A stretch of 64,000 nucleotides of DNA, taken from contig NZ_CP034855.1 of the NCBI RefSeq assembly GCF_005082585.1, positions 310,001 through 374,000 of the forward strand, written 5' to 3'. Numbering within the stretch: the stretch's first letter is position 1; the number at the start of each line of letters is the position of its first letter. This DNA comes from Buchnera aphidicola (Sitobion avenae) (GTDB lineage Bacteria > Pseudomonadota > Gammaproteobacteria > Enterobacterales > Enterobacteriaceae). Shown here piece after piece: positions 1 through 64,000 of the stretch. The position numbers and the translations under genes are program-made. The notes below the pieces were generated by a model, which had not been told where the DNA came from, searched no databases, and worked only from the letters and a program-made list of their open reading frames with translations.

Positions 1-705
1 ATGTCCTCCGTTAAAATTACTAATTAAGCAACCAGCTTCTCGTACTTGTAATTTTCCTGCTATAAAATTATTAGGTTCTAAATTAAAATCAAATAAGCAA
101 TCTATTTTTCCAGCTGCAACATAAGCAGAATCAAGTACCGTAGAACCAGTACATCTAAAAGAAATTCCATATTGAATTAATTTTTTATATATTTCAAAAT
201 AGGATAATGTTTCGTTATAAATTTTGTCAGGTAGATTAACAGCTACTGTAGTATATTTTAGAGTATTAATTTTACTACATCTAGTTCGGTATCCATTTAA
301 TTGTGAACCTTGTCCCTTTACAGCTGTAAATAAATCATTTTTTATAGGATCGTATATTACGGAAATTTCAGTTCTATTTTTTACAACAACAGCAATAGAA
401 ATACAAAAATATGGAAAATTTTTAATAAAATTATTTTTTCCGTCTAATTCATTAATAATCCACATAGTATTTTTTTCATTTTGTGTAAAAAAAACGTCTT
501 CATTTTTTTTTAAAATAATATGATGAGGATAAGATTTATGAATAATTGAACTAATTGTTCTATTTGCTTTATACATTATGTTTTTTATGAACATTTTATT
601 TTTTTCTACATCTTCTTTAATGAATTTATGTGTATCATAATTTTGAGTTATGATATTTCCTCCTCTCCTTACTGCACGAATAGCAATATTTAACATTGGA
701 TGCAT
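1..705 (-). CDS. suhB: SuhB, inositol monophosphatase family protein (3' end cut off), degenerate active site
   Basis: The minus-strand frame starts with an ATG at 705 and reads MHPMLNIAIRAVRRGGN, which matches the N terminus of enterobacterial SuhB. It stays open for 235 codons to the window edge, so roughly 30 C-terminal residues are missing. In E. coli SuhB has two roles: inositol-1-phosphatase, and NusA-linked cofactor of rRNA antitermination and ribosome assembly. Residues expected to bind Mg2+ are altered here. The usual EE pair after the first beta strand reads KK, the DPLDGT motif reads NELDGK, and the WD of the last ligand motif reads NN (in EPNNFIAG). The fold and flanking motifs (YDP, GQG-QLNGYR, RCTGSTVLD-AYVAAG) are kept. 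I infer a protein without phosphatase activity that may keep its RNA-related role. Identity is certain; the functional reading is inference. Confidence 0.93.
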   Translation of the reverse strand, partial: MHPMLNIAIRAVRRGGNIITQNYDTHKFIKEDVEKNKMFIKNIMYKANRTISSIIHKSYPHHIILKKNEDVFFTQNEKNTMWIINELDGKNNFIKNFPYFCISIAVVVKNRTEISVIYDPIKNDLFTAVKGQGSQLNGYRTRCSKINTLKYTTVAVNLPDKIYNETLSYFEIYKKLIQYGISFRCTGSTVLDSAYVAAGKIDCLFDFNLEPNNFIAGKLQVREAGCLISNFNGGH

Positions 706-936
706 TGAAATCTCCTAAATTTTAAATTTTATTAGAATAATACCATGATTTAAATATCTTTAACATTTATTATAAGAAATATAATATGTTGTAGTACATG
801 AAAATAAAATGAAAACTAATGAATTTATTATTTTAATATATTATTATTAAAAAATATATTTTACTATTTTTCTTCTTCTTAGGTGAATTTTTAAAAATGA
901 GAAAAAATTTTTTATTAATTCTTTTTAGGTTTTTAA

Positions 937-2037
937 ATGAAAAAAAATATTAATATATTTAATATTTCAACATCTAAAATTAATTTATTAGACTTAAATC
1001 GTCAAGATCTAAGATGTTTTCTTATTTCTTTAGGAGCTAAAAGTTTTTGTGCAGAGCAAATTATGTATTGGATTTATCATGATTACTGTAATGATTTTAA
1101 AAAAATGTTTAATATTAGTATTAAAATAAGAAATCAATTATATGAAAAATCTTATATATTTGCAGCAAAATTTATAGAAGAAAGAGTATCTTGTGATGGT
1201 ACAATAAAGTGGATTACTTCGATTAATAATCAAAAAATTGAAACAGTTTATATACCAGAAAAAAAACGTTCTACTCTTTGTATTTCTTCACAAATAGGAT
1301 GTCCGTTACAATGTCATTTTTGTGCTACCGGAAAAGAAGGTTTTCAACGTAATTTAAAAGTTTCTGAAATTATTGCTCAAATTTGGCAAGCAAATAAAAT
1401 GTTAAAAGAAAAAAACATTACAAAAAATATTACTAATATCGTTTTTATGGGTATGGGTGAACCTTTATTGAATTTGAAAAATGTTGTGTCTGCATTAAAA
1501 ATAATTTTAGATGAATATGGTTTTGGCTTATCAAAACGTCGTGTTACTTTATCTACTTCAGGTATAGTTCCAGCATTAGATAAGTTGAATAGTATGATTG
1601 ATGTTTCTTTAGCAATTTCTTTACATGCTCCAAATAATTATATTCGAAACATGATTATGCCTATTAATAGAAAATATAATATTGACTCTGTTTTAAAGTC
1701 TGCATTTAAATACTTTAAAAGTTCAAATGCCAACCGAGGTGGAGTGACAATAGAATATGTTATGCTAGATGGAATTAATGATTCAAATAAAAATGCTCAA
1801 GAATTAGCTTTTTTATTAAGGAAAATACCTAGTAAAATTAATTTAATTCCTTGGAATTCTTTTGTCGGTTCATCTTTTTTATGCAGCGATATTAATCGTA
1901 TTAATATTTTTGCAAACATTTTAAGAAAAAAAGGATTTACTGCAATGATTCGAAAGAATAGAGGACAAGATATTCATGCAGCATGTGGACAATTAACTAG
2001 CGGCATGAAAAATAGTCTTAAAAAAAAATTTGTTTAA
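937..2037 (+). CDS. rlmN: Dual-specificity 23S rRNA/tRNA adenine-C2 methyltransferase RlmN
   Basis: This radical-SAM enzyme methylates C2 of A2503 in 23S rRNA and A37 in some tRNAs. The 366-residue protein is slightly shorter than the E. coli one (384). It has the CxxxCxxC 4Fe-4S motif (C122, C126, C129), the resolving cysteine in TLC (C115) and the methyl-carrying cysteine in AACGQL (about C350). Motifs MGMGEPLLN and LSTSG bind SAM. It is the first of a same-strand run rlmN-ispG-hisS-glyA. A run of nine A near the stop codon lies in a lysine tail and should be harmless. Radical SAM methyl synthases of this kind are reduced through flavodoxin, encoded by fldA in this window. Confidence 0.97.
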   Translation: MKKNINIFNISTSKINLLDLNRQDLRCFLISLGAKSFCAEQIMYWIYHDYCNDFKKMFNISIKIRNQLYEKSYIFAAKFIEERVSCDGTIKWITSINNQKIETVYIPEKKRSTLCISSQIGCPLQCHFCATGKEGFQRNLKVSEIIAQIWQANKMLKEKNITKNITNIVFMGMGEPLLNLKNVVSALKIILDEYGFGLSKRRVTLSTSGIVPALDKLNSMIDVSLAISLHAPNNYIRNMIMPINRKYNIDSVLKSAFKYFKSSNANRGGVTIEYVMLDGINDSNKNAQELAFLLRKIPSKINLIPWNSFVGSSFLCSDINRINIFANILRKKGFTAMIRKNRGQDIHAACGQLTSGMKNSLKKKFV

Positions 2038-2067
2038 TATAACTTTCATTATTTAAAAAAAAATTTT

Positions 2068-3183
2068 ATGAAAACATGCAAAATTATTAATAGAAGAAAA
2101 TCTGATCGTATTTATGTTGGTAAAGTACCTGTTGGAAATCATGCATTAATTTCAGTACAGTCCATGACTAATACTCAAACGGCAAATACTTTAGAAACTA
2201 TCAATCAAATTTTAGAATTACAACAAGTAGGAGCTGATATTGTTCGTGTTTCTATACCAAGTTTAAAAGCTGCAGAATCATTTAAAATAATTAAAAAAAA
2301 AATCAAGATTCCATTAATTGCAGATATACATTTTGATTATAGATTAGCTTTAAAAGCTATAGAATATGGTGCAGATTGTTTAAGAATTAATCCTGGAAAT
2401 ATTGGAAATCAAAAAAGAATATCAGAAATAATTACTTGTGCAAAAGATAAAAATATTCCTATTCGTATTGGTGTAAATGCTGGATCTTTAGAAAAAGATA
2501 TACTGAAAAAATATAAGGAACCTACTCCAGAAGCTTTAGTAGAATCTGCTATGAGACATATTGAATATTTTGATGCTTTTAATTTTAATCAATTTAAAGT
2601 TAGTGTTAAAGCATCTAATGTATTTTTAGCAACTGAATCGTATCGAATATTGGCAAAAAAAATCACACAACCGTTACATATTGGGATAACAGAAGCAGGA
2701 GGTTTAAGAAATGGAACAGTAAAGTCTTCTATAGGTATTGCTTTATTATTATTAGAAGGTATTGGAGATACAATACGGATTTCATTGGCTGCAAATCCTG
2801 TTGAAGAAGTAAAAGTGGGTTATGATATTTTAAAAGCATTGCAAATAAGATCAAGAGGCGTTAACTTTATTGCTTGTCCCACTTGTTCTAGACAAGAGTT
2901 TGATGTCATTAATACAGTAAATCAATTAGAAAAAAAATTAGAAGATGTCTCGACTCCTATAGATGTATCTATTATTGGTTGTGTTGTTAATGGAATAGGT
3001 GAAGCTAAAACAGCAACATTAGGTGTAACAGGAAGTAATAAGAAAAGTGCATTTTACGAAGATGGAATACGACAACAAAAAAAAATAAAAAATGAAGAAA
3101 TTATAGAACAATTAGAAATAAAAATTCGAAATAAAATAAAAAAGTTAGATGAATTGAATACTTTTAAAAAAAATAATATTTAA
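2068..3183 (+). CDS. ispG: 4-hydroxy-3-methylbut-2-en-1-yl diphosphate synthase IspG (GcpE)
   Basis: IspG performs the penultimate step of the MEP isoprenoid pathway, reducing the cyclic diphosphate MEcPP to HMBPP with a 4Fe-4S cluster and flavodoxin electrons. The 371-residue length matches the family. The N-terminal TIM barrel carries the SVQSMTNT and GADIVRVS motifs. The C-terminal Fe-S domain has [10 protein letters not shown] (C270, C273) and [10 protein letters not shown] (C305, E312). The usual Pro in NGPGEA is Ile here. Codons 77-80 contain a run of ten A (2293-2302), long enough to be prone to slippage although the frame is intact. It lies 30 bp after rlmN and 42 bp before hisS. Confidence 0.97.
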
Positions 3184-3225
3184 CTATGCATTTTAATTAA
3201 TTTATATTTAATACAAGAGATAATA

Positions 3226-4506
3226 GTGAATAAAGAAATTAAATCGATTAGAGGCATGCATGATTATCTTCCAAAAGAATTAAAAATATGGAATCATATA
3301 GAAGTTATATTAAAAGAAGTTCTTACCAGTTACTGTTATTTAGAAATTAGACTGCCTATATTAGAAAAAACTGAAATTTTTCAAAGAGCAATTGGTGATA
3401 TTACCGATATAGTAGAAAAGGAAATGTATTCTTTTAATGATCGGAAAGGTAATAGTATAACTTTACGTCCAGAAGGTACTGTAGGTTGCGTACGTTCTAT
3501 AATACAAAATAATTTATTACATAAACAAAATAATAAATTTTGGTATTTAGGTCCTATGTTTCGATATGAAAGACCACAAAAGGGGAGATATCGTCAATTT
3601 TTTCAATTAGGTGCAGAAGTTTTTGGATTAGATACAGAAGATATTGATTTGGAAGTTATTATTTTAACTAATCGTTTATGGAAACGAATGGGTATTGATT
3701 CACATGTAATATTAGAGATAAATTCAATTGGTTCTAAAATAGATCGTTTTCAATATACAAAAGAACTTGTTTGTTTTCTTAAAAAACATGAGCACTTACT
3801 AGATCAAGACTGTAAAAGACGCTTATATACCAATCCCTTACGTATTTTAGATTCTAAAAATAAAGACGTTCAAAAAATATTAAAAGAAGCACCATTACTT
3901 AGTAAGTATATTGATATTTCTTCAAGTAATCGTTTTAAAAATTTATGTCAAATGCTGTGTGCTCATAGAATCAAATATAAATACAATTCAAATTTAATAA
4001 GAGGTCTAGATTATTATAACAGTACTGTTTTTGAATGGAAAACTAACAAGTTAGGTTCACAAAACACTGTATGTGCAGGAGGTAGATATGACTCTTTAGT
4101 CCAAGCAATGGGAGGTAAAAAAACATCTGCTATAGGATTTGCAATAGGAATAGAACGTTTAGTTTTATTAACAAAATCACTGAAAATTTTTTCTGAAGAA
4201 ATAGAAGAAATTAATATTTATATCATTTTTATAGGAGATAATAATAAACATTATGCTATAAATTTATCTGAAGAAATAAGAGATTTATATCCAAATTTAA
4301 AAACATTTGTTAATTTTATAAATCAAAATCTTAGAAAAAAAATTAAGAATGCTATAAATTCTTCAGCAAGAATTATTATTTTAATAGGTGACCATGAAAT
4401 GAAAAAAGGATTTTTTGTAGTTAAGGATTTAAAAGAAGAAAAAGAATATCATCTTTTAAAACATGAATTAATGATAAAAATTCAAAAAACTTTTCAATTA
4501 AAATAA
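3226..4506 (+). CDS. hisS: Histidyl-tRNA synthetase (GTG start)
   Basis: This class II aminoacyl-tRNA synthetase charges tRNA-His. The 426 residues compare with 424 in E. coli. LRPEGT lies at residues 80-85, motif 2 ([14 protein letters not shown]) follows at about 113, the histidine-specific RGLDYY and AGGRYD motifs lie in the second half, and motif 3 is [12 protein letters not shown]-terminal anticodon-binding domain follows. Translation appears to start at a GTG at 3226, because the next residues ([15 protein letters not shown]) line up with the family N terminus and no upstream ATG fits. Nothing is missing. Confidence 0.96.
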
Positions 4507-4536
4507 TTTTAATCAAATTTAACTATTGAGAAAATA

Positions 4537-5790
4537 ATGTTAAACAATAAAATAGATTTTTCAAAATATGATCCACAACTATGGTCTGCAATAGAACAAG
4601 AAAAAAAAAGACAAGAAAACCACATAGAACTAATTGCATCAGAAAATTATGCAAGTCAGCATGTTATGTATGCGCAAGGTTCGCAATTAACTAATAAATA
4701 CGCAGAAGGTTATCCTGGAAAACGATATTATGGTGGTTGTAAATATGTAGATATAATAGAAGAGTTAGCAATTAATCGTGCAAAAAAACTATTTAATGCT
4801 GACTATGCCAACGTACAACCTCATTCTGGTTCTCAAGCTAATTTTTCTGTTTATACAGCGCTTTTAAAACCTGGTGACACAATATTAGGAATGAAGTTAT
4901 CTCATGGAGGTCATTTAACTCACGGATCTCCTGTAAATTTCTCAGGTAAAATGTACAATGTTATTTCATACGGAGTAGATAAAAACGGCGAAATTGATTA
5001 TGAGGAATTATTAAAATTAACTAAAAAATATCAACCAAAAATGATTATTGGAGGTTTTTCAGCATATTCCGGTATTTGTGATTGGAAAAAAATGCGTATT
5101 ATTGCAGATGAAGTTAATGCTTATTTTGTTGTAGATATGGCACATATTGCTGGTTTAGTAGCTGCACAAATTTATCCAAATCCTATTAATTATGCACATG
5201 TTGTTACAACAACTACTCATAAAACATTAGCAGGGCCTCGTGGTGGACTTATTCTTGCTAAAAATGGAAGCGATATGTTATATAAAAAATTAAATTTGTC
5301 AGTTTTTCCTGGTGCACAAGGAGGACCGCTTATGCATGTAATTGCCGGAAAAGCAATTGCATTTAAAGAAGCTTTAGAACCAAAATTTAAAGAATACCAA
5401 AAACAAATAGTAAAAAATTCTCAGTTTATGGTTCAAAAATTTTTAGAAAAGGGATATAAGATAATATCCGGTAACACTTATAATCATTTGTTTTTAATTG
5501 ATTTGACTAATAATAACCTAACAGGTCAAGATGCTGATATCGCTTTAGGTAAAGCAAATATAACTATTAACAAAAACACCATACCTGATGATTCAAAAAG
5601 TCCTTTTGTTACTTCAGGTATACGTATTGGAACACCTGCTGTTACTAGAAGAGGATTTAAAGAAAACGAAGTTGCTAAAGTATCAGATTGGATATCTAGT
5701 ATTCTAAATGATGTAAACGATCTTAATAATATTGTTAAGATTAAAAAGAAAGTATTAGAAATTTGTTCGAAATATCCTGTTTATATTTAA
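4537..5790 (+). CDS. glyA: Serine hydroxymethyltransferase
   Basis: GlyA is a PLP enzyme that converts serine and tetrahydrofolate to glycine and 5,10-methylene-THF, the main one-carbon source. The length of 417 equals the E. coli enzyme. The PLP lysine is K229 in [14 protein letters not shown], and the substrate-binding motifs HSGSQAN and VDMAHIAGL are intact. A run of nine A (4601-4609) encodes part of EKKRQ and leaves the frame intact. The gene ends the rlmN-ispG-hisS-glyA run and converges with bioD, with a palindromic candidate terminator between them. Confidence 0.98.
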
Positions 5791-5841
5791 ACATTAAATA
5801 TATCCATCTTTGTTAATTATTATATTGATAATAATAAAATA

Positions 5842-5857
5842 ACATTTTTAAAAATGT
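5842..5857. terminator. Self-complementary hairpin between convergent glyA and bioD
   Basis: ACATTT-TTAA-AAATGT is a perfect palindrome, extended on both sides by A-rich and T-rich flanks (AAAAT and ATTTT). It sits in the 78-bp gap between the convergent ends of glyA and bioD, where a bidirectional terminator is expected. The stem is AT-only, so the call is tentative. Confidence 0.5.
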
Positions 5858-5868
5858 ATTTTAATCTG

Positions 5869-6543
5869 TCACTCAGGTAATTTAATTTTTATTTTTTTAA
5901 AATTTATTTTATTTTTATTTTTTAAATACGGAACTTCGCCTAAAAATGGAGATTTAATATAACTTAACAAAGTTTGGATGTAATATATGTTATATTTATC
6001 TTTTGGAAAAATATTATTAGCAATCCAGCCTCCGCATTTTATATTTTCTGAAATAATAGCTTTTTCCGTTAAAATTGCATGGTTAATACATCCTAGTTTA
6101 ATTGGAATAATGATGATTACAGTTAATTTTTCTTGTTTTACCCAATTTGAAAAAGTATCTTTATAAGATAACGGTGTATACCATCCACCAGCACCTTCTA
6201 CTAAAATCCAATTACTTTTATTTGTAATATTTTTTAAACCTAAAGATAATTCTTCTGTTTTAATATTCTTTTTTTTAAATATGCTTAAAATATGAGGAGG
6301 AGCATTTTCAAAAAATGAAATTGGATTAATTTCTTTAGTGCTTAATATTATTGAACTACTTTTTTTAAGAGCAACGGCATCATTATTCAAAATACTACAT
6401 GATGTGTTATGATATCCAGAAGATACAGGTTTATATCCTGCTGTTTTATATCCTGCCGCAGTAGCTTTTTTTAATAAAATACTGCTTATGATTGTTTTTC
6501 CTACATTTGTATCTGTACCGGTAACAAAAAATTTTTTAATCAT
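5869..6543 (-). CDS. bioD: Dethiobiotin synthetase
   Basis: BioD makes dethiobiotin from 7,8-diaminopelargonate, CO2 and ATP, the step before BioB. The 224 residues are almost the E. coli length. The P-loop GTDTNVGKT lies at residues 9-17 and the second nucleotide motif EGAGGWYTPL at about 117. In E. coli bioD closes the bioBFCD operon. Here bioF and bioC are absent and a 345-bp gap separates bioD from bioB on the same strand. The gene looks intact. Confidence 0.95.
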   Translation of the reverse strand: MIKKFFVTGTDTNVGKTIISSILLKKATAAGYKTAGYKPVSSGYHNTSCSILNNDAVALKKSSSIILSTKEINPISFFENAPPHILSIFKKKNIKTEELSLGLKNITNKSNWILVEGAGGWYTPLSYKDTFSNWVKQEKLTVIIIIPIKLGCINHAILTEKAIISENIKCGGWIANNIFPKDKYNIYYIQTLLSYIKSPFLGEVPYLKNKNKINFKKIKIKLPE

Positions 6544-6888
6544 GACAAAATCTTTTTTTGAATGGTTAGTATATAATTAAAGAAAGATGTTTTATTTAAT
6601 ATAATTAATATCAGTAAAATTTTTTCATGCTATTAATTTTTCTTTTAGGAAAAAATTATGTAAATGTTAAAATTCCTCCACATTGAGTAACTTGATATAA
6701 TTTATTATGTATATTTGATTTAATAACATAGAACTATAATATCAAGTTACTCTAAAATTAAAAAACAAAATTATTCTAATTAAAAATAATTACCTGATAT
6801 TTTAAAAAAGAAAAATTTTTATATTTAAAATATTTATAAAATTTTTAATCATTTAAGTGTTTAAAAGCAAACTACATAATATTATACA
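6544..6888. other. Gene-free spacer where bioF and bioC stand in E. coli
   Basis: This 345-bp spacer between bioB and bioD (both minus strand) holds no convincing coding frame. Its base composition is that of the other eroded intergenic DNA. It contains one clear structure, a 14-bp perfect inverted repeat listed separately. I see no residual similarity to BioF or BioC. Confidence 0.7.
6685..6752. repeat. 14-bp perfect inverted repeat with 40-bp spacer, 3' of bioB
   Basis: GAGTAACTTGATAT (6685-6698) is exactly reverse-complemented at 6739-6752. The arms contain G and C, which makes them stand out in this AT-rich spacer. The repeat lies about 135 bp beyond the bioB stop codon in the bioB transcription direction and before bioD. 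There is no T-run directly after either arm, so it is not a textbook terminator. It could be an mRNA 3' structure or a processing site. Confidence 0.6.
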
Positions 6889-7920
6889 TTATAATATAGC
6901 TGCATTATAGTATTGGTCTTTATTAATTTTTAACGATTCTATAATAGAATTATATTTTTCTTGCTTTAAAATAGGTTGTTTTTTATATTCAGGATGTAAA
7001 TTCAATTTTTCAAATAATTCTAAATCGTGTTTTTCTTCCGGATTATCTGCTGTAAGTAATTTGCACCCATAAAAAATAGAATTAGCTCCGGCCATAAAAC
7101 ACATAGCTTGAGTTTGATCATTCATTTTTTGACGTCCAGCAGACAATCTAATATAAGATTTGGGCATCATAATACGAGCTGCTGCAATCACACGAATAAA
7201 ATCAAATAATTCTACATTTTCATTGTGTTCCATAGGTGTTCCGGGGATTTTAACTAACATATTAATAGGTACGCTTTCCGGTTGAATAGCTAAATTAGCT
7301 AATTCCATTAATAATTCAATACGATCTTCTTTTTTTTCCCCTAAACCCACAATTCCTCCAGAACAAATTTTCATTCCTGCATTACGAACAATATGTAAAG
7401 TGTTTAATCTTTCTTGATATGTTCGAGTAGTAATAATGCTACTATAAAAATTCTTTGATGTATCCAGGTTATGATTATAAAAATCTAAACCTGCGTTTGC
7501 TAATTTTTGTGCTTGTGAATCATTTAAAGTTCCTAAAGTCATGCAAGTTTCCATGCCCATTTTTTTTATTTTTTTAATAATTTCTTCTAAATAAGGCATA
7601 TCTTTTTCTTTTGGATTTTTCCATGCAGCACCCATACAAAATCGACTAGAACCTGAAGATTTTGCTTTTTTTGCAGCATTAAGAATTTGTTTTATTTCTA
7701 ACAAAGGCTCTTTTTTTAAACCTGTTTTATATCTAGCACTTTGTGGACAATATTTACAATCTTCTGGACAAGATCCAGTTTTTATCGAAAGTAATGTGCT
7801 GATTTGTATTGTATTAGGATTAAAATATTTTCTATGTTTTTTTTGAGCTTCAAACATAAGATCAAAAAATGGTTTTTTAAAAAGTATGTTTGTTTTTTCG
7901 ATAGTCCATTTTTTTTTCAT
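6889..7920 (-). CDS. bioB: Biotin synthase
   Basis: This radical-SAM enzyme inserts sulfur into dethiobiotin to form biotin. The 343 residues match the family. The radical-SAM cluster ligands are C51, C55 and C58 in CPEDCKYC. The 2Fe-2S ligands are recognisable in [26 protein letters not shown] and the arginine of IRLSAGR. It is divergent from bioA across a 78-bp gap, as in E. coli. The enzyme family needs flavodoxin, which fldA supplies. The 11 bases upstream hold a weak Shine-Dalgarno (GGAGAT). Confidence 0.97.
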
Positions 7921-7949
7921 ATTATCTCCGAAAAAATTATGATTTTATT

Positions 7950-7969
7950 TAAGTAAACGTTTATACTTA
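7950..7969. promoter_or_regulatory. Imperfect dyad between divergent bioB and bioA, possible bio operator remnant
   Basis: The 78-bp bioB-bioA gap contains TAAGTA (7950-7955) and TACTTA (7964-7969), an exact inverted pair flanking AACGTTTA. E. coli has a BirA operator in this position. The sequence is not recognisably that operator, so this is only a positional argument. Confidence 0.25.
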
Positions 7970-7998
7970 ATTATTTAATATTTTATATATAAATAATC

Positions 7999-9285
7999 AT
8001 GAGTCAATCTGATACGTTTTTTGATTACAAACACATTTGGCATCCTTATGCCTCTATGATTAATCCAGTTCCTTGTTATACTGTTATATCTGCCAAAGGA
8101 GTGTATTTAAAATTAAAAAACGGTAAAAATATAATAGATGGCATGTCTTCATGGTGGTCTGTAATACATGGCTATAATCATCCTATTTTAAATAAAGCTT
8201 TAAAAAAACAGATAAGAAAAATGTCTCATGTAATGTTTGGTGGAATTACACATCCATCTGCTATTGCACTTTGTCGGAAATTAATTTCATTAACCCCAGA
8301 AAAATTAGACTGTGTTTTTCTATCTGATTCTGGCTCAGTTGCTGTTGAAGTAGCAATGAAAATGCTAATACAATATTGGCAATCATTAGGTCAAAAAAGA
8401 AAATTATTCTTAACTATTCGAAATGGTTATCATGGGGATACCTTTGCTGCTATGTCAGTCTCGGATCCTGAAAATTCTTTTCATAAAATATACAATAATT
8501 TATTGCCAACAAATCTTTTTGCAGATGCACCAATTTCTTCTTTTTATAAAGATTGGGATGCTAACGATCTTATCTCTTTTCAAAAAATAATAGAAGAAAA
8601 TTCATCTAAAATAGCAGGAGTTATACTTGAACCTATAGTACAAGGTGTAGGGGGGATGAATTTCTATCACCCAACGTATTTAAAAAAAATAAAAATTTTA
8701 TGTGATCATTATTCCATTCCAATAATTTTTGATGAAATTGCAACCGGATTTGGCCGAACTGGAAAAATATTTGCTTTTGAACATGCGAATGTTATACCAG
8801 ATATATTGTGTTTAGGAAAATCAATGACAGGTGGAACAATAACTTTAGCTGCTACCTTAGCTTCACGTCATATTGCTGATACTATTAGTAACAGTAAAAC
8901 AGGTTGTTTTATGCATGGTCCAACCTATATGGGTAATCCGTTAGCATGTGCAGTTGCAAATGCAAATATAAAAATTTTAAAAACTAATCAATGGAAAACA
9001 CAAGTATCTAATATAGAAAAACAATTATTTAAAAATTTATTACCATTAATTGATCATCCTTATGTAATTGATATTCGTATATTAGGAGCTATTGGTGTAA
9101 TTGAATGTTCTCGTTTAGTTAACATGTTTTCAATACAGAAATTTTTTGTTGAAAACGGTGTATGGATTAGACCATTTAAAAAATTAATTTATATTGTGCC
9201 ACCTTATACTATAAGCTCTCATGCATTAAAAAAATTAACTAATGTTATTACAATGGCCTTAAATAATACTAAATTGTTCATGTGA
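7999..9285 (+). CDS. bioA: Adenosylmethionine-8-amino-7-oxononanoate aminotransferase
   Basis: BioA is a PLP aminotransferase that uses SAM as amino donor to convert KAPA to diaminopelargonate. The length of 428 is one residue short of E. coli. The PLP lysine is K274 in LGKSMTGG, the cofactor aspartate lies in FDEIATGFGRTG, and HGPTYMGNPLAC is intact. With BioD and BioB it forms the last three steps of biotin synthesis. The KAPA-forming gene bioF is not in the window, so KAPA would need to be imported or made by something encoded elsewhere. Confidence 0.97.
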   Translation: MSQSDTFFDYKHIWHPYASMINPVPCYTVISAKGVYLKLKNGKNIIDGMSSWWSVIHGYNHPILNKALKKQIRKMSHVMFGGITHPSAIALCRKLISLTPEKLDCVFLSDSGSVAVEVAMKMLIQYWQSLGQKRKLFLTIRNGYHGDTFAAMSVSDPENSFHKIYNNLLPTNLFADAPISSFYKDWDANDLISFQKIIEENSSKIAGVILEPIVQGVGGMNFYHPTYLKKIKILCDHYSIPIIFDEIATGFGRTGKIFAFEHANVIPDILCLGKSMTGGTITLAATLASRHIADTISNSKTGCFMHGPTYMGNPLACAVANANIKILKTNQWKTQVSNIEKQLFKNLLPLIDHPYVIDIRILGAIGVIECSRLVNMFSIQKFFVENGVWIRPFKKLIYIVPPYTISSHALKKLTNVITMALNNTKLFM

Positions 9286-9293
9286 ATTAAATA

Positions 9294-10298
9294 TTAATAT
9301 AATTTATGACTGAGTATCCAGATAGGTCTTTGACCAGTAGCATAAACATTTATTTTTATTAATTCACCAGTAGTATTAGAAATACTATATATAACAAATG
9401 TATTTGATTTTTCACCAGCAACTAATAAATATGTATTATTAGAATTTATATGAAATGATCGAGGTTGTTCTTCTGTTTGATAACTTTTAAAAAAAATGAT
9501 TGTATTATCGTGTTTATTTATATGAAATAATGAAATTGTATTAAAAAATCGATCAGAAGCATATAAAAAACGACCGCATGATGTTAAATGAATATCAGAA
9601 GACCAATAATTTTCTGAAAATTGATTATTTAATATATTAGTGTTCTGTATTTTTTTTATTTTTATAATGTTATTTTTTTTATATATTTTCCATGTGTCTA
9701 TAGTTCCATTTAATTCGTTTATAGTATACATAAAATCTTGGTTAGGATGAAAGACAAGATGACGAGGTCCTGATTCTTTTTGAGTATAAAGTATTTTTTG
9801 TTCAGTACTTTTCAATATTCCAAAATTTGTTAAATGATATAAATAAATAGCATCTTCTTTAAGAGACATGACAAATAATATATTATATTTATAATTAATT
9901 TTAGCCGCGTGACAACCTTCTATATTATGAATAATTTGTATTGGATTTTGTGGTATACCATTTTGATTTAATGGACTCACACTAATGCAGTTTGAATGAT
10001 AAGAACTACAGAATAAAAACTCTTCCCTTTGATCAAAAGAAATATAATTGGCTTTCCCTGGAATATTAAGTTCATTTTTCTTTTCTAAAAAACCATTTCT
10101 TTCTATAGAATATGTAACAATCTTATTGTTAGGAGAAATTCCAGCATATAATAAATTTTTATTTTTAATAATTTTTATAGGTTGAATTTGTCCGTCTACG
10201 TCAATTGTTTGTACTAAATTCATATATCCATCGTCATATAAATTCCATACTTCTATATTTTTACTTTCTGAATTTGCAATATAAACAATCTGTTTCAT
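9294..10298 (-). CDS. pgl: 6-phosphogluconolactonase (YbhE-type)
   Basis: Pgl hydrolyses 6-phosphogluconolactone in the oxidative pentose phosphate pathway, directly after Zwf, which is also in this window. The 334 residues match the E. coli protein (331), a seven-bladed beta-propeller. Blade-like repeats and family motifs such as HAAKI, SGPRHLVFHPN, YASDRF and GQRPIWI can be seen. It converges with bioA with only 8 bp between stops. There is no signal peptide, so the protein is cytosolic. Confidence 0.94.
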   Translation of the reverse strand: MKQIVYIANSESKNIEVWNLYDDGYMNLVQTIDVDGQIQPIKIIKNKNLLYAGISPNNKIVTYSIERNGFLEKKNELNIPGKANYISFDQREEFLFCSSYHSNCISVSPLNQNGIPQNPIQIIHNIEGCHAAKINYKYNILFVMSLKEDAIYLYHLTNFGILKSTEQKILYTQKESGPRHLVFHPNQDFMYTINELNGTIDTWKIYKKNNIIKIKKIQNTNILNNQFSENYWSSDIHLTSCGRFLYASDRFFNTISLFHINKHDNTIIFFKSYQTEEQPRSFHINSNNTYLLVAGEKSNTFVIYSISNTTGELIKINVYATGQRPIWILSHKLY

Positions 10299-10419
10299 AT
10301 CATTCCTTCAATATTTTAAATAAAATTTTTAATTATTATGTCATAAAAATTTTTTAAAATAATTTAAATAATAAAAATATTTAATAGTGATCTTAAAATA
10401 TATTTATATTAAATTAAAC

Positions 10420-12999
10420 TTAAAAACTTTTAAAACTTAAATTTCTTAATAAATTCATAATCCATTTTAAGCGTAAATAATCATTTTCAAAATTTAAAAT
10501 AAATTTTATTTTTTTTGAACTTTCCATTTTCCATTTACTTGGTTCTTCTTTAAAAATTTTCAGCAAATATTCAACATTTATAGAAATTTTATTATTAAAT
10601 TCTATTACACCGATCTTGTTATTAGATTTAATAGATTGAATACCAATTTTTTTTGCTATTAATCGAATTTTAGAAATTAAAATTAAATTTTTAGCAAAAT
10701 CAGGTAATTTTCCAAATTGATTAATTAATTCACATTTTATTTCTTCTATTTGTTTCTCATTTTTAGCATTTGAAATATTCCTATAAAAAAATAGTCTTGT
10801 ATTAACATCTACTATATAATTATCAGGTAATAAAGAAGATGCATGCAATTCAATTTCCAATGATTTTTTTAAAAATTCATTTTCAGATAAAACTTTTCCA
10901 CTTTTTAGTAATTTAATTGTATTGTTCAATAATTTCATATATAAAGAAAATCCTATATTTTTTATATGTCCACTTTGTTCTTTACCTAATATTTCACCCA
11001 CTCCTCTAATTTCAATATCTTGATTAGATAGAGAAAAACCACCTCCGAAGTTATCAACTGATGAAATCGCCTCCAATCTTTTTTTTGCATCTGAAGTAAT
11101 TTTATTAAAATTATTCACAATAAATAAAGCGTATGCTTGACGATTCGATCTACCAACACGCCCGCGAAGTTGATGAAGTTGAGATAGTCCAAAATGATCA
11201 GAATTTTCAATAATAATCGTGTTTGCTCTTGGTATATCAACACCACTTTCAATAATTGTCGTACAAATTAAAACATTAAACATATTGTTACAAAATTCAT
11301 TCATGACCTTTTTTAAATGAATATTCTTCATTTTTCCATGACCTATTTTAATATCAGCTTCAGGGATCAGTATTGATAATTTTTCAGCAATATTAATAAT
11401 ATTTTTAACTTTATTATATATATAATAAACTTGGCCACCTCTTGATATTTCACGTAATATTGTCTTTCTTATTAATAAAGGATTATATTCTTGAATAAAA
11501 GTTTTAATAGCTAATCTTTCAGCTGGAGGTTTTTCTATAATAGATAAATCTTTTATGCCAGTCATTGCCATATTTAAAGTGCGAGGTATAGGTGTGGCTG
11601 TTAAAGTCAGTATATCAACATTAGAATATATTTTTTTTATAATTTCTTTATGACTTACACCAAATCTATGTTCTTCATCAATAATTAATAATCCTAGATT
11701 ATGCCATTCTATTTTTTTAAATAATAGTTTATGAGTACCTATTAAAATATTAATTTTACCATTTTGAGTGTTTGTAAGAATTAAATTTTGTTCCTTTTTT
11801 GTTTGAAATCTAGACATTATATTAATGATAACAGGCCAATTAGAAAATCGTATTTTAAAATTTTTATAATGTTGTTGTGCTAATAAAGTAGTTGGTACTA
11901 AAATAGCCACTTGTTTATTGTTAGATACAGCTACAAAAGAGGCTCGCATTGCAATTTCTGTTTTTCCAAAACCTACATCACCACAAATTAAACGATCCAT
12001 AGGAATGGATTCAGACATATCTTTTAGTACAAGTTTCATTACTTTATTTTGATCTTCGGTTGTTTTAAAAGCACAATCATTACAAAAATACTCGTATTTT
12101 TCTTGATATTTTTTAAATGCAAATCCCTTTTTTGATGCTCTTATAGCATAAATTTGTAATAATTGTGCAGCATGATCATAAATAGTTTTTCTGATTTTAT
12201 TTTTTTCTTTATTCCAATCATCACCACCCAATTTATGAAGAGGAGCATTTTCTATTGAGGTCTTATTATAAGGTGAAATAAGATGCAGATACGAAACGGG
12301 TACATATAATTTATCTCCTTCTGCATATGAAATAATTAAATATTCAGATTGAATACTGGCTGTTTTTATCATAGTCAATCCCTGATATCTTCCAACGCCA
12401 TGTTCAATATGTATAATGGGATCATTTAATATGAGTTGAGATAAATTACTTTTTTTTAGGACATTAATTTTTTTTTTTTCAGAAGTGTTTTTATCATTAA
12501 TCAAAACTGGTAATAAATCTCTTGTGCAAATATATAAAAGATTGTTTTTTTTATCTAAAAACCCATTTTGGAGCTCTTCTATCATATAGAAGTAATTTAC
12601 TTTCATACTAATATCAGTAGTTTTTTTTATATATTTTGGATAAATTTTATTCCTTATTAAAAAATTTAAAATTTTTTTTAAAGATTCTTCTTTTTTCAAA
12701 GAAAATATTATTTTTCCTGAAAATGAATATAAAAAAGACATTAATTTATTAATGTTTTTTTGATTTTTAATATTATAAAATATGCTTAATAATCTTTGGT
12801 ATTTAAAATTATCAGCACTTTTATTTTTTAAAATGTTGTTGTTTATAATTTTCATAAAAGAGTATTTCTTTAAAAAAAAGTAATAATAGATCTTCAATAG
12901 ATATTGTTTTAACCATAAGGATATGATTACTATCATATCGTATTTTTTTATAGTATTAAAAAAAATATTTTTAGATAATTTTATTGAATTTATATTCAA
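10420..12999 (-). CDS. mfd: Transcription-repair coupling factor Mfd, lacking the N-terminal UvrB-like module
   Basis: Mfd is an ATP-driven translocase that dislodges stalled RNA polymerase. The 859 residues are about 290 shorter than E. coli Mfd (1148). The RNA-polymerase-interacting domain starts at about residue 195 (IIHIEHGVGRYQG). Walker A GDVGFGKT lies at 340-347, the DEEH box at 441-444, and TATPIPRTLNMAM, RGRVGRS and the C-terminal domain follow. The UvrB-homologous region that recruits UvrA in E. coli is missing, and residues 1-60 are lysine- and tyrosine-rich with no clear match. A run of twelve A (12468-12479 on the complement) sits in the weakly conserved stretch before the polymerase-binding domain and is in frame. 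I infer that polymerase release is kept and repair coupling lost. Confidence 0.93.
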   Translation of the reverse strand: MNINSIKLSKNIFFNTIKKYDMIVIISLWLKQYLLKIYYYFFLKKYSFMKIINNNILKNKSADNFKYQRLLSIFYNIKNQKNINKLMSFLYSFSGKIIFSLKKEESLKKILNFLIRNKIYPKYIKKTTDISMKVNYFYMIEELQNGFLDKKNNLLYICTRDLLPVLINDKNTSEKKKINVLKKSNLSQLILNDPIIHIEHGVGRYQGLTMIKTASIQSEYLIISYAEGDKLYVPVSYLHLISPYNKTSIENAPLHKLGGDDWNKEKNKIRKTIYDHAAQLLQIYAIRASKKGFAFKKYQEKYEYFCNDCAFKTTEDQNKVMKLVLKDMSESIPMDRLICGDVGFGKTEIAMRASFVAVSNNKQVAILVPTTLLAQQHYKNFKIRFSNWPVIINIMSRFQTKKEQNLILTNTQNGKINILIGTHKLLFKKIEWHNLGLLIIDEEHRFGVSHKEIIKKIYSNVDILTLTATPIPRTLNMAMTGIKDLSIIEKPPAERLAIKTFIQEYNPLLIRKTILREISRGGQVYYIYNKVKNIINIAEKLSILIPEADIKIGHGKMKNIHLKKVMNEFCNNMFNVLICTTIIESGVDIPRANTIIIENSDHFGLSQLHQLRGRVGRSNRQAYALFIVNNFNKITSDAKKRLEAISSVDNFGGGFSLSNQDIEIRGVGEILGKEQSGHIKNIGFSLYMKLLNNTIKLLKSGKVLSENEFLKKSLEIELHASSLLPDNYIVDVNTRLFFYRNISNAKNEKQIEEIKCELINQFGKLPDFAKNLILISKIRLIAKKIGIQSIKSNNKIGVIEFNNKISINVEYLLKIFKEEPSKWKMESSKKIKFILNFENDYLRLKWIMNLLRNLSFKSF

Positions 13000-13173
13000 T
13001 AAAATAATTTCAGATTCTTCAAAATAAAATTTAATTTATTTTGCAAATGTTATATTTAATAAATGTTAAAAATTTAGTCATTTTGTTATATTAAGACATA
13101 TTAAAAAAATAAAGAAAAATAATTTTTTTTATGTGATAGAAGAATGTCATAAAAAACTTTTCCAGATGTTTCT

Positions 13174-13212
13174 AAAATTCTCATTTTTATTTTAATAAAA
13201 AACGAGAATTTT
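13174..13212. repeat. Terminator-like inverted repeat upstream of lolC
   Basis: AAAATTCTC (13174-13182) pairs exactly with GAGAATTTT (13204-13212) around an AT-rich loop that can pair further, and T residues follow on the plus strand. It lies in the 249-bp gap between divergent mfd and lolC, where no gene ends. It may be a leader structure of lolCDE or the remnant of a lost neighbour. Confidence 0.45.
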
Positions 13213-13248
13213 TAATAAAAATCTTTATAAATTTAAAATGATATCAGA

Positions 13249-14448
13249 ATGTATAAACCTATATCTCTTTTTATTGCTTTTCGTTATCTATGGAACGTAC
13301 GTCTACCAACATTTAAAAAAATTATTACAATTTTATCTGTTATAGGAATAAGTATTAGTACAGCTTCGTTAATTATTATAATATCTATGATGAATGGCTC
13401 CGAAGAAAATTTTAAAAAAAATATTTTATCCTTTACTCCTCATTTAATAATAACAAATGAAAGTCAATATATTAAAAAATCTGATTTTCCTAAAAAGATT
13501 TTAAAATTAAATAATATTGAAAAAATTTCTGATTTTATTAGAAAAGAAGTTATTGTGAAAAGCAAAAGTAATATTACTACAGCAGAAATAATTGGAATTG
13601 ACAGTACAAACTATTATAATGTAAATAATTACAATATAAAAAATATTTTACATGTACTTCAACCAGGATATTGTAATATAATTATAGGAGATCAATTAGC
13701 TAAAAAGCTAAATGTTTATATTGGCGATAAAATTAAATTAATTCTTTTATCTTATAAAAATATTTTTTTTTCAAAAAAAAATTTAAATCCACAGATATTT
13801 AAAATTATTAGTATTTTTTCAACCCATAATGAAGTTGATTATTATCAAATTTTAATGAATAAAGAAGATAGTTTAAATTTTCTGAACTATTCTAAAAATT
13901 ATATTACTGGTTGGCGAGTATGGTTAAAAAATCCATTTTTTTTAGATGTTTTCCAGATAAAAAAAATAGCAGATAAATTCGTCTTATTAGATTGGAAAAC
14001 ACAAAAAAGTGAACTTTTTAAGGCTATAAAAATTGAAAAATATATCATGTTGTTTTTATTTTTATTAATTTTACTAGTAGCTATTTTAAATATATTTATA
14101 ATTCTTAATATATATATATTAGATAAAAAAAATGATGTTGCAATTTTAAAAACACAGGGATTATCGTTTTGGAAAACTATGTTGATATTTATTATATTCG
14201 GTTCAGGAACTGCAATTATTGGAAATATGTTGGGTACAATGATCAGCATAACACTCATATTACAAAATAATTTTTTAAAATTTTTTATTAATATTTTTTT
14301 CGATGACATTGACATGAAAATAGTTTTGATACCATCTCAAGTTTTTTTAATTAATTTTATGTTTACATTGTTTGCAATTTTTGCAACATTCTACTCATCT
14401 TGGAAGACTATTCAATTTAAACCAGCTAAAATTTTAGATAATGAATAA
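13249..14448 (+). CDS. lolC: Lipoprotein-releasing ABC transporter permease LolC
   Basis: LolC is one of two inner-membrane subunits of LolCDE, which extracts lipoproteins destined for the outer membrane. The 399 residues equal E. coli LolC. One membrane segment lies near residues 24-46, a periplasmic domain follows, and three C-terminal membrane segments begin near 264, in the MacB/FtsX permease pattern. The N terminus SLFIAFRYLWN is typical. Its last 8 bp overlap lolD, showing operon coupling. The periplasmic domain is more diverged and lysine/isoleucine-rich than in E. coli. Confidence 0.92.
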   Translation: MYKPISLFIAFRYLWNVRLPTFKKIITILSVIGISISTASLIIIISMMNGSEENFKKNILSFTPHLIITNESQYIKKSDFPKKILKLNNIEKISDFIRKEVIVKSKSNITTAEIIGIDSTNYYNVNNYNIKNILHVLQPGYCNIIIGDQLAKKLNVYIGDKIKLILLSYKNIFFSKKNLNPQIFKIISIFSTHNEVDYYQILMNKEDSLNFLNYSKNYITGWRVWLKNPFFLDVFQIKKIADKFVLLDWKTQKSELFKAIKIEKYIMLFLFLLILLVAILNIFIILNIYILDKKNDVAILKTQGLSFWKTMLIFIIFGSGTAIIGNMLGTMISITLILQNNFLKFFINIFFDDIDMKIVLIPSQVFLINFMFTLFAIFATFYSSWKTIQFKPAKILDNE

Positions 14449-15124
14449 TATTATAAAATGTATTAATCTACACAAATCTTATCAAAATGGAGATTCAAGT
14501 TTTAATATTTTAAAAAAAATATCGTTTGAATTAAAAAAAGGCGATATAGCTGGTATTATAGGAGAATCAGGTTCAGGAAAAACTACTTTATTACATTTAC
14601 TTGCCGGGTTAGATACTCCTACTTCTGGCGATATATTATTTAATGGTAGATTATTTAGCTCTATGTCATCTAATCAAATGTCAAAATTTAGAAATGTTGA
14701 ATTAGGTTTTATCTATCAATTTCATCATTTAATGTTAGATTTTAATGTATTAGAAAATGTTGCAATACCTCTTTTAATTAGCAACAAAAGCAAAAAAGAA
14801 TCTGAAGAAATAGCTTTTAATATGTTAAAAAAAGTTCATTTAGAAGAAAAAATAAAAAAATATCCATCTGAACTTTCTGGAGGAGAGAGACAACGTGTTG
14901 CTGTTGCCAGAGCGTTTATCAATAAACCTTCTTTAATAATAGCTGATGAACCTACAGGCAATCTAGATTCATATAATACAAATATTATTTTAAATTTAAT
15001 ATTTCAATTAAATTTTGATTGTAATACTTCTTTCTTAATTGTCACACATGATCCTGATTTAATAAAAAAAATACCTATTTTATTCCAAATGAAAAGTAGT
15101 CAACTCTTTAATTATAAAAATTAA
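14441..15124 (+). CDS. lolD: Lipoprotein-releasing ABC transporter ATPase LolD
   Basis: LolD is the ATPase of LolCDE. Walker [10 protein letters not shown] lies at 41-49, the signature LSGGERQR at 145-152 and Walker B IIADEPTG near 166-173, with the switch histidine in VTHD. The 227 residues are close to E. coli LolD (233). It overlaps lolC by 8 bp and precedes lolE by 17 bp. All catalytic motifs are intact. Confidence 0.96.
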
Positions 15125-15141
15125 TTAAAAAGAAATATTCA

Positions 15142-16380
15142 ATGAATTTTTTGCCGTTTTTAATTGCAAACAGATTGCATCTTAAGAAAAATAAAAACTA
15201 CACTATACTATTAACTTCTATTTTATCTAAAATAGGAATTTCCATTAGTGTTTTTGCGTTAATTATGAGTTTTAGTGCATTAAATGGATTTCAGATATTA
15301 TTAAATAAAAAAATTTTATCAACTTTGCCTCATGGGATTATTCAATTGCCTGATAAATCATTTTTAACATGGCGGGATGTAATCAGAGAATTAAAATTTT
15401 TTCCAGGAGTTGTTCATGCTGAACCTTATATTGTTACTAATGGATTATTAGTTGCAAAAAATAAAATTAAAACAATTGAGATTAAAAGTTTTACTAACAT
15501 AAAATATTTAAAAAATATTTTTTCTTCTTCATATAAAAAGAATAATTCTATTAAAAGACAATACCATAACCATGAAATTATTATTTCATCTTATTTGCTA
15601 AGATGTTTATCAATGAAAAAAGGCGACTCAATTAATGTGATTTTTTTATCTAAAAAAGGTAATTATTTGTATTCTCAAATACGAAATTTTTCTTTAAAAA
15701 TTGTTGACGTATTTAAATCAAATGGAAGATTAGATTCAAATATAGGATATATGCACATTAATTTTTTTAAAAATTTTCTTCAATTAGATGATAATATTAA
15801 TAAAATTGAATTGCACATGTCTGATCCCTTTAATGCAGATCAAATTATTTTAAATGCTGCAAAAAAAATAAATAAACCTCTTTTAGTATATACATGGATT
15901 AATAGTTATAAATATATATATCATAATATCAAGAAAATTAAAATAATGGTATATTTAGGGCTTTTATTGCTAGTGATAATTTCATGTTTTAGCATTATAT
16001 CTATTTCCTTAATAACTATATCTAAAAAAACGCGAGAGATTGCTATCTTGCGTAGTATGGGTGCTGATGATCTTATTATTCAAATGACTTTTTTATATTA
16101 TGGGTTACGTTCTATCATCATGGGAAATTTCATTGGTTTATTGATAAGTGTAGTCACAATCTTAAATTTTGAAAAAATAATAATATTTTTAGAAAAAAAC
16201 TTTAAGAATAATATATTATTAGACAATATTTATTGTAAAAGTTTCTTTCTATTAAAAATAAATCCATTAGATATAATAGTTATATTTATAAGTATTATAA
16301 TAATAGGAATTATTACGAACGTCTATCCAGCATATTATGCTTCAAAAATTAATCCCAGTGATGTATTAAAAGAGTATTAA
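15142..16380 (+). CDS. lolE: Lipoprotein-releasing ABC transporter permease LolE
   Basis: LolE is the second permease of the lipoprotein exporter, with 412 residues against 414 in E. coli. It has an N-terminal membrane segment at about 25-48, a periplasmic domain and three C-terminal segments. The conserved cytoplasmic loop reads TREIAILRSMGAD, which docks on LolD, and NPSDVLKEY closes the protein. Retention of both LolC and LolE shows that lipoprotein sorting is maintained; FlgH, encoded in this window, is one candidate client. Confidence 0.93.
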   Translation: MNFLPFLIANRLHLKKNKNYTILLTSILSKIGISISVFALIMSFSALNGFQILLNKKILSTLPHGIIQLPDKSFLTWRDVIRELKFFPGVVHAEPYIVTNGLLVAKNKIKTIEIKSFTNIKYLKNIFSSSYKKNNSIKRQYHNHEIIISSYLLRCLSMKKGDSINVIFLSKKGNYLYSQIRNFSLKIVDVFKSNGRLDSNIGYMHINFFKNFLQLDDNINKIELHMSDPFNADQIILNAAKKINKPLLVYTWINSYKYIYHNIKKIKIMVYLGLLLLVIISCFSIISISLITISKKTREIAILRSMGADDLIIQMTFLYYGLRSIIMGNFIGLLISVVTILNFEKIIIFLEKNFKNNILLDNIYCKSFFLLKINPLDIIVIFISIIIIGIITNVYPAYYASKINPSDVLKEY

Positions 16381-16492
16381 TAAAAATATTTTTTAAAAAT
16401 CTTCTTTTTTTAATAAAAAATTAAGAAATAAAAAATATATAAAATAAAACCGAACATCTTTTATCATAAAGATAATTGCTAAAAAATGGTGA

Positions 16493-17500
<1,008 letters not shown>

Positions 17501-17997
17501 ATATAATTTTTTTTTAAAATAGTATTTTATACTGTAATCAAACAATGATACATCTATATTTTTATATCTATATGGCAGTATTAAGTCTATACTTAATACT
17601 GCTTTTTGTATTTTTAAAAAAATATTTTTTTGTAAAAGTAAATTACTTTTTGATCTGTACAATAAAATAAAAAAAGCTAAAAAAGATTATTACTTAATCT
17701 ATAAATTAAATATAAAACTATTTTTTTTGTCTCTTCCAACTAATTTTTACGTTTTAAAAAATTTTTAATATCATTAATATTTTGATTTAATACATTGATT
17801 ATTGAATAAATAAAGTTAATGACGTTAAATTAAAAAATCATAACCTAAAAAAAATTTTTTTAAATAATGTTTTTATATAATATGTTATATAATAAATATT
17901 CTTAATATCTTGTTATTTTAAACATTTTTTAAAAGGTGAAATTTTAATAAACTATAGCATCATTTTTAGAAATTATATCTTCATTATTGTCCAGCTT
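17501..17997. other. 497-bp intergenic region between convergent gapA and fldA
   Basis: The region holds the gapA terminator (listed separately) and, just after it, a short odd-length palindrome AAAAGTAA-A-TTACTTTT at 17634-17650. The rest is AT-rich with no convincing coding frame. In E. coli fur lies beyond fldA; I see no readable fur remnant here. Confidence 0.6.
17575..17607 (+). terminator. Rho-independent terminator of gapA
   Basis: GCAGTATTAAG (17575-17585) pairs perfectly with CTTAATACTGC (17592-17602) around a 6-nt loop and is followed by five T. It starts 75 bp beyond the gapA stop codon and is the clearest intrinsic terminator in the window. Confidence 0.9.
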
Positions 17998-18519
17998 TTA
18001 TATTTTATTTAGTTCAAAATCAGGCATAATTTTTTCAACCCATTTTTTTATTCTATATTCAGTTTTTTCTGCTTGTCGATCTTCATCTAAAATTAATCCA
18101 ACAAAATATTCTTGATTGAATAAAGCTTTAGATTGTTCAAAAAAATATTCTTTTGTAGACCACTTACCAATTATTTTTGCTTTATTTTTTTTTATAATAT
18201 TGTAAATTATACCCACTGCATCACAAAAATATTCGCTGTAATCTTCTTGATCACCACATCCAAATAACGCGACAGTTTTCTTTGAAAAATTAATTTTTTT
18301 TAAAGTTGGTAAAAAATCATCCCAATCACATTGAACTTCACCATAGTACCACGTAGGAACTCCTAATATTAAAAAATTAAAACTTTCCATGTCTTTCTGT
18401 GAAGAATTACTAATATCATGTAAAATACAAGTATTGTTACCTATATATTGTTTAAGTAATTTAGCTATCTTTTCTGTATTACCAGTATCACTTCCAAAGA
18501 AAATACCTATTTTTTTCAT
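17998..18519 (-). CDS. fldA: Flavodoxin 1
   Basis: FldA is the FMN-binding one-electron carrier for radical-SAM and Fe-S enzymes. The phosphate-binding loop [11 protein letters not shown] lies near residues 9-19, and the flavin-stacking loops [16 protein letters not shown] and [13 protein letters not shown] are intact. The length of 173 fits long-chain flavodoxins (E. coli 176). Its likely clients here are RlmN, IspG and BioB. A 20-bp perfect dyad lies about 30 bp before the ATG. Confidence 0.97.
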
Positions 18520-18548
18520 TTTAAACCTGCTTATTATGAAATTTATTT

Positions 18549-18568
18549 TTAACGTAAATATACGTTAA
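18549..18568. promoter_or_regulatory. Perfect dyad upstream of fldA
   Basis: TTAACGTA (18549-18556) and TACGTTAA (18561-18568) are exact reverse complements separated by AATA. The dyad starts 30 bp upstream of the fldA ATG in the fldA-phrB divergent gap. It could be an operator or a leader hairpin of fldA. Few regulators survive in Buchnera, so its role is unknown. Confidence 0.45.
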
Positions 18569-18598
18569 TATATGTCATATAAAAAAATTGTTGCTCGA

Positions 18599-18626
18599 TT
18601 GTTTTTATTTTTATCTATATTATAAT
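18599..18626 (+). promoter_or_regulatory. Candidate sigma-70 promoter for phrB
   Basis: TTGTTT (18599-18604), a 16-bp spacer and a perfect TATAAT (18621-18626) lie about 120 bp before the phrB ATG. The -10 box is exact, but TATAAT-like words are common in such AT-rich DNA. Confidence 0.4.
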
Positions 18627-18746
18627 CATTTGATTATAAATTTTTTTATAAATATTTTAATTATAAAAATTAAAGTTTTTTGTACAAAAAAAATATGTTT
18701 TGATAAGACATTTTTCCTAAATTAATATATTAAACACAAATATTAT

Positions 18747-20198
18747 ATGCAAAATAATTTAATTTGGTTTCGTAATGACCTTCGTTTACATGATAACACT
18801 GCTTTGCATCACGCATGTAATTCTAATGAAGATAAAGTAATAGGTTTATTTATTGCCACTCCTAAGCAATGGAGTGATCACTCTATGTCGCAAAAGAAAA
18901 AATCTTTTATTTATTCCCATTTACTATCTTTACAAAAAGAATTATTAAAATTAAACATCATTTTATATTATTATGAATCAACCGATTTTTTAAATTCTAT
19001 AGAATATCTTTTATATTTTTGCGAAAAACATAAAATAAAAAATTTATTTTATAATTATCAATATGAAATAAATGAACGTAATCGAGACGTTTTATTAAAA
19101 AAAAAATTATCTGAAAAAGGATTTATCATAAAAGGTTTTCACGATAATATTTTTTTTTCTGAGAAAAAAATTAAAAACCATAAAAATGAAACATATAAAG
19201 TTTTTACTTTTTTTAAGAAAAAAGTTATAAAGAATTTAAATGATAATATACCCCAATGTTTTCCTGTTCCTTTAAAAAGAAAACCTGATAAAGATATTTT
19301 TTCAATGTTTAAGTCTCTTAAACATTTAAGTTTGCATTTTGATAAAAATATTTTTCCAGTTGGAGAAAAAAAAGCTATTGATCGCTTGAAAAATTTTTAT
19401 ATACATAAAATTGATGATTATGCCTCTAAACGAAACTTTCCTTTTTTAGAAAGTACTAGTATGCTATCTCCATATTTATCTTCAGGGATAATATCATCTC
19501 GATATTGTCTCATGATGCTTCTAAAAATAAAAAATGATTTCTCATCAAACATTCTTCTTACTTCTTCCTGGTTTAATCAGATACTATGGCGTGATTTTTA
19601 TTACCATTTATTAATTGGTTTTCCAAAAATTAGTAAATTTCAAGCATTAGTTGCATGGGAAGAAGAAATTCCCTGGGTGAATAATATAAAACATTTTAAT
19701 GCTTGGAAAGAAGGATGTACAGGTTTTCCTATAATAGATGCCGGTATGAGACAATTAAATCAATTGGGCTGGATGCATAATAGGTTAAGAATGATTACAT
19801 CTAGTTTTTTAGTAAAGAATCTTCTAATTAATTGGAGGAAAGGTGAAAAATATTTCATGTCTAATTTAATTGATGGAGATTTAGCTTTAAATAATGGAGG
19901 ATGGCAATGGTCAGCGTCAGTTGGATGCGATTCTGTACCTTATTTCCGAATGTTCAATCCATTGAATCAATCAATAATTTTTGATATGTCAGGTGATTTT
20001 ATCAAGAAATTTATTCCAGAGTTAAAACATGTGCCAAATCATTATATTCACGAACCACATAGATGGTCAAAAGAAAAAAATATTAAATTAGATTATCCTG
20101 TTCCTATAATAAATTATAATGATAGTAGAAAAAAGTTCTTATTAACATTCAATCAAGCTCGATTAAAGTTTAAAAAAAGGTTAAACACTTATGAATAA
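18747..20198 (+). CDS. phrB: Deoxyribodipyrimidine photolyase
   Basis: PhrB repairs UV-induced cyclobutane dimers using light, FADH- and a folate antenna. The 483 residues match class I photolyases (E. coli 472). The N-terminal antenna domain begins LIWFRNDLRLHDN. The C-terminal FAD domain has ASKRNFP, STSMLSPYLSSG, WRDFYYHL, GCTGFPIIDAGMRQL and LIDGDLALNNGGWQWSASVG. A run of ten A (19097-19106) in a lysine stretch leaves the frame open. Its stop overlaps the ybgI start by 8 bp. Confidence 0.97.
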   Translation: MQNNLIWFRNDLRLHDNTALHHACNSNEDKVIGLFIATPKQWSDHSMSQKKKSFIYSHLLSLQKELLKLNIILYYYESTDFLNSIEYLLYFCEKHKIKNLFYNYQYEINERNRDVLLKKKLSEKGFIIKGFHDNIFFSEKKIKNHKNETYKVFTFFKKKVIKNLNDNIPQCFPVPLKRKPDKDIFSMFKSLKHLSLHFDKNIFPVGEKKAIDRLKNFYIHKIDDYASKRNFPFLESTSMLSPYLSSGIISSRYCLMMLLKIKNDFSSNILLTSSWFNQILWRDFYYHLLIGFPKISKFQALVAWEEEIPWVNNIKHFNAWKEGCTGFPIIDAGMRQLNQLGWMHNRLRMITSSFLVKNLLINWRKGEKYFMSNLIDGDLALNNGGWQWSASVGCDSVPYFRMFNPLNQSIIFDMSGDFIKKFIPELKHVPNHYIHEPHRWSKEKNIKLDYPVPIINYNDSRKKFLLTFNQARLKFKKRLNTYE

Positions 20199-20934
20199 TT
20201 TTTCTTTAGAAAATATTATTAATAAAAAATTGTCGTCTAAAGAATTTCAAGATGTAGTTCCTAATGGTTTGCAAATTGAAGGGGAGGAGATAGTAAAAAA
20301 AATAATAACAGGAGTTACGGCATGTCAAGCTTTATTAGAAAAAGCATTGTTGTATAGTGCTAATACTATAATAGTTCATCATGGTTATTTTTGGAAAAAT
20401 GAATCAAAATATATACATAATATGCAAAGAAACCGATTAAAAACTATACTTTCTCATAATATTAACTTGTACAGTTGGCATTTACCTTTAGATATGCATC
20501 CCGAACTAGGCAATAATGTACAAATAGCTAAAAAATTAAATATTTGTATTCAAGGTAATATTTCACCTTGTCTTTTATGGGGCACTATCAAAAATAAAGT
20601 TACAGGTTTTGAATTTGCAAATAAAATAAAAAAAGAATTTAATAAATATCCTATACATCTATATGAAAATGCCCCATTGCATATTAAGCGTATTGCTTGG
20701 TGTAGTGGTAAAGGACAAAGTTTTATTAAACAAGCATGTGAATTTGGAATTGATGCCTTTTTAACAGGAGAAATTTCGGAAGAAACTACTCATATTGCTA
20801 CAGAACTAGGTATCCATTTTTTTGCTTTAGGACATCATATAAGTGAAAAATATGGCGTAAAATCTTTAGGTGAATGGTTGCATAACCAATATCATTTAGA
20901 TGTAAATTTTATTGATATTTATAATCCTGCATAA
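20191..20934 (+). CDS. ybgI: NIF3-family metal-binding protein YbgI
   Basis: The protein has 247 residues, the E. coli YbgI length, and contains the metal-ligating histidines of the family: VHHGYFW, YSWHLPLDMHPELGNN and LGHHISEKYG. E. coli YbgI forms a toroidal hexamer with a di-metal site. It has been proposed to act as a GTP cyclohydrolase-like or metal-insertion protein, but its function is unsettled. It overlaps phrB by 8 bp, so the two are probably cotranscribed. Confidence 0.93.
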   Translation: MNNFSLENIINKKLSSKEFQDVVPNGLQIEGEEIVKKIITGVTACQALLEKALLYSANTIIVHHGYFWKNESKYIHNMQRNRLKTILSHNINLYSWHLPLDMHPELGNNVQIAKKLNICIQGNISPCLLWGTIKNKVTGFEFANKIKKEFNKYPIHLYENAPLHIKRIAWCSGKGQSFIKQACEFGIDAFLTGEISEETTHIATELGIHFFALGHHISEKYGVKSLGEWLHNQYHLDVNFIDIYNPA

Positions 20935-21114
20935 CGTTTTTAAATAAAAATTCAATTATGATAATTTGTTTTAAAGTAATTTATTATTATTTTATAATTA
21001 GTTCGATATTTTCTTATTATATAATAATAAATATATTTAATATATTCTTATAAGTATATGTTTGATTTAAAATGTTTATGACATTTGATGTGATAACTTT
21101 TTTAAAAGAAAATT

Positions 21115-23859
21115 ATGAAAAAAAATAAAATAGAATATTGGTTAAAATCTTCTTGGCTGTCTAGAGAAAATCAAAATTATATAGAAAAATTATATAAAAA
21201 TTTTTTAATAGATCCTGAATCTGTAGACCCTGTGTGGCATCAAGCATTTTTAGAATTTTCTGAAAATAAAGAGAATGCTGATAATATAAATGATAAAATA
21301 ACAAATGCATATTCAATTATTGATAAAGTTAATTGTATTATTCATTCATTTCGTACTCAAGGTTATAAGAAATCTTTAATTGATCCACTTCAATTAATAA
21401 AACAAAATGTGATTCAAGATTTAGATCTTTCATCTTATAAATTTACATCAGTAGAATTAAAAAAAAATATTAAAATTAATTTTAAAAATTGTAATAATTT
21501 TGAAACTAATATTATGAATTTATATGAAACATTATGTAAAATTTATTCAAATTCTATTGGTTTCGAATATATGTACATAGATAATTTATTAGAAAAAGAA
21601 TGGATTACAAATTATATAGAATCTTCTTTTTATAAAAATTTATTCAATATAGAAAACAAAATAAATTTTTTAAAAGAAATAACTTATGCTGAAACTTTAG
21701 AAAAATATATTGGAAAAAAATTTCCTGGTGCTAAACGTTTTTCTTTAGAAGGAGCAGAAACCTTAATTCCTATGTTACATGAAGTCATAAGATTCTCAAA
21801 AAAAAATAACGTATCTAAGATAATATTAGGAATGGCTCATAGAGGTAGATTAAATGTACTTGTTAATGTTTTAAATAAAAACCCAAAAATTTTATTTGAT
21901 GAATTTTATGGTGTAAATTTATTAAAAAAAATAAGTGGTGATGTTAAATATCATATGGGAGGAACTTCAGAAATAAGAGATGAAAAAAAAATAATATTTC
22001 ATATGGCATGTAATCCATCTCATCTAGAAATCATCAATCCTGTTATTGCAGGAATGGCTCGTTCTTATATTGATAAAGCAAAAAAAATAGACAATAACAT
22101 TTTACCTATTAGTATTCATGGAGATGCTGCTATTATTGGTCAAGGCATAGTACAAGAAACATTGAATATGTCTCAAACAAAAGGTTATAAAGTAGGAGGA
22201 ACTGTTCATATAGTTATTAATAATCAAATTGGATTTACTACTTCTAATCCTCAAAATCTTCGTTCAAGTCAATATTGCACTGATATTGCCAAAATAATTC
22301 AAGCGCCTATTTTTCATGTTAATGCAGATGATGTAGAAGCATCTATTTTTACCATCCAATTAGCTCTACATTTTAGAGAAAAATTTAAAAAGGATGTATT
22401 TATAGATTTAGTTTGTTATAGGCGTCATGGACATAATGAAGTAGATGAACCGTCCGTAACACAACCTGTAATGTATCATAAGATAAAAAATCATCCCACC
22501 GTAAGAAAAATATATTCTGATTTATTAATATCTAAAAAAATCATTACACCTGAACAAACTACAGAAATTATAAATCAATATTCTTCTAAATTAGAAATGG
22601 GTCAACATATTTTTTCAAGATCTAAAAAAATACATTTTAAAGATGAAAAATATTTAGAGCAAAAAAATATAAAAAAAATAAAAAAAATTATCAGATTGCC
22701 TGATTTACAAAATTTAGCTTGTTTAATTAATATTATTCCTGATTCAATTCAAATGCATTATCGAGTTAAAAAAATTTATCAAGAAAGATTGAAAATGGCT
22801 CAAGAATTAAGATTATTTGACTGGGGAGCAGCTGAAACATTAGCTTATGCAACAATTATTAATGAGGGATTTTCTTGTCGTATTTCTGGAGAGGATGTCA
22901 GTAGAGGTACTTTTTTTCATCGTCATGCCTGTATTCACAATCAAATCGATGGTTCTATTTACATTCCTTTAAATAATATTAGTGAAAAACAAGGAAAATT
23001 TCAAATTTGGGATTCTGTATTATCAGAAGAAGCAGTTTTAGCTTTTGAATATGGATATTCTTTATTTTCATCTGACACACTTACTATTTGGGAAGCTCAG
23101 TTTGGAGATTTTGTTAATGGTGCTCAAATAGTAATCGATCAATTTATAAGTTCTGGTGAACAAAAATGGAATAAAAAATCTAATTTAGTTCTTTTGCTAC
23201 CTCATGGTTATGAAGGACAAGGACCTGAGCATTCATCTTCTAGAATCGAGCGTTTTCTTCAGCTATGTGCAGAAAAAAATATGCAAATATGTGTACCTAC
23301 TACATCATCACAAATATTTCATATTTTACGAAAACAAGTATTTAATAAAATTCAAAAACCATTAATTATTTTTACTCCGAAATCTCTTTTAAGAAATCCT
23401 ATGGCAAATTCTTCTTTTGCAGCGCTTATTAATGGTAGATTTCAAAAAACAATAGATGATGAAATAGATAATATAAATAAAAAAGAAACACGTCTTATTT
23501 TTTGTTCAGGAAAAATATATTATGATTTATTACAAAATCGTCGTGAGAAAAAAATTAATTCTATTATATTGATTCGTATTGAACAATTATATCCATTTCC
23601 AGAAAATGATATATTAAAAATATTTAAAAAATATTTTTATATTAAAGAATATATATGGTGTCAAGAAGAACCATATAATCAAGGCGCATGGTTTTATATT
23701 AAAGATCATTTGAATAATATGTTACCATCATCTTCTTCATTAAAATATATTGGTCGTACATCTTCTGCTTCACCTGCTGTTGGTTATACTTCTATTCATA
23801 AAAAACAACAAGAAAAAATAATTTACGATGCATTAAATATCAATTTAATAATAGGATAA
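21115..23859 (+). CDS. sucA: 2-oxoglutarate dehydrogenase E1 component
   Basis: SucA is the thiamine-diphosphate E1 subunit that decarboxylates 2-oxoglutarate and passes succinyl groups to SucB. The 914 residues compare with 933 in E. coli. Active-site motifs [53 protein letters not shown] and [14 protein letters not shown] are intact. It sits 3 bp before sucB. None of the E. coli neighbours (sdhCDAB before, sucCD after) remains. In Buchnera this is an isolated TCA step that can supply succinyl-CoA for amino-acid synthesis. Confidence 0.98.
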
Positions 23860-23862
23860 ATA

Positions 23863-25134
23863 ATGAAAGCAATAAATATTCTTGTTCCAGATTTACCAGA
23901 ATCCATCAATGATGCAACAGTAATAAAATGGTATAAAAAAATAGGAGATAAAGTTTTTTATGATGATAATATAGTTGATATTGAAACAGATAAAGTAATG
24001 TTAGAAGTATCTTCTCCGTGTGATGGAATATTAGAAATAATTCTTGAAGAAGAAGGGAAAATAGTTAAATCACAACAAATACTGGGACAAATAAATCAAA
24101 TTAGTGATATTGATAATAATGTTTGTAATGATCACATTCTAGAACAAGAAAATCATTTATTAAATGAAAAAAAAATTTTTATAAACAAAGAAAAAGAAGC
24201 AATATTAACACCTATCTCCCAAGATAATCAAAAAAATTTTTTTACGCCATCTATGAGACGAGCAATTAAACTACAAAATATTAATAATAATTGTTCTGTA
24301 AATACAAATGTAGAAACAGGTAATAAAATTAATCATGTTGTAAATATTGCCAAAACAAAAGAACAAGAATTAGATAAAAATCTATCGAATCATGATGTAT
24401 TAGATCTAAAGAAGAGTCATGAAAAACAAAATAATCATTTTGAATATAGAGTAAAAATGACTCGATTAAGACAAAGAATCGCGGAACGCTTACTATATAG
24501 TAAGAATAATACAGCCATGCTGACAACTTTTAACGAAGTTAATATGAATTCAATAATACTTTTACGTAAAAAGTATGGAGAGGACTTTAAAAAAAAATAC
24601 AACATTAAAATTGGTTTTATGTCTTTTTTTGTAAAAGCAGTAGTTCAAGGATTAAAGAATTTCCCAGAAATAAATGCTTATATAGATGAAACTGATATAG
24701 TTTTTTATAAGAATTTTGATATAAGTATCGCTATTTCAACACCTAGAGGTTTAATAACACCAGTATTAAGAAATGCTGATAAAATGTCTATGTCAGAAAT
24801 AGAAAAAAAAATAAAAGAATTTTCCATTAAGGGATTTCAAAACAAAATTAATATTAAAGAATTAATAGGCGGTAATTTCACTATTACTAATGCTGGTGTT
24901 TTTGGCTCATTACTATCTACACCTATTATTAACCCTCCTCAAACAGCTATATTAGGTATTCACGCTATTCAAGAACGCGCAGTCGTTATTGACGGAAAAA
25001 TTAAAATTCTTCCAATGATGTATCTTGCATTATCTTACGACCATCGTTTGATAGATGGAAAAGAATCAGTGGGTTTTTTAATAAATATAAAAAACATATT
25101 AGAAGATTTTACTCGTCTTTCTATTGATATTTAA
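23863..25134 (+). CDS. sucB: Dihydrolipoyl succinyltransferase (E2 of 2-oxoglutarate dehydrogenase)
   Basis: SucB is the core of the complex. The lipoyl domain spans about residues 1-78, with lipoylated K44 in IETDKVMLE. The catalytic domain begins at about 200 and ends with [11 protein letters not shown] (H394, D398). Between them a peripheral-subunit-binding domain starts normally ([15 protein letters not shown]), but its core motif GTGVGGR...DV is replaced by NTNVETGNK...VV, so the E3-binding surface looks eroded. The length of 423 is slightly above E. coli (405) because the linkers are longer. A terminator follows. Confidence 0.97.
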
Positions 25135-25169
25135 AAAATATTTTTTATGGTTTGATATTAGTATACTTT

Positions 25170-25214
25170 AAAAGTACAGTAATTAAACTCTTTCTAAACT
25201 GTACTTTTATTTTT
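25170..25214 (+). terminator. Rho-independent terminator of sucAB
   Basis: AAAAGTACAGT (25170-25180) pairs perfectly with ACTGTACTTTT (25198-25208) around a 17-nt loop. ATTTTTA follows. It lies 35 bp after the sucB stop. Confidence 0.75.
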
Positions 25215-25292
25215 ATATTTAAAAATAAACAAAAAATTGGTTCTTTCTATTGAAATATAAAAACCACACAAATAACAAAAAGCAGAAGAAAA

Positions 25293-25988
25293 ATGAAAAT
25301 CAATAAAGTTGTTCTAATTAGACATGGTCAAAGTGAATGGAACGAACTCAATAAATTTACCGGATGGCACGATGCTAAGTTATCTCAAAAAGGAAAAGAT
25401 GAAGCAAAAGCTGCAGCTGTTTTATTAAAACAAAAAAATTTTTTTTTCGACTATGCGCATACATCTGTATTAAAAAGAGCAATTCATACTTTGGGATATA
25501 TTTTAGACATACTCAATCAAAATTGGTTATTAGTTGAAAAATCTTGGCGTTTAAATGAAAGACATTATGGTGCATTAGAAGGATTAAACAAAGATGAAGT
25601 AATTGAAAAATACGGACAAAAAAAAGTTATGTTATGGAGAAGAAGTTTCGATATTATACCACCTCAGATTAATATCAAAGACAAACGTTTTCCAGGGAAT
25701 GATGTACGATATTCTCATTTAAAAATTAATGATATTCCTCTTGGAGAAAGTTTAGAAATCACTGCAAAAAGAGTTATTCCTTATTGGAATAAAATTATTT
25801 TTCCTCAATTAAAAAATAATAAAAAAATACTTATTGTGGCACATGGAAATTCTTTGCGTGCTTTAATACAATATTTAAATAAAATAGATAATAAAGAAAT
25901 TTTAAAGTTAGATATACCTACTGCTACACCTATTATTTTAGATTTTGATAAAGAAAGCAATCCAATTAAATGGTACTACTTAAAATAA
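25293..25988 (+). CDS. gpmA: 2,3-bisphosphoglycerate-dependent phosphoglycerate mutase
   Basis: GpmA interconverts 3- and 2-phosphoglycerate. The phospho-histidine is H11 in [10 protein letters not shown], and [14 protein letters not shown] and [10 protein letters not shown] complete the site. At 231 residues it is about 19 shorter than E. coli GpmA (250). It stops right after NPIKWYYLK, so the flexible C-terminal tail is gone. The catalytic core is complete. Confidence 0.97.
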
Positions 25989-26146
25989 TTTTATTTTAAA
26001 AAATATTTATTAATTTTTATATCCCCTAAAATTTAAATGCTAAACTGATGCAGTTATATTTAAAATAAAATTAATATTAAAAAATATCAATATGTTTTTT
26101 ATAGTAAAGAGAAAAAAATTATAGAAGTTAAAAAAAAGAGGTTCTA

Positions 26147-27109
26147 ATGATTAAAAAAATTGGAGTCTTAACTAGTGGTGGAGATGCTCCAGGGATGAAT
26201 GCTGCAATTAGAGGAGTTGTTCGAACAGCACTTAGTGAGAAATTAGAAGTATTTGGAGTTTATGATGGATATTTGGGCTTATATGAAAATCGCATGGTAA
26301 ATCTTGATAGATACAGTGTATCCGATATGATTAATAGAGGAGGAACATTTTTAGGATCAGCTAGATTTTCTAGCTTTTATAAAGATGAAATACGCTCTAT
26401 CGCAGTACAAAATCTAAAAAAAAGGAAAATAGATGCTCTTGTTGTAATTGGAGGAGATGGATCTTACGTAGGAGCTCAAAAATTAACAGAAATGGGTGTT
26501 CCATGTATTAGCATTCCAGGTACTATAGATAACGATGTATCAGGTACTGATTACACAATAGGTTATTTCACTGCTTTGCAGACAGTAGTTGAAGCTATTG
26601 ATCGATTACGCGACACTTCATCTTCACATCAACGTATTTCTATTGTAGAAGTAATGGGTCGATATTGTGGGGATTTAACCTTAGCGGCAGCTATTGCTGG
26701 TGGATGTGAATTTATTGTGTTACCGGAAATCGACTATAAAAAAGAAGAACTAGTTGTTGAAATACAAGCAGGTATCGCTAAAGGGAAAAAACACGCCATC
26801 GTTGCAATAACAGAATATATTTGTGATGTAGAAGAATTGGCACAATATATTGAAAAAAAAACTAATCGAGAGACTAGAGCTACAATACTTGGACATATTC
26901 AAAGAGGTGGAGCACCTGTAGTATATGATCGTATATTAGCTTCAAGAATGGGTGCATATTCAGTTGAATTATTAATCAAAGGTCATCAAGGACAATGCGT
27001 GGGAATTCAAAATGAAAAAATGGTTTTTAATGATATAAAAAGTGTACTAAAAAATATGAAGCGTACTTTCAAAAAAGATTGGTTAATTACTGCTAAAAAG
27101 TTATACTAA
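26147..27109 (+). CDS. pfkA: 6-phosphofructokinase I
   Basis: PfkA commits fructose-6-phosphate to glycolysis. The length of 320 equals E. coli PfkA. ATP-binding [18 protein letters not shown] is N-terminal, the catalytic TIDND is in [14 protein letters not shown], and substrate motifs VEVMGRYCG and ILGHIQRGG are intact. A GAGG Shine-Dalgarno lies 8 bp upstream. A GC-containing terminator follows directly after the stop. Confidence 0.98.
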
Positions 27110-27114
27110 TATAA

Positions 27115-27148
27115 AATTAGTGCCGGTATTACCGGCGCTCTAATTTTT
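27115..27148 (+). terminator. Rho-independent terminator of pfkA
   Basis: GTGCCGG (27120-27126) pairs with CCGGCGC (27132-27138), with one G-T wobble and a 5-nt loop. The outer ATTAG and CTAAT can extend the stem, and TTTTT follows. The GC-rich stem is striking in this genome. Confidence 0.85.
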
Positions 27149-27175
27149 AAACAAATAAATACAGGTTTTTAAAAA

Positions 27176-27966
27176 ATGAAAATTTATAAAAAAAAAACAT
27201 TATAAAACAATGTTTTTTTGAGTTTTTCGGAACAGGTTTAGTAATATTTTTTGGTACGGGCTGTTTAGCCGCTTCAAAATTGACAAATATTAGTTTTAAT
27301 CCGTTTGAAATTAGTTGTATTTGGGGCTTTTCGGTATCTATATCAATTTATTTTAGTTCTTCAATATCTGGAGCTCACTTAAATCCAGCGATTACTATTT
27401 TTTTATGGTTATCTTCTAGATTTAATAAAAGAAAGGTATTACCGTACATCACATCTCAAATACTAGGTTCTTTTTTTTTTACAATGATAGTCTATTATTT
27501 TTATAATAATTTATTAATTTCGTTTGAAAAAACAAACAATATTGTAAGAGGTACAAAAGAAAGTATTAATTTAGCTTCTATTTTTTGTGTATACCCTAAC
27601 TATAATAATAGTTTTATTTCTGATTTTATAATAGAAATTTTTTCAACTGCATTTTTTATGATTGTTCTATTAGAATTTAATAATAGAGATAATTATTGCT
27701 TGTATAAAAAATCTATTGCGCCTATTTTAATAGGAATTTTAGTTTTTATGATTAATTTAGTTATAAACCCCTTAAACAATATAAGTTTAAATCCGGCACG
27801 TGATTTAGGTCCTAAAATATTTCTTAGTTTAAATGGATGGGGTATTTTATCTTTTACTGGAGGAAATCACAATATTCTTTATTGCTTAATTCCTTCAATA
27901 GGACCAATTTTAGGTGCTAATTTAGGTGGTTGGATACATAAAAAACTAATTGATAATAATAGTTAA
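27176..27966 (+). pseudogene. glpF: Glycerol facilitator GlpF, frameshifted at an A10 tract near the start
   Basis: GlpF is an aquaglyceroporin of the inner membrane. The ATG at 27176 opens MKIYKKK and then runs into a stop after nine codons. After the run of ten A (27188-27197) the +1-shifted frame reads IIKQCFFEFFGTGLVIFFGTG and continues to a stop at 27966, matching E. coli GlpF throughout. Both pore motifs are intact (SGAHLNPAIT and SLNPARDLGP), and six membrane segments can be traced. One extra A would give a single frame of 263 residues (E. coli 281). Without it, a TTG at 27280 could start only a version lacking the first membrane helix. It may be a young pseudogene, a gene rescued by transcript slippage, or a homopolymer sequencing error. 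Confidence 0.85.
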
Positions 27967-27977
27967 TTTTTTTTATA

Positions 27978-28742
27978 TTAAATAATATCATGAGTTATTT
28001 TGATAATTTTTAAGAACTCTTGAGGACTTAAAGATGCATTTCCGATTAAAAAACCATTTATATCTGGTTGTTCAAGAAATTTTTTTATATTAGAACAATT
28101 AACAGAACCACCATATTGAACTATTATATCATTTATATTCATAAAATCATGTTTTTCAATATGATTTTTTATAAATTTATGTATTAATTGCACATATTCT
28201 GGATCAGCTGATAAACCTGTTCCAATAGCCCAAACAGGTTCATAAGCAATTATTGCATTCTTAAAGACTAGTTTTTTTGATTTTTTTAATATACAATTTA
28301 ATTGTTCTTGAATTACTTGTTTAGTGCACCCATATTTTTTATCTTTTTCTGTTTCACCTACGCACAAAATAGGTATCAAATTTTCTTTTTTGATTAAAAA
28401 AAATTTCTTTGCAATAGTATCATTATTTTCATTATGTAGAAAACGTCTTTCGGAATGTCCAATAATAACATATTTTACACCTATATCTTGTAACATTAAA
28501 ACAGAAGTTTCACCAGTAAATGAACCTTTTAAATTTATATCTACGTTTTGTGCACCAATAAAAATATTCATATTACTTATATTTTTATTTACTTCTTTTA
28601 GGTATATCGTCGGAGGTGCAATAATAATAGTTTTTTTTTCTAAATATATTGATGAATGAAACTTTAAATATTCAAAAAATCTGGAGATCATGTTTATACT
28701 ACCATTTAATTTCCAGTTAGCTACAATGACAAAATTTCTCAT
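27978..28742 (-). CDS. tpiA: Triosephosphate isomerase
   Basis: TpiA interconverts DHAP and glyceraldehyde-3-phosphate. The 254 residues match E. coli (255). The catalytic lysine lies in NWKLNGS (residue 11), the histidine in IIGHSERR and the glutamate in AYEPVWAIGTG, with YGGSV and LIGNASL near the end. Nine A encode part of LEKKT and leave the frame open. It converges with glpF across 11 bp. Confidence 0.98.
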   Translation of the reverse strand: MRNFVIVANWKLNGSINMISRFFEYLKFHSSIYLEKKTIIIAPPTIYLKEVNKNISNMNIFIGAQNVDINLKGSFTGETSVLMLQDIGVKYVIIGHSERRFLHNENNDTIAKKFFLIKKENLIPILCVGETEKDKKYGCTKQVIQEQLNCILKKSKKLVFKNAIIAYEPVWAIGTGLSADPEYVQLIHKFIKNHIEKHDFMNINDIIVQYGGSVNCSNIKKFLEQPDINGFLIGNASLSPQEFLKIIKITHDII

Positions 28743-28772
28743 TTTTTCACCTTAATAAAGTTTTTATAATTA

Positions 28773-28820
28773 TAGAAACTAAGCTTTTTTTATAAAGAAA
28801 TTATATAAACTTAGTTTCTA
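28773..28820. repeat. 11-bp inverted repeat between ihfB and tpiA
   Basis: TAGAAACTAAG (28773-28783) is exactly complementary to CTTAGTTTCTA (28810-28820), with a 26-nt AT-rich loop. It lies just after ihfB in the transcription direction (minus strand) and before tpiA. It could terminate the rpsA-ihfB transcript, though the T-run after it is interrupted. Confidence 0.5.
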
Positions 28821-28842
28821 CTTTAAAGAATATTAAAAGATG

Positions 28843-29127
28843 TTACTTGTATATATTTGCTCGATCTCGTAGTTTTTTTCCTGGTTTAAAATAAGGAACA
28901 TATTTTTCATTTAATTTAACTATTCTTCCAGTTTTAGGATTTCGACCAATACGAGACGAACGATAATGTAATGAAAAACTACCAAATCCTCGGATTTCAA
29001 TTCTGTGCCCCTGTATCAACGATGTAGTCATATGTTCTAACATTTCTTTTGTCGCAAGCTCTATCATTTTATTTGACATCTGAATTCTTTGTTCAGAAAT
29101 TCTTTCGAATAATTCTGACTTTGTCAT
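28843..29127 (-). CDS. ihfB: Integration host factor subunit beta
   Basis: IhfB (HimD) is half of the DNA-bending heterodimer. The 94 residues equal the E. coli length. The DNA-contacting arm reads [12 protein letters not shown], with the prolines expected to intercalate DNA, and [10 protein letters not shown] closes the protein. It follows rpsA by 90 bp, as in E. coli. The partner IhfA is not in this window. Confidence 0.97.
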
Positions 29128-29217
29128 AAATCCCCTATGTTTTATAAACTTTAAAAATTTATTAATTTTTTATATTCTAATAAAAGTTATAGAAAAAATA
29201 TTCTCTATAAAAAATGA

Positions 29218-30894
29218 TTATTCAGTATTTTTAGCTGCTTTAAATGCTTCTGTCATAACATTAGAAAAAGCATCATCATTTGTTTTATTATTAGATGGAA
29301 CTACTACATCTTTTTTTTCATTTTCATCTACAGTGTGCATTACAAGATAAATTATTCTATTTTTTCGATCAAAACTAGATATTTTAACTAGAATTTCATC
29401 TTTGACTTTTAAGTTATTTATTGTTTGTTCAGAATGCGTATGAGAAATATCAGATAATTTTATAATACCATCCAAATGTTCGGGTAATTTTACAATAATA
29501 TTTTTTTTATCTACAGACTTGATTATTCCAGTAATAATTGTGCTTTTTTTATGATTTGTGATATATAGATTAAAAGGATCCTCTTCTAACTGCTTAATTC
29601 CTAAAGATATACGTTCTCTTTCCGCATCAACTTGAAGAACTACAGCAGAAATTTCATCATTCTTTTTATATTTTTTAACGGCTTCTTCACCAGATATTGT
29701 CCAAGAAATATCAGATAAATGCACTAATCCGTCAATACCTCCATTTAAACCAATAAAAATACCAAAATCTGTAATAGATTTTATTTTCCCAATAACATGG
29801 ATACCTTTTTTATGAGTTTCAGAAAACTCTTTCCATGGATTAATTTTACATTGTTTTAAACCAAGGGAAATGCGACGACGTTCTTCATCTATATCCAACA
29901 CCATTACTTCAACGATATCATTAACCATCACTACTTTTGATGGATGAATGTTTTTATTGGTCCAATCCATTTCAGATACATGTACAAGACCTTCTACCCC
30001 TTCTTCAATTTCTACAAAACATCCATAATCTGTTAAGTTTGTCACACGTCCAGTTAATTTAGTTTCTTCAGGATAACGCTTAGAAATTGCTATCCATGGA
30101 TCTTCACCTAATTGTTTTAATCCCAGTGATACGCGAGTTCTTTCTCTATCAAATTTTAAAATCTTAATATTAATTTCATCACCTACATTTACTATTTCAC
30201 TGGGGTGTTTAACTCTTTTCCAAGCCATATCAGTAATATGTAAAAGACCATCTACACCGCCTAGATCTACAAAAGCTCCATAATCAGTTAAGTTTTTTAC
30301 AATACCCTTAATATGCATTCCTTCTTGTAAATTTTCTAATAATTGATCTCTTTCTGCACTATTTTCTGATTCAATAACAGCTCTGCGTGAAACAACAACA
30401 TTATTACGTTTTTGGTCTAATTTTATTACTTTAAATTCTAATTCTTTTCCTTCAAGATGTACTGTTTCTCGAACTGGACGAATATCTACTAAAGAACCTG
30501 GTAAAAATGCTCGTATATCATTTAGTTCAACAGTAAAACCACCTTTAACTTTCCCGTTAATAATTCCAATAACTGTTTCTGATTTTTCATGAGCTTGTTC
30601 TAATATCAACCATGCTTCATGACGTTTTGCTTTTTCACGAGATAAAAGTGTTTCTCCAAATCCATCTTCAATAGCATCTAAAGCAACATCAATTTCATCC
30701 CCTACATTTACATCTAAAAAACCTTGAGAATTTTTAAATTGTTCAGCAGGAATGGCAGATTCAGATTTAAGACCTGCATCAACTAACACTATATCTTTTT
30801 CTATAGAAACGACAGTGCCCCGAATAATAGAGCCTGGACGAGTTTTAATTTCTTTTAACGATTCTTCAAATAATTGAGCAAAAGATTCATTCAT
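29218..30894 (-). CDS. rpsA: 30S ribosomal protein S1
   Basis: S1 binds mRNA leaders and unfolds them on the 30S subunit. The 558 residues (E. coli 557) hold six S1/OB repeats. Repeats 3-6 are marked by recurring G-V..[24 protein letters not shown] motifs beginning near residues 195, 280, 365 and 450. No Shine-Dalgarno stands before the ATG: the 20 bases upstream are only A and T. E. coli rpsA is also translated without a strong one, from a structured leader under autogenous control. A hairpin 40 nt upstream may be the counterpart. Confidence 0.98.
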
Positions 30895-30933
30895 ATTAAT
30901 AATTTTAAAAAATCTTTATTAAACGTTCATCTT

Positions 30934-30955
30934 AACTTCATGTTAAAATGAGGTT
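30934..30955 (-). promoter_or_regulatory. Hairpin in the rpsA leader, candidate S1 autoregulatory element
   Basis: On the minus strand AACCTCAT pairs with ATGAAGTT around a 6-nt loop (8 bp, one G-U). It ends 40 nt before the rpsA ATG, in a leader that lacks a Shine-Dalgarno. In gamma-proteobacteria rpsA leaders fold into hairpins that allow S1-dependent initiation and autorepression. The match is by position and shape only. Confidence 0.4.
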
Positions 30956-31016
30956 ATTTTTATGTATCTTATAATAATCCCTATTAAAAGAGTGTCATAT
31001 GCAAAAAATATATTAA

Positions 31017-31681
31017 TTATTTAACTATTTTTTTTATATTTTTAATAATATATTGCATTAAAGTTTTTACGACTTCTGATAAACTCATATCAGTAGAATC
31101 TAATATTATAGCATTTTTTGCTATGCATAAAGGAGAAATTAATCGATTTTGATCACGTTCATCACGAATCTTCATTTTTAAAAACAATTCATGAAAATCA
31201 ATATAATGACCATTTTTTCTTAATTCTATAATTCTTCTATTTACACGCACTTTTAAATCAGCTTTTAAAAAAAATTTAATCATAGCATCTGGAAATACTA
31301 CTGTACCCATATCACGTCCTTCTGCTATTAAACCCGGAAGACATGGCACACACCTTTGTTTTTTTAGTAAAATTTCTCTAACACGAGGATATACTGATAA
31401 TTGAGAAGCAACCTCGCTAATGTTCTCAAGATTTTTTGAGTTGTAAAAATCATTTAGAGTTTTTTTTTAATTAACGAATAATCTAAATTATTTAATAAAT
31501 TAACTATATCTTCTTCAAGAATAGAAATATTTTTTTTCAATGCTAAAAACGCTATTAATCGATAAATGTTGCCTGATTCTAACAACGCCCAATTTAACTT
31601 ATTTGCTATTATTTTAGAAAGTGTGCTTTTTCCTACACCACTTGGACCATCAATAGTAATAACAGGGATTTTATTTATCAT
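31017..31681 (-). pseudogene. cmk: Cytidylate kinase Cmk, frameshifted at an A9 tract (probably still functional)
   Basis: Cmk phosphorylates CMP and dCMP. The first frame starts at 31681 with the P-loop DGPSGVGKST and the CMP motif LLESGNIYR, then stops after 75 codons at 31454, just past a run of nine A (complement of 31460-31468). One additional A would join it to the downstream frame through TLNDFYNSKNLE and EVASQLSVYPRVREILL, then GLIAEGRDMGTVVFPDA, KIRDERDQNR and LDSTDMS, to the stop at 31017. That gives 221 residues (E. coli 227). Both halves are well conserved and all lid and CMP-binding motifs remain. It lies in the usual aroA-cmk-rpsA order. I favour rescue by transcriptional slippage; sequencing error or a recent pseudogene are the alternatives. 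Confidence 0.88.
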
Positions 31682-31721
31682 ATTTTATCTTTAATGTATA
31701 AAAAATTATTAAAAAATTTTA

Positions 31722-33008
31722 TTAGATCTTAGTCATACGTAAAAAGTCTTTAAAATAAGATGGAAAAGTTTTTGAAATACAATTTGGATTTAATATATTT
31801 ACACCTGTTCCAGATAAAGATATTAGTGAAAAACACATAGCCATACGATGATCATTATAAGTGTCAATATTAGAATATTTAAAATTAACAGGTGGAGTAA
31901 TTGATAAAAAATCTTTTCCTTCTTCAACTACCGCGCCAATCTTTCTTAATTCTATCGTCATAGCAGATAAACGATCAGTTTCTTTTACTCTCCAATTATA
32001 TATATTTCTAATAATCGTAGTACCCTTAGCAAAAAGAGCTACTATTGCTATAGTCATAGCTGTATCTGGAATATGATTCATATCTAAATCTATTGCATTT
32101 AATTTATTTCGAGTACAAGTAATACAATAGTCTTCCCAATAAATTATTGCTCCCATTTTTTCAAGAACATTTGCAAATTCTATGTCACCTTGAATACTTT
32201 TTTTACCAACACCAGAAACTTTTATTGAACCACCCTTAATAGCAGCCGCTGCTAAAAAATAAGAGGCTGAAGAAGCATCTCCTTCAATCATATAGTTACC
32301 AGGTGTTTTGTATTGTTGTCTACCTTTGATATAGAATATATCATAAGAATTATGTTTAATGTTTACTCCAAAATATTTAATTAAATTAAGTGTGATATCA
32401 ATATAAGGTTTAGAAACTAAATTACCTTTAATAAAAATAGTAGTATCTTGCAGAGCAAGTGGTGCGCTGATTAATAATGACGTTAAAAATTGACTAGAAA
32501 TATTTCCATCTAAAAAAAGAGATCCTCCAATAAAACCACCTTTTGTTCGTATCGGAGGATATCCTTCATTTTTTTCATATTCTATAATTGCACCTCCTTG
32601 TTTTAAAGTATCAACAAGATGTTTAATAGGTCTTTCGTGCATTCTATCATCTCCACCTAATAAAATATTGTTCATATTATGTAAGGATAATATAGCAAGA
32701 AGAGGTCGTATTGCAGTACCCGCATTTCCTAAATATAAAGAGATAGATTTAGATGAACAAAAAGGTCCACCTATACCTTCAACATGACATGTTTTTTGAT
32801 TATTAGATAAAACATATTTAACACCTAATTTTTTTAAAGCATTTAACATATATTGAGTATCATCACTATCTAATAAATTACTTATATATGTTGTACCTTT
32901 AGCTATTGCTGAAAGTAATAAAACTCTATTTGAAATACTTTTTGAACCTGGTAAAGAAACGGTTCCATTAACATAAGATATTGGTTTTAAATCCAAAGAA
33001 TCTTGCAT
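31722..33008 (-). CDS. aroA: 3-phosphoshikimate 1-carboxyvinyltransferase (EPSP synthase)
   Basis: AroA makes EPSP in the shikimate pathway, feeding the aromatic amino acids that Buchnera provides to its host. The length of 428 is standard (E. coli 427). Substrate motifs [10 protein letters not shown] near residue 19, [11 protein letters not shown] near 94, GDASSASYF, and [11 protein letters not shown] and [10 protein letters not shown] near the C terminus are intact. It follows serC and precedes cmk by 40 bp, as in E. coli. Confidence 0.98.
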
Positions 33009-33074
33009 AATAAATATACGCTCTGCTTAATTATAGTTGAAATAGTTTTTTTAAAAAAATCAACTAGAGATAAT

Positions 33075-34160
33075 TTATCCATATTGATTTTCAAAATATG
33101 ACATGAATTCTATTAAAGATCGAATGCCTTCCAACGGCATAGCATTATAAATAGATGCCCGCATACCACCTACTGCAGTATGTCCTCTTAAATAATTTAA
33201 TCCTAGTTTAGAAGCTTCTTTTAAAAAAATTGTATTTAATTTAGGATTAATTAAATTAAATACAACATTCATTTGAGATCTGTTTTTATTATCTATGTTA
33301 TTTATATAAAAATCACTAGCATCTATTTTCTTATATAACAAATCTGATTTTTTTTGGTTTGATTTTTCAATTTCTTTTAAACCTCCCTGTTTTTTTAACC
33401 ATTTAAAAACTAATCCTGATAGATACCAAGAAAATGTAGGAGGTGTATTAAACATAGAGTTATTTTCTGATATTTTTTGATAATCTAAAATAGAGGGAGT
33501 TATATTAGAAGAATGTTTTAATAAGTTTTCTCGAATAATAATTATTGTTATTCCTGCAGGACCAATATTTTTTTGAGCACTTGCATAAATAAGATCATAA
33601 TTATTAATATTAATTGGACGTGATAAAATAACAGATGAAAAATCTCCAACAATAATTTTTTTTTCAAAGACTGGTTCTTCATGAATACATAATCCATCTA
33701 TTGTTTCATTAGGACAATAGTGAATATATGCTGAGTTTTTATTAATTTCCCATTGATTTATTGATAAAAGAGATTCTTTTTTATCATCATTTTTTCTAAT
33801 TAGTATAGATTTAGGAGTGCAATATTTTTTAGCTTCAATAAATGCACAATTTGACCAATAACCACTATTTATATAATCTGCTGTTTTTGAATTACCTAAT
33901 AAATTCATGGGAACAGCTGAAAATTGTCCTCTAGCACCACCTTGACAAAATAACACTTTAAACCAATCAGGTATTTTTAATAATTCCCTTAAATCTCTTT
34001 CTGCTTCCAAGGCGATTTGTATAAATTTTTCACTGCGATGACTGATTTCCATTATAGAAAAATTTGATTTTTTCCAATTTCGTAGATCTTTTTGAGCTTC
34101 GTAAAGAACATCTTTGGGAATCATAGCTGGGCCAGCACTAAAATTGTAAACTACATTCAT
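33075..34160 (-). CDS. serC: Phosphoserine aminotransferase
   Basis: SerC is a PLP enzyme of serine and pyridoxal-phosphate biosynthesis. I place the start at 34160 (MNVVYNFSAGPAMIP), which follows GGTGA by 5 bp and gives 361 residues (E. coli 362). An in-frame ATG at 34175 lacks such a site. The PLP lysine lies in SAQKNIGPAG, and GGARGQF and GGMRASIYNAMP are intact. It stands 38 bp after serS and 66 bp before aroA on the same strand. Confidence 0.96.
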   Translation of the reverse strand: MNVVYNFSAGPAMIPKDVLYEAQKDLRNWKKSNFSIMEISHRSEKFIQIALEAERDLRELLKIPDWFKVLFCQGGARGQFSAVPMNLLGNSKTADYINSGYWSNCAFIEAKKYCTPKSILIRKNDDKKESLLSINQWEINKNSAYIHYCPNETIDGLCIHEEPVFEKKIIVGDFSSVILSRPININNYDLIYASAQKNIGPAGITIIIIRENLLKHSSNITPSILDYQKISENNSMFNTPPTFSWYLSGLVFKWLKKQGGLKEIEKSNQKKSDLLYKKIDASDFYINNIDNKNRSQMNVVFNLINPKLNTIFLKEASKLGLNYLRGHTAVGGMRASIYNAMPLEGIRSLIEFMSYFENQYG

Positions 34161-34198
34161 TATTTCACCAATCATATTTTTAGTATTACATTCAAAAA

Positions 34199-35482
34199 CT
34201 AATTTATAAATTCTAATCCTTGCATATATTTTTTTTGAAGAATTTTAGGAATTTCTATACGGCCATCAGAATGTTGATAATTTTCTAATACTGCCGCTAA
34301 TGTTCTACCTATTGCTAAACCAGAACCATTTAAGGTATGTACAAAAAAATTTTTTCGTGTAGATTTTTTTCTATAACGAGCTTTTATACGACGTGCTTGA
34401 AAATCATTCATATTAGAACAAGAAGAAACCTCTCTATATTTTTTTTGAGAAGGAAACCAAACTTCTAAATCATATGTTTTTACAGCTGAAAAACCCATAT
34501 CTCCGGTACATAAAAGCACTTTTCTATAAGGTAAATCTAAAAGTTGTAAAACTTTTTCAGCATGATTAGTTATTTCCTCTAATGCTTCCATAGATTTTTC
34601 TGGCTTTACAATTTGCACTAATTCCACTTTGTCAAATTGATGTAATCTAATTAAACCTTTAGTATCACGTCCATAAGAAGATGCTTCTGATCGAAAACAA
34701 GGAGTATGTGCAGTTAACATAATAGGTAAATCTTGTTCGTTTACTATTTGATTGTAAAATAAATTAGTTAATGGAACCTCTCCTGTAGGAATTAATATAT
34801 ACTTTTTTTTATTCGCAAGATTTATATGAAATAAGTCATCACTAAATTTTGGTAATTGTCCTGTGCCATATAACGCTTCAGGATTCACTAAATAAGGAAC
34901 ATAAGTCTCTATGTAGCCGTGTTGTAACGTATGCAGATCTAGCATAAATTGACTAAGTGCACGATGTAAAAGAGCAATTTTACCCTTCATTACAACAAAT
35001 CGGGAACCTGACATTTGGGCTGAAGATTTCCAATCTAATTCATTAAATTTACTTCCTATTTTAATATGATCTTGAACTGTAAAATCATATTGTCTTTTTT
35101 GACCCCAAGACTTAATTTCTTTGTTATTAATTGATGTATCTCCTTCTGGAACATCATCAGAAGGAATATTAGGTATACACATAGAAAAATGATATATTTT
35201 TTCTTTTAAAGAATTAAGTTCAATTTTAGCAGCGTCTAAATCTTTGCTTGATTGTATAACTTCATTTTTTAAAGATTCATTTTTATTCTTAATACTTTTA
35301 GATTCTCTAACCAGATTTGATAGAGAATTATGTTTGCATTGTAAACTCTCAGTTTGAATTTGTAATTTTTTTCTCTTTGCTTCCATATAAGATATTGTAG
35401 AAATATCTAATTTATAACCTTTTTTTAACAGTTTCCTAGCTGTTAAATGTAATTCATTGCGTAATAAATAAGGATTTAACAT
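34199..35482 (-). CDS. serS: Seryl-tRNA synthetase
   Basis: This class II synthetase charges tRNA-Ser; tRNA-Ser(UGA) is in the same window. The 427 residues (E. coli 430) comprise an N-terminal antiparallel coiled-coil arm (about 30-100) that grips the long variable arm, and a catalytic core. Motif 2 is in [25 protein letters not shown] (the arginine near 265), and motif 3 is [18 protein letters not shown]. It heads the minus-strand run serS-serC-aroA-cmk-rpsA-ihfB. Confidence 0.97.
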
Positions 35483-35822
35483 AAAATGTGTTACTCTTTT
35501 TTTGATTATTTATAAAAATTGTTATTCAATACATATTGTGAATTATTTTATAAGTTAATACTATATACAGTAAAATATGAAAATTTTTATTGCATATATA
35601 AAAATAATTTTTTTAAATTAAACTATATTAGTAATATACTAAGACGTATTTTATAGAATTAAAACAAATATAACAGTATTGCGATAAAAATTTTTATTAA
35701 AAAACAACGTGTTTTTTAAATTATTTATATTTTTTAAAGAATTAATTCATTTTCAGTAATATATAAAAACCATAATATTTGTTATATTCAATCAATGATA
35801 GGATTTTTTCAGGAAATTAAAT
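35483..35822. other. 340-bp divergent spacer between serS and trxB
   Basis: No convincing coding frame is present. In E. coli this interval between trxB and serS carries cydDC, lrp, ftsK, lolA and rarA, none of which can be read here. The region must hold the promoters of serS and trxB, but AT-rich words are too common to name one. Confidence 0.6.
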
Positions 35823-36782
35823 ATGAATGATATTCAGCATAGAAAAATAATTATTTTAGGATCTGGACCAGCAGGATATACTGCAGCAATATATGCTTCA
35901 AGAGCTAATCTAAGACCTTATTTAATTACTGGTGTAAATAAAGGAGGTCAATTGATGAATACTAATGAAATTGAAAATTGGCCAGGAGATTTTAACAAAA
36001 TCAGCGGTTCAGATTTAATGGATCGTATGCATAAACATGCTGTTCAACTTAATACTAAAATTGTTTCTGATAATATAATATCGGTAGATTTTAAAAAAAA
36101 ACCTTTTTATTTAATAGGAGAGAATAATAAATATACTGCTGATGCAATTATTATTGCTACTGGAGCAAATCCTCGTTATTTAGGATTAAAATCAGAGGTA
36201 TTTTTTAAGGGAAAAGGTGTTTCAACATGTGCTACATGTGATGGTTTTTTTTATAAAGAAAAAGAAGTTGCAGTTGTAGGTGGTGGTAATACAGCTATAG
36301 AAGAAACATTATATTTATCAAATATTGTTAAAAAAGTTCATTTAATACATCGTGGAATTAATTTTAGAGCTGAAAAAATTTTATTAAATAGATTAACAAA
36401 ACAAATAAAAACTAAAAAAATAATAATTTATTTAAATTCTACTGTAAAAGAAATATTAGGAACTTCTTCTGAAGTCACTCATTTATTAATTAAACAAAAA
36501 AATTCAATAAAAAATAAAGAATTAAAAATCAATATTTCAGGATTATTTATTGCAATTGGATATATTCCTAATACAAATATATTTATAGATCAGTTAAAAA
36601 TGAAAGATGGTTATATTTCAGTAATCTGCAATACACATGGGAATTATACTCAAACAAGTATCCCTGGTATTTTTGCAGCAGGAGACGTAATAGATCATGT
36701 TTATAGACAAGCGATTACATCATCTGCTAGTGGTTGCATGGCCGCCTTAGATAGTGAACGTTATCTTAGTTCTTTACTATAA
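35823..36782 (+). CDS. trxB: Thioredoxin reductase
   Basis: TrxB transfers electrons from NADPH to thioredoxin via FAD. GSGPAGYTAAIYA near residue 13 binds FAD, the redox disulfide is C136-ATC-C139, GGGNTAIEE binds NADPH, and GIFAAGDV is the second FAD motif. The 319 residues match E. coli (321). An AGGAA Shine-Dalgarno precedes the ATG. It stands upstream of infA with a structured 106-bp gap. Confidence 0.98.
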   Translation: MNDIQHRKIIILGSGPAGYTAAIYASRANLRPYLITGVNKGGQLMNTNEIENWPGDFNKISGSDLMDRMHKHAVQLNTKIVSDNIISVDFKKKPFYLIGENNKYTADAIIIATGANPRYLGLKSEVFFKGKGVSTCATCDGFFYKEKEVAVVGGGNTAIEETLYLSNIVKKVHLIHRGINFRAEKILLNRLTKQIKTKKIIIYLNSTVKEILGTSSEVTHLLIKQKNSIKNKELKINISGLFIAIGYIPNTNIFIDQLKMKDGYISVICNTHGNYTQTSIPGIFAAGDVIDHVYRQAITSSASGCMAALDSERYLSSLL

Positions 36783-36800
36783 AAAATTATATGCAAAATA

Positions 36801-36853
36801 TCATTATATCATAAAAACATACTAGTCAAAATGACCAGTATCTGATATAATGA
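36801..36853. promoter_or_regulatory. Compound hairpin between trxB and infA
   Basis: The outer arms TCATTATATCA (36801-36811) and TGATATAATGA (36843-36853) pair perfectly over 11 bp. Inside, ATACTAGTC (36819-36827) and GACCAGTAT (36833-36841) pair with one mismatch around AAAAT. The structure starts 18 bp after the trxB stop and ends 35 bp before the infA ATG. There is no T-run, so it may be a leader or processing element rather than a terminator. Confidence 0.6.
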
Positions 36854-36888
36854 AATTAATTATATTTAATATTTTTTATGAGGGAAAA

Positions 36889-37107
36889 ATGTCTAAAGAA
36901 GAAAACATTGAAATGCAAGGAGTTGTAATAGATACATTACCTAATACCATGTTTCGCGTGGAATTAGAAAATAAACATATTATTACTGCACATATTTCAG
37001 GAAAAATGAGAAAAAATTACATTAGAATACTAACAGGTGATAAAGTAACCGTAGAATTAACTCCTTATGATTTGACTAAAGGAAGAATTATTTTTAGAAG
37101 TCGTTAA
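36889..37107 (+). CDS. infA: Translation initiation factor IF-1
   Basis: IF-1 binds the 30S A site during initiation. The start is the ATG at 36889, preceded by GAGGGAA. It yields exactly 72 residues, as in E. coli, beginning [11 protein letters not shown]. An upstream in-frame ATG at 36850 would add a non-homologous extension and lies in the hairpin region. The OB-fold is nearly identical to E. coli ([28 protein letters not shown]). Confidence 0.98.
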
Positions 37108-37239
37108 TCAAAAAAATCAATTATTTTCTAAAAAATAAAATCCATTTCTTAAAAAACTTATCTAGTTGAAAAAATCCTTTAAAAAAACGAGTTCTTTCTT
37201 ATTTTCAGTAAAAAAATAAAAAAATTTTAAAGAGAATTT

Positions 37240-39006
37240 ATGCGTACTAAATATTGTGGAAAAATTCGAATAATTCATTTAAATAAAATAGTGAAGTTAT
37301 GTGGTTGGGTACATAAAATAAGAAATTTTGGTCAATTTATTTTTGTTGACATGAGGGATTATACTGGTCTTATTCAAGTTATTTTTGAATTAAAAAATAA
37401 TATTGTTTTTAAAAAAGCTTTAAATTTAAGAAATGAATTTTGTATTCAAATCACGGGTACTGTTCAAAAAAGAGAAGAAAAAAATAAAAATGTCAAAATT
37501 AGCACTGGAGAAATAGAAATATTAGCAAGTGTATTAAATATTTTAAATACATCACAAGCATTACCATTAAATTATACAAATAATAATCATGATGACTCTA
37601 GATTAAAATATCGCTATTTAGATTTACGCTCTTTTAATATTCTAGACAATCTTAAAATAAGAAATAAAATAACTTATTTGATAAGAAATTTTATGATGAA
37701 GAAAAATTTCCTAGATATTGAAACTCCTATTCTTACAAAATCTACACCAGAAGGTGCTAGAGACTATTTAGTACCTAGTCGAAACCATCCAGGAAAATTT
37801 TATGCACTGCCTCAATCCCCCCAATTGTTTAAACAAATCTTAATGATTGCAGGTATAGATAGATATTATCAAATAGTAAAATGTTTTCGTGATGAGGATT
37901 TGCGTTCTGATCGACAGCCAGAATTTACGCAAATCGATATTGAAGTTTCTTTTATGAATGCTAAAAAAATTCGTAATTTAGTAGAAAAACTTATAAAAAC
38001 ACTTTGGTCAAAAATAGTAAATTTTAATTTTAAAAAATTTCCTGAAATGTCTTTTCATGAATCAATGAAAAAGTATGGATCAGATAAGCCAGATTTACGA
38101 AATCCAATTGAAATCATTGATATATCTAATATATGTAAAGATGAAAAATTTATATTTTTTTTTAATTTAAACACTACAAAAAATAATCGGATAGCATTAT
38201 TATGTATTCCTCAAGGTGCAGATTTAAGTCGCAAAAAAATTGATATTTATACTCAATACGTAAAAAAATTTGATTCAAAAAAATTATTTTATATTAAAAT
38301 AATAGAAAATTATATTGGATGTAAAAGTGTTTATAGTTCAATGAAACAAATTTTAGATGAAACAACTTTAAGAAAAATAATAGAGAAAAGCAAAGCTAAA
38401 AATGGAGATATATTGTTTTTAGTTGCTGATGAAGAACATATTGTTAATAAATCGCTTGGTATGTTGCGTTTAAAATTAGGAAGTGATCTTGATATCACTC
38501 AAAAAAATAGTTGGAAACCAGTATGGATAGTTGATTTTCCTATGTTTACTAAAGACATAAAAGGAAACATTTCTTCTGTTCATCATCCATTCACAGCCAT
38601 AAAAAAAATGGATATAAAAAAATTAAAAAGTTCACCTAATACTGCTATTTCAGATAGTTATGATCTTGTAATAAATGGCTATGAAATCGGCGGGGGTTCA
38701 GTTCGTATTAATGATGTTAATATACAAAAAACAGTCTTCGACATTATTGGAATAAAAAAATCAATACAAAACAAAAAATTTGGATTCTTAATAGAAGCGT
38801 TAAAATATGGTGCTCCTCCGCACGCAGGAATAGCTTTAGGATTAGATAGAATTGTTATGCTTTTAACTCATAGTGAAAATATTAGAGATGTTATTGCTTT
38901 CCCAAAAACAACATCGGCGACTTGTTTAATGACTGATTCTCCAAGCACAATAAATAATGTATTATTACAAGAACTAGGTATAAAAATTTTAAAAAATAGA
39001 TATTAA
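37240..39006 (+). CDS. aspS: Aspartyl-tRNA synthetase
   Basis: This bacterial-type class II synthetase has 588 residues (E. coli 590). An N-terminal OB-fold anticodon domain (about 1-110) precedes the catalytic core with its inserted GAD domain. Motif 2 is FRDEDLRSDRQPEFTQID, and motif 3 lies in GIALGLDRIVML. The family motif SPQLFKQILM is intact. Its stop overlaps the stop of the convergent znuB by 4 bp. Confidence 0.97.
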   Translation: MRTKYCGKIRIIHLNKIVKLCGWVHKIRNFGQFIFVDMRDYTGLIQVIFELKNNIVFKKALNLRNEFCIQITGTVQKREEKNKNVKISTGEIEILASVLNILNTSQALPLNYTNNNHDDSRLKYRYLDLRSFNILDNLKIRNKITYLIRNFMMKKNFLDIETPILTKSTPEGARDYLVPSRNHPGKFYALPQSPQLFKQILMIAGIDRYYQIVKCFRDEDLRSDRQPEFTQIDIEVSFMNAKKIRNLVEKLIKTLWSKIVNFNFKKFPEMSFHESMKKYGSDKPDLRNPIEIIDISNICKDEKFIFFFNLNTTKNNRIALLCIPQGADLSRKKIDIYTQYVKKFDSKKLFYIKIIENYIGCKSVYSSMKQILDETTLRKIIEKSKAKNGDILFLVADEEHIVNKSLGMLRLKLGSDLDITQKNSWKPVWIVDFPMFTKDIKGNISSVHHPFTAIKKMDIKKLKSSPNTAISDSYDLVINGYEIGGGSVRINDVNIQKTVFDIIGIKKSIQNKKFGFLIEALKYGAPPHAGIALGLDRIVMLLTHSENIRDVIAFPKTTSATCLMTDSPSTINNVLLQELGIKILKNRY

Positions 39007-39788
39007 AGATATTTTTTTATATTACTTAACAAACATAAAAACGAAGAACATAAAACAATAGATGGACTAGCGGGTGTATTATAAAAAATAGATAGCAATA
39101 TTCCTCCTGTAACAGATATGATACTGACTATTATAGCAATAAAAACCATTTTTTCCGGAGAACCAGAAAAATGTTGTGCAGTTGCAGGTGGGATGATTAA
39201 CAAAGATGTGATTAATAATGCACCTACAAATTTAATTGCTATCGCAATAGTAAAAGCAGTCATTAACATTATAGTTAAACGAGCATAGAAGATATTTATA
39301 CCATCTATTTTAGCTAGTTCTTCATTAATAGTTGCTGATAAAATAGAATTCCAACGAAAAAGTAAAATACTAACTATTATCATACTGCTTATTGAGATAA
39401 TAAGTAGATCTAATTTTGTCACAGATAACAAATCACCGAATAAATAATTAGTAACATCTACTGTTTTTTTACTAGACATTAAACTAATCAAAACTATTCC
39501 TAAGGACAACGAACTATGTGAAACTATACTTAATATAGTTTCTAATGACATAGATAATAGTTCTTCCAAACACGCTAAAATAATTGCAATTAAAATCATT
39601 AGAAAAAACAAAGCATAAAACGAATGAATATTAAATGCAATAGATATCGCTATACCAAGCAAGGAAGAATGGGATAAGGTATCACCAAAAGATGACATGC
39701 GCCGCCAAACTATAAATGAACCTAATGGACCAGTTGTTAAAGACAATATAACACCTGCTAACCATCCTGGAAGAATTAGTTCAAACAT
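39003..39788 (-). CDS. znuB: Zinc ABC transporter permease ZnuB
   Basis: ZnuB is the membrane subunit of the high-affinity Zn2+ importer. The 261 residues equal E. coli ZnuB. About eight hydrophobic segments and the family motifs GDTLSHSSLLGIA and VKFVGALLITSLLIIPPATA can be seen. It follows znuC by 35 bp on the minus strand. The substrate-binding protein ZnuA, divergent from znuC in E. coli, is absent. Confidence 0.95.
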   Translation of the reverse strand: MFELILPGWLAGVILSLTTGPLGSFIVWRRMSSFGDTLSHSSLLGIAISIAFNIHSFYALFFLMILIAIILACLEELLSMSLETILSIVSHSSLSLGIVLISLMSSKKTVDVTNYLFGDLLSVTKLDLLIISISSMIIVSILLFRWNSILSATINEELAKIDGINIFYARLTIMLMTAFTIAIAIKFVGALLITSLLIIPPATAQHFSGSPEKMVFIAIIVSIISVTGGILLSIFYNTPASPSIVLCSSFLCLLSNIKKYL

Positions 39789-39823
39789 AAAAAAATTACT
39801 CTATAATTAGATTATTATATACT

Positions 39824-40540
39824 TTAAAAATTATGAACATGATTATGATCATGATGGTAAATAGCTAATTCTTTTACATATTTATATCCAAATATAGAAA
39901 TAAATTCTACATTATTACAAACTGCTTCTGGAGTTCCAGAACAACAAACATGATTATTCAAACAAATTACATCATCTGTTTTGGCCATAACAAAATTTAA
40001 ATCATGAGAAACTATTAAAATAGAACATTTTAGTTCATATCGAATTTCATTAATTAATTTATATAAAGCCAGTTGTCCTGTCACATCTACCCCTTGTGTG
40101 GGTTCATCTAAAACTAGAAGTTTAGGATTATTTAATAAAGCTTTTGCTAAAAGAATTCTCTGTATTTCTCCGCCAGATAACTTTTGCAATTGACAAAATT
40201 TTAAAGATTCTGCTTTTACACGTCGCAACATTTCTGATATTTTTATATTATTTGTTTTATGTGATAATTGCATAAATCGTTCTACTGTAATTGGCAATAA
40301 AGTATTAATGTTTAATTTTTGAGGCACATAACCAATCGATAAATTATATGCACGCATAATTGTACCTGAATTAGGTTTTATTAACCCTAAAATGATGCGT
40401 ACTAAAGTAGATTTACCAGCTCCGTTAGGTCCAATTAAAGTAAGAACACGATTGGGAATTAAAGATAAAGATATATTGGTCAGAATAGAACGATTGGATA
40501 AATTTACACAAACATTTTTTAATTTTATACATTCAAACAT
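39824..40540 (-). CDS. znuC: Zinc ABC transporter ATPase ZnuC
   Basis: ZnuC is the ATPase of the Zn2+ importer. Walker A GPNGAGKST lies at about 37-45, the signature LSGGEIQR at about 121 and Walker B LLVLDEPTQG at about 141, with the switch histidine in VSHD. The histidine-rich tail typical of ZnuC is kept (IYHHDHNHVHNF), but the segment beyond it is lost; the protein is 238 residues against 251. No ZnuA gene accompanies it. Confidence 0.95.
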   Translation of the reverse strand: MFECIKLKNVCVNLSNRSILTNISLSLIPNRVLTLIGPNGAGKSTLVRIILGLIKPNSGTIMRAYNLSIGYVPQKLNINTLLPITVERFMQLSHKTNNIKISEMLRRVKAESLKFCQLQKLSGGEIQRILLAKALLNNPKLLVLDEPTQGVDVTGQLALYKLINEIRYELKCSILIVSHDLNFVMAKTDDVICLNNHVCCSGTPEAVCNNVEFISIFGYKYVKELAIYHHDHNHVHNF

Positions 40541-40593
40541 AGTGTTATAAATTATTTATTTTAATCTTAATATTATAAGATATATTTTCAAAG

Positions 40594-40788
40594 ATGGACA
40601 TTGATATTACATTAAATATAAAAAATATTACATCAATTAACAATTTTTTTCTAAATTTTAATATTAAACTTATTGAGTTCTACTATAAAAAATTCATCCA
40701 TCGAAAAAATTTAGTAGAAGTAAATATAAAAGATTACTTTATCATAAAAGACTATATATTTAGTATGTATTACACAAATATAAAATAA
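40594..40788 (+). CDS. Hypothetical 64-residue frame, doubtful
   Basis: The frame begins MDIDITLNIKNITS and is very rich in Ile, Asn, Lys, Phe and Tyr, as random AT-rich DNA would be. It is divergent from znuC, as znuA is in E. coli. I see no ZnuA features: no signal peptide, no zinc-ligand histidines and no histidine loop. Most likely it is not a gene. Confidence 0.12.
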   Translation: MDIDITLNIKNITSINNFFLNFNIKLIEFYYKKFIHRKNLVEVNIKDYFIIKDYIFSMYYTNIK

Positions 40789-40890
40789 GATGATTTATTA
40801 ATTTCTAATATAAGATTATATTTAAAACGATTTTTTAAAATAACACATAATCTTTTAAAAAAGATAAAACTAAATTTATTCAAACAAAAT

Positions 40891-40922
40891 ATTAATAATA
40901 TTAATAATATTAATAATATTAA
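40891..40922. repeat. Tandem 9-bp repeat (ATTAATAAT, about 3.5 copies)
   Basis: Three exact copies of ATTAATAAT at 40891-40917 are followed by a partial one. A related stretch occurs at about 40937-40950. It is AT-only and lies in the gene-free znuC-pykA spacer. Replication slippage explains it. Confidence 0.7.
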
Positions 40923-41105
40923 ATATGTAAATTCTTAATATTAATAATATAGAAAATTTATAAAAAAATAGATTTTAAATAAAAAATTTTAAAACTCAAT
41001 TAAACATGATTCATGCTATAATATTCTTTGAAAGTTAGACTAAAAAATGCATTCTTTAATAATTAATCCTTTAAAAAAACTTAGTCAAGTAAATATACAA
41101 TAAAA

Positions 41106-41130
41106 ATTTATGCTTATTAAGCATATTTTT
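41106..41130 (-). terminator. Small hairpin 3' of pykA
   Basis: TATGCTT (41109-41115) pairs with AAGCATA (41119-41125) around ATT. T-tracts follow on both strands: AATTTTT on the minus strand and TTTTTT on the plus. It lies about 60 bp past the pykA stop and fits a terminator for that minus-strand gene. Confidence 0.5.
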
Positions 41131-41186
41131 TATATTCCTTAATAAATATGTAAAAACAAACAACATAAAAAATAATCAGAAAGAAA

Positions 41187-42629
41187 TTATACAACTTTCA
41201 AAATTCTACTAGTATTAGTTTTACCTATTCTTCCCATAATATCACCTTGAGTTATAATAACTAATTCGCCGCTGCATAAAAAACCTTTTTTACATAAAAG
41301 AATAATTGCTTCATCAGCAGCTTGAAAACCATTGCTTGCACTATTGAAATACACAGGTGTAACACCTCTATAAAGAGCTGCTAAATTTAAAGTTTTTTTG
41401 TTTTTTGACAAAGCAAAGATAGGTAATCCAGATGTAATCCGAGATGTCATAAGTGCAGTTTTACCTGATTCTGTCATCGTTATAATTGCTGTAATCCCCT
41501 GTAAATGATTTGCAACATACATTGCTGACATTGCAATTGCTTCTTCAATATCATTAAATTTTGCATTAATTCGATGTCTAGAGACATTAATACTGGGTAC
41601 TTTTTCTGCACCTTGACAAATTTTTGCCATTTTTATAACTGTTTCAGACGGATATTTACCAGACGCCGTTTCTGCTGAAAGCATGACTGCATCAGTACCA
41701 TCTAAAACAGCATTCGCTACATCCATGACTTCTGCACGAGTAGGTAATGGATTTGTAATCATAGATTCCATCATTTGTGTTGCTGTAATTACTATTCTAT
41801 TTAATTGTCTAGCCGTTCTAATTAATTTCTTTTGAATACCTGCCAATTCAGGATCGCCAATTTCTACACCTAAATCACCTCTGGCTATCATAATTGCATC
41901 TGATGCTAAGATGATATCTTCTATAGTATTTTGACTTATTACGGCTTCAGCACGTTCTATTTTTGCTATAATTTTAGCATTACTCCCAGATTTCTGAGCT
42001 AATTTTCGCGCTTTTTTTAAATCATCACTGCATCTTGGAAAAGATATTGCTAAATAATCTACATCAATTTCCGCTGCAAGAATTATGTCTTTTTCATCTT
42101 TTTTAGTTAATGCATTTGCAGATAGACCACCGCCTAATTTATTAATACCTTTGTTATTAGAGAGAATTCCTCCGATAATAACCCTTGTTAATATTTCATG
42201 ATCAGTTACTTTAATAACTTTTAATTGTATTCTACCATCATCTAATAATAATATATCACTAACTTTTAGATCATACGGTAATTGTTTATAATCAATACCC
42301 ACTCGTTCTTTAGTTCCATTATTTTTTCCTAATATTGCATCTAATACAAAAAAATCACCGATATTTAAAAAAATATTATTTGTTTTAAATTTAGATATTC
42401 TAATCTTAGGACCTTGCAAATCGCCAAGCAATGCAATATGACAATTTAAATTTTTCATTATTTCTCTTGCTTTCTTCGCTCTTAGTTTGTGTTCATTTTC
42501 TGAGCCATGGGAAAAATTAAATCGAAGAACATTTGCTCCAGAACGAATGATTTTTTCTAAATTATTATCAATATCTGTCGAAGGTCCTAAAGTCACGACA
42601 ATTTTAGTTCTTCTTAATCGGTTTAACAT
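41187..42629 (-). CDS. pykA: Pyruvate kinase II
   Basis: PykA makes pyruvate and ATP from phosphoenolpyruvate. I place the start at 42629 ([16 protein letters not shown]), preceded by AGGTG. This gives 480 residues, exactly the E. coli PykA length; an upstream in-frame ATG at 42647 lacks such a site. Active-site motifs [23 protein letters not shown] and [10 protein letters not shown] are intact. It resembles E. coli PykA rather than PykF. It is divergent from zwf; hexR, which lies between them in E. coli, is absent. Confidence 0.97.
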
Positions 42630-42786
42630 AATAAACACCTTGTACAAAGTTTTTAAAAAAAATTTTATATTTTTATGTGAATTCTAATAATGTGAAATAT
42701 TTATTTATATTTAATAAGTTATTTAGTAAAATTAATAAAAATATTTTCATTATAGATAATATCTTATAAAAGATAAAAAATCTTAA

Positions 42787-42860
42787 ATAATAGTATTTAT
42801 ATAAAAGAATATTTATATTAAAAAAATTTTTTATTAAAATTTTTTGATAAATACTATTAT
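42787..42860. repeat. 14-bp perfect inverted repeat in the pykA-zwf divergent region
   Basis: ATAATAGTATTTAT (42787-42800) is exactly complementary to ATAAATACTATTAT (42847-42860). The 46-bp spacer contains further AT-rich self-complementary runs, so a long nested hairpin is possible. It ends about 58 bp before the zwf ATG and is the only conspicuous structure where hexR used to be. Confidence 0.5.
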
Positions 42861-42918
42861 GTAAATAATTATATTAAAATTTTTAATTTTATATATAAAT
42901 TTTAAAAAAGAGAAGATT

Positions 42919-44394
42919 ATGAGTATAGAAATCAATCAAGCTTGCGATTTAGTAATTTTTGGTGCTAAAGGAGATTTAACAAAAAGAAAACTACTACCTG
43001 CTTTATATAAATTAGAAAAATCTAAAAAAATACACAAATATACACGAATAATTGCTTCAGGTCGTGCTGATTGGAGTACTCAAGATTATATAAAAATAGT
43101 AAAAACAGCAATAAAAAATTTTTTAAATGAAGAAATTGATGATTTTATTTGGAAAAAACTTAGTTCTCGTATATATTTTTGTAACGTTGATGTCTATAAA
43201 TTATTACATTTTTTTAGATTAAAAGAAATTTTAGATCAAAAAAAAAATATAACTATTTATTATTGTGCTGTTCCTCCTAATACATTAAATTCTATTTTTA
43301 TAGGTTTAGGAAATGCAAATTTAAATTCTATTTCATCTCGTATAGTTTTAGAAAAACCATTAGGAATTTGTTTAAAAACATCAAAAATAATTAACAATCA
43401 AATTTCTAAATATTTTTTAGAATCACAAATTTTTCGTATTGATCATTATCTCGGAAAAGAATCAATACTTAATCTTCTCGCTCTACGATTTGCTAATTCA
43501 TTTTTTTTTCATAATTGGAATAATACCGCTATTGATCATATTCAAATCACTGTATCTGAAGAAGTTGGCATTGAAGGTAGATGGAATTACTTTGATACGA
43601 CGGGACAAATGAAAGACATGGTACAAAACCATCTTTTACAAATATTAACTATTCTTGCCATGGATCAACCAAAAGATATTACAGCCGAAAATATTCGACA
43701 TGAAAAAGTAAAAATACTACGAGCTCTAAATCCTATTGATATAAAAAATATAAATAAAAAAACTGTTCGAGGACAATATTGTTCTGGATTGATTAAAGGG
43801 GTAAAAGTACCTTCATATTTAGAAGAATATGGTGCAAATAAAACAAGTGCAACTGAAACATTTGTTGCTATAAAGGCAAGCCTCAATAATAAGAAATGGT
43901 CAGGAGTTCCTTTTTATTTAAGAACAGGAAAACGTTTAGCACACAAGTATTCTGAAATTGTAGTTTTTTTTAAGAAAATGCCTATAAACTTATTTCAAAA
44001 TTTAAATAAAGAATTATTACAAAACAAATTAGTTATACGTTTAGAACCTGATTCAAATATTAAATTTGAATTTTTGAATAAAACCCTAGGATTAGAAAAG
44101 GAGTATAAATTAGAACATTCTCAACTTAAATCTAGTAATTTTTATGAAAAAAATTCTAAAAATTCAATTGATGCTTATGAAAGATTATTATTTGAAAGTA
44201 TGAGAGGTATACAATCTTTATTTGTATGTCGTGATGAAGTAGAAGAAGCATGGAAATGGATAGATCCCATTATAGATGCATGGAAAAATTCTAAAAATAA
44301 CATCCCTCAATTATATATGTCTGGAACTTGGGGTCCTAAAGATGCAGATTTACTTCTTCTTCGTGACAATCGTTATTGGTATAAATTTAATTAA
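42919..44394 (+). CDS. zwf: Glucose-6-phosphate 1-dehydrogenase
   Basis: Zwf starts the oxidative pentose phosphate pathway, making NADPH and the lactone that Pgl hydrolyses. The length of 491 equals E. coli Zwf. The nucleotide motif IFGAKGDLTKRKLLPALY is N-terminal, RIDHYLGKE is the active site near residue 175, and RTGKRL lies in the C-terminal half. A run of ten A (43248-43257) is in frame. A GAGAAG Shine-Dalgarno precedes the ATG. Confidence 0.98.
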   Translation: MSIEINQACDLVIFGAKGDLTKRKLLPALYKLEKSKKIHKYTRIIASGRADWSTQDYIKIVKTAIKNFLNEEIDDFIWKKLSSRIYFCNVDVYKLLHFFRLKEILDQKKNITIYYCAVPPNTLNSIFIGLGNANLNSISSRIVLEKPLGICLKTSKIINNQISKYFLESQIFRIDHYLGKESILNLLALRFANSFFFHNWNNTAIDHIQITVSEEVGIEGRWNYFDTTGQMKDMVQNHLLQILTILAMDQPKDITAENIRHEKVKILRALNPIDIKNINKKTVRGQYCSGLIKGVKVPSYLEEYGANKTSATETFVAIKASLNNKKWSGVPFYLRTGKRLAHKYSEIVVFFKKMPINLFQNLNKELLQNKLVIRLEPDSNIKFEFLNKTLGLEKEYKLEHSQLKSSNFYEKNSKNSIDAYERLLFESMRGIQSLFVCRDEVEEAWKWIDPIIDAWKNSKNNIPQLYMSGTWGPKDADLLLLRDNRYWYKFN

Positions 44395-44415
44395 AAAAAT
44401 CTTAAAAAATTTATC

Positions 44416-44436
44416 TATCTTGACTTGATCAAGATA
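44416..44436. repeat. 8-bp hairpin after zwf
   Basis: TATCTTGA (44416-44423) pairs perfectly with TCAAGATA (44429-44436) around CTTGA, 21 bp past the zwf stop. No T-run follows on the plus strand, so its use as a zwf terminator is uncertain. Confidence 0.4.
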
Positions 44437-44582
44437 ACTATGATAGCTTAAAAATTAATTTTTTAATATTTTTAAAAATCGAAAACAATAATAAAAAACT
44501 TGTATGTTTTAATATTAAAAAAATATTTGATTTTAAATGTATATAAAATATCAATTTTGCTAATCGAGGAAGATAATATCTT

Positions 44583-45461
44583 ATGATACGTATTATTCTT
44601 TTCTTATTAACTAATTTGGCAGTTATGTTAATATTTGGTCTGATTCTAATTTTAACAGGTATTCAGTCTAACAATATTTATGGTTTATTAATTATGTCGA
44701 GTCTATTTGGTTTTAGTGGTTCTATTTTATCATTAATTCTATCAAAATGGATCGCATTACGTTCTGTAAATGGTGAAATCATCATCCATCCTCGAAATGA
44801 GATAGAAAATTGGCTTATTAATACTGTTCGTAAACAATCCATTCAAAAAGGCATTATCATGCCTCAAATTGCAATATATCATGCAACTGATATTAATGCG
44901 TTTGCCACAGGAGCGCGTCGTAATTCTGCTTTAATTGCTGTTTCCACAGGATTATTAGAAAACATGACTCATCATGAAGCAGAAGCGGTAATTGCTCATG
45001 AAATTAGTCATATTGCAAATGGTGATATGATCACTATGACATTAGTTCAAGGCGTTGTGAATACTTTTGTAATTTTTATATCTCGCATTCTTTCTCAAAT
45101 CATAAGTGGTATATTATCAAATAATAGAAATGAAAATAATACAGATGAAAAAAACCCTTTCATATATTTTTTGATTTCTACATTTCTAGAATTAACTTTT
45201 GGCGTCTTAGCTAGTATTATTACCATGTGGTTTTCTAGACATCGTGAATTTTATGCTGATGCTAGTTCGGCAAAAATGGTAGGTCGCGAAAAAATGATCT
45301 CTGCTTTAAATCGTTTAAAAAAAAGTCATGAACCTCAAGAATCTGATAGTATGATTGCGTTTTGTATAAATGGAAAATCTGATTCTCTTTTCAAGTTATT
45401 TGCATCTCATCCTTCTTTAGAAAACAGAATACAAGCATTACATAATAAAAAATATATGTAG
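44583..45461 (+). CDS. htpX: Membrane protease HtpX
   Basis: HtpX is an inner-membrane zinc protease for quality control of membrane proteins. The 292 residues match E. coli (293). Two N-terminal membrane segments (about 5-25 and 35-55) precede the HEISH zinc motif at 139-143. Two further hydrophobic stretches follow, then the third ligand region [13 protein letters not shown] strong hairpin lies just after the stop. I see no clear heat-shock promoter. Confidence 0.96.
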
Positions 45462-45474
45462 TCAAAATATACTT

Positions 45475-45513
45475 TTCCTAATAGAAATTTATTTTTAATT
45501 TTTCTATTAGGAA
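45475..45513 (+). terminator. Strong hairpin after htpX
   Basis: TTCCTAATAGAAA (45475-45487) is exactly complementary to TTTCTATTAGGAA (45501-45513), a 13-bp stem with a 13-nt AT loop, 14 bp after the htpX stop. The T-run expected of a textbook terminator is missing on the plus strand. Confidence 0.6.
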
Positions 45514-45707
45514 GCTTGGAATGTATAAAAAAAATTTTTTTTAATAAATTTAAACTTGATTTTTTTTTATAAAAATGATAATATATAATGATATTATGCT
45601 TTTTTATTATTAATTAAATTTTTAGGTAAAAATAAGTTACAATTCTGTTATGCATAGAATATTAAATTTAAAAAAGTTTAGAAGTAAAGACGTTGACACA
45701 GCTTCTC

Positions 45708-45736
45708 TTGCCAAATCTTAAATTCATGCCTTATAC
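45708..45736 (+). promoter_or_regulatory. Candidate cspC promoter
   Basis: TTGCCA (45708-45713), a 17-bp spacer and TTATAC (45731-45736) lie about 70 bp before the cspC ATG. A perfect TTGACA stands nearby at 45693-45698 but lacks a good partner at 17 bp. Either could contribute. Confidence 0.35.
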
Positions 45737-45803
45737 AGTAATGTTTTTATTTTCTACATAAATTAGCAATAAGACTAATAAATTTTCTTAAGGAAATTAC
45801 AAA

Positions 45804-46013
45804 ATGGCTAAGATTAAAGGTCAAGTTAAGTGGTTCAACGAATCTAAAGGTTTTGGTTTTATCACACCATCAGATGGAAGTAAGGATGTTTTTGTACATT
45901 TTTCTTCAATTCAGGGAAATGGATTTAAAACATTAACTGAAGGGCAAAATGTTGAATTTGAAATTCAAGATGGACAAAAAGGTCCAGCTGCAATAAATGT
46001 TTTTTCTATATAA
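45804..46013 (+). CDS. cspC: Cold-shock-like protein CspC
   Basis: CspC is a 69-residue OB-fold RNA chaperone that stabilises stress transcripts in E. coli. The sequence is almost identical to E. coli CspC, with RNP1 KGFGFI and RNP2 VFVHF and the ending [11 protein letters not shown]. An AAGGAA Shine-Dalgarno lies 8 bp upstream. A terminator follows, so the gene is monocistronic. It is among the least diverged proteins of the window. Confidence 0.98.
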
Positions 46014-46050
46014 ACTAAACATTAGTTAATACAAAACTAAATTTTTTAAA

Positions 46051-46088
46051 AAGCCCTCTGTTAAATAAATCAGAGGACTTCGTTTTTT
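46051..46088 (+). terminator. Rho-independent terminator of cspC
   Basis: AAGCCCTCTG (46051-46060) pairs with CAGAGGACTT (46071-46080) with one mismatch and a 10-nt loop. CGTTTTTT follows. It lies 38 bp beyond the cspC stop. Confidence 0.85.
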
Positions 46089-46260
46089 AAATCCTCTAAA
46101 AATATCTATTTTTTACTATAATTACAAAATAAGTACTAACTTCACAAATAAATTCTTCAAAAAAAAATATTCATTCACATGACCTATTTTTATCAAAAAA
46201 ATTTTTAATCTTCTAAATATAATAAATCAATATATCCTATTTTTTTACGGAGTTTTTCTG

Positions 46261-47835
46261 ATGGAGTTTTTTTTAGACCCGTCAACTTGGGCTGGATTAT
46301 TAACACTAGTTATACTAGAAGTAGTATTAGGCATTGATAATTTAATTTTTGTAGCAATTTTATCAGAAAAACTACCCCCTAATCAACGAGATAAAGCACG
46401 TTTAATCGGTTTAGGGCTAGCTTTAGTAATGCGTTTAGCATTACTATCATTAATATCTTGGGTTGTGACTCTTAATTCCCCTATTATTCATAATAGATTT
46501 TTTTCTTTATCTATACGTGATGTTATTCTTTTATTTGGTGGTTTTTTTTTATTATTTAAAACTACAATAGAATTACATGAAAGACTAGAAAATAATCATC
46601 ATGAAAATTCAGAAAATAAAAATTATGCAGGTTTTTGGGCTGTAGTAATTCAAATAGTTGTTTTAGATGCAGTATTTTCTTTAGATGCAATAATAACAGC
46701 TGTAGGCATGGTCAATCAGCTATTAATTATGATGATAGCAGTAATATTAGCAACTATGCTTATGTTGTTAGCATCAAAAGCATTGACTAACTTTATTAAT
46801 CTTCATCAAACAGTTGTAGTACTATGTCTTAGTTTTTTATTAATGATTGGTTTTAGTTTAATTACAGAAGCTTTGAGATTTTGTATTCCAAAAGGATATT
46901 TATATGCTGCCATTGGTTTTTCTGTTTTAATCGAAATTTTTAATCAGATAGCACGTCATAATTTTATGAAAAATCAATCTAGAAGACCTATGCGACAAAG
47001 AGCAGCAGAAGCTATTTTACGATTAATGGTAGGAGAAAATAATAAAACAAAAAAAATAAAAAAAACCACAAAAAGTAATAAAGAAAATACTTATGTTCAA
47101 TCTTCAAAAGAATTAGAAACTTTTAAAGAAGAAGAAAGATATATGATCAACGGTGTTCTTACATTAGCCGGGCGTTCTATTAGAAGTATTATGACTCCAC
47201 GAAGTAATATTTCTTGGGTAAACACAGAAAAAAACACTGATGAAATTCGAATGCAATTGTTAGACACACCACATAGCTTATTTCCAGTATGTAAAGGAGA
47301 ACTAGATGAAATAATAGGTATTGTACGTGCTAAAGAATTATTAGTAGCTATTGAAAACAAAATAGATGTATCTACTTTTTCTAGTAAAATTCTACCAATT
47401 ATTATACCAGATACGCTCGATCCTATCAATCTTCTTGGTGTGCTTCGTCGTGCACAGGGAAGTTTTGTAATTGTTAGTAACGAATTTGGAGTAGTACAAG
47501 GTTTAATTACTCCTCTAGATGTTTTAGAAGCTATAGCAGGAGAATTTCCAGATGCTGATGAAACTCCTGATATTATAAAAGAAAATAATAGTTGGTTAGT
47601 AAAAGGAGAGACTGACTTGCATTCATTACAACAACTACTAAATACTGAGGCACTAATTAAAGAAGATAATTATGCTTCTTTAGGAGGTTTATTAATTGCT
47701 CAGAAAGGTCAATTGCCTCTTCCAGGAGAAATAATTCATATATATCCTTTCTCTTTTCATATTGTTAAAGCAACAGAATATCGTATTGATTTAGTAAGAA
47801 TTACTAAAAACAAAGATAATAATCAAGAAATATAA
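46261..47835 (+). CDS. yoaE: TerC-family membrane protein with CBS and CorC domains (YoaE)
   Basis: The 524 residues match E. coli YoaE (518). The first 230 form a TerC-type membrane domain of about seven segments with acidic motifs [11 protein letters not shown] and [17 protein letters not shown], characteristic of metal-ion transport. A CBS pair follows at about 300-420 ([38 protein letters not shown]), then a CorC/HlyC transporter-associated domain. The substrate is not established; metal export is the family-based guess. It precedes tsaB by 62 bp. Confidence 0.93.
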
Positions 47836-47897
47836 ATAATTTTATAGAAAATAAAAAAATATATATTTTTAAGGTCAAAATAATTTCTGAGAAAAGC

Positions 47898-48563
47898 ATG
47901 TCTAAAATAATTTTAGCAATTGATAGTTCGATTGATTGTTGTTCAGTTGCAGTTTATAAAAACAAATATATTTATTCTCTATCAGAGAAATGTAAAAAAA
48001 AACACACTTCTCAAATATTACCTATGATTCAAGAAACATTATTGAAAGCCAATACAGAATTTAAAAAATTAGATTATATTTCTTTTGCTAAAGGCCCTGG
48101 AAATTTTACAAGTATACGTATTGCAGCAAGTATTGCACAAAGTTTATCGTTCAGTTTAAAAATCCCTCTAATAAGTATTTCTACATTAGCTATTATGGCT
48201 GAAAAAGCATGGCGAAAATACAAACAAAAACAAATATTAGTTCTAATTAATGCAAAAAAAACAGAAGTATATTGGGGGCAATACATAAGAAATAAAGAAT
48301 CTATTTGGATAGGAGAACACACTGAATCTTTGATGAAAAAAAAAATAATTATAGAAAAAATTAATAATTTAAAGAAAAAATGGACGCTTGTCGGTAATGA
48401 ATCTCAACTTATTCAAGTTAAAAACTTTTTACATATAAATAATACTAAAATTTTTTCTCCTAATGCAAAAGATATAATTCCCTTTGCTTTATTAACAATA
48501 AAAAATAAAAAATTATTTTCACTTGAAGAAAATAGTATTAATTATTTATATGATAAATTTTAA
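47898..48563 (+). CDS. tsaB: tRNA threonylcarbamoyladenosine biosynthesis protein TsaB (YeaZ)
   Basis: TsaB is the non-catalytic scaffold that binds TsaD and TsaE to make t6A37 in ANN-decoding tRNAs. The 221 residues (E. coli 231) show an ASKHA fold with ILAIDSSIDCCSVAV at the N terminus and FAKGPGNFTSIRIAASIAQ near residue 63. The C-terminal half is diverged. Ten A (48336-48345) encode MKKKI in frame. It converges with minE. Confidence 0.92.
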   Translation: MSKIILAIDSSIDCCSVAVYKNKYIYSLSEKCKKKHTSQILPMIQETLLKANTEFKKLDYISFAKGPGNFTSIRIAASIAQSLSFSLKIPLISISTLAIMAEKAWRKYKQKQILVLINAKKTEVYWGQYIRNKESIWIGEHTESLMKKKIIIEKINNLKKKWTLVGNESQLIQVKNFLHINNTKIFSPNAKDIIPFALLTIKNKKLFSLEENSINYLYDKF

Positions 48564-48590
48564 AAAAAGATCTTATTATCTTGATAATAT

Positions 48591-48638
48591 AAAAAAACAA
48601 TCAATGCTGAAATATTAAACATACTTCAGTATTGATTG
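48591..48638 (-). terminator. Rho-independent terminator of minCDE
   Basis: The arms CAATCAATGCTGAA (48598-48611) and TTCAGTATTGATTG (48625-48638) form a 14-bp stem with one wobble. On the minus strand seven T follow directly, in the direction of minCDE transcription. It lies about 70 bp beyond the minE stop. Confidence 0.85.
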
Positions 48639-48707
48639 AACTAAATTATCATTAAATAATAAAAAATAAATTTTAATTATTTTATTAAAAATATATTTTT
48701 TAATAAT

Positions 48708-48959
48708 TTAATCAGGCAAAACAATATTTAATTCTAATATAGAAATATCTTCATTTTTTTGTTCTAATTGAACTGTTACCATATTGGGTTCTATATTTAC
48801 ATATTTACAAATGACAGATAATATTTCACGTTTTAATTGTGGAAAATAATCCGGTTCATTATCATATTTTCTTTGTTCTGCAACAATTATTTGCAATCTC
48901 TCTTTTGCAACATTAGCAGTATTTTTGTTCCGGGATAAAAAAAAATCCAATAAAGCCAT
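48708..48959 (-). CDS. minE: Cell division topological specificity factor MinE
   Basis: MinE drives pole-to-pole oscillation of MinCD. The N-terminal membrane-targeting helix [16 protein letters not shown] and the MinD-binding region [14 protein letters not shown] are nearly identical to E. coli. The C terminus ends five residues early (83 versus 88). It follows minD by 2 bp. Confidence 0.97.
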
Positions 48960-48961
48960 AC

Positions 48962-49774
48962 CTATCTCCCGAATAAACGTTGTAAAAAACTTTTCTTTTC
49001 TTCTTCAATAAAACGAAACTGATGCTCTTCACCTAATAATCGATTTACAGTATCACTGTAAGCATGTCCTGCATTTGAATTCATATCTAATATTATAGAT
49101 TCGCCTTGATTAGACGCACGAAGAACAGATGTATCTTCTGGAATCACACCTATTATAGGTATTTGAAGAATATCTAAAACGTCGGTCATACTTAACATTT
49201 CGCCTTTTTTTACACGTCTGGGATTATACCGTGTTAATAAAAGATATTCTTTAATAGGAGTTTTGTTTTGTTCAGCTCTTTTTGATTTTGATGCAATTAT
49301 TCCTAAGATTCGATCAGAATCCCGTACTGAAGAAACTTCAGGATTAGTAGTAATAATTGCTTCATCAGCAAAATATATTGCTAAAATGGCACCTGTTTCG
49401 ATTCCTGCAGGTGAATCACAAATAATAAAATCAAATTCCATTTTTATTAGCTCTGTTAAAACTTTCTCAACTCCTGTGGCTGTTAAAGAATCTTTATCTC
49501 GAGTTTGTGACGCAGGAAGTATAAATAAATTATTTGTTTTTTTATCTTTAATTATAGCTTGATTAAGAGTTGCATCACCTTGAATGACATTAATAAAATC
49601 ATATACTACTCTACGTTCACATCCCATAATTAAGTCTAAATTTCTTAACCCTATATCAAAATCTATAACAATTGTTTTTTTGCCTTTTTGTGCTAAACCT
49701 GTTGCAATGGCTGCACTTGAAGTAGTTTTACCTACACCTCCTTTCCCTGAAGTTACTACAATGATCCGTGTCAT
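48962..49774 (-). CDS. minD: Septum site-determining ATPase MinD
   Basis: MinD is a membrane-associated ParA-type ATPase that recruits MinC and MinE. The start at 49774 ([18 protein letters not shown]) gives 270 residues, exactly as in E. coli, and follows AAGGAT. A longer frame from 49801 would add unrelated residues. The deviant Walker A KGGVGKTT is at 11-18. The C-terminal amphipathic helix [14 protein letters not shown], which binds membrane, is kept. It lies between minC and minE. Confidence 0.98.
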
Positions 49775-49801
49775 ATTAAAAATATCCTTAAAAAAACACA
49801 C

Positions 49802-50515
49802 TCAACTGAGAGAATTGATAGTTAAAAATTTATTTTTTAAGTAAATTTGCGCTGATTTTCCGAAAAACTCTGATGGTATTTGGTCTGATAACCAATATTC
49901 CCCAGATATAGAGACTAACTCAGCAAATAATCCTGTGCAAAAAATTTTTCTTGATGAGTCTCCATTAGCACCTGCAAGTACTCTACCTCGAACTATACCA
50001 TAAATATGAATATTTCCATCAGCTACTAATTCAGCACCAGCACTGACATTGTTTACAACTATTAAATCAGCGTGTTTAGCATAAATTTTTTGACCTGAAC
50101 GTACAGGTATATCTATAATATGAGTTTTTTCTACTTTATTATTTATTGCTTTTTTTTCATTTTTTATGGGATTAATACAAAGATTGGTAACAAAATTATA
50201 TTTTTTCTTTTTTCTTTCGGACAAAACAGGTAATCCGGAATCAATAATATTTTTTTTTAATATATTATCTTGACAGCCACTTACTCCTACAACGAAAAAA
50301 CCATGAGAACTAATAGTGTCTTGTATTTTTTTCCAGTCTACTGTACTACATAATCTTGACACATTAATAATAATAGGTGCATTTTTAAAAAATTTTGGAC
50401 ATTCTTGAGTTTTTTTATATAATGATTCATTAATTAAATCTATATTTTGATTATTTAAATAAAGTACTAATAATGTAAAATTACTACTTTTAAGTTCGAT
50501 AGATTTTTTTTGCAT
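49802..50515 (-). CDS. minC: Septum formation inhibitor MinC
   Basis: MinC blocks FtsZ assembly away from midcell. The 237 residues compare with 231 in E. coli. The N-terminal FtsZ-interacting domain is diverged. The C-terminal beta-helix has the conserved signature GRVLAGANGDSSRKIFCTGLFAEL and the ending IYLKNK. The complete minCDE set in this order indicates that division-site selection is maintained. Confidence 0.95.
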   Translation of the reverse strand: MQKKSIELKSSNFTLLVLYLNNQNIDLINESLYKKTQECPKFFKNAPIIINVSRLCSTVDWKKIQDTISSHGFFVVGVSGCQDNILKKNIIDSGLPVLSERKKKKYNFVTNLCINPIKNEKKAINNKVEKTHIIDIPVRSGQKIYAKHADLIVVNNVSAGAELVADGNIHIYGIVRGRVLAGANGDSSRKIFCTGLFAELVSISGEYWLSDQIPSEFFGKSAQIYLKNKFLTINSLS

Positions 50516-50771
50516 ATTTATTGCTCAATGATATTAACTTATATGCATATAAAATTTATATACAAATATAATTTTTATTTTTTATATTCGATGAAAATTA
50601 ATAAAATTTTACGCAGGTAAATTATAGTATAAATACTATATGATAACAATTTCTATTTTTTTATTAAAAATAAAAAATATATAAAAAAAATCTTATGAAA
50701 TACATGAACATTTTTAATAAAAATAATGATAAGTCATAAATTTATTAAAATTTACAAGGAAAAGTATTATT

Positions 50772-51782
50772 TTGTTAATATCTAAAAATAGTCAACTTAT
50801 ACTACGTCATAGCGAAATATTTCAAACAAAAAAAGTTTTCTTTTCAGGGAATATACAAGATGATTTCCCTCTACATTTATACACTATTATTACAAAAATA
50901 AATCTTCAAAAAAAAAATAATTATATCAGTTTCAAAAAACAAAATAAAAATATTGATGTTTATAATAATTTATTAGTTTCTCAGGAAATGACAAATAATT
51001 GCGATACAATAATTTATTATTGGCCTAAAGATAAATCTGAAGCAAAATTTCAATTGATCAATATTATTTCGTGCTTTCCAATTAATACAGAAATATTCAT
51101 TGTAGGAAATAATTCGAGTGGAGTCAAAAGTGCCCCATCAATTTTTAACAAATGGATTGAAATAAATAAAATTGAAAAAGCTAAACATTCTATTTTAATT
51201 TCCGGTTTTATTAAAAAAAATAGCGTTTTTATATTAGAAGATTTTTTTAAAACGCATATATGGGAAAATTTAATTATAAAATCACTACCAGGAGTTTTTG
51301 GCCACAAAAAAATAGATGAAGGAAGTAAATTGCTCGTTTCTACTTTTTCAAGAAAAATAACAGGAAATGTTTTAGATATAGGTTGCGGGACAGGATTTTT
51401 ATCAGTATCTTTATTGTATTCTTCGCCAAATGTAAAATTAACGTTAGTCGATAATAGTCTGTGTGCATTAAAATGTAGCCAAGAAACACTTGATTATAAT
51501 AAATTAACAGGGGAAATAATTTATAGCAATTTGTACTCAAACATCTTTAAAAAATTTAATTTAATTATTTCTAATCCACCTTTTCATCATGATTTAAAAA
51601 CAAATTTTAATATTATAGAAGAAATGATCCGTAATTCTCGAAAATATTTAATGTTAAAAGGAGAGCTGAGATTTGTAACAAATAGTTGTTTTAAATATGA
51701 TTTCTTATTAAAGGAATTTTTTAAGAAACATTGCATACTAAAGAAAACAAGTAAATACAAAGTATATCAAGCTTTTTTATAA
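50772..51782 (+). CDS. rsmC: 16S rRNA (guanine-N2) methyltransferase RsmC (TTG start)
   Basis: RsmC methylates G1207 of 16S rRNA. The 336 residues match E. coli (343). The N-terminal domain keeps QLILRHSEIF, IYYWPKDKSEAKFQL and IFIVGNNSSGVKSA. The C-terminal catalytic domain has the SAM motif VLDIGCGTGFLSVS near 203-216 and the catalytic NPPFH near 274. The only start that keeps the family N terminus is a TTG at 50772, preceded by AAGGA. Ten A at 50908-50917 are in frame. Confidence 0.94.
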   Translation: MLISKNSQLILRHSEIFQTKKVFFSGNIQDDFPLHLYTIITKINLQKKNNYISFKKQNKNIDVYNNLLVSQEMTNNCDTIIYYWPKDKSEAKFQLINIISCFPINTEIFIVGNNSSGVKSAPSIFNKWIEINKIEKAKHSILISGFIKKNSVFILEDFFKTHIWENLIIKSLPGVFGHKKIDEGSKLLVSTFSRKITGNVLDIGCGTGFLSVSLLYSSPNVKLTLVDNSLCALKCSQETLDYNKLTGEIIYSNLYSNIFKKFNLIISNPPFHHDLKTNFNIIEEMIRNSRKYLMLKGELRFVTNSCFKYDFLLKEFFKKHCILKKTSKYKVYQAFL

Positions 51783-51797
51783 CGCTTGTAATTTTTT

Positions 51798-51884
51798 TGG
51801 TACCCGGAGCGGGACTTGAACCCGCAAAGCTATAAAGCCGAGGGATTTTAAGTCCCTTGTGTCTACCAATTTCACCATCCGGGC
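51798..51884 (-). tRNA. leuZ: tRNA-Leu(UAA)
   Basis: On the minus strand the gene reads GCCCGGA at the acceptor 5' side, anticodon TAA within GGGACTTAAAATCCC, a long variable arm, GGTTCAAGTCC in the T arm and TCCGGGT plus an encoded CCA (51798-51800). It lies 14 bp downstream of tRNA-Cys, as in the E. coli glyW-cysT-leuZ operon. Confidence 0.98.
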
Positions 51885-51898
51885 GTAAAAAATTTTAG

Positions 51899-51969
51899 AG
51901 GCGTATCCCGGAATCGAACCGGGTTATACGGATTTGCAATCCGCTACATATCCAATCTGCCAATACGCC
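51899..51969 (-). tRNA. cysT: tRNA-Cys(GCA)
   Basis: The minus-strand sequence has acceptor arms GGCGTAT and ATACGCC, discriminator U, and anticodon GCA in GCGGATTGCAAATCCG. The three bases after the discriminator are CTA, so CCA is not encoded and must be added after transcription. It is first in a cysT-leuZ pair; the glyW gene that precedes them in E. coli is absent. Confidence 0.98.
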
Positions 51970-51978
51970 TATAATTTT

Positions 51979-52007
51979 ATTATAGAAAAAAAAAAGAAAA
52001 ATTACAA
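51979..52007 (-). promoter_or_regulatory. Sigma-70 promoter of tRNA-Cys/tRNA-Leu
   Basis: On the minus strand TTGTAA (52007-52002), a 17-bp spacer and a perfect TATAAT (51984-51979) end 9 bp before the mature tRNA-Cys 5' end. Spacing and position are ideal for a stable-RNA promoter. Confidence 0.7.
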
Positions 52008-52144
52008 ATAAAAAGATAATTTTTTTAAAAAAATAAATTTATACAAATAAAATAAAATTACCTTTGCAATAAATAATATAATGATTTATCATTATATGAA
52101 TAATTTATTGTATTATTTATAAATCATTGTCTTGTGTTTACATC

Positions 52145-52229
52145 GGAGAGATGGCCGAGCGGTTTAAGGCAGCGGTCTTGAAAACCGCCGACGAGAAATC
52201 GTCCGAGAGTTCGAATCTCTCTCTCTCCG
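52145..52229 (+). tRNA. serT: tRNA-Ser(UGA)
   Basis: The acceptor pairs GGAGAGA with TCTCTCC, the anticodon is TGA in GGTCTTGAAAACC, and a long class II variable arm (GACGAGAAATCGTC) is present. The discriminator G is followed by AAA, so CCA is not encoded. It is divergent from the tRNA-Cys/Leu pair and convergent with ompA. Confidence 0.98.
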
Positions 52230-52271
52230 AAAAAAATATATCAGACTTTAACGAACTGCGCTAAATAAAAT

Positions 52272-53318
52272 TTATTGCATATCAGACAAAACTTCAATTT
52301 CAACACGACGATCCGGAGCTAAACAACTAATTAGCAAAGGTCTATTTCCTATATCTTTACATACTTGATTAGTTAATGGATATAAATTCCCCATACCTTT
52401 AACAGTAATGTTTTCTTCAGAAAAACCTCGAGACGTTAGATAATTTTTAATACTATAGGCTCGATCTTCAGACAATTTTTGATTATATTCCTCATTACCT
52501 ATTCTATCAGAGTGCCCTAAAAGAATAATAGAAATATTTTTTAATTTCATGTCTTTAATGTCATTATCTAATTTATTTAATTTATCATAAGAAATAGGTT
52601 TTAATTTTGCACTATTAAAAGGAAAATTTATGTTTTCATTTAATACGCTATATTGTGTATTTGTTAATTCAGAATCATCAGATATAAACATATCATTCAT
52701 GTTTGATGTTCCAAACTTCCATCCAATAGATATAACTGCATCTCCCGAAGAAGGTTTCATGGATCGATCTATTATATTTTTAACACTATTTTTCCAATTA
52801 TAATCTAATCTAGTGATAAATTTATCATTAAAAATATACTCAGCACCCAAAGAAACACTCGGAAATAGTGATGTATTTTTAGTAAATAAGTTTTTAAAAA
52901 CATTTGTAGAAGTGAGATCATCCCATAAAAATATTCCACCTAATTTCGTGTAAAGATGAAAATCATTCGTAATTGGATATGATAACTTGGTTGCTAATTT
53001 AAGATTGTTAAATTGCACATGTTCTGCATTCTTTTCAAACATAAAATGAGGGAAAAAACCATTAGTATCATTTTCTACTTCAAAACCAAAATATGGATTA
53101 AATTCATATCCTAAAAACAAACCAATAATTGGAGCATTAAAATTTTCTGTCAAAAAATTACTATCATTGACTTGAGAATGATTCATATCAGATTGTATAG
53201 GATTAAAATGAGACCATCCCAGTTTTGTACCTAAGTACCATCCATTTTGTTCGTCAGCCTGAACAGGGGTAATTAAGCTTGCTAATAATAATACGATAGC
53301 AAGAGCTTTTTTTTTCAT
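52272..53318 (-). CDS. ompA: Outer membrane protein OmpA
   Basis: OmpA has an eight-stranded outer-membrane barrel and a periplasmic peptidoglycan-binding domain. I start it at 53318 ([21 protein letters not shown]), a signal peptide cut after VQA, preceded by GGAG. An upstream in-frame ATG at 53357 is not supported. The 348 residues match E. coli (346). The barrel begins [14 protein letters not shown]. The C-terminal domain has [20 protein letters not shown], the disulfide cysteines and [13 protein letters not shown]. The extracellular loops are diverged from E. coli. Confidence 0.95.
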
Positions 53319-53450
53319 TTGAAACTCCATTGTTTTTAGATGAACTATAAGAAACATGAAATTTATATAATATTATATAATAAATATTATATTAATCATA
53401 TATCAATGAAAAATAATCATTAATATGTGATTAGTATAATACTACCTTAT

Positions 53451-54986
53451 TTAAGAAAATTTATAAGAAAAACTTAACAAACGTACTCCTAAAAAATTTA
53501 ACATTAAAAAATATACAATCCCCGAAACTAATAATACTAAGAACAAACGGATCATTTTATTAAAAAATGAACCTATATTCCACAGTGGCATCATATGTAA
53601 TATAAAAAATAAAATTATAATCATTACTAAAGTAGATAAAATTATATGAATAATAAAAATTAATTCTTTATATGTAAAAGATATAATTTTTCTTCGATGT
53701 AATTTCCAATAAAGCAATAAAAAATTTATCCAACTAGATATGCTAATAGATAAAGCAAGACCAGCATGTTTAAAATAAAACACAAAAAATGGATTCATTA
53801 ATTGAGTCAAAACAAGCGTGAATAATGAAATCTTCATAGGAGTATTTATTTCTTCACAAGCATAAAAAGCAGAAGCTAAAATTTTTACTAAAATAAATGA
53901 AATCAAGCCAAAAGAATATAATTTTAATGAAGTTCCTGTCATTAAAACATCGATATCTGTGAATTTCCCATATTGAAAAAGAACTGTAATTATTGGTGTT
54001 GAAAGAAAAAAAATTATTGCTGCAGTCGGTAAAGATAAAATTAAACTAATACGAAAACCCCAATTAAATATTTTTTTATATTCTGATATTACACCGTTTT
54101 TATAATTTTTAGTCAGAGATGAAAACAAAATAGTGCTTAACGAAACACCTAATATACCTACTGGAAATTCTATTAACCGATCAGCATAATATATCCAAGA
54201 TATTGATCCAGCATTAAGTAAGGAACTAAAAATAGTATTAATTATTAAGGAAACTTGATTTGCAGAAGCTCCTAAAATAGCAGGCCCCATTTTTCTTAAA
54301 ACTCTTAACAGACCAATGTTGTTCCAACGAAAATTTGGTATTACTAACATATTTATTTTATATAAAAAAGGAAGTTGATAACAACATTGAATTAAACCGC
54401 CTATAATCACTGCCCATGCCAAAGAAATAATGCTGGGATTAAAAAATGTACTAAAAAATATAGAAAAAATAATAATACTAATATTTAAAAATATTGGTGA
54501 AAAAGCTGGAATAGAAAAATAATTCCAACTATTTAAAATAGATGAAAAAAATGAAGATAAAGAAATTAATAAAATGTAAGGAAACATTATTGTTAACAAA
54601 TTTGCAGACAATATTAATTTTTCAGGTATTTTTGAAAAACCTGGCGCACTTATTGAAATTACAAATTGAGAAAAAAACATTCCTAAAATAGTTATTAAAA
54701 ATAAAAAAAAGATCATAAAACTAGATATGGAAGAAATAAAATCTTGTAAATTTTTTTTATTTTCATTAGTTTTATATTCCATTAAAACAGGTATAAAAGC
54801 CTGAGAAAATGCACCATCAGAAAAAATACGACATAATAAATTAGGAATTTTAAAAGATATAAAAAAAGCATCAGTAAACATAGAAGCACCAAAAATACTC
54901 GCAATTAAAATATCTCGAACAAAACCTAATATACGAGAGATTAAAGTCATAAAACTTACAGATATTAAAGATTTTAAAAGATTCAT
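53451..54986 (-). CDS. murJ: Lipid II flippase MurJ (MviN)
   Basis: MurJ flips the peptidoglycan precursor lipid II across the inner membrane. The 511 residues equal the E. coli length, with about 14 hydrophobic segments. Motifs SRILGFVRDILIASIFGAS, DAFFISFKIPNLLCRIFSDGAFSQAFIPVL and YYADRLIEFPVGILGVSL carry essential charged residues. In E. coli it lies just beyond flgN; here pyrC stands between it and flgN. Confidence 0.97.
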   Translation of the reverse strand: MNLLKSLISVSFMTLISRILGFVRDILIASIFGASMFTDAFFISFKIPNLLCRIFSDGAFSQAFIPVLMEYKTNENKKNLQDFISSISSFMIFFLFLITILGMFFSQFVISISAPGFSKIPEKLILSANLLTIMFPYILLISLSSFFSSILNSWNYFSIPAFSPIFLNISIIIFSIFFSTFFNPSIISLAWAVIIGGLIQCCYQLPFLYKINMLVIPNFRWNNIGLLRVLRKMGPAILGASANQVSLIINTIFSSLLNAGSISWIYYADRLIEFPVGILGVSLSTILFSSLTKNYKNGVISEYKKIFNWGFRISLILSLPTAAIIFFLSTPIITVLFQYGKFTDIDVLMTGTSLKLYSFGLISFILVKILASAFYACEEINTPMKISLFTLVLTQLMNPFFVFYFKHAGLALSISISSWINFLLLYWKLHRRKIISFTYKELIFIIHIILSTLVMIIILFFILHMMPLWNIGSFFNKMIRLFLVLLVSGIVYFLMLNFLGVRLLSFSYKFS

Positions 54987-55262
54987 TCCTAACTAACCTA
55001 TAATCATAAAAAAATATTTCTGTTTTTTTAATTATACAATCATTTAAAGATCAATCTTAATTTTTTGGAATAATTATAAAAATATTTATAACATGTACAT
55101 TTTAAAAAATTAATTGAACTAATCACTAACAATAATTTTTTATATTACATATTTATTTTAAAAAAATAAATGAAATAATATAGCCTAAATACTTTAAAAA
55201 AATTAAATTAATATTTAAAATCAGTTTAATAATTATAATTATATAAAAAAAGCAAAAAGAAA

Positions 55263-56318
55263 ATGTCTGAATTTGTAAAAAAAATAAAAATAAAAAAACC
55301 TGATGATTGGCATGTTCATTTAAGAGACAATAATATTTTGAATAAAGTTATTAAATATACTGGAAAATTTTATAAAAGAGCTATCATTATGCCCAATCTT
55401 AATAATCCTATCACAAATTGTTTAAAGGGTATTTCTTATCGTAATAGAATTTTAAATGCAATGCATGTAAATTATGAATTCCAGCCATTGATGACTTGTT
55501 ATTTAACTCGATCTACTATACCACAGGAATTGGAATTAGGTTTTTCTAAAAAAATATTTATTGCAGCTAAATTCTATCCTGATTGTTCTACAACTAATTC
55601 AAAAACTGGTATAAAAAAAATTAGTGATATTACTTCTGTCTTAGAATGCATGGAAAGAATAGGAATGCCATTACTGATTCATGGTGAAGAGATTTGTCAA
55701 AATATTGATATTTATGATAGAGAAGCAAAATTTATTGAAAAAACATTGGATCCCTTACGGAACAAATTCCCAAAGTTAAAGATAGTTTTAGAACACATCA
55801 CAACTAAAGAATCCATAGAATATATAAAAAAAAGTGATTTTAATTATTTATCTGCAACTATTACACCACATCATTTAATACTAAATCGTAATGATATGTT
55901 TTCTGGTGGAATTCAGCCATATCTTTACTGTTTGCCAATTTTAAAAAAATATACACATCAAATAGCTTTAAGAAAAGCTATATCTAAAGGAGATAAACAT
56001 TTTTTTTTAGGAAGCGATACTGCTCCACATTTTCATAAAAACAAGATTAATATTTTTGGTTGTGCTGGTATATTTAATGCTCCATCTTCTCTATTGTCTT
56101 ATGTTGAAGTTTTTGAAGAAATGAATGCTTTAAAACATTTGGAATCTTTTTGTTCTAAAAACGGTCCAAAATTTTATAATATGCCTATTAATAAAGAAAC
56201 TATCACTATAGTAAAAAAACCATGCAGGATTGTAAAAAGAATAAATGTTGGAAAAGATGTCATCATTCCCTTTTTATCAGGTAAAACTTTACGTTGGTCT
56301 CTTGATGATAAATGCTAA
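55263..56318 (+). CDS. pyrC: Dihydroorotase
   Basis: PyrC cyclises carbamoyl-aspartate in pyrimidine synthesis. The 351 residues fit E. coli PyrC (348). Zinc ligands lie in DDWHVHLRD near residue 16, the carbamylated lysine in AAKFYPDCST near 104, and further ligands in LEHITT, ITPHHL and GSDTAPH. It is divergent from murJ across 276 bp and convergent with flgN. Confidence 0.97.
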   Translation: MSEFVKKIKIKKPDDWHVHLRDNNILNKVIKYTGKFYKRAIIMPNLNNPITNCLKGISYRNRILNAMHVNYEFQPLMTCYLTRSTIPQELELGFSKKIFIAAKFYPDCSTTNSKTGIKKISDITSVLECMERIGMPLLIHGEEICQNIDIYDREAKFIEKTLDPLRNKFPKLKIVLEHITTKESIEYIKKSDFNYLSATITPHHLILNRNDMFSGGIQPYLYCLPILKKYTHQIALRKAISKGDKHFFLGSDTAPHFHKNKINIFGCAGIFNAPSSLLSYVEVFEEMNALKHLESFCSKNGPKFYNMPINKETITIVKKPCRIVKRINVGKDVIIPFLSGKTLRWSLDDKC

Positions 56319-56333
56319 TTCACTATTTTTATA

Positions 56334-56741
56334 TTAATTTTTTAAATCTCCATTCAAATTATAAGTAATAGCTGTTTTATGTGATGGAAACAACTCTAAA
56401 AAATGTTGATTTAAATAAAATTTTTTATTTAAAAGAATTTTATTCTTTAGATTTAATCTTTTTAAAAAAATACACTTTTTTATGATTTGATTCCAATAAT
56501 TATTTAATTGATAATGATTTTGATAAGGTGCAAAAATACCGATTTTTTTTTCAAGAGATAATCTATCTTGACTTAGAATGGTTAATTTCTTAAAACATGA
56601 TGTTTTTTTTTCAATTAAATATAATAGATTTTCATTAGAAGTCTCACTGTTTGATAAATTATGATATTCTTGTGTGAATATATCTTCTAAAGAATTCAAT
56701 ATGATTTTTATTTTTTTTATTGCTTCTATTAATGTTTTCAT
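56334..56741 (-). CDS. flgN: Flagellar export chaperone FlgN
   Basis: The 135-residue helical protein resembles E. coli FlgN (138) in length, heptad-like pattern (IKKIKIILNSLEDIFTQEYHNL, LLYLIEKKTSCF, YWNQIIKKC) and position next to flgA. FlgN chaperones the hook-filament junction proteins FlgK and FlgL. Sequence identity is low, so the call rests partly on synteny. The anti-sigma gene flgM, between flgN and flgA in E. coli, is absent: only 76 bp separate the two genes. Confidence 0.8.
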   Translation of the reverse strand: MKTLIEAIKKIKIILNSLEDIFTQEYHNLSNSETSNENLLYLIEKKTSCFKKLTILSQDRLSLEKKIGIFAPYQNHYQLNNYWNQIIKKCIFLKRLNLKNKILLNKKFYLNQHFLELFPSHKTAITYNLNGDLKN

Positions 56742-56817
56742 TTTTTATATTTAAAAAAAAATTTTATATAACATATTTACATAAAGATACAATTACATCA
56801 ATAAAAAAAAATAATTT

Positions 56818-57507
56818 TTATAAAGAGACTATAACTTCACCATTTTTATTAATGATTCCATTAATAATTTTTCCTGTTTTTGTTTGAACACGTATGTTCT
56901 CATGAATAGCACCATTACTCAATGATTTTGCTCTGGAAAAAATCGTAAAATTATGACCATCAATAATAACAGTCACCTGTTGATTAACTTTAACCATCCA
57001 AAATGGATGTGTCATTAAAGATGTTATAGGTTGCAATGGCAAAAAATCACGTAGATTTACTCTATTTATAACATCTTTTTTATTACGAAAGGTATTATTA
57101 GGTAGTTTATCTAAACGTCCTATTAAAACTTTTAAATCAGATTCTTTGATTATAGTACCTCGAGGAATTTTTCTATTTGCTGCAATATACTCTCCTTCAG
57201 ATTGAATTTCTACTGTTAGATAGTAATATTGTTTGTTACAAGTTAAAAGAACATCAATCAAACCTAATTTACGAAAATTATTTAAAAGAGAAAAAATAGG
57301 TTTTTTGCAAGAAATATTTTTTTTTAATGGAGTACGTAATATGATACTGATATGATCTTTATTAGAAGGGTACTGTTGTTTTAAAAAAATATTTAATTGT
57401 CGAGTTAAATCAAAAAAATTAAATTTTTGTACAGTTGTACCAATAGAATTAACTGTAAAAGATGTAAATAATAAAAACAAATAAATTATCATTTTTATGA
57501 TTATCAT
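56818..57507 (-). CDS. flgA: Flagellar P-ring assembly chaperone FlgA
   Basis: FlgA is a periplasmic chaperone for polymerisation of the FlgI P ring. The 229 residues start with a signal-peptide-like segment (about 1-22, MIIYLFLLFTSFTVNS). The C-terminal SAF-type domain has AANRKIPRGTIIKESDL, FWMVKVNQQVTVI and GKIINGIINKNGEVIV. It is divergent from flgBCDEFGH, as in E. coli. The ATG at 57507 is followed by another at 57492; either is possible. Confidence 0.92.
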   Translation of the reverse strand: MIIIKMIIYLFLLFTSFTVNSIGTTVQKFNFFDLTRQLNIFLKQQYPSNKDHISIILRTPLKKNISCKKPIFSLLNNFRKLGLIDVLLTCNKQYYYLTVEIQSEGEYIAANRKIPRGTIIKESDLKVLIGRLDKLPNNTFRNKKDVINRVNLRDFLPLQPITSLMTHPFWMVKVNQQVTVIIDGHNFTIFSRAKSLSNGAIHENIRVQTKTGKIINGIINKNGEVIVSL

Positions 57508-57692
57508 TTTTTTCCTTGATTTATATTAATTAAATGATTTATAAATACAGTGTTTTTAAGAACATTTTCTTGATAGAAAATATTTAATAAAGGTATAATA
57601 AAAATACTTTTTTATTTTTAAGTACATCCTTTTAAATCTTTTGTTTTTAAATTTATTAAAATTTTTTATATTATGATGCTTAGGATAACAAT

Positions 57693-58103
57693 ATGTTTAA
57701 TAAAATAGATCAAATTTTTAATTTTAACCAACAGGCATTAAATCTTTATGCTAAACGTCAAGAAATATTATCTTCAAATATTGCTAATGCTGATACGCCA
57801 GGATACAAGTCAATAGACTTTAATTTTAAAGATGAACTTAGTAAAATGTTATATAATAAAAATGCAAAAAACACAGGTGTTTTTTTAAAAAAAACATCTC
57901 CTTATCATTTAAACGCAACAAATAAAAATGTTTTTTTATTAAAAACTCTACCTGTTATTACAAATCAAATGAAACAAGATGGTAATACGGTAAATATGGA
58001 TAGAGAAAGGATTGAATTCATAAATAATAGTTTAAAATATCAATCTAGTTTAGTATTTATGCAAAACGAAATTAGAAATATTATGCGCGTATTAAAAGGA
58101 TAA
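57693..58103 (+). CDS. flgB: Flagellar basal-body rod protein FlgB
   Basis: FlgB is a proximal rod subunit. The 136 residues (E. coli 138) carry the rod signature RQEILSSNIANADTPGYKSIDF near residue 27 and the C-terminal helix with DGNTVNMDRERIEFINNSLKYQSS. It begins the plus-strand run flgBCDEFGH, 185 bp from divergent flgA. FlhDC, the usual activator, is not in the window. Confidence 0.97.
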   Translation: MFNKIDQIFNFNQQALNLYAKRQEILSSNIANADTPGYKSIDFNFKDELSKMLYNKNAKNTGVFLKKTSPYHLNATNKNVFLLKTLPVITNQMKQDGNTVNMDRERIEFINNSLKYQSSLVFMQNEIRNIMRVLKG

Positions 58104-58111
58104 TGTAAATC

Positions 58112-58522
58112 ATGTCTCTGCTAAATATATTTAATATTGCAGGTTCAGCAATGACTGCTCAGTCACAAAGAATAAATGTAATTGCTAGTAACTTAGCAAA
58201 TATGGATACTACAATATACAAAAATGGAAAATTCTATCCATATATTGCAAAAAAAGTGGTTTTTGAATTAGATCCTTTAAAAAATTCGAAAATAGGCGGT
58301 GTGAAAATATCTGCTATAATAGATAATCCTAGTCCAATGAAAAAAATATATGATCCAAATAATCCTATGGCTGATAATAAAGGTTATGTTTTAACTTCAA
58401 ATGTGAATCCCATTACAGAAATTGTCAATAATATTTCCGCAGCAAGAAGTTATCAAGCAAATATAGAAGTATTAAAAACAGCTAAAACCATGATAATGAA
58501 AACACTAACCATTAGTGAATAA
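58112..58522 (+). CDS. flgC: Flagellar basal-body rod protein FlgC
   Basis: FlgC is a proximal rod subunit of 136 residues (E. coli 134). The N-terminal rod motif reads INVIASNLANMDTTIYKNGKFY, with TTIYK where TPGYK is usual, and the C-terminal motif is NISAARSYQANIEVLKTAK. It follows flgB by 8 bp. Confidence 0.97.
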   Translation: MSLLNIFNIAGSAMTAQSQRINVIASNLANMDTTIYKNGKFYPYIAKKVVFELDPLKNSKIGGVKISAIIDNPSPMKKIYDPNNPMADNKGYVLTSNVNPITEIVNNISAARSYQANIEVLKTAKTMIMKTLTISE

Positions 58523-58532
58523 CGGAGACAAA

Positions 58533-59231
58533 ATGAGTATTGCTATCGATGCCCATTCATCTAATATAGATTTACCTGTAGACAATAGATTTGCAAAAAA
58601 CAAAGGACATGATTTACAAAATAACATTAATCCACTAGATTTACAAAAAAACTTTTTAAGTTTGCTTGTTGCACAAATTAAAAATCAAGATCCAACTGAT
58701 CCTATTAAAAATTCTGATTTAACATCACAATTAGCTCAAATTAATACAGCAAGTGGGGTTGAGAGACTAAATAATACAGTAATAAAATTCTCTAATGAAA
58801 TTGCTGCAAATCAAAATATTCAATTATCTTCATTAATCGGACGTCATGTAACAGTTCCTAGTAAAAAAATAATGCATACCAAAGATAGTGAAACAAAATT
58901 TGGTATAGAATTAATGGGAAATGCCACTTCAATTAAAATACAAATTACAGATGAAAAAAATAAAATTTTATATTTAAAAACAATATCAAAAGATATAAAA
59001 GCAGGGAGATATACTTTTATATGGAACGGTAAGGATTTAAATAAAAAAAGCTTGACCACTGGAACATATAATATTTCAGTTAAAGCTCAAAACAAAGAAC
59101 AAAATGTTCCTGTTCAAAGTCTGAGTGAAGCCTTAGTCAATAGCATTATTATATCTTCTGAAGAGCCTATTATAGATTTAGGAAAATTAGGAAAAACAAT
59201 CGCTTCAGACATTCGTGAGATCCTTAAATAA
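58533..59231 (+). CDS. flgD: Flagellar hook assembly scaffold FlgD
   Basis: FlgD caps the growing hook. I place the start at 58533 (MSIAIDAHSS), which follows GGAG by 5 bp and the flgC stop by 10 bp. An ATG at 58515 would overlap flgC. The 232 residues (E. coli 231) have the N-terminal signature NFLSLLVAQIKNQDPTDPIKNSDLTSQLAQINTASGVERLN and a C-terminal FlgD Tudor/Ig part (YTFIWNGKDLNKKSLTTGTYNISV). Confidence 0.96.
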   Translation: MSIAIDAHSSNIDLPVDNRFAKNKGHDLQNNINPLDLQKNFLSLLVAQIKNQDPTDPIKNSDLTSQLAQINTASGVERLNNTVIKFSNEIAANQNIQLSSLIGRHVTVPSKKIMHTKDSETKFGIELMGNATSIKIQITDEKNKILYLKTISKDIKAGRYTFIWNGKDLNKKSLTTGTYNISVKAQNKEQNVPVQSLSEALVNSIIISSEEPIIDLGKLGKTIASDIREILK

Positions 59232-59270
59232 GAAAATTTTATTTAATACAAATGAAAAGGGAACAAATTT

Positions 59271-60494
59271 ATGTCAAGTATGGCAGCTATAAGTGGTTTA
59301 CTAATTAATAATGATTATATAGATATAATATCAAATAATATCGCTAATGCATCTACGATAGGATATAAATCTAGAAAACCAATTTTTTTTGATATGTTTT
59401 CTCATTCATTTTATTCTAATAATCCTAATGGATATGGTGTTAGAATTTTTAATGTTACACCAAACTTTAACAATGGAATGTTAGTTGAAACTGGTAGGGG
59501 TTTAGATTTAGGAATTATAGAAGATGGATTTTTCCGTGTTTTAGATTCTCAAGGTCAGGTGCATTATACAAGAGACGGTCAATTCTTACTTGATAAGAAC
59601 AAGAACATTGTTAATATGCAAGGAATGTATCTCACCGGGCAAAACAAATTTTATTCAAACAATACTTTTAATGGTCTATCTAACTTGGAACCTATTAATT
59701 TAAAAAATGCTCATGTACTAAAAGAAAAACCTACTTCTGAAATAACATTAAAAGCTATTTTAAATCGTAATACTCATTCAATGGAAAATATAGATAGTTC
59801 TGATAATAACTCATCCGGAAGAGAAGACTATACTACTACTATCAGTATCTATAATAAAGATGGCATACAAGAACAAATCAAGATCTCTTTTAATAAAATA
59901 GAAAATAATATATGGAAAGTTAATGTAAATTCAAATGAATCTAATGATCAAAAAAGTATAAATAATAGTTTTGATTTAAAATTTGATTCTGATGGCGAAT
60001 TAATTTCTAATACAAGTTTTACTATTGAATCAAAAAACCCTAAAAAATACGATAATATCGTACTCAACTTAACTGGTACTATAGAACAATCTGATACTGA
60101 TAATTCTTTTGAAGAATACACTCAAAATGGATATGCCCAAGGCATATTAAAAACATTTAATGTTTTTCCAAATGGTGAAATTGTTGGTACGTATTCAAAT
60201 AATAGACAACAAGGAATTGGACGAATACTATTATCAAAATTCATCAATCCCGAAAAACTACAGCCTGAAAGTGGTAATCTATGGTCAGCTAATTCGGAAT
60301 CGGGTTCCGAAATCATTGAAACAACAGGCGATAAAGATGTTGAAATTTTAACTGAAAAAACTTTAGAAGCATCTAATGTTGATTTAAATAAAGAGTTAAT
60401 AAATATGATTATAGCGCAGCGTAACTATCAATCAAATGCTCAATCTTTTAAAACAGAAGATAAAATAATTAATACATTAATAAATTTACGATAA
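59271..60494 (+). CDS. flgE: Flagellar hook protein FlgE
   Basis: FlgE polymerises into the hook. The 407 residues are close to E. coli FlgE (402). The N-terminal rod/hook signature is [21 protein letters not shown] and the C-terminal one is [27 protein letters not shown]. The variable middle is rich in Asn, Ser and Asp. AAGGGA lies 8 bp before the ATG. Without a filament gene in view, the hook is the most distal structure supported by this window. Confidence 0.96.
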
Positions 60495-60521
60495 TTTAAC
60501 AAAATGGGATTTAAGAACATA

Positions 60522-61280
60522 ATGGAGAATACGATATATCAATCTATGATTTCTGCGAATCAATTATTAGAAAAACAAACTATTATTTCTAATAATTTAG
60601 CAAATATTTCAACTACTGGTTTTAAAGAAAAGTTTATTACTACGATACAAAACTATGACATAAAAAACTTATATAATAATACTAACAATAAAATTACAAA
60701 GGAATATCATAATCTTTCTACAGGATCTTTAAATCATACAGAAAGAAATTTAGACTTATTTATAAAAGATGACGGATGGTTAACAGTTAAAGATAGAAAA
60801 GGTCAAGAAGCATATACAAAAAATGGTCATTTAAAAATAAATTCGAATGGAAAATTAACTATTCAAGATCATGAAGTAATAGGAAACAATTGCAATATAA
60901 AAATACCAAAAAATATAAATATAAAAATATTATCTAGTGGAGTTATCATTTCAATAGAAAAAAAAAATAATTATATTTCCGAACATAAAATAGGAGCATT
61001 AAAATTAGTATCTCTTCCTTCACAAGATCTTGTAGAAAAGGAAAATGGACTATTTTATCTTAAACAAAATAATTTCTTGAATCAATATACTGGCACTGTA
61101 CCTCATAGTAAAAAAATACATGTACAATCAGGTTTTTTAGAAGAAAGCAATGTAAATGCTTCTAAAAATATGATAGAAATGATATCAAATGCTAGACAAT
61201 TTGAAATGCAAATGAAAATGATATCCATGTGTGATAAAAATGCAGAATATGCAAATCAACTAATTAATGTTAATAATTGA
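60522..61280 (+). CDS. flgF: Flagellar basal-body rod protein FlgF
   Basis: FlgF is a proximal rod subunit. The start at 60522 ([16 protein letters not shown]) gives 252 residues, one more than E. coli; an in-frame ATG at 60504 is possible but adds unrelated residues. Rod signature [18 protein letters not shown] and C-terminal [29 protein letters not shown] are present. The middle is more diverged than in FlgG. A run of about ten A near 60958 is in frame. Confidence 0.94.
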
Positions 61281-61300
61281 TAAAACAGGATAAAAAAAAT

Positions 61301-62083
61301 ATGATTCCTTCTTTATGGATTTCTAAAACTGGTCTTGACGCTCAACAAATTAATATGAATGTTATTTCGAATAATTTAGCAAATGTTAGCACGAATGGGT
61401 TTAAAAGATCCAGAGCAGTTTTTGAAGATTTAATGTATCAAACGATACGAGAAGCAGGAACAAATTCATCACTTGAAACAACTTTACCATCAGGATTACA
61501 ATTAGGTACTGGAGTAAGACCAGTATCTACTGAACGAATTCATAGTCAAGGTAATCTTTCAAAAACAGATGCTTCAAAAGACGTAGCTATCAATGGCACA
61601 GGATTTTTTCAAGTACAGTTGCCGGACGGAAACATAGGATATACAAGAGACGGCTCTTTTCAATTAGATCAAAATGGTCAATTAGTAACCAATAGTGGTT
61701 TTCCTATTCTACCGGAAATTAATATTCCTCCTAATTCTACAAATATCAACATAGCAAGAGATGGTGTTATTAGTGCAACAATTCATGGACAAACACAACC
61801 TATCTTAGTTGGTCAGTTAAGTTTAACTAATTTTGTAAATGATTCAGGATTAGAAAGTTTAGGTGAAAATTTATATCAAGAGACTCAAGCATCTGGAGCT
61901 CCAATTGATACTCTTCCAGGTTCAAATGGCGCTGGAGTATTATATCAAGGATATGTTGAAACTTCAAACGTCAATGTTGCTGAAGAACTGGTTAATATGA
62001 TTCAAACTCAAAGAGCATATGAAATAAATAGCAAATCTATTAGTACATCAGATCAAATGCTACAAAAACTGTCACAGTTATAA
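61301..62083 (+). CDS. flgG: Flagellar distal rod protein FlgG
   Basis: FlgG forms the distal rod. I start it at 61301 ([16 protein letters not shown]), preceded by CAGGA. This gives 260 residues, exactly the E. coli length; an ATG at 61277 would overlap flgF. Conservation is very high, including [41 protein letters not shown] and [26 protein letters not shown]. It is among the best conserved flagellar proteins here. Confidence 0.98.
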
Positions 62084-62165
62084 TAATCACTTGTGATTGT
62101 GTCTTTAGAAAATATGTTCGAGAATATTCATATATTAAACGTCTATCATTAAAGGTAACTTTTTC

Positions 62166-62882
62166 GTGATAAAGTTATTTATTCGTCAAATAAAATACTT
62201 TTTAACTGCCATGTTTTTATTAACAATTCAAAGTTGTACTAATATTGAATACAAAACTTTAGTAGAAGGCAAAACAACTGCTATAGCACCTAATATATGG
62301 CCTAAAGTAATAAATGGTTCTTTATTTCAAGAAAAAATACCAATGAATTATGGATATCAACCATTATTTGAAGATCATCGCCCACATAACATTGGGGATA
62401 CAGTCACTGTTGTATTACAAGAAAATATAAGTGCTAGCAATAGTTCTGTTTCAGATGTTAGTAGAGATAGTACTGCCAACTTAGGAGTAAGAATATCACC
62501 TGGACAATTAAATCCTATTTTAGGAATTAATTTGAAAGATAATGCTACTGGTGTAGATAGCATAGGAAGAAACAATTTTTCTGGAAAAGGCAGTAACTCA
62601 GCTAAAAACAAATTTACTGGTCTTATTACTGTTACTGTTCAAAAAGTACTCCCAAATGGAAATTTAAAAGTTATTGGAGAAAAACAAGTTTCTATCAATG
62701 AAGGTATAGAATTTATTCGTTTTTCAGGTGTAATAAATCCTAATAATATCAATAAAAATAATTTTATCGCATCTACTCAAATTGCTGATGCACGTATTGA
62801 ATATTTAAGTCATGGACGTATTAACGAAATTCAAAAAATAGGATGGTTTCAGAAATTTTTATTAAAAATCTCTCCTATATAG
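62166..62882 (+). CDS. flgH: Flagellar L-ring lipoprotein FlgH (GTG start)
   Basis: FlgH forms the outer-membrane L ring. The GTG at 62166 follows AAGGT by about 10 bp. The 238 residues compare with 232 in E. coli. A lipoprotein signal ends at C24 (LLTIQSC). Conserved blocks include [58 protein letters not shown] and [14 protein letters not shown]. As an outer-membrane lipoprotein it is a likely client of LolCDE, encoded in this window. Confidence 0.96.
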
Positions 62883-62941
62883 ATATATATTACAAAATTA
62901 AATAATTTTAAAAATTATATTTCTTCAAAATTTCATTCAAT

Positions 62942-62975
62942 CTCATAAAGAATATTATTATTTATTCTTTATGAG
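62942..62975. terminator. Perfect 13-bp hairpin between flgH and flgI
   Basis: CTCATAAAGAATA (62942-62954) and TATTCTTTATGAG (62963-62975) pair perfectly around an 8-nt loop. It starts 60 bp after the flgH stop in an unusually long 214-bp flgH-flgI gap. No pure T-run follows. It may end or stabilise the flgB-H transcript. Confidence 0.6.
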
Positions 62976-63096
62976 TAAAGATTAAATATGTTTAAAATAA
63001 CTAAAAAATATTTTTTTTTAAATTTTAATATTTATTAAAAATAATATGATTATATACTATGACACTTTTTAAAAAACACATCAATAAAGGTTTTTT

Positions 63097-64000
63097 ATGT
63101 TTAAAAAAATATTATTGTTAATAAAATCAATTATTTTTATTTGCGTGAGTTGTTCATCGTCTTTGCATGCTGAAAAGATACGTGATTTAACCAGTATTCA
63201 AGGAATTCGAGATAACCCGCTTATCGGTTATGGTTTAATAGTTGGTTTAGATGGAACGGGTGATCAATCAACACAAACTCCTTTTACTAATCAATCATTA
63301 AATAACATGTTGTCGCAATTAGGTGTTAGTATTCATTCAGAAACTAATATGCATATAAAAAATGTAGCTGCAGTAATAGTTACAGCAAATCTACCTCCGT
63401 TTAGTCATACAGGTGAAAAAATAGATGTGGTCGTTTCATCTATAGGTAATGCTAAAAGTCTTAAGGGAGGAACACTTTTAATGACTCCTTTAAAAGGCAC
63501 TGACAATCAAATCTATGCTATTGCTCAAGGTAATGTATTAGTTTCTGAGAAACTTAATAAAAAGGGTAAAATAAATTATATTAATTTAAACCAAGTCAAT
63601 TCTGGTAAAATTCATCGTGGTGCAACAATCGAACGTGAAATAAATAATAATTTTGGAACACAAAAAACAATTAATTTACAATTGAACGAAGAAAATTTTA
63701 GTACAGCACAACGTATGAGTGATATGATTAATGTAAAATATCCAGATACAGCTACTCCTATTGATTCTAAAACAGTACAATTAAGTACTTCAGCTAATAA
63801 TGATGTACAAGTGCATATGCTTTCTAATATTCAAGATATAGACATCTCATTACCATTAGAAGAAGCTAAAGTTGTGATAAATCCTCGTACTGGTTCTATT
63901 GTTGTTAACCAATCAGTAAAATTAAGATCATGTGTAGTTTCCAACGGAAATACATCGATCATAATAAATCAAATTAAAAATAAAAAAAGAGATCTATATT
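63097..64000 (+). CDS. flgI: Flagellar P-ring protein FlgI (3' end cut off)
   Basis: FlgI forms the periplasmic P ring with help from FlgA. The frame starts at 63097 after AAAGG and stays open for 301 codons to the window edge; E. coli FlgI has 365, so roughly 65 residues are missing. A signal peptide (about 1-25, ending near SLHA) precedes EKIRDLTSIQGIRDNPLIGYGLIVGLDGTGDQ, then NVAAVIVTANLPPF, VVVSSIGNAKSLKGGTLLMTPLKG and EAKVVINPRTGSIVV. It lies 214 bp after flgH and may have its own promoter. Confidence 0.97.
   Translation, partial: MFKKILLLIKSIIFICVSCSSSLHAEKIRDLTSIQGIRDNPLIGYGLIVGLDGTGDQSTQTPFTNQSLNNMLSQLGVSIHSETNMHIKNVAAVIVTANLPPFSHTGEKIDVVVSSIGNAKSLKGGTLLMTPLKGTDNQIYAIAQGNVLVSEKLNKKGKINYINLNQVNSGKIHRGATIEREINNNFGTQKTINLQLNEENFSTAQRMSDMINVKYPDTATPIDSKTVQLSTSANNDVQVHMLSNIQDIDISLPLEEAKVVINPRTGSIVVNQSVKLRSCVVSNGNTSIIINQIKNKKRDLY

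Follow-up and report, generated by a model that had tools for sequence, protein, structure and literature searches.

SuhB of Buchnera, encoded at the edge of the window analysed here (the whole stretch of 64,000 nucleotides, G000:C1:310001-374000 of a 648 kb genome), has lost most of the ligands of the inositol monophosphatase metal site, and its gene retains an intact frame under strong purifying selection in a genome that also encodes the partners of rRNA antitermination. We consider it likely that this SuhB is unable to assemble the phosphatase metal site and has been retained in the role of a structural subunit within the rRNA transcription complex, its presumed loss of phosphatase activity being read from the aligned residues and its putative Nus/rRNA function from analogy with Escherichia coli.

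The suhB gene and its place in the window

The features that bear on this reading are listed below by window position.

1..705, minus strand: suhB, codons 1-235 of 265; open frame, product matching PF00459 at 124.3 bits against a cut-off of 27
574..576, minus strand: codon of M44 (E. coli D44), from the alignment; D44 retained in 0/36 congeners
502..507, minus strand: codons of K67 N68 (E. coli E67 E68), from the alignment; E67 and E68 each retained in 0/36
436..453, minus strand: former motif A, window residues 85-90 N-E-L-D-G-K (E. coli D84-P-L-D87-G-T89), from the alignment; D87 the sole ligand left
67..72, minus strand: former motif B, window residues 212-213 N-N (E. coli W211-D212), from the alignment; D212 retained in 2/36
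937..2037, plus strand: divergent neighbour of suhB, from the open reading frame list, which we take from its sequence to be rlmN-like; context only

According to the open reading frame list and its translation, suhB starts with an ATG at 705-703 and stays open along the minus strand up to the window edge, the earlier note on this DNA having likewise described an open frame, and the whole gene (G000:C1:309911-310705 plus the stop codon) encodes 265 aa, with its final 30 codons beyond the window start. Elsewhere in the window, an mfd-like frame of 859 aa (10420-12999, minus strand) seems to be without part of its N-terminal half; E. coli Mfd, presumably of about 1148 aa, is longer.

The window protein is a SuhB orthologue, nearer to SuhB than to CysQ or other members of its fold family. 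Its PF00459 score, above the curated cut-off, places it in the inositol monophosphatase fold family, and among NCBIfam profiles its top-scoring family is the inositol-1-monophosphatase equivalog NF008027, whose curated cut-off of 332 bits is missed by both the whole protein (260.6 bits) and the window part (247.6 bits), E. coli SuhB scoring 575.5 bits. In a structure comparison, the nearest solved proteins were chains of E. coli SuhB (b2533; Nus factor and inositol monophosphatase), which is 46% identical in the structure alignment, shares the start MHPMLNIA and has the same predicted fold over 235 residues, a predicted conservation that spans the residues within the window. A profile made from sequences of this genus and E. 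coli separated the SuhBs (>130 bits) from the CysQs (<70 bits) of the small genomes examined. The same seven residues as in the window SuhB are found in a database protein (P0001; a cluster of 3 sequences from 4 contigs, 99% identical), which is not independent proof because it is marked as encoded by the window itself. Among named sequences, the nearest relatives of this SuhB come from Buchnera aphidicola.

State of the metal site

Residues are numbered after E. coli SuhB (L072), to which the window protein was aligned. The alignment gives D44M, T66K, E67K, E68N, D84N, P85E, T89K, W211N and D212N, with D87 unchanged, so that of E67, D84, D87 and D212, which we take from established knowledge of the inositol monophosphatase family to be the metal ligands, one of four is kept. 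E67, D84, T89 and D212 are, on the same assumption, needed for the two-metal mechanism of the family. The earlier note had held that three of the four metal positions were changed, with DPLD replaced by NELD, WD by NN and the T of DGT by K, all of which the alignment bears out; its replacement of the EE pair by KK was one residue off, since TEE corresponds to KKN and EE therefore to KN.

Conservation within Buchnera

An open suhB frame is present in 36/36 genomes of the genus. E67, D84 and T89 are retained in none of these, D212 in two and D87 in 35, while L86 and G88 are kept throughout; mapped across Buchnera, the active-site loss is thus common to all 36 genomes, and a sequencing error in the window strain, which the earlier note had allowed for, is excluded because none of the congeneric genomes retains E67, D84 or T89. 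Residue 184, also within the window, is another difference from the E. coli protein, R184 being replaced by C (C in 25/36 congeners, R in 0/36); the available part of one study suggests that the R184A change stabilises the SuhB dimer (PMC6614801).

The replacement residues are themselves conserved (N84 in 34/36, E85 in 35/36, K89 in 33/36), and the former motif A has been fixed in the genus as NELDGK(N/K)NF, which argues that the altered loop is itself under constraint. A salt bridge might conceivably occupy the place of the metal. Such re-fixation would suit a SuhB rebuilt for a new function unrelated to rRNA, through another partner or a non-canonical activity. We regard this as unlikely: the E85-K89 pair is not general, most other symbiont orthologues carrying other replacements in the loop, so that a shared new function is not indicated, and the rRNA partners and leader signals described below are retained.

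Selection on suhB and the CysQ control

CysQ of the same genomes (PF00459) shares the fold family of SuhB and its mutational (AT) pressure but, unlike SuhB, has DP[LI]DGT and WD in 48/48 sequences examined (33 of the genus and 15 others, with 7 further matches taken for CysQ outside the set). Its EE pair was seen in 40/48 by a simple pattern, which did not settle the other 8. Because CysQ keeps its motifs in the same genomes, the ligand loss in SuhB is specific and does not reflect genome-wide drift. In one congener, cysQ is split by a TAA (L068, G001:C1:594496-595118), and in the 36-genome search it was not detected in congeners G019 and G021; suhB is open in all 36, including these.

SuhB is under strong purifying selection. 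At the end of the runs, a single-ratio codon model gave an omega of 0.071 for SuhB (36 sequences) against 0.093 for CysQ (33 sequences), and median pairwise dN/dS was 0.25 (414 pairs) against 0.33 (460 pairs), the pairwise method understating dS in AT-rich genomes and being used only to compare the two genes. Relaxed selection over the whole protein, which the earlier note had named as an observation that would undo its proposal, is therefore not seen.

The comparison with CysQ also bears on whether SuhB retains residual phosphatase activity from a reduced metal site. D87 in 35/36 genomes and L86 and G88 in all would favour this, and since D87 is so widely retained some metal binding may persist, a point against the reading of SuhB as a structural subunit. 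E67, D84, T89 and D212 are gone, whereas CysQ keeps both motifs in every sequence examined, and residual activity seems to us very improbable.

Ligand loss beyond the genus

Many other small-genome relatives show the same loss, which probably arose several times. Among 80 small genomes of the same family, which we infer from their small size and from some named relatives to be those of host-restricted symbionts, PF00459 matches occur in 74 and SuhB orthologues in 72; none of the 72 retains all four core ligands (none kept in 22, one in 37, two in 11, three in 2). One of the 72 is a partial sequence because its frame is split: suhB of G346 (L142) lies over two frames in pieces of 226 and 72 aa, through a frameshift or an assembly error. 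In mid-size genomes (0.7 to 3.6 Mb), 6/24 SuhBs have all four ligands, the frame of one of the 24 (G181) covering residues 45-267 only, and in a 25th, G129, a match to E. coli SuhB was absent at 1e-20. All four are present in 19/20 large-genome SuhBs, a set that consists of the listed top scorers of the PF00459 search and is biased towards intact sites; in 30 further large genomes from outside that list, all seven checked positions are kept in 30/30. The exception among the first 20, G138 (L264; contig of 4,171,146 bases), carries E67K with the other six checked positions intact, and is perhaps a first step of ligand loss.

The clearest single case outside Buchnera is genus g48: one member, of 3.6 Mb, keeps the site whole, and three members of 0.7 to 0.9 Mb are short of 1, 2 and 3 of the four ligands, so that loss took place within this genus. 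In genus g70, G104 (3.3 Mb, L244) and G225 (2.1 Mb, L245), whose genomes are not very reduced, keep 1 and 0 of the four.

The loss is concentrated at the active site. Of 150 positions invariant in 21 large-genome SuhBs (the 20 plus E. coli), the six active-site positions (44, 68, 84, 87, 89 and 212) show lower retention in small genomes than do the remaining 144 (mean 0.22 vs 0.56; Mann-Whitney p 0.0036, genus-averaged); E67 falls outside the 150, being K in one of the 21, and D87 alone of the six stands at average retention (0.57). The non-catalytic residues W81, N91, Y117, N136, Y194, E222 and G224 have a genus-averaged retention of 1.00 after rounding. A SuhB tree, made by a quick method and with the active-site columns removed, implies a minimum of 8 ligand-state changes, 2 of them forced by well-supported branches, a count that is uncertain because the single-gene tree is weakly supported (46/85 inner branches open) and long AT-rich branches may attract.

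These data also bear on the possibility that SuhB is merely decaying in reduced genomes, with ligand loss as early drift preceding gene breakage. Symbiont genomes do shed genes: in 15 small genomes no SuhB was detected (13 without a PF00459 match, and G134 and G355 with CysQ only), the split gene of G346 may be a further instance, and suhB is among the genes lost in Calaphidinae and Phyllaphidinae Buchnera according to the accessible part of one report (PMC11188193). Against decay stand the open frames in all 36 congeners, an omega below that of the site-keeping paralogue CysQ, and the full retention of the seven non-catalytic residues. Decay is thus disfavoured, and we hold it to be quite improbable. 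Recurrent loss of the site with the gene retained instead suggests that small-genome symbionts keep SuhB for its rRNA role.

Nus partners and rRNA leader signals

Partners for rrn antitermination are present in the window genome: NusA (its frame, of about 500 aa, carries two acidic repeats, including AR2), NusB, boxA and boxC. Matches to boxA begin 118 nt ahead of a conserved motif close to the 16S 5' end and 85 nt ahead of its 23S counterpart, and the boxC preceding 16S, TCTGTGTGGGCAC, has the same sequence as boxC of E. coli rrnB. For the NusA-contacting surface, which the earlier note had proposed to compare with the active site, the comparison covers residues 251 and 254 (K and L in E. coli), AR2-contact positions in the part of suhB beyond the window: residue 251 is K or R in 36/36 congeners, and residue 254 is T in 27/36 and L in 0/36, the latter a point against a Nus role.

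In a set of 80 small genomes searched for the NusA repeats, two repeats were found in 52/65 with SuhB and in 2/15 without it (Fisher p 2e-6), an association that ignores kinship and is confounded by kinship and genome size, because the genomes lacking SuhB are mostly the smallest and cluster in few genera. The two genomes with both repeats and no SuhB are G166, with 8% contamination, and G355, in 190 contigs. The 13/65 genomes with SuhB and fewer than two detectable repeats count against the Nus-role reading, as does the mid-size G129, with both repeats and no SuhB match at the threshold given above. In G094, G219, G363 and G198, the acidic-repeat search gave one weak match in NusA frames of 414-453 aa; of these four genomes, only G198 has SuhB.

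In 30 rRNA leaders, taken from a single 16S copy in each genome (five genomes showed two copies), boxC differs from that of E. coli by a mean of 1.2 mismatches in the 20 with SuhB against 3.3 in the 10 without, boxC not being found in 5 of the latter and scored there as 4 mismatches; kinship is again ignored. Among the 20, boxC is exact in 8 and has three mismatches in 5, these five speaking against the Nus-role reading. Within genus g60, boxC is exact in the sole genome with SuhB (G296) and differs at its 5' end in the four without; the repeat search detected no NusA acidic repeat in G296. A further point against that reading is the persistence of boxA and NusB in several genomes lacking SuhB. 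In G134, G135, G316 and G244, nusB seems broken or short: each has an open frame of about 100 aa, a further piece of the match contains stops in G134, and the G244 match has one TAA.

Interpretation and outlook

Taken together, the genus-wide loss, the low omega, the recurrence in other genera and the retained partners support the proposal of the earlier note that a catalytically dead SuhB is kept for its Nus/rRNA role, with both inactivity and function standing as inferences. With E67, D84 and D212 lost, the inositol-monophosphatase metal site would no longer be assembled; the SuhB dimer would still attach to NusA and to the linker between boxA and boxC in the nascent rRNA leader, in the way reported from E. 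coli, this assembly would let NusB/S10 load on boxA, and the complex would protect rRNA transcription and aid 30S assembly. Inside the host, phosphatase activity may lose its value and the Nus function would still be needed.

That the main role of E. coli SuhB is independent of its enzyme activity is already published, two papers describing suhB mutants that complement despite having no phosphatase activity (PMC6614801, PMC4807359), and the protein is presented as a hub of the rRNA transcription complex in the accessible text of a third (PMC10250234). As far as the available parts of these sources go, suhB is among the genes inferred to be ancestrally essential in Enterobacteriaceae (PMC11481867), and a Buchnera metabolic model omitted it as unconnected to biomass (PMC2649895). 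Our search of the literature found no account of a dead SuhB active site in Buchnera or other symbionts, and being partial it carries little weight. The case described here is most likely a natural, recurrent version of the known separation of catalysis from the Nus role; whereas the E. coli mutants are laboratory-made, the presumed separation in Buchnera is natural, involves several ligands and is common to the whole set of congeners.

The finding bears on what SuhB is for, a question whose answer in E. coli came from mutants: evolution seemingly repeated that separation experiment, with CysQ as a matched control in the same cells. If the preferred reading is true, symbiont SuhBs would be ready-made catalysis-free proteins for structural and rRNA studies, database names such as inositol-1-monophosphatase would mislead, and metabolic models should omit that reaction for these proteins; the retained residues could reveal the indispensable contacts of SuhB with NusA, RNA and polymerase. 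A broader and more tentative reading, to which we give somewhat less than even credence, is that loss of SuhB catalysis recurs almost as a rule when bacteria of this family become host-restricted, the phosphatase being needed only outside the host and the Nus role being essential, so that SuhB may on several independent occasions have become purely an accessory protein of RNA polymerase; such loss might start early, as in the 4.17 Mb G138 with E67 already gone, and in Buchnera the metal site would then have been re-fixed as NELDGK, with the lysine possibly replacing the charge of the metal.
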